A stretch of DNA of 64,000 bases from the NCBI GenBank assembly GCA_903813345.2, contig CAIIXF020000006.1, positions 18,418,348-18,482,347 on the forward strand, in the 5' to 3' direction. The stretch comes from Owenia fusiformis (lineage: Eukaryota > Annelida > Polychaeta > Sabellida > Oweniidae). The position numbers were made by a program, and so were the translations under genes. The notes below the pieces were generated by a model. It ran no database searches and was not told where the DNA came from. It worked only from the letters and a program-made list of their open reading frames with translations. How positions within the stretch are numbered: position 1 is the stretch's first letter; each line of letters begins with the position of its first letter. This document shows positions 1 to 64,000 of this stretch, one piece after another.

Positions 1-179
1 GTCATTTGCATGTGAAGTAAAAGCTAATGTTTTAGACTATGTTAAGGACAACCACACCTGTAGAGTAATGCATTGCAATTGGAATTTTAAGCCATGGCAA
101 AATAATTTTTATTTCACGAATAAAATAGTAACTCAAAAAGTTGCAACATATAGTTTATTGTCACTTTCAAATATATCGA

Positions 180-653
180 AAGAAGCATATACCCACAACA
201 AAAACAATGAACAGTGTGAAACCCGATTCGACAATAGAAAGTGTAGCCGTAACCTCGTCAATGACTCATTTTGAAACGTTAAATAGTGAAAATAATGGTG
301 AAACGTGTAGTCCTTCATCAAACCAGCTTGATCTTCTCCGAACTCAAAACATTCATTTCAAAGCCCTCGCAATTATAATGACAGGATCTACAGCAATCCT
401 ATTTGGATTTATATTCTTAATTTTGATATACATGTACCGTGTATCTAAACATAAACGATTAAGAATCAGAAGAATGACACCTATATCTAGGAGAGGCCTT
501 CCAAATAGTTCCTCTGTGGGATTTGCTGCAGATCGTTCAGGTGTTTCAACGAGGTCATATCGTTCCGATGCGTCCACCTATGTTTCGCCTTACTCATTAA
601 TAGATGAATCGAAGATGCTTCCATTGGTTCAAACGGAACAGTCAACTTTTTAG
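180..653 (+). CDS. Small single-pass membrane protein, unknown family
   Basis: An open frame whose best start is the ATG at 207 (context aaaacaATG, A at -3), giving about 148 residues to the TAG at 651-653. It has a Ser/Thr-rich N-terminal segment (about 45 residues, no signal peptide), one hydrophobic helix of about 24 residues (ALAIIMTGSTAIL... to ...LILIYMY), then a basic stop-transfer stretch (KHKRLRIRR) and a Ser/Arg-rich tail with several YxS/TxS motifs. This layout suggests a type III or signal-anchor membrane protein with a cytosolic C terminus. The frame stays open upstream to 141, so it may be the last exon of a larger gene starting left of the window. I do not recognise the family. 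No polyadenylation signal is obvious before the repeats begin at 759. Confidence 0.5.
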   Translation, partial: KKHIPTTKTMNSVKPDSTIESVAVTSSMTHFETLNSENNGETCSPSSNQLDLLRTQNIHFKALAIIMTGSTAILFGFIFLILIYMYRVSKHKRLRIRRMTPISRRGLPNSSSVGFAADRSGVSTRSYRSDASTYVSPYSLIDESKMLPLVQTEQSTF

Positions 654-758
654 AGACGACAGAAAGAATTTTACATCCATAGTGATGTATCTTGAAGTCA
701 TCTGAGAAATATAAATGTATCCCGTTTCATTTGACAAACAAGGCATTAACATGACAAA

Positions 759-2244
759 ATGTCACCACCTAAAACAATTTGGTCAATTTAAAGCAGTTGA
801 AAAAATACCTCTTTGACTTTTTTAGACATTGAGAAGGTCATTGAAGGTCAAATATCAAATGTAAAGTCAGATTTGAACTTCTGAGAACATGTAAAGTCAA
901 ATTTGAACTTCTGAAAAGATGTAGATGATTTTGAAAAAAAAATTAAGTAAATTTGAAGCAAGTTGAAAAAAGACCTTTTTGACCTTGAAAAGGTCATTGA
1001 AGGTCAAAAGTCAAATCTAAAGTCAGATTTGAACTTCTGAGAACTTGTAAAGTCAAATTTGAACTTCTGAAAAGATGTAGATGATTTTGAAAAAAAAATT
1101 TGGTCAATTTGAAGCAAGTTGAAAAAAGACCTTTTTGACCTTTTTTTGACCTTGAGAAGGTCATTAAAGGTCAAATGTCAAATCTAAAGTCAGATTTGAA
1201 TTTCTGAGAACATGTAGATGATTTTGAAAAAAAAATTTAGTCAATTTGAAGCAAGTTGAAAAAAGACCTTTTTGACCTTTTTGACCTTGAGAAGGTCATT
1301 GAAGGTCAAATGTCAAATCTTAAGTCATATTTGAATTTCTGAGAACATGTAGATGATTTTGAAAAAAAAATTTAGTCAATTTGAAGCAAGATGAAAAAAT
1401 ACCTTTTTGACCTTTTTTGACATTGAGAAGGTCATTGAAGGTCAAATGTCAAATCTAAAGTCAGATTTGAATTTCTGAGAACATGTAGATGATCTTGAAA
1501 AAAAAATTTAGTCAATTTGAAGCAAGTTGAAAAAAGACCTTTTTGACCTTTTTTGACTTTGAGAAGGTCATTGAAGGTCAAATGTCAAATCTTAAGTCAA
1601 ATCTAAAGTCAGATTTGAATTTCTGAGAACACGTAGATGATTTTGAAAAAATTTTTTAGTCAATTTGAAGCAAGTTGAAAACAGACCTTTTTGACCTTTT
1701 TTGACCTTGAGAAGGTCATTGAAGGTCTTATGTCAAATCTTAAGTCAGATTTGAATTTCTGAGAACACGTAGATGATTTTGAAAAAAAAATTTAGTCAAT
1801 TTGAAGCAAGTTGAAAACAGACCTTTTTGACCTTTTTTGACCTTGAGAAGGTCATTGAAGGTCAAATGTCAAATCTAAAGTCAGATTTGAAGGTCAAATG
1901 TCAAATCTAAAGTCAGATTTGAATTTCTGAGAACATGTAGATGATTTTGAAAAAAAATTTAGTTAATGTGAAGCAAGTTGAAAAAAGACCTTTTTGACCT
2001 TGAGAAGGTCAAATGTCAAATCTAAAGTCAGATTTGAACTTCTGAGAACATGTAGATGATTTAGAAAAAAATTGAAGTCAATCTAAACAGTATTTGTTAA
2101 GTTATAGGAAGTTGTAAGAAATTGTTACAGACGCCGGACGCCAACCGCCGGACGCCAACCGCCGGACGCCAACCTCCAACCGCCGGACGCCGTCGCAAAA
2201 AAACGGAGACCATAACAATATGTCACCACTTTTGGTGGTGACAT
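759..2244. repeat. TIR element carrying a ~135-bp tandem array
   Basis: About nine copies of an AT-rich unit built on 'GACCTTGAGAAGGTCATTGA', with the sub-motif gtagatgattttgaaa at 921, 1077, 1214, 1349, 1484, 1633, 1769, 1937 and 2052 (spacings 115-168, mostly 135-137). The array is bracketed by an 11-bp inverted pair, ATGTCACCACC at 759 and GGTGGTGACAT ending at 2244. Near the right end is a GC-rich short repeat of GCCGGACGCCAACC (about 2130-2190). A partial copy in opposite orientation lies at about 40525-40905, so this is an interspersed family rather than a local satellite. No coding capacity. Confidence 0.75.
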
Positions 2245-3311
2245 AAAAACGGAGCTTTCATCTCTAAAAAAGGACTCTATATAAGAGGCACTGAAAGGAA
2301 TTTAAAGATTATTTGTTCAAATACAAATCCCTAAAGAAAGAACGATTCGTTGATCGAATATCAAGGGGAAATACGTTCTTAAAAAGTCGAATATATATCG
2401 ATTTATCCAATGCCAAGTAGAGTTTTAGGGAGACAAGTTGGTAAGATATATCCCGTATCCTGATTTTGAGGTTTCCATATCCAGAACCTCCATATCTCCC
2501 GCCATATCTCCCGCTTCGGTGCATATCTTTCCGCTTCCGGTGCATATCTTCCCGCTTCCGGTAATGCAATAAAATGACTTTGCATATGAATGATTTGTTT
2601 ATTTTTACACCTTGTACTATTGGAATGGCCATATGCCCCTGAAAACTCTACTTGGTATGGGGTAAAGCAGTTATGTACGGTCGGTTTGGATATTGGGTTC
2701 ATCCCTCGTGAGATATGCACATCTACCTTCGGTCCCTACGGTCCCTCAGGTAGATAGGCATATCTCCCTCTCGATAAACCCCATATCCAAAACCTCCCAG
2801 TACATAACCCTTATATACCACTATGACGATATTAATCCATTGATCATATCAGAATTCAATTGAATTCATTATTGATTTTATAATTATTTAACTTTCCCAC
2901 AATAAACTTAATTGGAGTGTTAAGTAAATACTATAGATAAAGGCCTCAGAATAATTACATATGTCTATTGCAGTGTATGTGATAATGTACAAAACAGTAT
3001 GAGTGAAAAGAAATTGAATTATAGCTTTTAAACGAACTGCTAGTTAATAAACAACTTGTTATAAAAAGAAATAAAACTACAAATCGTGTTGTATGTGATA
3101 ATGTACAAAATATATGAGATAATGGGAGTGTTACGTAAATACTATATATACTGTATATATAGGCAACATGATAATTACATATGTCTATTGTAGTGTATGT
3201 GACAATGTTCAAAACATATTATAGTGAAAGAGAATTAAATTGAATTATTGCCATTAGACGAACTGCTAGTTAATAAACAAAACCAACTTGTTATAAAATG
3301 AAATAGAACCA
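2245..3311. other. Intergenic, short repeats only
   Basis: No convincing gene. Three degenerate ~20-bp copies of a 'CATATCTtcCCGCTTCCGG' motif occur at about 2499-2560. Inverted copies of a CCAAGTAGAGTTTT motif lie at about 2411 and 2640. At 2950-3010 and 3165-3220 the same ~60-bp AT-rich text ('attacatatgtctattg', 'tgtatgtgataatgt') recurs. The open frames here sit on these repeats and have no protein-like composition. Confidence 0.5.
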
Positions 3312-3832
3312 CAGGGTGACACAAAAAATGACGCCCACCTTACGTTGCATCACTTGTTTACCTATTAAGAAATAGATTTGTCTTTTGGCACATTCAAAGT
3401 AGACATAATGCGAAAGTACCTCCACTTTCAGATGTGTAGCTCAAGTGGGTCAAATTTTATGAGCGTTACAACATTTTCTCTAAATGTCGTCCATTTATTG
3501 CAGACATAGATGGATTCTGCACAAAATGCCACCCAGCTTTTGTAACATAACTTTTAGACTATTTGTAAATACTAATGATTTTGACTTGTACTTTCAGGGA
3601 AACGAAGTCAATTCAATCAAACACAAAATAATGTGGTTGTCGTTGTTAAAATTTATAACTTATTTCCAAAATTATGTTACAAAAGCTGGGTGTCATTCTT
3701 TGTGTAACATCCAGTTGTGCCAGCAAAGGAATAGACGACACATTTTGTAACGCTCATAAATGTGAATCTAGGTGAGCTAAAAAGTTATGAAACATTGTGT
3801 GGGTGGGTGTCATTTTTATTGTGTCACACGGT
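3312..3832. mobile_element. Foldback/MITE-type DNA transposon, ~520 bp
   Basis: The ends are inverted copies: left GTGACACAAAAAATGACG at about 3316, and the right complement ending near 3830. Inside, further segments are inverted: 'atgagcgttacaa' at about 3460 against 'ttgtaacgctcat' at about 3746, and 'acccagcttttgtaacata' at about 3531 against 'tatgttacaaaagctgggt' at about 3672. Together they form arms of roughly 200-250 bp around a short centre. There is no transposase; the small open frame inside reads through the arms. Non-autonomous. Confidence 0.7.
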
Positions 3833-4560
3833 ACACATCGAAGTTGTTGATTTATTTGATAATATACAAAACTTTATAGATTAAGAAGTATTTGTATTTC
3901 AGCTCTAGAGAATGGCCATTTATAGGATTAGGTAGGAAACAGTGGTGTTACGACCAAGCGCAGTTTCTTTTATCAGCATTATTAAAAAAAATGAAATACT
4001 GATCAAAAAGGAGTTATATTTTATAGACGTAGTTGTCACAATAGTATAGTTTCCATATAGCTTTTGAAATCTCGCTAAATCTCGTTTTTCGTGAGATTTT
4101 AAGAGACTTGCATATTAGACCTCTAATGACTTACATTACCTTCTTTTAAATGGTATATTTGAATTCAGTGGAATGTTTTCTCCTAAAATAGCTTTGATTT
4201 ACACAGTTATCTAATTTGAATAATTTTCTATGACAATTTAAAAAAAGTTGGGCCAAATGTCCATAGTTGCAATGCTAAAATTCTTTAAAACCGTGGATTA
4301 TTTGTATGTCAATCAACATTAGCATGTTTAATCACAACATGTTCATAATCAGGGTCATCATGTGGTATATCATTCAAGTTTTATACAGATTCAACAAACA
4401 CACTTTGATAAATCATGAAATTAAGCCACTTTTCCAAGATTTTAGCATGTAAGTGAATGGAGCTCTAGCCAGAGTTAAAAGCTGAATAAAAGATGGCAGC
4501 ACGAGATTTCATTGATTTTTCTGCTATTTAGAAACTATCCTATTGTGTGCACAACATACT
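3833..4560. other. Intergenic, nothing recognised
   Basis: AT-rich unique sequence without long open frames, splice-flanked exon candidates or clear repeats. Confidence 0.5.
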
Positions 4561-4574
4561 CCGAACGCAGGCTT

Positions 4575-4900
4575 CCAGAACTCGCCCAGGGGCCCGCCCC
4601 CCCCCCCTTGGGTGGGCCCAGAAAAAAAAATTGTGCCCAAAAAAAATTTTGAGCCAAAAAAGGCTTTAAGGCCCCAAAAGGTAGGCCTTTTTGGTCATAA
4701 ATTGGCCTTGTAAGGCCTTATTTGTTAATTTTAGGCCAAATTTTGAAGAAAATGGGCCTCAAAATTTCAAAATTTGGGCCCACTTTTGGGTTTTGGGGCC
4801 CAAAATTTTTTTCCCGCGCAATCGCGGAAGTTTTTTTCTCAGACCACAAGTTTGGGCCCCCCCCCCCTTGTTGGTTCCCAGATCCGCCCCTGTTTCTTCT
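4575..4900. repeat. Low-complexity G/C-homopolymer interspersed repeat
   Basis: The segment starts and ends with poly-C/GGGCCC blocks (4592-4620 and 4855-4890) around repeated 'ttttgggcccaaaattt' text. It resembles the family at 24177-24381 and the fragment at 12316-12420, with long C or G runs at the edges and gggccc/ggcccg at the ends. The open frames across it are compositional artefacts. Confidence 0.5.
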
Positions 4901-4917
4901 GGAAGAAGGAATTTTCT

Positions 4918-4984
4918 CAATTTCATAAGAATGTCGTCATGAAATTTCATGAACGAGATGTAGCTGAGATTTTATACATTGCCG
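4918..4984. repeat. Repeat with inverted copy at 6338-6408
   Basis: The segment containing CATGAACGAGATGTAGCTGA, through to 'ttttatacattgcc', recurs in reverse complement at about 6338-6408. It lies immediately outside the proposed right terminus of the DIRS element; the other copy lies inside the element, downstream of the recombinase. Confidence 0.7.
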
Positions 4985-4995
4985 TTGCTCGCAAC

Positions 4996-5086
4996 CAATC
5001 AGCGTTTCAACCTCATTAATATTCATTAATAATAAGTTAACTGTATACCTGAGGATGATAGCGTCTCGGTCTATTTGTGCTCTCGA
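4996..5086. repeat. Right inverted terminal repeat of DIRS element
   Basis: About 90 bp ('cagcgtttcaacctcatt' to 'gtctcggtctatttg' to 'ctctcgagaac') that is the reverse complement, with small differences, of 11340-11445. The two copies bracket the reverse transcriptase and recombinase coding remnants, as expected for DIRS-type inverted termini. Confidence 0.65.
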
Positions 5087-6337
5087 GAACATGGAAAGTA
5101 AATAGACATATATTATGAAATTGAGATCTTACCATACCATCTAGTGGACTTTTTGGTAAGGTATTCTTCTTAAATCGCAGTCATTCACTGCCTTATGTAT
5201 AAGGGTCTCTTGTCACGCCTAGCCTTGACCAAGTCGGTCTCTTTTACTATCTTGATTTCTATTATGACCGCCTTGTACCAAAGAGAAAGCCACGTGCTTT
5301 ACCGACTCAATGTTTATGTCGGTAAAATTTGACCAATCAACGACGGCCCTGCAGCGTTAGCTCATTATTATGCACGGTCAAAAACAAGTACACTTTTCGC
5401 CGGGACTTTTCACGAACAAATCTTGCATGAATTAATCATGAAAATACAAATATTTTATCAGATAAATATCAATCAGAGTTTAGTGGATGCCGGAGCATCG
5501 ATCGGTAACCGGAGGTAAGAAGATTTCATCAATAAACGTTGAAACGATCGCTGAATTCAAATGAACATGCTGAGATTCAATCACTGACCGACGACTACAT
5601 GACCCGCTACATTGGACCCCGGGCATTGGACTAGGTCTTCGTGCATTTTCATCGCGAAATCAGTTTTAAATCAACATTGAATAGCATGATTTAATTTACA
5701 TTAATGACTTACATTCCAATGTACATTTAATTACACTGGAAACACTCGATCAGATTGAATTTCAAGTCGGAGACGGGGAGTTTGCTTAGTTTATGCATGT
5801 TAAGCTGATAACGTTTTGATTGGTCAATCAGCCTGAAGTCACACGTCTGTCCACGCGATCTGTAAATCAATTATAGGTTTCGCGATACCCCTGATAGCGT
5901 AGGTATTATGAAAATCTCGAAACCGCTGAATAACTCTGCATCATATCAGCGCAGGTGTATTGGATTGTACAAGGCGGTAATAATTCAAGATCGGATAAGT
6001 AAAAAATACCGACTTGGGTAAGGCTAGTCACGCCTTGTGATGAGATTTGTGTAGTTATCTTGATTGCAGATCAAATCCGTCACTTCTTGTGAGGAGGAAG
6101 TCATTCGTCACTTTTGTGCGAAAAGTTCATCACTTCTTGTGAGAGGAAATGTGTGTCATCACTACTTGTGAGACAAAGTTCATTGTTCATTGAGATGAAA
6201 GTTCTTTATACATCGGCTCTTGTAGAATCCTAGTGGCCCTCTAATCCTTGAGTGAGATTTATCCCCTGAAACAATATAAATAAATATTGTTTACAAAGTA
6301 TAACTGAACATGTAATGTAGGGTAGGGCGAGGTGGGC
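5087..6337. other. DIRS 3' region, non-coding
   Basis: No protein-like open frame. At about 6070-6190 there is a run of degenerate copies of 'gtcactTcTtGTGAGaggaa' (about five, 30-45 bp apart). The rest is unique in this window. Confidence 0.4.
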
Positions 6338-6470
6338 GACATGTATAAAATCTCAGCTACATCTCGTTCATGAAATTGCAATTTCATGGCGAGATTCTTA
6401 TGAAATTGAGAAATTTCAATATCACTCGATGTAGCTTTCGAGTTTATACATTGCCTGTTTAAAGCTAATC

Positions 6471-6860
6471 TCACCTCAAATTGTAGATGAGAAGTCTGTG
6501 ACATCTTTTTTTGTAAAATCTGAAAAAGGTCCTTGCATTTGACCAATTGCCAGTATTTACTATTTGATTTATAGACATTCCTTTGGTCCAGGCCTTTGAC
6601 GTGGAGGCAGCTTTAGTTGAGCGAGCTTTATATGTGTTGGTATCTATGCCCGCCTGTTCCATAGTTGCTTTCAGCCAGTTGGCAATGGTACTACAGGATT
6701 AAAAGGTTTCACATTAGCAATGAAAAGTCTGGACTTTTGGAACTCTGTAGTTCTGAGGTCTGTTGTCCTCGTGTAGTCATGTAGTCCCTCATGTACTTTG
6801 TTACATCTAGCTTGGGGTTTTCTGTGAATTCCTGAAAAATCAGAGTTGTGTATGGTTTAT
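6471..6860 (-). pseudogene. DIRS tyrosine recombinase, C-terminal part
   Basis: The minus frame at 6662-6471 encodes a typical recombinase C terminus: KARSTKAAS (the H/K-x-x-R box position, here ARSTKAA), a WTKGMSINQI stretch, then TGNWSNARTFFRFY, where the final Tyr fits the nucleophile position. Upstream (about 6860-6690) another frame gives ENPKLDVTKYMRDYM-like text that continues the domain, so at least one frameshift separates them near 6690. The enzyme would resolve the element's circular cDNA into the genome. Call based on motif resemblance to DIRS/Ngaro recombinases. Confidence 0.65.
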
Positions 6861-7069
6861 TAGGTTTTGATGGTTTGCATGTACCATCGATGGTTGCTTG
6901 AATCTGAAAACCATTGTCAATATAGTGGGTTTATTTTGCTTAACTCTAAGCCTCTGCATGCACTTGTTAGTGCCATAAGCATTGCTAGTTTATGAGAGAG
7001 AAATATCAATGACATTGTCGTTATTGTTCTGAAATTGCAGATCTGTAGCCATTTATAGTGGAATACAAC

Positions 7070-9166
7070 TTACCTGTTTCGAATAGGTAGGTAAGGAAGT
7101 TGGCTATATTTGCCACAGAGGATTGAAGTGGAGAACAGCCCCGTGCAGAACACCAGCTTTCCCACTTTTCCAGCTGCTGTTGTAAGCAGCTGATGTACCT
7201 TCTCTCCCGGCTTGGAGGAGGACTTTGGTAGTGTTTTTTGAAAACCCCTCTGCTTCATACTGTACCTGACCCTGAGATTCTCCAAGCCCCTAGATGCATT
7301 TTCCCCTCTGATACCATTGGGTGGATTTGCTGTAGGGGTGATTTCAAGAGATTGTCTGATGTTGGGAGAAGTATTGGAATTGCTATTGACATTTGAATTA
7401 GCATGGGGTACCAAGGTTGGTTTTGTCAGATTGGGGCAATCAGAATGATTTCTGCTTGATCCCTCTTTACTTTCTCCAGTACTCTGCCTATAAGGCAGAA
7501 CGGAGGAAGGCAGTGAAGCGGCCTGTTGCTCCAGTTCTGAGTAAATGCGTCGGTTGCCATCGCAAATGGATCTTTCTTCCAACTGATGTATGCGTTTAAC
7601 TGTGCATTCATCCTGTTGGCAAAGAGATCCACTTGTGCTGGTCCCCATATTTTGTTTATTTGGAAGAATATGGATTTCTCCAGCATCCAGTCTGATTGAT
7701 CTTTGAATATTCTGGATGCTGTGTCCGCTATTATTACATTCGACTTCCCCTCCATGAACTCTGCTATAAGAGTGATCTTCCTGGTGAGACAAAAGTCGAA
7801 TATTGTTTTCGTTAGTTCGACAAGGGCTTTTGATCTGGTCCCCCCCAGTTTGTTCAAATGGCTCATTGCTGACATGTTGTCTGTTCTGATTAGGATATGA
7901 ATGTTGGAGAGATTCTTTGAGAATGACTGAATTGCGAAATGTATTGCTTTGAGTTCCAGAAAGTTTATGTGGCATGTTTTCTCTTGAGGGTTCCAATGGC
8001 CCTGTATAATCTCCCCCTTTGAGACGGCCCCTACCTGCTAGGGAACTGTCTGTTGTTATCGTTAGATCGGGTTCTTTTAGTTTTATCGCCCTCCCATTCC
8101 AATGATCTAATTGGGTTATCCACCATGTCAGTTCTTGTTTGACTTCTGAAGTAAGATGGACTGTTGCAGAGTATGGTTGTTTTGACCTTTTAAGACCCTT
8201 TGTTTTTAGAAACTGTAGGTGTCTGTAGTGGAGGGAAGCTGGTAATATTGCCAAGACTGTTGAAGAAAGTGTGCCTATCATTTGGGCCACCTCTGAGAGT
8301 GTGGCTTGTTTCTGAAGATATAGTTCCTTGCATTTCATTTTGATTTTCAATGATTTTTCTATTGGTAGACTGAATGTCAGATTCTGGGAATTGATGATGA
8401 AGCCTAGGTATTCTATTGTTTGTGTGGGCGTTAGAGTTGATTTTTCCCAATTTATCAAGAACCCGAGATTCTGAAGTAGGTAAATTGCTGTTTGAGCTTG
8501 GTTTTTGAGTGCTTTGGGGTGTTTGTTTAGAATTATTAGATCGTCGAGATAGATAATGCACCTGAACCCCAGTTTCCTCATGATTGCCCTGGGCACTTTG
8601 AGAATTTTGGTGAATACCCTTGGGTTGGACCCCAGGCCGAACGGGTGTGTTTTCATTTGGTAGGTTGTGTTTTTCCATTGAAATCGGAGGTATTTCCGAT
8701 GTTTTTTCGCAATTGGAACTGTCAGGAACGCATCCCTCAAATCGACCTTGATCATGAAATCGTTTTGTTCTACCATATGTTTGAGCATTGATATGTTCTC
8801 CATCTTGAAGTGACGGTATTCTACAAAATGGTTGAGAGGTTTGAGGTTTATGATTGTTCTTTTTGACCCGTCTTTTTTCGTTCTTAGGAAGAGATGGGAT
8901 AGAAATTGATCGTTTGATGGGTTTGTTATTTCTATTGACATTTATATTATCTCTTTTGACATTTCCTGACGTTCCATTGCACTGAAGTTTGGCCAGTAAT
9001 GTGTTTTCATTTGGGTGGGGTCTTGCGTAAACTCTAGCATGTAACCCTTGACTGTATTTAAAATGTTCGGATCTGAGGATACTTTCTCCCAATTTGCTAC
9101 AAACCATTTGAGTCTGCCTCCTGTTGGGATGTTGCCCTTGACTTGATTGAAGCCTAGGTTCAACAC
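7070..9166 (-). pseudogene. DIRS reverse transcriptase and RNase H
   Basis: The longest minus frame (8941-7070) begins with RT motifs: FLRTKKDGSKR, INLKPLN, KVDLRDAFLTVPI, FGLGSNPRVFT, then the catalytic YLDDLIIL at about residue 131, and LGFLINWEKS. RNase H begins with TITTDSSLAG (first catalytic Asp), but the frame shifts near 8015; the rest of RNase H and the DIRS-type linker (DNMSAMSHLNKLGG, LFANRMNAQ, LPPFCLIGRVLEK) read in the frame of 7875-7426. An in-frame stop at 8942-8944 separates the RT from its upstream part (9166-8945, with WPNFSAMERQEMSKEI). The original polyprotein is therefore broken by at least one stop and one frameshift. RT type: DIRS, distinct from LINE and Ty3 enzymes. 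Confidence 0.85.
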
Positions 9167-9189
9167 ATACTGACTTTGGATTCGTCTGG

Positions 9190-9715
9190 CATGACTGACC
9201 TGGCTTTGTTTGAGGATAATTTGTTTTTAACATACCTGGATTTCCCTCCTCTGGAGGGTTTGTTTCCCCTGGCACCACCTCTGGAGTTTCCTCTTGATGT
9301 GACACCTCTTTGAGATCCACCTCTTTGTAACGAGCGGTCGTATTTCGCCCCCCCCCCCGACTACTTGCAGATGAGGGGCCCTGGAGAAAGGGCTTGTTGA
9401 AGCTTCTTGAGAAACTTTTCTTTATTTTGTCCATTTCCTGTTTTTCTGAACTCTCTTTCTTGAGAGACTTGTAAAGATTCATTAGTGATTTCTTGCATTT
9501 ATTGAGTTCTTTCTTGTTTTCCTTTAGAAAGGTTTTTGCTTGATTTTTTGAAAACCAAAAATAGGGACAAGAATTTCTACTCTTCTATAAAATGTCAACA
9601 TTTTGAAACTTTGACCGAGTAACAATATTGCTTGGTCAATTAAGTTTCTCAGGATGTTTCTTTCTAGTCTCTCGGTTGAATGAGAAAGTTTCCAAAGGGC
9701 ACCTAAGGGTCCCAT
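9190..9715 (-). pseudogene. DIRS Gag-like/linker coding remnant
   Basis: Minus frames 9715-9524 and 9482-9190 encode a charged, Lys/Ser/Gly-rich region (MNLYKSLKKESSEKQEMDKI, then SRSFNKPFLQGPSSASSRGG) that precedes RT. A C homopolymer at 9348-9358 lies inside the frame and is a likely frameshift site. No zinc knuckle seen. Assigned to the element by position and orientation only. Confidence 0.5.
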
Positions 9716-10010
9716 GACATCTGATAATTTTTAAATTATGTTGAACAGTTTTAAGGTTGTTATCAGTTTTCTCGTGGTTTTTATTTGACATTTTATCTTA
9801 GTGTTTCACTATTTTAGGGGGAACAATGAATTTTGAGTCTGGCTTAGGAGACTTGAGGAACATATTATCAACATCGTCTTGGTTTAAAAAGTCTTCTTGC
9901 TAGTATCTTTTAAGTACTGTTCATGTTCATGACTAAGGCTCCATTTTTTGATTTAAGTTCGTGAAAAGGGTCAAAAAGTGAAAATTTCTTTTTGCTCGAG
10001 ACTTTATTAA

Positions 10011-10460
10011 TTAGCTCTTTTTGTGTTTAGAATGTTTGCCAGTGCGTGACTTGTAGGCACGACTATCTGAGGAGCTTGAGTCTGAACTTGTGTCAGAACT
10101 TGAATCTGTTGATTCTGAGCTACTTGTATTGAAAGACCTGTCATTGGTACGTGTTGAGTTACCCTTGTGCCTTTTAGGCCGTTGAGACTCGTCACTAGAA
10201 TCGGAATCTGACACCTTCAATGGAGTCCTGTTACCACTAGACATTGTGAAATGATCAGAGTTACGTTTGCCTGTGGTTGGGTGACTATGTCTATCTTGGC
10301 GATGAGCCCTATCGTCTGAATGGCGATTAGCCCTATCAGTTTTCTCACTAATGTCAGTTTCCCCGCTCAAAATTTCATTATCTTCTTGAGCAACTTCTTT
10401 TTCCACATCATTGTCTCTATTTGACTCACCTTCTTTCCTTGAAGTTGAAGGTAAACTTGT
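10011..10460 (-). pseudogene. DIRS ORF1, Ser/Asp-rich Gag-like region
   Basis: A minus frame of over 130 residues, hydrophilic with an N-terminal acidic part and a long Ser/Asp tract (SSSESTDSSSDTSSDSSSSD) followed by a Lys/His-rich end (KHSKHKK). Such low-complexity proteins occur as ORF1 in DIRS elements. The frame is open upstream of the first Met to about 10460, where the 10476-11273 transposon begins; an ATG at about 11285 on the far side of that insertion (reading MSN) may be the original start. Confidence 0.45.
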
Positions 10461-10475
10461 TTGTTTGTAACCCCC

Positions 10476-11273
10476 CTATCACACCAAACTAGTTCTTACC
10501 CGTTCTTGCCAGTCCTACGAAAATGTCGTAAAACGGGCTCAATCTGGCTGTGGTCGGGAAATATGTCTGAAATAATTAGCTTCTTCGTTCTTAAACAGTC
10601 TTCAATACGTCCATCTCGTTCGCAGTTCGTTCAGGTCGCACCACGTCGGTGTGCAACGTCGTAGAACGCGTCCCTTAGTCTAGAAGGTCAACATGACCTG
10701 ATTACAGAACGGTATGGTCGCCATCGAATTTTGAATCGATTCAAAATTCTAAAATCACATTCCCGTCTGAGAACGTTCATAAAGTTCGTAAATAGACCTT
10801 AGAAAGTTGCAGCTACGTTCATTCCGTTCGCACACAGTTTAAAACCAGTTCTGAAGAACGCAGTGGCAACTTGTTTGGTGTGATAGCTATATTTTTGCTT
10901 ACTCGTTCATAAGCAGTGTTAAATACGTTCTTAATCAGTTTAAACCCGTTTGCAATTAGTTCTACCTCGTTCTCAACACGTCCTCAGACAGTTCAACTCG
11001 TTGTTAAAACGTCCCTAGTAGGATTGAAGTACGATGGTTCCGTTCGTAGTACGTCCAGCTCGTCGTTAGTACGTTGTCACTCGTTCTAATTGTAGAACGT
11101 GACGACCACGAGAACATTTTGAGCATTGCCTAAGTTCTAGAGGACCTACCCGTTCGAGTACGTTCGATGAAGTTTGTAAATAGATCCCAAACGGTTCTTA
11201 GTAGGTCCAGTTCGTTCGTACACAGTTGAAGCCCGTTTTCGAGAACGTAGTGAGAACTAGTTTGGTGTGATAG
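10476..11273. mobile_element. TIR transposon (tandem dimer), inserted in DIRS ORF1
   Basis: Left end CTATCACACCAAACTAGTTC and right end GAACTAGTTTGGTGTGATAG (ending 11273) are perfect 20-bp inverted repeats, loosely extended outward as GTAACCC/GGGTTAC. A second right-end copy (GGTGTGATAG, 10877-10886) and repeated flanking text (10780-10886 against 11170-11273) show two tandem halves of ~400 bp. The interior is full of 'cgttcgta'/'acgtcc' motifs and has no coding. Non-autonomous; younger than the DIRS copy it interrupts. Confidence 0.75.
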
Positions 11274-11339
11274 TAGGGTTACTCATTGTGTGAGAGACTG
11301 ATAAATACATGTGCACTTGAATTCCTATTTCCGTTTCCG

Positions 11340-11445
11340 TGTGTGTTAGCTCGAGAGCGAAGAGCAAATAGGCCGAGACGCTATCATCCTCAGGTATATA
11401 TACAGTTAACTTATTAATGAATGAGGTTGAAACGCTGATGGTGAT
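11340..11445. repeat. Left inverted terminal repeat of DIRS element
   Basis: Reverse-complement partner of 4996-5086: 'gagacgctatcatcctcagg' and 'atgaggttgaaacgctg'. It ends about 10 bp from the 3' end of the tRNA-Trp gene. Confidence 0.65.
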
Positions 11446-11454
11446 AAAAATATT

Positions 11455-11526
11455 TGACCCCGACGTGATTTGAACACGCAACCTTCTGATCTGGAGTCAG
11501 ACGCGCTACCGTTGCGCCACGGAGTC
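11455..11526 (-). tRNA. tRNA-Trp (anticodon CCA)
   Basis: The minus strand folds as a complete 72-nt tRNA: acceptor 5' GACTCCG pairs with 3' CGGGGTC (one T-G wobble) plus discriminator A; D-arm GGCGCAACGGTAGCGC contains box A; anticodon arm TCTGACTCCAGATCAGA has anticodon CCA (Trp) in a 7-nt loop; T-arm contains GTTCAAATC (box B). No intron. The DIRS terminus begins ~10 bp past its 3' end, so the pol III terminator may lie within or be altered by the element; only short T runs are seen downstream on the minus strand. Confidence 0.95.
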
Positions 11527-12271
11527 AACTGTAACACTGTTCACTAAACGTTGATTAGAAAGAGAGAAAATTAATTTCATCAGATCTGAATTGATTGCCA
11601 AAACAGTTTACGAACAAGAATGCAGTGACATCTATAATTGCAATTAAAGGATATGATTATGGAGCGCAGCAGTTTAAGATGCACCATTGGACTATGAAGG
11701 ATTAAAGTGGGACACTTGATTTCTAATATCTTTATTAGAGGATGTAATAAATGTTTACTTATCTATACCTTTCCATCTGCCAGATTCGGCATCTGATGTT
11801 AAAGGTGTTGATTGACCAATATTGATATTTATCTGAACGGAAAATGCATTACTTTGTATTAGTGTCAATTTTTGGTATCTGTGTGCATAAATTTTCATTG
11901 TCAAATTCTTCTAATATTTTGTGTTTTAAATGGAACGCTGCTTGGGGAGTTATTTTGGATTAAAGGAATCTCCTCGATTGGCAATGTGCCGCTCCGTTTT
12001 TAGTAATACATTAAGAACGTAAACTACAGTTTATTAGTTGTAACATGGACTTCAATCGATATCCTAGGTTCATGGTTGTAATAAGACACACATCATACCA
12101 TTTGATAATGTACTCATGTCTACGTATTATGCACTGTTTTTGTAGTTACATACTATTAATTATTCCCTTTTTTACAAAGAAATTCAGATTTTGATCATAA
12201 GTAGGGGCTCAAGCGTAAATACATTGAAATTATTTTGTTCGAAAGTTTCAAAGACGAGTGATGAAAGTGTA
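11527..12271. other. Intergenic, nothing recognised
   Basis: AT-rich unique sequence upstream of the tRNA gene; no long frames, tandem repeats or TIR pairs noticed. Confidence 0.5.
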
Positions 12272-12315
12272 TGGCCCTGACGTGATTTGAGTAACACGCA
12301 ACCTTCTGATCTGGG
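12272..12315 (-). pseudogene. tRNA-Trp fragment (3' half)
   Basis: The 3' half of the tRNA-Trp sequence recurs here: 'ctgacgtgatttga' + 'gta' + 'acacgcaaccttctgatctgg' compared with 11459-11500. It has a 2-3 nt insertion in the T loop, changes in the acceptor, and stops at the anticodon loop, where G-rich repeat sequence (12316 on) begins. Non-functional. Confidence 0.85.
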
Positions 12316-12425
12316 GGGGTTACCAAGTGGGAGCTTTTTTTTGACAGCTTTTGGCAAAAAAATCATGCGAAAAGTGCTCAGAATGGTGAAAAACTGCATG
12401 ATTTTGAATTTTCTGAGATTGAGAG
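12316..12425. repeat. Fragment of G-tract-ended repeat family
   Basis: Begins with a seven-G run joined to the tRNA fragment and contains 'agtgctcagaatggtgaaa' followed by 'aactgcatgattttgaa', which recurs nearly exactly at about 24286-24322. It belongs to the same family as 24177-24381. Confidence 0.65.
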
Positions 12426-12780
12426 ATATCATTTGATCGTCATAACGTAGTTCTATTTTGCATCAAAACCGAGATTTTCTGTCGCTTTTGGAATAATTCA
12501 TACAAGATGCCCTTTAAACGTTAGTTTCTACAATAAAAGATCGCAATCCTGCCACAAGTTTGTTCTAGACATAAAGAAGAGTAAAATGCAAATAACAAGG
12601 ATATTTTAGTGAGATATGAGTAAAATGATGTGAAAATAAAATATAGAAATAAAGAACTGTACCTAAAATTATGAAAAAATCTGCAAAGTTTGTTGAAGTA
12701 CCGGGTAACATTTCTTGCTTAAGAAAATATAATGAAAATTGCATTGTTTGATTTGAAATTTTACTAAAATGCTAACTTTG

Positions 12781-13610
12781 TAATATCTAAGATGAAATAG
12801 TTAACTTGCTCAGATTGATTAATAGATGGCACACAGTGTTTTGGTCCAGCGAGAATGCCATTACGTTAATTGTAATATCTAAGATTGTGACCACATTTTT
12901 GCCTTCCTCGAAGCATCGTATAATAAGATAATAGTTGACTTACTAAGATTGATAAATAAATGGCACATAGTGTTTTGATCCAACTAGAATGCCATTACGT
13001 TAATTGTAATATCTAAGATTGTGACCACATTTTTGCCTTCCTCGAAGCATCGTATAATAAGATAATAGTTGACTTACTAAGATTGATAAATAAATGGCAC
13101 ATAGTGTTTTGATCCAACTAGAATGTCATTATGTAAATTGTAATATCTAAGATTGTGACCACATTTTTGCCTTCCTCGAAGCATCGTATAATAAGATAAT
13201 AGTTGACTTACTAAGATTGATAAATAAATGGCACATAGTGTTATGATCCAACTAGAATGTCATTATGTAAATTGTAATATCTAAGATTGTAACCACATTT
13301 TTGCCTACCCCGAAGCATCGTATAATAAGATAATAGTTGACTTGCTCAGCTTGATAAATAGATGGCACATAGTGTTTTGGTCTAGCTAGAATGCCATAAT
13401 GAAAATTGTTTAATATCTAAGATTCAAGCACTTTTTGCCTACCCTGAAGATTCGTATAATAAGATAATAGTTGACTTACTAAGATTGGTAAATATATGGT
13501 ACACCATGTTTTGGTCCAGCTAGAATGTCATTATGTAAATTGTAATATCTAAGATCGTAACCACTTTTTGCCCACCCTGAAGATTCGTAATAAGATAATA
13601 GTTCACTTTA
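12781..13610. repeat. 134-bp tandem repeat array, ~6 copies
   Basis: The marker 'taatatctaagat' occurs at 12781, 12873, 13007, 13141, 13275, 13411 and 13543 (later spacings 134, 134, 134, 136, 132). The central copies are almost identical, with divergence rising toward both edges, typical of an array maintained by unequal exchange. No coding. Confidence 0.85.
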
Positions 13611-13722
13611 CATGTACTACTTACTTACTACTTGTACTCTTCTTTTATAAGGAGCAAATAAAGATAATACAATACAATACAATACAATACAATACAATAC
13701 AATGCAATACAATACAATACAT
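13611..13722 (+). repeat. Retroelement-like 3' tail with (AATAC)n
   Basis: Text 'cttgtactcttcttttataaggagcaaataaag' runs into about 11 copies of AATAC (13666-13720, one unit mutated). An AATAAA-like signal followed directly by a simple repeat is how SINE and CR1/RTE-like LINE 3' ends look; the LINE at 21128-23211 ends in a comparable 'gtacaataaagcattgaa'. The body of such an element is not recognisable. Confidence 0.45.
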
Positions 13723-13739
13723 TGTGTAAATTCTAATAT

Positions 13740-14403
13740 CTAGGATTGTAACCATTGTATGACAGTATTAATATTTCGGAATGTGGGCTATTAAAACACT
13801 TTCAAATTAAAGCGCCTCGGCCTTTCATTCCATCACCATGTACGGATAAGCAAAGCCCATATGGTATAAACAAATGTATTGCGGAACATTAATGAAATAG
13901 ATGAAATGTATTTAGATTTAAAGACATATTGAGTGCCGGTGAGATCAATGGCTCTTAGAATGTAAGTTTAAAATAGATTCATACTGATACATTACTACAA
14001 ATTACGGCGATATGTATTCTTCAAGTGCGAATACATATCTCAGATCGTTAATACGTGTACTCCTACTTAGGATGTTTTTGTTGACATGCTCTCTCACCTA
14101 TTACATTGAAACTAATAATTTAGTGATACTATATATGTTATTAATGATTATTAGTAGATTAGTGAGATTAAAGGTTGTATAGTCCAATTGTATGGCCTTC
14201 CGTTTGCCGAAGTACACTGAACGTTTAGGCCATCGCATGTAAGATATCAAACGCTCACCTGCGTATAAGAAACGAACGAGTGGAAGCGTTGGAACCATTT
14301 GAACTGCAATTGAAAATCACAGATTCCTCAACTCTAAGGCCATTCGACAAATTTCTGATTGGCTTAGAAGTGACACCGCCAGTACACTCAACTGGCATCA
14401 AAC
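13740..14403. promoter_or_regulatory. Upstream region of antistasin/thyroglobulin gene
   Basis: Unique sequence leading to the signal-peptide exon. An inverted CCAAT box (GATTGGC, about 14358-14364) lies ~45 bp before the ATG. No clear TATA box. Promoter assignment is positional only. Confidence 0.3.
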
Positions 14404-14449
14404 ATGCGAAAGATAGTATTTCTTGTGATTTCTATAATAGCTTTAGCTG
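14404..14449 (+). CDS. Antistasin/thyroglobulin protein, exon 1 (signal peptide)
   Basis: ATG followed by a short basic-hydrophobic run, MRKIVFLVISIIALA, a typical eukaryotic secretion signal, ending in a phase-1 donor (G|gtaaga). It is the only nearby ATG exon in phase with the cysteine-rich exons downstream. Confidence 0.75.
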
Positions 14450-17400
14450 GTAAGAATCTCGCCCGGGAGCAGGATAATGCGACTCCACACGAAATTGTTT
14501 CTGGGATAATAACATCTGAATCTGAGTCACTGGAAGGTAGCGTACATGCTTTTGATATAGCTTGAGTAAATGGTGCTTAAACTTAAAGGATCGTATTTTT
14601 AGCGCATATATAATTTGACAAATGATGTACAAAGTTGAGGATTTGATCAACAGGGGGTTACAAAAGTATTGAAACATAGTGTTGTAACGTCGTGCAGGAT
14701 ATCTTACGTGTTGCAAAATAAATGTAAACCCTGGTCCCGGGTATAAATCCGGTACATAGTTTTCGAATGTGGCTTTCGTGGTTATCAATTATCATTCAAT
14801 AATTTACTATCTTGTCTATGTAGGTCAACAGGCAATATATTTCTCATTTATTCAATATTTCATTTTCATACTTGACCATGGGTGTCCTAAAATACATTAA
14901 AAGAAGTTCATTACATCTTCAAAAGTTTGACAACCCACCGGGAATCCCCTTTGGACCAAATATGGTAAATACGTTAACATAAAATACGTTAATTGGAATA
15001 TCATTTAGACCAGGAAGGTATCAGTGGCACATTATTTTGTCTTATATATTGACCAATTCATTTGATTCATTCTTGTGTATGTTTATTTTAGATTGGATTC
15101 CGATTCCCGGTGGGGGTTCCAGAATAAATTGTGAAATTCTCAGATGCAAAATATACTGTGAGTTCGGCCTGAAGAAGAATAAAGACGGGTGCAATGTTTG
15201 CGAATGCAAGGATCCATTGGATGAAGGTGAGAAATGTTAGAAGGTCACGAAACAACACTTACATACTCACTAGTCACTGGCAGATGATTTAACTAGAGTT
15301 AGTATCATTCAGGTGTCAGAGTAAATATAGTCTCCCTGAATATATGGTCCGGGGGACCAAACACCGTAGCACACGAGATCCGGAGGATCTGGTGTCTTAG
15401 GGTGTGTGGTCTTAACCGGACCATATTTTCTGTATTGGTAAACAATATAACCCAGGACTATACTGACGGACTATAAATATGTTGACATATTGAGAACTAA
15501 CTCAAACGCAAACTATTCAAGAGCATATAGATGACGATGTGAAGACAACAATCAAGGAAGAACAACATTTCTTTATATTGTAGGCAGTGGAGAACCAGAG
15601 GCGTGTCCAGAACCAAAATGCCATGATGGGCCTTGCCTTTATGGCTCCCTAAAAGATCATGATGGATGCGAAACTTGCGAATGTCTTCGACCTAGAACGC
15701 CAAAGCTCGCATGCGGTCTTTTGGACTGTTCATGGTATGAAGGACCTTGCATGTTTGGATCGTTCAAAGACCGACATGGTTGCGACACATGTAATTGCAA
15801 AGAGAAAACAGATGGTTGGTATGCTTGTACTTGTAAAGTTCTAGTATATCGGTTGGGCATAACAATGGGCCGTACTTTGATACTTGATATTTCCGAAACC
15901 CTCTCATGTCCGCTTTTAAAATTTTACAATCAGACCCTTTAGATTTCTGTTCGTCAGACCCAAAATGAAAAAATAGTCTTTCCAAGTTTAACTTGTAAAT
16001 GTGATCAATTGGTCCTCCATCTTCTCGGTAGATGGTGCTGCATTTTTTACATTAACTGATTGAATCCTAATCTCTTTAAAGCTGCTCAGCAAGGTCAATT
16101 TTGCCAATTTCTCTCTTAATTCAAGTGCCTGATTAATCATTAGATACAAATAACGACGTAGCACATCTCGTGTACAACTGAGGTCGATATTAAAGCGATA
16201 AGGATCTCGTTTCTTACATTGCTGAAATGAAAGCGAAAGTGCATCACCAAAATTATGACTACATGTACATGATATCTTAGCTCTCCCTCGCTTTCCTTAG
16301 CAACTCCCACTCTATCCTGTACACCATACTTTATCCTACACACCATATTTAATTAATATTCCCCAATAATTGTCCAAAATGAGCTAAAATGCTCAAATTC
16401 AATGTTATATTTCGATTTTCAACCAGGAAGTCTTTCACTGTAAGTTTCAAGGTCAAGTGAAGGTCGTAACCATGGTAACTTGTCGATGTTTTTTAAGCAA
16501 ACGTCCTTATTTCCAATCGTATATACACGACTTTTACATGAATGAACATGTTCTATAATTAAATTAAAACATGATGTATAAGTTTAGACTGTTATAAAAC
16601 AATCTGTAGCGGAAATAATGAAAATAATCTGCGAGAGAAATTTAGCCGAGGGGCTCCTTTGGGGATTTCTAATTGTCTGGTAAACATTGTCTTAAAATAT
16701 TTTTGATTCATTCTTCCATTCTGGATCGTAGGCTCTCCAATAATAATTCGCTTTATTATTGTAAACCTATGCTGTTACTTCATTATAATCTTGCAAATAA
16801 GGTATTCTTGGCAAGAAAGACTAATAAATGAATATTCTCCATGGATATTTGTTTGCTGTGCATAAATGAATGACGTCACCAAATGTTGAGCATGCAAAGA
16901 CAACATAAAATTCGCTGCAAACTTTTGAAATTTGAAAAGTGTCTAGTTAAAATGAGAATTCTCTGTTGTTCTGTTGTATTCAGGGACATAGGCTGTCATT
17001 CTAGATCGAAAGGTTATCTTGGACCACTGTAACAGAAATTGTCCTAAAAATGGCTGGCGAGCTTGCTGTGCAGCTTTAAGAGTAAATTTTCTCTTAAACA
17101 AGAATGGTCCGATTTTATTTGGTGCATGTTTATTCTGTCAAACTGTTTCATCCCTTTAAGTCCGTATTCGCTTGTTCGTTCTTTGGAAGCAAACGGTTTG
17201 TCCACAGCATGGCGAATTAATTTTTCCAGAACCTGTCCTTTCAACTTTCTGATCACATTGTGTACGTAATTTTTAATTCTTTCGTAATTTCTGTCCCTCT
17301 CTAACCATTTTCATTGAAACCTATTGCGATCAATTTCTTGTCCGCCGGAGAGAAAAAATATTGATTCAGCCAAACCTGGCAGAAGAGTTTCTTTGACAAT

Positions 17401-20400
17401 ACAGCCAAACATTTTTTTAGACAACACTTGATAAGTGCGCGCTCTCCTCATAACACCTGATAGGGATGCAGTGTGGATCGCTGGAACGTGCGTTTTTGAG
17501 GCTATGTTTCATTTAACCCTGTGTATAGGTTACTCGAGCTATGACCTTGAAAATTGGTCAGTGATATAAACAACATATGCGATTTACATGTCTAAAGTTT
17601 CAAAGGGTTTGAACAAAGCATTATGGAGGAACGTAGCATCAAAGTACTGCCAATTTTTATACCCACCCGATATAAACATTGTTAATAGTGACTGAACCTA
17701 ATTTTATTCAAGAAAAGTCGACATTTGACATTGGAATGACCTTGGCCTGCAAAGTTTACCTTGCCACAACAACCCCTAAATGCCTTAATATGCCCAATAC
17801 CTAGGCATTATCCTACCATTGACTCACTTAGTATGTTGACCAAATGTGATGACCCAAGGTTTACGGGTCTGAGAGATGTCCGGACAGAGAGACAGACAGA
17901 CGACCGTGACGGACGACCGTGCTTTCTCGTAAGAAGATGCTCTATTTTGAAAAGACTGCCTTGAACACTCTGATTTTTGACTTTATATGTCATTTTTATA
18001 GTTACAGAAGGTAAATATGCATGCATTACAATTTATACCATGAATACAAATGTGCAGAAACCAATGTAGTGGAAATGGAAGGGGTAGCACAAGACAGTCG
18101 ATAATTAAAACTAAGTCTGTTCTTCTTAGAACCTGCTATTGAAGAACCATTACTTCCCCCTCCTCCACCTTCATTATGCCAACAATCTTATTGTGATATA
18201 ACGTGTAAATATGGGCTGAAAACTGACGACAATGGATGTAACGTTTGCGAATGCCAAGGTGAACAATTAGCGTGTGGTCTTAAGTTTCAAATTCTGAAGA
18301 GGTTAATGAATGGTATGGTTGTGATTGGTGCAGATTATCCAAAATGCGACGTAGATGGGTCTTATTTACCAAAACAATGCTCGGGATCAAGGTAAGAAAT
18401 GCTGAGTAACAAGTTTCAAAAGTTTCCATTTAGAAAATACCATGATAATGTTGATGTATTGTGCCACTAGAGTACGCCATTCCATATTATGATGTATTTA
18501 GCAACTAGAGTATGTTATGCCATATTGGATGAATTGAATTATGCCATTCGAGCACGCTGACCATATTTGGGGATTGGGGTACTAGAGCACGCTGATTATT
18601 TTTTGATGCATTGGGCAACTATGACACGATGACCATAATTATTAGGATGCATTGTTCCACTTGAGCATATTGATCGTATGTCTATGACGTGTTGTGCCAC
18701 TAGAATACTCTTATGCCGTGGTCACATTTGCTCCGATTTTTACTACGGCGCCAGGCCGATGAGTATTTTGTTCAAAATTGTACGGCGCCCGGCCGATTTC
18801 AGTATTTTGTTCAAAATTGACTCATCGGCCGGGCGCCGGTCCTGAAAATCGGGGCAAATCAAATGAAATGTGACCACGGCATTACTATACATGTAGTTTG
18901 ATGTACGTATTAGTACAACGAGACCAAGCTATTTGTTATGCACTGTGTCAGAGAGCACTCTGGATATGGTATTATACGGTCATCATTGTATGTTGTTTTG
19001 TAGATGCTTTTGTGTTGATGAAGACGGAGCTCGTATATCACCCCCTAAAATATTATCCAAGATAGTGAGTCCTTACTCTGCTAACAGATGGGACGCTGAT
19101 GATATGAATTGTGGTATGTATGACAACCAATGACTTTTCATTTTCGATATTCAGATAGGGAAATATATTTCGACGATTTTTTTAAAGAAATTCACACCGA
19201 AATTCGTTTGGAATGTCATTAGGACCTATCTCCAATCAACCATTTTTTGAATTCTCATATTTTTTGACTTGTTTCAGAATGCGCTAGAAAAATGCAAAAA
19301 TTACAGAGAGGTCTTGGGGGTAGACGCACCTTCCAAAATAAAGCGAGTATTATCTGTCAGTCTTATGGCAATTTCCATCCCGTCCAATGTGTTGGTTCAA
19401 AGTGTAGCTGTGTTAATGAGTTTGGTGAAAAATATGGATCCGACGTAAACATAAGAAGCATCAATTCTTTACCATGTGTTGGTGAGTACAGGGTGTCCCG
19501 AAAGTATGCCCCCCCCCTAGGCAGACATATACCAGTGTCGTCATAGTATGTGTCATATATCATTTTAAAGCTTATCCAAAGTTACATTGATTCGCCAAGT
19601 ATCATGGTTCGACTCTCAAATGTGAAAAAAGTACAGGCATTTTGATCAAAATTAAGTTTAACTGGTCTGACTGACCGTGAGAGTACAGAGAGCAAATATG
19701 TGTACATTTCGGAAGTTTGTTCATTGACACACCGTGGTGTGCTTTCAAAACGGTATCTGGGTTGTTGAATAAAGGTTTGGAAAATTCTTTGTGTGCCCAA
19801 TATATATATATGTTGCTACAACAAAAGTTGGTCTTAAGCTATTTCTCATCGCATAAACGATGAACCCACACCATCCCACTGTGATATTATTTTATCAAAA
19901 TATTGTTCATGTATAATTAGACCCGTGGGTATATTTGTTGTTTTTTGTACATATTCATCTAAAGTTGTTGGAAGAACTAGGCTATGTTTTGTCAAACTAG
20001 CATCCGGTTTTCTTATTCTTTAATGTAAACATTACTTTAAGACAAATATCAAGGTACCAGGTTTACGTATCGCATAACATGGTTTTATATTTCCTGTTTT
20101 AGAAATTCGGTTTTTTGTATCTTATATATTACGAAATTACTCTTTGGCATTATTTATCTCTCGTATCACAAGTTAAAAACAATTGCATGCACCTATACTT
20201 TTCTCAAAATGCGAAGTATATTCACCGTAATGTTAGCTTAATTAAAGGCAGAACACTCCGAAGTATTTCTTCATGAGAAAATATATTTATTACGTGAGAG
20301 CAATGGAATAAAAGAAATGGCACACCTATTTTTGTCAAATATTGAAACTCATCAAATAGTCCTTTAATTACGTTTGCATTATACCTGTATATCTAATGAT

Positions 20401-20695
20401 TAGGCTTTAAAATGTGTATAATGAAACTTTACTTTTACCGATCCGAATCTCACATATTGTATATCAAAGCTCTTATATCAATGTAGTTAGATTGCAAAAT
20501 AGCAAAAAATAAAATTGGTTTGGTAGCCAAGAGGTAAGATAACAAGAATCGATATCCAATGATATCAGAATGTCATTTCAGGGGACTCGTGTTCTTCTCC
20601 CCAGTGTTCGTTTAAATGCCCACTGGGCTTCGAGAAAGATGAAAATGGCTGCGAGGTCTGTCAATGCAAAGAGAAACCGATTCCAGTTGACATAA
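14404..20695 (+). CDS. Secreted antistasin-like + thyroglobulin type-1 multidomain protein (gene span, 7 exons seen)
   Basis: Exons at 14404-14449, 15092-15226, 15584-15814, 18130-18391, 19004-19113, 19278-19481 and 20582-20695 join in one frame. Domain order: signal peptide; antistasin module; two antistasin modules in one exon; antistasin module plus the start of a thyroglobulin type-1 (Tg1) module; Tg1 end (CFCVDEDGARI); a second Tg1 module; another antistasin module. Almost all boundaries are phase 1, as in shuffled extracellular modules. Antistasin modules in leeches and other lophotrochozoans, and Tg1 modules generally, inhibit serine or cysteine proteases, so an extracellular protease-inhibitor role (defence, mucus, feeding or matrix) is plausible but inferred. 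The last exon ends in a good donor, so the gene continues toward or beyond the gap at 23677; no stop exon was found. Similar architecture exists in chelonianin/antistasin-type inhibitors of molluscs. Confidence 0.8.
15092..15226 (+). CDS. Same gene, exon 2 (antistasin module 1)
   Basis: Acceptor tttattttag, donor G|gtgaga, phase 1-1. Encodes a linker (DWIPIPGGGSR) and a module with CEILRCKIYCEFGL...DGCNVCEC: the C-x(3)-C-x(3)-C-x-FG/YG-x-DGC-x-C-x-C pattern of antistasin repeats. Confidence 0.85.
15584..15814 (+). CDS. Same gene, exon 3 (antistasin modules 2 and 3)
   Basis: Two modules in one exon: ACPEPKCHDGPCLYGSLKD then DGCETCEC, and ACGLLDCSWYEGPCMFGS then HGCDTCNC. The phase-1 acceptor is clear (tattgtag). 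The donor is weak (G|gttggt) and chosen because it keeps phase 1 to exon 4; a stronger-looking gtatgc 5 nt downstream would break the frame, so the exact end is uncertain. Confidence 0.8.
17490..17965 (+). repeat. Interspersed repeat with gacagacagac motif (SINE-like)
   Basis: Intron sequence with a 'ctatgaccttgaaaattggtcag' block, a 'ttgaccaaatgtgatgaccc' block and a 'gtccggacagagagacagacagacgaccgtgacgg' block. This word order is typical of a dispersed repeat rather than unique intron; I recall similar text from mollusc genomes but cannot confirm it. No coding. Confidence 0.4.
18130..18391 (+). CDS. Same gene, exon 4 (antistasin module 4, Tg1 start)
   Basis: After a proline-rich linker (EEPLLPPPPPS) comes an antistasin module (CQQSYCDITCKYGL...NGCNVCEC), then ACGLKFQ... 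and the Tg1 core YPKCDVDGSYLPKQCSGSR. Acceptor tcttcttag; donor AG|gtaaga, phase 2, splitting the Tg1 module before its CxC part. Confidence 0.9.
18420..18712. repeat. Degenerate ~60-bp tandem repeat in intron
   Basis: About five eroded copies of a 'gatgcattgtgccactagagcacgctgaccatatt' unit, e.g. around 18450, 18500, 18540, 18590, 18650 and 18695. Confidence 0.55.
18713..18882. mobile_element. MITE, 170 bp, GC-rich hairpin
   Basis: Ends ATGCCGTGGTCACATTT and AAATGTGACCACGGCAT are perfect 17-bp inverted repeats. The inner arms are also inverted (ccgatttt / aaaatcgg; gccgatgagt / actcatcggc), with an internal duplicated 'agtattttgttcaaaattg' block. Flanking TTA on both sides may be a target duplication. 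Non-coding. Confidence 0.8.
19004..19113 (+). CDS. Same gene, exon 5 (Tg1 end)
   Basis: Encodes CFCVDEDGARISPPKIL to DDMNC, the CxCVD...G.xI and final Cys of the first Tg1 module. Acceptor ttttgtag, donor G|gtatgt; phase 2 in, phase 1 out. Confidence 0.85.
19278..19481 (+). CDS. Same gene, exon 6 (second Tg1 module)
   Basis: A module with ECARKMQKLQRG..., FHPVQCVGSKCSCVNEFGE and the final LPCV. The PVQC-x-GSKCSCV core identifies Tg1, though the first part lacks the usual CDxDG. Acceptor gtttcag; donor G|gtgagt. Only gtgagta separates the exon from a transposon end (see 19490). Confidence 0.85.
19490..19800 (+). mobile_element. Truncated copy of long-TIR element next to a splice donor
   Basis: Begins CAGGGTGTCCCGAAAGTATG after TA, then a C run and 'taggcagacatataccagtg', matching the left end of the element at 21052 for about 130 bp and more loosely beyond. 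The matching right end was not found; similarity fades near 19650-19800. The TA just before the end fits a Tc1/mariner-like target site. Confidence 0.7.
19801..20581. other. Intron, nothing recognised
   Basis: AT-rich intron between exons 6 and 7 with no clear repeats beyond a short (TA)n at 19801-19811. Confidence 0.5.
20582..20695 (+). CDS. Same gene, exon 7 (antistasin module 5)
   Basis: Encodes DSCSSPQCSFKCPLGFEKDE, NGCEVCQCKEK and a short tail (PIPVDI). Acceptor tcatttcag, donor A|gtaagt, phase 1-1. The open donor means at least one further exon lies downstream. Confidence 0.85.
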   Translation, partial: GTRVLLPSVRLNAHWASRKMKMAARSVNAKRNRFQLT

Positions 20696-21127
20696 GTAAG
20701 TTTAATATTGGATTTATGATATTATGTATGTCAATATTAAGTGTGCATGTATGTATCTTTATTAAAATAAAAACACGATATATTTTCGATTATATTTTAG
20801 ATAAATAAAAAATTAAAATAAAACGGAGACATAAGCGTTTTAAATAGGTAATGGACATTGTTTTGATAAGTACTATGTCGCATATTTAGTAGAAGCTTTC
20901 ATGTGCTGTAAAAATGCGGTAAAAGGTTTGAAGAGGAGATAAACCATAGTTCATTGTTGAATACTACACATCAATCCGATCCCTTACTTGATATAAGCAA
21001 TTAATTCCTTCCACCTTTCTTTATTTTGATGTGAAGAAAAACGTTATAGTACAGGGTGTCCCGAAAGTATGCCCCCCCCCCCCCCCTAGGCAGACATATA
21101 CCAGTGTCGTCATAGTATGTGTCATAT

Positions 21128-23211
21128 AAAGATGTTTAATACTATGTTTTCAAATACACTCTTCCCAAAAGAGTGGAATGTATCATCAATAATAACTGTT
21201 TTCAAGAAGGGTAATTCAAGTGATCCTGGAAATTATCGTGGACTATTTATATCAGACTGCTTGTCAAAATTGTTCTCCATAATAATGAATAATCGTTTAT
21301 ATAACTATGTTCAAGAAAATCAAATGTTACAGGAAAACCAAATTGGCTTCAAGAAAAAGTCACGAACCACAGGCCATATGTTTATTATTCGTACGCTAAT
21401 TGACAGATTTATACACTTTGAGAAAAAGAAAATGTATATTTGCTTTGTAGATCTAAGAAAAGCATTCGACACGATATGGCATAAGGGACTGTATCTCAAA
21501 CTTCTCCAAGCAGGAATTCGAGGTCATTTTTATCACATGGTAAAACACATGTATACTAATTCAATGGCATCAGTTAGAATTAACAGTAACGGTGACCATA
21601 CTGATATCTTTAAATGTGAGAGGGGGGTTAAACAGGGGGACCCACTCAGTCCATTAATGTTTAATATTTACATCAATGGTGTTGTTGAAGAATTAACACT
21701 TGAATCAGACTTAAAATTACAAAAACAAAAAATAAGTTGCCTGCTATTTGCAGATGATTTAGCCATAATTACTGCAAATAAAACTGATATGGACATAAAA
21801 TTGAAAAAATTAAACAATTATTGTAAACAATGGAACTTAGATATCAATACTGATAAAACTAAAATTGTAATGTTTAATAAAAGTGGTAAACGATGTAATG
21901 ATATATTCTACATTGGGGACCAGGTAATTGAAAACGTATCAAAGTATACTTATTTGGGTATGGAATTCCATGCCAACGGATCGATGAAACAAGCTGCAAT
22001 TTTTATTAAAGAAAAAGCAGAAAAGGCGAAATTCAAATTGATAAGTATGCTTACACATGGTGATATTAACCTAACTTTGTGCCTGAAATTATTTGACATA
22101 TTAGTAAAACCAATTTTATTATATGGATGTGAAATCTGGGGTGCTGGTCTAATAACTAATAAAGATCTTCTGAAAAATAAAGATTTTGGCCTTGAAATGA
22201 AATATGACAAGTCACTTCCACCGGAATTACTACATCTATCTTTTTTGAAGTTTCTATTAGGGGTGCATAGAAAAACGAGTAATTTAGCTACGATGGGTGA
22301 GTTAGGTAGATTCCCTCTGTTTATCAATATATTTTACCAACAAGTTAAATACTTAGATCATATAGAAAATGAAGGAACGAGTTCATTACTAATTAATGCA
22401 TATGCAGATAGTATTGAACTATCAAAAGTTCATAATCAACCATCATGGTACTATGACATTGATAAAATAATGGCATATGTTCAACCACAAGATAAAAATT
22501 ACATTAAAAGTAAACCGCTTGATATTAAGAAAATCCTTGAAAAAAGATATATAAAATATTGGGAAAAAACTGTCAATGATAATAAAGGGAAATTAGAATT
22601 TTTGAATAATATCAAACAACGATGGGGAAAAGAACCATATTTGAATTTAATAAAGAACGCCGAACATAGGAAATCTATGACGCGATTGAGAATAAGTGCA
22701 CACAATTTAGAAATAGAGCGAGGAAGGTATACAAGACCAATAGTTCCGAGAGATCAAAGAAAATGCAAATTATGTAAAATCACCACTGGTACGGAAATTC
22801 ATTTTATTTTTGAGTGCCAAAAATTGGAAAAAATGAGATATGAATACTTTGATACGTTTAACTCGATTTGCCCAAATCTAACTGTATTGACTACCGAAGA
22901 AAAGGCTAATTATATGTTTAATGCTGAGGGTAACATGTGTATCACCTTTGCAAAATACCTTTATGAAATAATTGAAAAGAGATCAACAACTATATTATCA
23001 ATATAAATATATACATGTAGGTGTAGGCTAATAGTAGTTGTTGGTATATATCTAATGATCAGTCAATCACATTATATTGTCATTATATGCCATGTAAAAT
23101 TTGCATTGTATGTTATTGTAATTGTATGTATAGTTTTAGTTTTATTTTATCATGTTTATTTGCTGTACACTCACCCGAAAGGGATTTTTAGTACAATAAA
23201 GCATTGAAATA
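21128..23211 (+). mobile_element. 5'-truncated LINE (non-LTR retrotransposon)
   Basis: An insertion inside the foldback element: the target reads gtgtcat-ATATA-tcatttt, and 'atata' is repeated at both junctions (short target duplication). The 3' end is 'gtacaataaagcattgaa', with no poly-A. The endonuclease part is missing, as usual after incomplete reverse transcription. The single RT frame is intact, so the copy is fairly young. Confidence 0.85.
21134..23006 (+). CDS. LINE reverse transcriptase, N-terminally truncated
   Basis: One uninterrupted frame of about 620 residues. RT motifs in order: WNVSSIITVFKKG (0), NYRGLFISDCLSKLFS (1), QIGFKKKSRTTGHMF (2), ICFVDLRKAFDTIWH (3, first catalytic Asp), GVKQGDPLSPLMFNIYI (4), LLFADDLAIIT (5, catalytic FADD), QWNLDINTDKTKI (6) and YTYLGMEF (7). 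The thumb follows, and near the C terminus a CCHC-like CKLC...HFIFEC. The apurinic endonuclease domain that normally precedes RT is absent. The pattern fits the CR1/L2/jockey group of LINEs; the exact clade is not decided. The enzyme would copy its own RNA at a nicked target, but this truncated copy lacks promoter and endonuclease. Confidence 0.9.
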
Positions 23212-23676
23212 TATCATTTTAAAGCTTATTCAAAGTTACATTGATTCACCAAGTATCATGGTTCAACTCTCAAATGTGAAAAAATTATAGGCATTTCAAA
23301 ATTTAGTGTTTGGTCAAAATTAAGTTCAATTTTACACCAAATCACTAGTCAATGTGTCCTCCTGGGCCATCTTAAAAGCAGCAATTCTTTTCGGGTCGGA
23401 TGGATAATGAGTTGGAAAAAGAGAACGGTGAGGGTAGAAACCCAAAGGAAACTCTTCTAAAGTGCCTTAGCAGGTTTTAAGAGGGTTATAAAATTCCACA
23501 CCCCTATTTGAAGGGCTTTTAAGGAAATAATTGCGGCTGTTAACATGTCCAAGGGTGGACTCATTGACTAGTAATGTGGTGTAAAATTGAACTTTATTTT
23601 GATAAAACACTAACTTTTAAAATGACTGTAACTTTTTCCCATTTGGGAGTTAAACCATGATACTTGGCGAATCAAT

Positions 23677-24176
23677 NNNNNNNNNNNNNNNNNNNNNNNN
23701 NNNNNNNNNNNNNNNNNNNNNNNNNNNNNNNNNNNNNNNNNNNNNNNNNNNNNNNNNNNNNNNNNNNNNNNNNNNNNNNNNNNNNNNNNNNNNNNNNNNN
23801 NNNNNNNNNNNNNNNNNNNNNNNNNNNNNNNNNNNNNNNNNNNNNNNNNNNNNNNNNNNNNNNNNNNNNNNNNNNNNNNNNNNNNNNNNNNNNNNNNNNN
23901 NNNNNNNNNNNNNNNNNNNNNNNNNNNNNNNNNNNNNNNNNNNNNNNNNNNNNNNNNNNNNNNNNNNNNNNNNNNNNNNNNNNNNNNNNNNNNNNNNNNN
24001 NNNNNNNNNNNNNNNNNNNNNNNNNNNNNNNNNNNNNNNNNNNNNNNNNNNNNNNNNNNNNNNNNNNNNNNNNNNNNNNNNNNNNNNNNNNNNNNNNNNN
24101 NNNNNNNNNNNNNNNNNNNNNNNNNNNNNNNNNNNNNNNNNNNNNNNNNNNNNNNNNNNNNNNNNNNNNNNNNNNN
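23677..24176. other. Assembly gap (500 N)
   Basis: Exactly 500 unknown bases, probably a placeholder length. It hides the right end of the long-TIR element and possibly exons of the flanking genes. Confidence 0.99.
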
Positions 24177-24381
24177 GGCCCGTAGCCAGGATTTGCCAAG
24201 GGGGGGGGGTTCATTTTTCAAAAATTTCCAGGGGGGGTTCACATTTGACAATATTGGCCCAAATATGGCTAAAATCACTTGAGAAGTGCTCAAAATGGTG
24301 AAAAACTGCATGATTTTGAAAGAATTTTTGGCCAGGGGGGGGTTCGTCCGAACCCTGCGAACCCCCCCCTGGCTACGGGCC
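24177..24381. mobile_element. MITE with GGCCCGTAGCCAG ends
   Basis: Left GGCCCGTAGCCAGG (directly at the gap edge) and right CTGGCTACGGGCC form an inverted pair. Several 7-10-nt G or C tracts sit just inside. The core shares 'gtgctcaaaatggtgaaaaa' with the fragment at 12316. Non-coding. Confidence 0.75.
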
Positions 24382-25764
24382 TGCCTTTGTTCCGTCAACC
24401 ATGGAGCATTTGCCACAACATCCAAGAGGTAAATCATGGACCGAGAAAATGAATGATTTCCTTGTTAGTTCCGGAAGTTTCAATACGAAAAATTACCGAA
24501 CATATGTGAAAACCGAATATTTGTTCGTTGTTTTCACGATTTACAGGTTCGTTTGTTCTTCAATGTTTTGGTCTAAATTATAAAGCATCACCAACAGGTC
24601 TTATTCTATTAATCGACTAATACAGCAGACGGCTCATATTTCTACGTAGCATTTCATTCAGACCAATAGTGGGAGTGTAGATCACGCAGTTTCGTTCGTT
24701 GCGTACTTCACTTGAAATTGGTAATTTTAAATATTGACTACTTCACTTAGCTTGGCGGATGTAGAACATTGCTTAATATTCTTTTAATTTTCACACCAGA
24801 CATGCTTGGTTGACATGTCAACAAAGTAAAGTTCAAGGGTCAATGCGTTATTTCGTGATAACTACAACGCCTTCCCGGAAGTCAACATTGATGAAAAATG
24901 AAAAAGTCGGAAAAGCATTTACACTAATTTCTATCAAATGCTATGTTTATGCATCATCATCGACGCAACAAAGGTGATATGGTTTCATTAAGATCCGGGT
25001 TCTAACCTTTAGAAGGTAAGTCAGACTTCCAAACGTCAGCTAACTCTTACATTTAGCATGTTAGCGACGAAGTCAGGCCATGAAAAAAGTAGTAGTAGAG
25101 TAATAGGGGGGTTCTCTGAGACGATCCTTAATGATTTATTGTTTTTCTTTTCATTTATGAGTTTGCAGTTTAAATTTTCTGACCATTTGGTAACGTCAAG
25201 GGCTCATGAGCCCATCGTAACGCTAAATAAAACACTGCTGTATATATGTTATCAACGGTATCAATGTAGGATTCAGGAAGGAATAGAATAATAAGTTGAA
25301 TGTCATATGAGGAATGTCATATATATTTTTTATAATTAGCTGCAAAATTGGCATTTGTGAATTTTATTTAACATTACTACAATTAAAATTATCTTGCAGG
25401 AATCCATGCATCAACTGTTCAAGTCTTTATTTGAGGCAGAATATACATATTGTTGTCCATCGAACATGGCTTGTTCATGTTTTTGTGGGCTTTGCCTGGA
25501 AACTCTGTAAAATCACTTCAATTCAAAAAACCATTTGGAATCCCAGAGAGCAATGTTAATGTGGGCCACACCCCTTCACCATGGGCTTTCAACTCTAATT
25601 GAAAGTCCATGCCTTCACGTACATTTTGATTTTCATGTACATGTATTGTGCTTGAATGAGGGATTGCCTTTTGTTGTATTATGGAATGTAGTCATTGATT
25701 ACACCAATGGGGCTACAACATGTATGCTGCTAAAAGTACCTAAAATAACTACATTTATTTTCAG
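24382..25764. other. Region upstream of the Fic exon
   Basis: A FICD-type N-terminal exon (membrane anchor) should lie here or in the gap but was not recognised. A short ATG segment at 24401-24430 is followed by a possible donor (AG|gtaaat) but is not FICD-like. An acceptor-like tatcttgcag ends at about 25399, but no following frame matches the family. Confidence 0.4.
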
Positions 25765-26870
25765 AACTGAAAACTGAAGCTCTAAATTGTCTCAACCAAG
25801 CAAGAGAGATGGACTCCCAAGGAAAACATGATAAAGCTATAAAACTGTTTGAACATGCACTTCGCCTTGATCCTCAACATGCAGATATACTGAACATGTA
25901 TGGGGAATTTCTAGAGAAACAGGTGGAAGACATTGTACTTGCTGAGCACATGTACACAAAAGCCTTAATGGTCAGTCCTAGTCATTCAAAAGCTTTGACC
26001 AACAGAGAGCGAACGTTACCTCTGGTGGAGGAGATAGATCAAATGAGGTTTAATATGATCGATAAAAAGCGTGATCAACTTTACAAAGTACCAGAGAATG
26101 ATGCTGGATTAAGACGAACTAAAAAAGAGAACTATTTTAAACATGTTCACCATACTACAGCTTTAGAGGGAAATACTATGACGCTTGCCCAAACACGCTC
26201 TATCATAGAAAACAGAATGGCTATTGGAGGGAAATCAATCATGGAACATAATGAAATTATTGGTTTAGATGCTGCTTTAAGTTTTGTCAATAACTCTTTA
26301 GTACACAGAATAGGTTCTATTACAATTGAGGATATTCTAGAGATTCACAAACGTGTTTTAGGGTTTGTGGATCCTGTCGAAGCAGGACGTTTCAGGAGTT
26401 CTCAAGTTTTTGTGGGCAACCATGTTCCCCCTCAAGCAGATGAAGTGATATTTTATATGGAAGAGTTTATAGAGTGGCTTAACTCTAGAGCGGCACTAGA
26501 CCTTCATCCCATAGAATTAGCTGCCCTAGCTCATTATAAACTAGTCTTCATTCACCCTTTCTATGATGGAAATGGCCGAACATCCCGGTTACTCATGAAC
26601 CTTATCCTAATGCAAGCAGGCTACCCGCCAATCATTATAAAAGTCGAAGAAAAGCATCTATATTATGAATATCTCGAGACTGCAAATGCTGGTGATGTAA
26701 GACCATTTATACGATTTATAGCTCGTATAACTGATGATACACTTGATGAGTATCTGTGGTCTTGCATGGAGAGGGGGTCTGGCTCTGGTAGTGCAATCAA
26801 TGGAAAGAACCCACAGATTTCAGTTCCAGATGATGGCAAAACTATCATAGTTGAACACGATGATATGTAA
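25765..26870 (+). CDS. FICD: Fic-domain AMP-transferase (FICD/HYPE type), C-terminal exon
   Basis: A large terminal exon (acceptor tattttcag; stop TAA at 26868-26870) encoding about 368 residues. It opens with tetratricopeptide-like helices (ALNCLNQAREMDSQGKHDKA, KLFEHALRLDPQHADILN, MYTKALMVSPSHSKAL), then RTLPLVEEID, the linker helix, the inhibitory motif TALEGN (Glu at ~120 counting from the Met at 25809), and the Fic core HPFYDGNGRTSRLLMN (catalytic His ~249). In animals FICD sits in the ER membrane facing the lumen and both attaches AMP to and removes it from the chaperone BiP; the inhibitory Glu governs the switch, so its presence suggests the same dual activity. Conserved residues upstream of the first Met (LKTEALNCLNQARE) show that the exon continues from an earlier coding exon carrying the membrane anchor, which is not seen. 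The C terminus ends IIVEHDDM. Confidence 0.93.
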
Positions 26871-27129
26871 TCTGGTATGCTAGTATACAGTAAAACTTGT
26901 GGGCAGTGAACCATCTATGTATTTCATTCTGTGTTTTCATTAACTAATCTGCTGTACATTTATTATTGTCCAAGTAGTTTAAAATGTTAAGCCAAAACTT
27001 AAAAGGTTACCATTTTACTGCATATATCTGTATATTTGATATATCTCATTAAAACGTTCAACTCCATCCAAAGTATTATAACTTCAAATAACCCATTCTC
27101 TTTACATTAGAAATAGATATTGATGATTT

Positions 27130-27430
27130 TGAGTGATATTATTTTCATCCACGAGATGATATTGATATCAGAATGAGTGAGCTTAGTGAGTGAGTGCAGA
27201 TATTGATATCAATGAGTGGATTAAAATGATATCATGAAAATTTATAGGGTGTTCTATTAATCCCATAGTTCACCTATAAAACTAAACCAAGCATTTCAAA
27301 ACAACATTCTTTCATTCATTTATCATGTGATGTCATGAGATCACCACTTTACAAAACACGTCACCTTGGCAGATTGAAATCTGTGGAAAAAAGTGATATC
27401 TGTGGAATTTTCTCTATTCCATAGATATTG
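27130..27430. repeat. Interspersed repeat with agtgagtg/gatatc motifs
   Basis: Palindromic 'gatattgatatca' segments around 'gagtgagcttagtgagtgagtgcag'. Related text occurs at 39425-39540 and 39950-40060 in dynamin intron 1 ('gagtgagcgcagcaaatgag', 'gagcgagcgtagcgagagagtgcag'), showing a dispersed family. Confidence 0.6.
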
Positions 27431-28695
27431 CTTTTTTCCATGCATTTGCAAAATATCATAAACATATTTATATGTTTCATACATGTACAAATTTGACCTC
27501 AACTATGGGATAAATTGTGAGGAACTAGATGCAAGACTATTTTTAGTCTAGCAACAAGCCCTTGTGACGCCAGTTGTTAAGAGTAGATAGTCCAGTGTCT
27601 TGAAGCAAGACTAGACTTATATTTAAAAAAAGTAATATCTTTTACTCAAGCTCTAGTTTGCTATAATAAGCATCTAATTAAAAGGATTAAGATGAAGAAT
27701 TAAGATTAGGTTTCTGAAAAATGCCACAATTTTACAATAGTATTTGTTCTCATCATGCTATAACATGCATTATTATAACCAGTTCTGAGTTTATGTCAGG
27801 GTAATGCTTGATTTTTTTAAGGTTATCGGTCCCCTTTTTTCCAATCTCATGAATTTTTAGATTTGTGAATTTTGAATATACAAGTACATGTACTTTTATA
27901 GTCCTATAAAATCAGACATCTCAATTTAAAAACAGAACATTGGCTGATTCCTTTATCCTTTCTAATTCACTTGAAATGTTAAGCTGTCTTGTCTATATAC
28001 ATGAAAATGTCTGAATGTATTTGAGCAAAATATTTAAATTGAGCTTGTATTTTTGTATGAGAGTGGCTGTTGATTGTAACATGCTACATGTATTGATGAA
28101 CTTGACTGAGAGGAAGAGAGATGGTGAATCATTTAGGAAAAGTGTCAACGGTTGTGGAGGAATTAAATAATTTTGTAGTGGTTTACCCCCTTTCTCTAAC
28201 AAACATCATTCTTGCAAAACTGTTTTTAAATGGTCACTATCCTTATTGATGTAGAACAACTAGATTCTAGCAGTGGTACATCCACATAAAGTAGTTAAAT
28301 TATATAATAATATCATAAAAATGTGCAATATTTATATACTCGGAATTTATTCCATTATCTATATTATCCATATAGCCTAACCTGTTAATCCATTGAATAA
28401 TCTGTGTAGACATACTACAAATGCCTATTGCTTATTTGGAGGCCATTCAATTGCACTACTAGTAAAGGTGCCCTTGAATATGTAGATTCCCAGTTAGATT
28501 TAGTACTTAACATTTGTACTTCAATGCAATCTTTAAAAGTTCTGGCTTACACTACTGGATTTGCAAAAAGAGGAAATATATTCTCTCCAAGTACATGTTT
28601 TTTTATTATTGACAGTGTTAAACAAGCTTGTCCCCATACTGTCATTTGAAGCCAAGTGTTTGAGGGAGAAATGGGCTCAAGGTCTTGATGCAAGA
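27431..28695. other. Intergenic, nothing recognised
   Basis: AT-rich sequence downstream of the Fic gene; no exon-like frames or repeats that I can support. Confidence 0.5.
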
Positions 28696-29041
28696 TTACT
28701 GTAAGTGGCTTTAATTTCACGGCCATTTTAATTTGGTGGATTGATGACAACCATCAAATTAAGTCTCCGCTAATTTTTTTTAATAAATCCTCGGGGATTC
28801 CCTTGCAGGATAAAAACATTTCGAAAATACCCAACTAAAATGTCCATATTTTCGAAGATCTAGATCAACTGCTGATTATTCTTTTGAAATACGGGAGCAT
28901 TATTTGCATCTTTGTAAGAACCCTCTAATATCTGCATTTTACCAATGGGTAAATCCGCCAAATTAAATAACAGCCAAAATTTCCCCAATCCTGCCAAATT
29001 TGCCAAATTAAATAGCGCCAAATTAAAGCAACTTACAGTAA
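28696..29041. mobile_element. MITE, ~346 bp, TTACTGTAAGT ends
   Basis: Left TTACTGTAAGTGGCTTTAAT and right 'attaaagcaacttacagtaa' are inverted with one mismatch. Further inner copies of 'gccaaattaaat' on the right pair with 'atttaatttggtgg'-like text on the left. The terminal TTA could be a PIF/Harbinger-type target duplication (inference). Confidence 0.7.
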
Positions 29042-29499
29042 ATGCTTGTTTTTAAACTTCAGTGACTCTCGAAAGGAAAAAAGTTCAATTTTAAAAATCA
29101 ATCATTTGAATTGACCTCTACCTTGAAATTGACCATCAAATTCAGTACTCTCATAACCCTTCTCTTATAATCAACTACTACCAGTACCTAATTTAACATA
29201 CATTTCAGATTTGACCTTTTATGGCTTTGATTAACCTATTAAATAAGCCTTTGCAAAATAAAGTCGAGTCTTGTAAACCTTCGCTCATATCTCTAGCTGG
29301 GTGCATTCTACTTCTCCCATTGCACAGTTTTTCCAGTATGTGTAAATAATATATATTGATTTTAGTTAATATTTATTCTGTTGCTGTTAAAGATGTCACA
29401 TAAGAGACAGAGATTGTAAATACTATGATCAAAGGCACATATTATTAAATACAGATTAATTTATTTTCCTATAGTTATTCTTTTGTTATTATTTTATTA

Positions 29500-30172
29500 C
29501 CAGTAACAACCTCCATGAATGTACCAATATCCATCCCAAGAATTATACAAATGACTCCATGAATGAACCAGTGACCCCTAAATGGGTGTACCAGTAGCTC
29601 CTCAATGATTGTACCACTTCCTCAAGGTAATCATTGTCTCCTCATGCCTCCTGAAGGAGTATAAGATACTCCTCAATGGATGTAACATTGACCCCCCTGA
29701 TGTGTGTTCAACATGTTCAAGTGAACTGAATTATGTGTATTACTAGTCGTGATACCTCATTGAGTGTACTAGTCATGATACCTCATTGAGTGTACTAGTC
29801 GTGAGTGATACGCCATTGAGTGTACATATTTCTCATTAAGTGTGCCAGTTTCTCTTTAATAAACCAGAGGACCCTTCAATGAGTTTACCAGTTAACCGCT
29901 CATTGAACCAGTGGATCAGATCACCCAATGTCTTTACCAGTTAACATACCAGTTTCTCAATAAATAAACCAGTGACTCCTTCAATTAGTGTACCAGTTAA
30001 CCTTTCATTGAGTGTACTTGAGTGTATCAGTTTCTCCAAGAATGAACTACATGTAGTTGCTCCTTCAATCCTTATCAGTTAACGCCTTATTGTATATACC
30101 AGTTTCTCAATGAATATTGAGGGTATCGGTTTCGCAATGGTTGTGCCGGTGTTTCCTGAGGAATAAGTTTCT
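29500..30172. repeat. Degenerate 'cattgagtgtaccag' repeat cluster
   Basis: Dozens of eroded copies of a short word set ('ctcaatgaatgtaccagt', 'tcattgagtgtactag', 'accagtttctc') at irregular 30-50-bp spacing, continuing briefly after the MITE at 30691-30720. Three near-identical copies of 'tactagtcgtgatacctcattgagtg' occur at about 29741-29822. Confidence 0.7.
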
Positions 30173-30173
30173 A

Positions 30174-30689
30174 AAGAGATCGGGTCGTCCAGATTTCTCT
30201 TCTGGACAATCAGCAATGTCCCATGCAATATAATTGCCCATAAATCATCATATATACCTTAGATATATCTTGAGAACAAATCATAAGCACGATATAGACA
30301 ATATATTGAGGATATCAACAGAACAACCAAAAGAACAACCAACTGTCAGAATTGAACGCAATAAGTCGAAAACAGAATACAATGTTTTTTGGGTATTTAT
30401 CTATATTGTAACCCCTTAGAAGTAATAAATATGCCTTTCTAAGCCAAAATAATCTGAAGGAAAAAGCCATAGACTGGAACAAATTTGAGCGGGCTTTTTA
30501 AATTTGAATTTGAATTTCTATTGATGTAAGTGGAAATTCATGGCTAGGAACAATCATCGAATTGATACTGTTAACGAATTAATTCAACCCTCAGAATTGA
30601 TAAGTTGATAAACAAACTTGTTTCACATCAAATAACACGAAAAAATCAGGGGGTTACTCTAATTGTGTTTTTAGGAGACCCGATCTCTT
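30174..30689. mobile_element. TA-flanked MITE, 516 bp
   Basis: Ends AAGAGATCGGGTC and GACCCGATCTCTT are perfect 13-bp inverted repeats, each flanked by TA (30172-30173 and 30690-30691), as for Tc1/mariner-type elements. It interrupts the degenerate repeat cluster. No transposase. Confidence 0.75.
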
Positions 30690-30720
30690 TAATGAATGTA
30701 TCAGCGATACCCGTAAAGGC

Positions 30721-31769
30721 CCATTTTGTAACCCATTTTGTGTACCATCCAAATGAATCCAAATCCAGATGAGCATGACCGAACTCAAAATTCGAACTTC
30801 CAAGATTATTTTGGAATCCTTACATTTGACGCAAATCATTCTTATGCGAGTCGCTGAATAATTTTTGGGAATTAAAGAAATGTTTTTGTATTACAATAAA
30901 ACCTATGCATACTGAACTTCTATAAAGCCACAAAGGTTGCTTATTGTTGACAGTTAGTGTTCACTACAGAGTTATACAGATGTCAGTGGTTTGTGTGCAG
31001 TTTGTGTGCTGAGAACTAGAAATGGGCATTTACATTGCCATATCGCACGCGCACTCACTCCATTGAGTTTTGAAAATTTCACTCATATTTGTAATTTGCC
31101 TCGTCGCTAATATAAAAATTTGACTCGTCAGACTATTTTTTATTCGCCTCACAAATAAGTTTAAAACGCCCATTGGCTTTAACTATCTTTCCACTCATGC
31201 TTATTAACGCAAAGAAATATAATATATTTTGTTGTTAAATGCATTATGATCGCGAAATATAAGGAATAACTTCACCGTTTTACTGCTCAATATCTGTTGG
31301 ATTTTCCTTCTCATAATTCAAAGAACGTGTGTTTTCTCGGCGGTTTTGAAAATGCACTCTTGACACTTTGTTAGGGGAACTGAAATCGCTAAATATGTCA
31401 GAATAGTAGTGTTTTACAAACAATCCTCTAAACGTAAAGATACAAATGCGATTATTTTCAGAACATAGAAGTCTGAGACGTTAACGGATTCCGTAAATCA
31501 TTAAATGACATAAGACATGTTCGAGTCCGTGTCGTAATATTAGAGAATTTAAGCTAGCGATATTTTTCACAACGTAACCGTGAACGCAAATAGCCAATGA
31601 ATCAATACAATAATGTACAATGTACATGTATATACTGTACTTATAGCGCGCATACAAAACAAGGGCTACTTCAAAACAAGCGTCTCCTTCAAATACGCGA
31701 TCGACTTCAGAGCTGTGTTTAGAACGGGAGATTTGCAATTTCACGTTGGTGTCAACGCCGGAATCATTG
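30721..31769. other. Intergenic, nothing recognised
   Basis: Unique AT-rich sequence up to the 31770 transposon; a few frames of ~100 codons without family resemblance. Confidence 0.45.
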
Positions 31770-33061
31770 CACGGTGTATAACCCAAACGCTCCTACATGC
31801 ACGACGGAGCGTTTCATTTACGCGGAAACGCTCCGGAGAGAAATAAAATGGCGGCTAATGAAGATTCCACTATGACCGTAAGTATTGTTCCTCTTGTTTC
31901 TCTTACATATCATATGTTATGGTGAAATATTATGTACCATTCGATGAACAATACCGTGAGCAAAGATCTGATTTATTCAACTTCTGGTGGTAAACTGTTA
32001 TTTGCTTGATCAAAGCTCCGTAGTGTAGATCGAACGAATCTGAAGATGACGATTTGACCACAAATTACGAATTAAACTAGTATTTCTATGAAAACGTTAA
32101 TCTTTCTGTTAAAGTAGTAGATCACAAACTCGTATATTCTCATTTCCTAAAATCCCAGTCCAAATCCATTACTTGTTCTCGAGAAATCGCTTGTTTTCCT
32201 CGAAACGCTCTGTCGATTTAGAACACAATTTTAGAAATGCTCTTACCATTTTGTTTTGATATAATTTTCAGATTATAAGAGAAGAGTTTCGAATCGAATC
32301 TATCTCTCAAAAACGTGTTGTACTTGTTAGGCAAATTGAAACATCTGAACCTGGTGGTGCTAAACGTGCAACTAGCTGATTTAAGCCTACATTAGATGGT
32401 GTCATGCCTACATATGTGCTAAATCATATAACTATAGAAAAAAACGAAAATTTATATGTGAATTAATCTTTCTTCTATTGATGCCTAGGGGTATAATAGA
32501 TCTTTTCTTTCTCTTCCTGAAAAGAAAAGGCAAGCTATATATTTCCTAAACTGATCTAGACTACCGGAGCGTTTCCAGTTCACTGTGTTAACCAGATCGG
32601 AGCGTTTCTTGAATATGAGAATGTCATCATTTTTAAGACTGGATTTTCGGTCATCAAATCACTATTACGATAATGTATGGTGCGTTGAAGCATTGGAATT
32701 TGACTAAAATATACGTTGGTGCTCTAATCTTAGCTCAACTAATCACATGTATCGACAAAAGGGGTTTTGACCGGTAGAATGACAAATACGTTTTTGAATT
32801 TTGATAACTATACTGCTTCGTACAGCTCTTCCTAATTGCTTCAAACGTCAACAGTCAGCCAAGTACAACATGAATATCACACCCATCGAATGGTATACTC
32901 GAAATATGTAACTCATACCTCTTATTCTCATTATTGGGGAAATCGTCAGACGGCTCATCATTCCCGCCAGTCAGTTTTCCTACTCCGGAGCGTTTCTTTG
33001 TTTAATTTCAGTAATGAAACGCTCCGTCGTGCATGTAGGAGCGTTTGGGTTATACACCGTG
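31770..33061. mobile_element. DNA transposon, 1292 bp, perfect 49-bp TIRs
   Basis: Ends CACGGTGTATAACCCAAACG and its exact complement; the match is perfect for the first 49 bp on each side. A 5-bp direct repeat CATTG flanks it (31765-31769 and 33062-33066). The motif GGAGCGTTT, in either orientation, recurs at about 31787, 31807, 31826, 32203, 32569, 32599, 32986, 33019 and 33038, denser near the ends, like subterminal transposase-binding sites. It contains no transposase frame but holds a two-exon mini-ORF. The perfect TIRs imply recent movement. Superfamily unknown. Confidence 0.85.
31848..32379 (+). CDS. Candidate two-exon mini-ORF inside transposon (45 aa)
   Basis: Exon 1 (31848-31877) starts ATG in a good context (aaataaaATGG) just inside the left TIR and encodes MAANEDSTMT, followed by a consensus donor gtaagt. 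Exon 2 (32272-32379) follows the acceptor ttttgatataattttcag and continues in frame with IIREEFRIESISQKRVVLVRQ, ending ...GAKRATS and TGA. The product is a 45-residue charged peptide of no family I recognise. It could be the captured first exons of a host gene, a remnant of the element's own transposase N terminus, or chance. The ATGGCGGCT start and clean splice signals argue for descent from a genuine gene. Confidence 0.4.
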
Positions 33062-33224
33062 CATTGTACTCATGTTTATTGAATGATGCACAATATAATG
33101 CTTTCTGAAGAAAATGATGTGTGTCATACATGTTTTAGCTCCAAATAATTTACGAAACGAGCCTGTCATTAAAATATGATCATAGAAAACTAGCTATATA
33201 ACTATCAATGGCATATTGCACATA

Positions 33225-34308
33225 CGAGGGGTGATCAATAAGTAATGGACGCTTTTTTACACAGATACTTTTTATGGATCAATCCCTTTAATTTTCCTTC
33301 CAGTGATACATCATTCAATTATCTATCAATTCTGAAGATTTGAAGACAAAATATATAATACATGTTGATATATCCTTATTTCCGTGAAGGAGGTACAGGT
33401 ACCCTGGACCGACATTTGCGTCACATATTCAGTTTTTAGCCAGTTTGGAAAATTTCAGTTAGATTTAAACTTTTTTATATGCAACAAGTATTGTGTTGTT
33501 TAAAATATTTTGCTGACTGGTAACACACAAACAGCAAGTATTGTGATGTCAGAGTGTTGTATGGTCGGGGTTTGCAGGTCAATTTGGGTAAGCATGTTGG
33601 AAGAAGGGGTTGGTGAGAAAAGGAAACACCCTACTCAATATGGACAATGCACCTGCCCACAGATCTCAAAATATTCAGAAAACAATATCCCTGGACCTCA
33701 AAATTGAGCCCTTGGCCAATGCACCGTATTGTCCAGATCTGCCCACGTGTGACTTATTTATTCCTATACTACTTATTTCTATAGGGAAGGGACGCAGGTT
33801 TATTGACATTGATGAAATAAAACAACCTGTGCAACTACATCTTGCTACCATGTCAGAGAATGGATTCAGCCTTGTCTCACAATCTTGAGGTAAGAGGATG
33901 AGGAATTGTATACATGTAGCACTTGGTGGAACCTATGTAGAGGGCCCTTTAGAATGAATGTGGCATTAATGCTACATAGTGATGATAAAATATTCAAAAT
34001 CAACTATGGCATAACAAAATGGGGTAATTCATGACCATAATGGTTTGTTTTGTTCAGCCTGCATTCAACTGCGTTGCATGTTAAACAAGCTAAAATAGCT
34101 TCAGAATGTTTGACGTCACGTCGGTCCCGGGGTACCTATCCTCCTTCATGGAAATAAAGATATATCAAAATATGTAACATGTTTTGTTTTCAAATCTTCA
34201 GAGTTGATAGATAATTATATGATGTATCACTGGTAAGAAAATCGAAGGTATTGGTCTATAAAAAGCATCCGAGTAAAAAAGCGTCCATTACTGATTGATC
34301 ACCCCACG
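33225..34308 (+). mobile_element. Mariner-type transposon with ~210-bp TIRs, defective
   Basis: Ends CGAGGGGTGATCAATAAGTA and its complement CCCCACG, each next to TA (33223-33224, 34309-34310). The arms remain similar for about 210 bp ('aatggacgcttttttac', 'agtgatacatcat', 'gaaggaggta'). Total 1084 bp, too short for a full element plus such long arms. Interior: a transposase remnant. Confidence 0.85.
33510..33888 (+). pseudogene. Mariner transposase remnant
   Basis: The frame at 33610-33888 retains the second catalytic region LLNMDNAPAHRS (Asp) and the third PYCPDLPTCDLF (Asp), about 34 residues apart, as in mariner D,D34D enzymes, then KGRRFIDIDEIK near the C terminus. The DNA-binding N terminus and the first catalytic Asp are missing or unrecognisable. 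Not functional. Confidence 0.8.
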
Positions 34309-34310
34309 TA

Positions 34311-35078
34311 TATGTGATGTGTATATGTAACTGACTAAGTAAACACTGTAACCGAACGATTATTTATGTGAGAAAACTACACATGCATTTGTATAGGGCA
34401 ACTTGTGCGTACACTGGGTTGACGTTTCGATTTTATATGAAATGCCGCTTTAGTCTCTATTTGAAGATAAATATAGTTAAAATATAAACACGATCTTAAA
34501 AGTCGTGAATATTGTTCCACGGTGTAGGCTTAGAATGGATTGGTCACTCCAGATTTCGGCAAATTTCTTGCATTTTGTCAATTAATGACAATTACCATGA
34601 ACTATGATGGAATGATCCCCAAAGTAGAACCGTGGGTAGTATGATCGAAGAAGAATATCTTAGGTAGAAGACTAGAAGTCAAGCCGTTGTGTTCGTTTGT
34701 ATCGGACTTGTATAGACTGGAGCCCGGGGACTGGAGACGGCGTCACTTATTGCCGGGACCTTTTGCCTTTTGTTCCATCCTGACGACTCCATTCTCTTAC
34801 AAAACAAGTGCAAATCGTTGTTAAATCACAAGTCCGGAAAAATACCCACTGTTAAGTAGTGCTGTTAAGACTGATTTAGGCCGACTGGGTTTTTCAATGC
34901 AATCCCCATCCTTGAGGGTGCCATGTTGCATACGCTTCAAATCGTTCGCAGCCGTGTCATTGATCAATGGTATAAGCGATCAATTACGCATGCGCATATG
35001 GATATATTTTCGCCATATTTGAAAATTGGAGGAGGCGAACTTTGAATACATGCACAGTTTGTAAAGAAAACTGCCAAA
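34311..35078 (+). promoter_or_regulatory. Dynamin upstream region with NRF1-like site
   Basis: Unique, locally less AT-rich sequence before the dynamin ATG. ACGCATGCGCA at 34986-34996, ~85 bp upstream of the ATG, matches the palindromic NRF1 promoter element; CCATATTTGA follows at about 35014. No TATA box is evident. The transcription start is not determinable; the 5' UTR probably lies within the last ~80 bp. Confidence 0.4.
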
Positions 35079-63982
<28,904 letters not shown>

Positions 63983-64000
63983 GTAAAATACAGATTCAGG

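Follow-up and report, generated by a model that had tools for sequence, protein, structure and literature searches.

Transib elements and RAG-like elements are described as having ends that begin with CAC and as generating 5-bp target-site duplications (PMC7204232, PMC4411706), and the catalytic core of the vertebrate RAG recombinase is reported to have evolved from a Transib transposase (PMC4411706). Most Transib families are credited with symmetric terminal inverted repeats (TIRs) that resemble the RSS heptamer and show little or no similarity to the nonamer; in the same account the targets of ProtoRAG, Transib and RAG are biased to G+C (PMC8289069). Of the five heptamers that mammalian RAG used most in one assay, four take the form CACNGTG (PMC9723617). 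More broadly, CMCT lineages are described as having mostly CA..TG termini and duplications of 2–5 bp (PMC12730594). Among hAT elements, hAT5 is listed as making 5-bp duplications (PMC12730594), and the Ac transposase is reported to bind multiple subterminal AAACGG repeats (PMC3260210).

The window, that is, the whole stretch of DNA analyzed here, is 64,000 nt long and contains at 31770–33061 a DNA transposon of 1,292 bp without a recognized transposase (Table 1). The 49 bases at its left end and the 49 at its right end are perfect reverse complements of each other (49/49 identity), as a preliminary description of this DNA had stated, and the flanking CATTG duplication reported there is found on both sides. 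Perfect inverted repeats of at least 20 bp, with arms 100–6000 bp apart, number 13 in the window: this pair is the second longest (51 bp in that ranking, two bases of the duplication included). A repeat finder returns arms of 54 nt at 98%, because the CATTG duplication is itself nearly its own reverse complement; there is therefore some freedom in placing the end of the element. Shifted boundaries give flank matches of 2, 3 or 4 bp, and a 5-bp match arises only when the ends are placed at CAC. Among 15 CACNGTG pairs lying 200–6000 bp apart in the window, this is the only one with identical 5-bp flanks.

The element had also been called young. Its age is only loosely bounded: zero mismatches over 49 positions allow up to 5.9% divergence between the arms at 95%. 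None of the six reading frames of the element matched Pfam at an E-value threshold of 1, and thus no transposase is recognized in it, as had been claimed. No second copy was seen and nothing elsewhere in the window matched significantly. A 24-mer from the TIR start and a 26-mer from the inner TIR each had no exact match in viral_contigs, a viral collection that is uninformative on animals, and a TIR 19-mer matched once in the prokaryotic genome_contigs, on an Oceanospirillum contig, where about two chance matches are estimated in 257 billion bases.

Table 1. Features of the 31770–33061 element and its flanks, in window coordinates.
Feature	Positions	Strand	Remark
Left target-site duplication	31765..31769	.	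CATTG
Left TIR	31770..31818	+	49 bp; opens CACGGTG; holds inverted pair of GGAGCGTTT sites
GGAGCGTTT site	31785..31793	-	in left TIR
GGAGCGTTT site	31806..31814	+	in left TIR
GGAGCGTTT site	31826..31834	-	left subterminal; 11-bp inverted repeat with TIR site at 31806
AAAATGGCGGC	31845..31855	+	over ATG; fits AANATGGCGGC, a YY1-type consensus
Putative exon 1	31848..31877	+	MAANEDSTMT
Putative intron	31878..32271	+	GTAAGT...TTTTCAG; 7/12 pyrimidines before CAG
One-mismatch site AGAGCGTTT	32203..32211	-	
Putative exon 2	32272..32379	+	35 codons and TGA (stop 32377-32379); chance-expected length
GGAGCGTTT site	32566..32574	+	internal
GGAGCGTTT site	32599..32607	+	internal
GGAGCGTTT site	32987..32995	+	right subterminal; inverted repeat with TIR site at 33017
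Right TIR	33013..33061	-	49 bp; perfect inverse of left TIR
GGAGCGTTT site	33017..33025	-	in right TIR
GGAGCGTTT site	33038..33046	+	in right TIR
Right target-site duplication	33062..33066	.	CATTG

The motif GGAGCGTTT occurs exactly at eight sites, all of them within the element and none elsewhere in the window (0.11 expected); none of 100 shuffles contained eight or more. The preliminary description counted at least nine: eight are exact, but the ninth holds only if one mismatch is accepted. Six places carry an exact copy of a longer form, CGGAGCGTTTC. At each end a pair of sites within the TIR is followed inward by a third, subterminal one, with orientation alternating along the three; the interior holds two exact sites together with the mismatched one. 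At both ends the TIR and subterminal sites can form a hairpin (z -3.0 and -4.0; 1/200 shuffles as stable in each case), which is not separate evidence because it follows from the inverted motif pair. Arrays of this sort are bound by the transposase in Ac (PMC3260210), and the GGAGCGTTT array may have the same role. A text search of the literature for CACGGTGTATAACCC returned no match.

The superfamily had been left unnamed. Each terminus reads CACGGTG, the form in which Hztransib may also end, and so opens with CAC and resembles the RSS heptamer, agreeing with the RAG heptamer CACAGTG at six of seven positions and with CACNGTG at all seven. A text search of the literature for Transib together with CACGGTG gave no match. 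The best fit to the RSS nonamer is 6/9 with a 4-bp spacer at both ends (the right end also gives 6/9 at 53 bp), and there is therefore no 12/23 signal. Together the CAC ends and the 5-bp duplication point to Transib and the CMCT clade, although an assignment made without a transposase is a lead rather than membership. We put at about an even chance the reading that the element is a gutted or internally deleted relative of a Transib-type element, non-autonomous and moved by cut-and-paste. Against it stand the absence of a second copy from the window, the absence of a transposase, the A+T-rich duplication (CATTG is 2/5 G+C, in a single insertion), the motif array and the 6-bp duplication of a neighboring element. 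The reported absence of autonomous Transibs from most sequenced animal genomes (PMC4411706) also counts against it, as may the single Transib ORF element listed in one survey, whose group is molluscs (PMC10294476). A more specific version strikes us as improbable: that the element represents an undescribed lineage related to Transib, with a transposase that recognizes a RAG-like CACNGTG heptamer as well as paired inverted repeats arrayed subterminally.

Under the Transib-type reading, a transposase made elsewhere would act on the element in trans. After binding to the TIRs and to the GGAGCGTTT sites close to the two ends, it would cut beside the CAC triplets, and insertion with a 5-bp stagger would leave CATTG on both sides.

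Another TIR element, 3,210 bp long, lies in the window at 35804–39013. Its ends are CACTGGGG, its TIRs are ∼270–280 bp long (88% over 283 aligned columns), and it is bounded by a 6-bp duplication, GTACAT, within a GTACAT-rich flank. Eight copies of GATGCAACAACAC are found in it and nowhere else in the window; at each end two of these are arranged as a palindromic pair. Seven ORFs lying within this element or overlapping it gave no Pfam match above cut-off, the two weak matches having E values of 0.065 and 0.094. Both of its TIRs contain AAGATGGC followed by ACTTCCGG (at 35847 and 38963), which we take to be YY1- and ETS-like. The pair recalls AAAATGGCGGC near the left end of the 31770–33061 element; AAGATGGC and ACTTCCGG each occur at two other places in the window.

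Other repeats and genes share the window. Just downstream of the 31770–33061 element lies a mariner-like element (33219–34314), whose inverted ends agree at 85% over 196 columns. Its stretch at 33592–33885 may be what is left of a transposase: it matches SETMAR and Mos1 weakly (E 0.035–0.084) and has no Pfam match. A tandem array at 771–2071, with units of roughly 135–165 bp, has a related inverted stretch at 40568–40899, about 39 kb off. Overlapping long ORFs at 6262–9584 on the minus strand have the appearance of a DIRS-type retrotransposon; two were tested and gave no Pfam match. A tandem repeat at 58513–59191 (∼42-bp unit) adjoins a dynamin exon and is open in two plus-strand frames and one minus-strand frame. 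The window further contains a tRNA-Trp gene (11454–11527, minus strand), a FICD-like gene (25749–26867; best PDB match FICD, E 1.7e-133), dynamin exons and a reverse transcriptase ORF. The host is probably an animal.

Much of the initial interest in the 31770–33061 element came from a spliceable two-exon mini-gene encoding 45 residues. The letters exist: the ATG, the GTAAGT, the TTTTCAG and the 45-codon join are all present (Table 1). Their significance was assessed with dinucleotide shuffles, scored for a spliceable ORF of at least 45 codons having a GTAAGT donor and a YAG acceptor with at least 6/12 pyrimidines. Of 1,000 full shuffles, 274 had GTAAGT on the plus strand and 85 had a qualifying ORF there; counting either strand raised the ORF figure to 154, and 29 had one whose start fell no more than 100 nt from an end. 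Stricter acceptors were applied to sets of 500 shuffles, with counts given as plus strand, either strand and within 100 nt of an end. For the GTAAGT donor these were 22, 58 and 8 at a minimum of 7/12 pyrimidines, 26, 49 and 5 at 8/12, and 13, 30 and 5 at 9/12; for a looser donor they were 132, 265 and 63, then 92, 174 and 38, and finally 58, 119 and 23 at the same three thresholds. The join originally proposed is recovered at 7/12 and lost at 8 or 9. When exon 1 and its donor were held fixed and the remaining interior shuffled, 729 of 1,000 shuffles still gave at least 45 residues, and ORF length therefore carries no evidential weight. Demanding exactly TTTTCAG lowered the figure to 7/1,000, a count for an acceptor chosen after the fact. 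In the real element the one GTAAGT allows 12 such joins: nine begin at an in-frame ATG in the TIR (31797) and three at 31848.

What the mini-gene might represent is best judged alongside the readings of the element as a whole. It had been proposed that this is a Pack-type element that captured the start of a host gene with its promoter, or an element encoding a small protein of its own. The observations that suit such a reading concern exon 1. Its ATG lies in AAAATGGCGGC, of which this is the sole copy in the window (0.08 expected; at least one copy in 8/100 window shuffles) and which fits the YY1-type consensus AANATGGCGGC. YY1 motifs are reported to be enriched in the sequence immediately downstream of human promoters (PMC8384218), and the position of AAAATGGCGGC over the ATG counts in favor of a real 5′ end. 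GTAAGT follows 30 nt on, and the near-end ORF is infrequent among the shuffles, both in the full set and with the stricter acceptor: a mildly unusual position, before allowing for the free choice of features. Against this, with exon 1 taken as given chance is expected to produce a joined ORF of this length, the 45-residue product has no match in Pfam or PDB, no AATAAA or ATTAAA (the two hexamers tested) follows exon 2 on the plus strand of the element, and the rest of the window holds no significant match. The product is probably not a functional protein, the mini-gene is not well supported, and we consider capture of a host gene start, or a small protein of the element's own, very unlikely. 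The ATG exon and GTAAGT may be all that is left of the 5′ end of a partner's transposase gene, the rest having been lost, or a chance feature; the former is the simplest reading of exon 1.

Two further alternatives concern the lineage of the element. Common membership with the 35804–39013 element in an undescribed or unassigned lineage, marked by CAC at the ends, a palindromic pairing of motifs within the TIR and duplications of 5–6 bp, is possible though doubtful. Both elements open with CAC, both carry an inverted motif pair in the TIR with more copies inward, and the exact motifs of each are absent elsewhere in the window; however, only two elements are compared, they differ in motif and in the lengths of both TIR and duplication, and the GTACAT-rich flank means that the 6-bp match may be partly fortuitous. 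Rather unlikely, in our judgment, is a non-autonomous hAT5-type element in which the GGAGCGTTT array represents subterminal transposase-binding repeats. The 5-bp CATTG duplication is of the right length, the array is comparable to the AAACGG array of the hAT element Ac, and the 6-bp duplication of the neighboring element would suit hAT6. hAT ends are usually CAR, whereas the third base here is C, and the TIRs, perfect over 49 bp, are much longer than those of Mar, which ends CAG(G/A)GGTAGGC, and Vege (11 and 12 bp). No end sequence for hAT5 itself was found in the literature on hAT5 and hAT6, and that on ‘Lanisha’ yielded no end rule that decides the superfamily.

Several other groups were considered and rejected. 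CACTA/EnSpm elements have CAC..GTG termini and subterminal repeats, as does this element. The duplication expected of them is 3 bp (PMC12730594), which is matched here only if the TIRs start GCAC. Ginger1 elements are described as having 5′ ends of the form TGTNR (PMC2836005), whereas the ends here read CACGG, and metazoan Ginger2 makes 4-bp duplications against the 5 bp found here, a 4-bp match arising only if the TIRs start CGGTG. Dictyostelium TDD-4 and TDD-5 are reported to make 5-bp duplications (PMC2836005), a comparison made on duplication length. RAGL and ProtoRAG share the CAC start and 5-bp duplication, and non-autonomous forms are reported from a pearl oyster (PMC7204232); the protostome RAGL TIR consensus CACTWMCAAACKTYKBB is matched at only 5 of 17 positions, and the AAA at positions 8–10 is absent.

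The element is thus of an ordinary, non-autonomous kind, with ends that suggest the Transib/RAG branch. Active Transibs are reported to be rare. If the Transib assignment is correct, a non-autonomous family of fairly recent age whose ends are heptamer-like would imply that such a transposase acted in the host lineage, and would provide clean end sequences with which to find the partner transposase. Membership in hAT5 or some other known group would instead make it a non-autonomous transposon of an ordinary sort.

Comparison with Transib brings out both sides of the assignment. The CAC start, the heptamer-like terminus and the 5-bp duplication are common to both, and the symmetric, heptamer-like, nonamer-poor TIRs of most Transib families resemble the ends described here. 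On the side of difference, no transposase is recognized in the element, and its duplication, in a single insertion, is G+C-poor. It also bears a subterminal repeat array, a feature not described for Transib in the literature consulted. If the undescribed Transib-related lineage were real, it would combine the end chemistry of Transib and RAG with a mode of recognition, by arrays, that is familiar from hAT elements.
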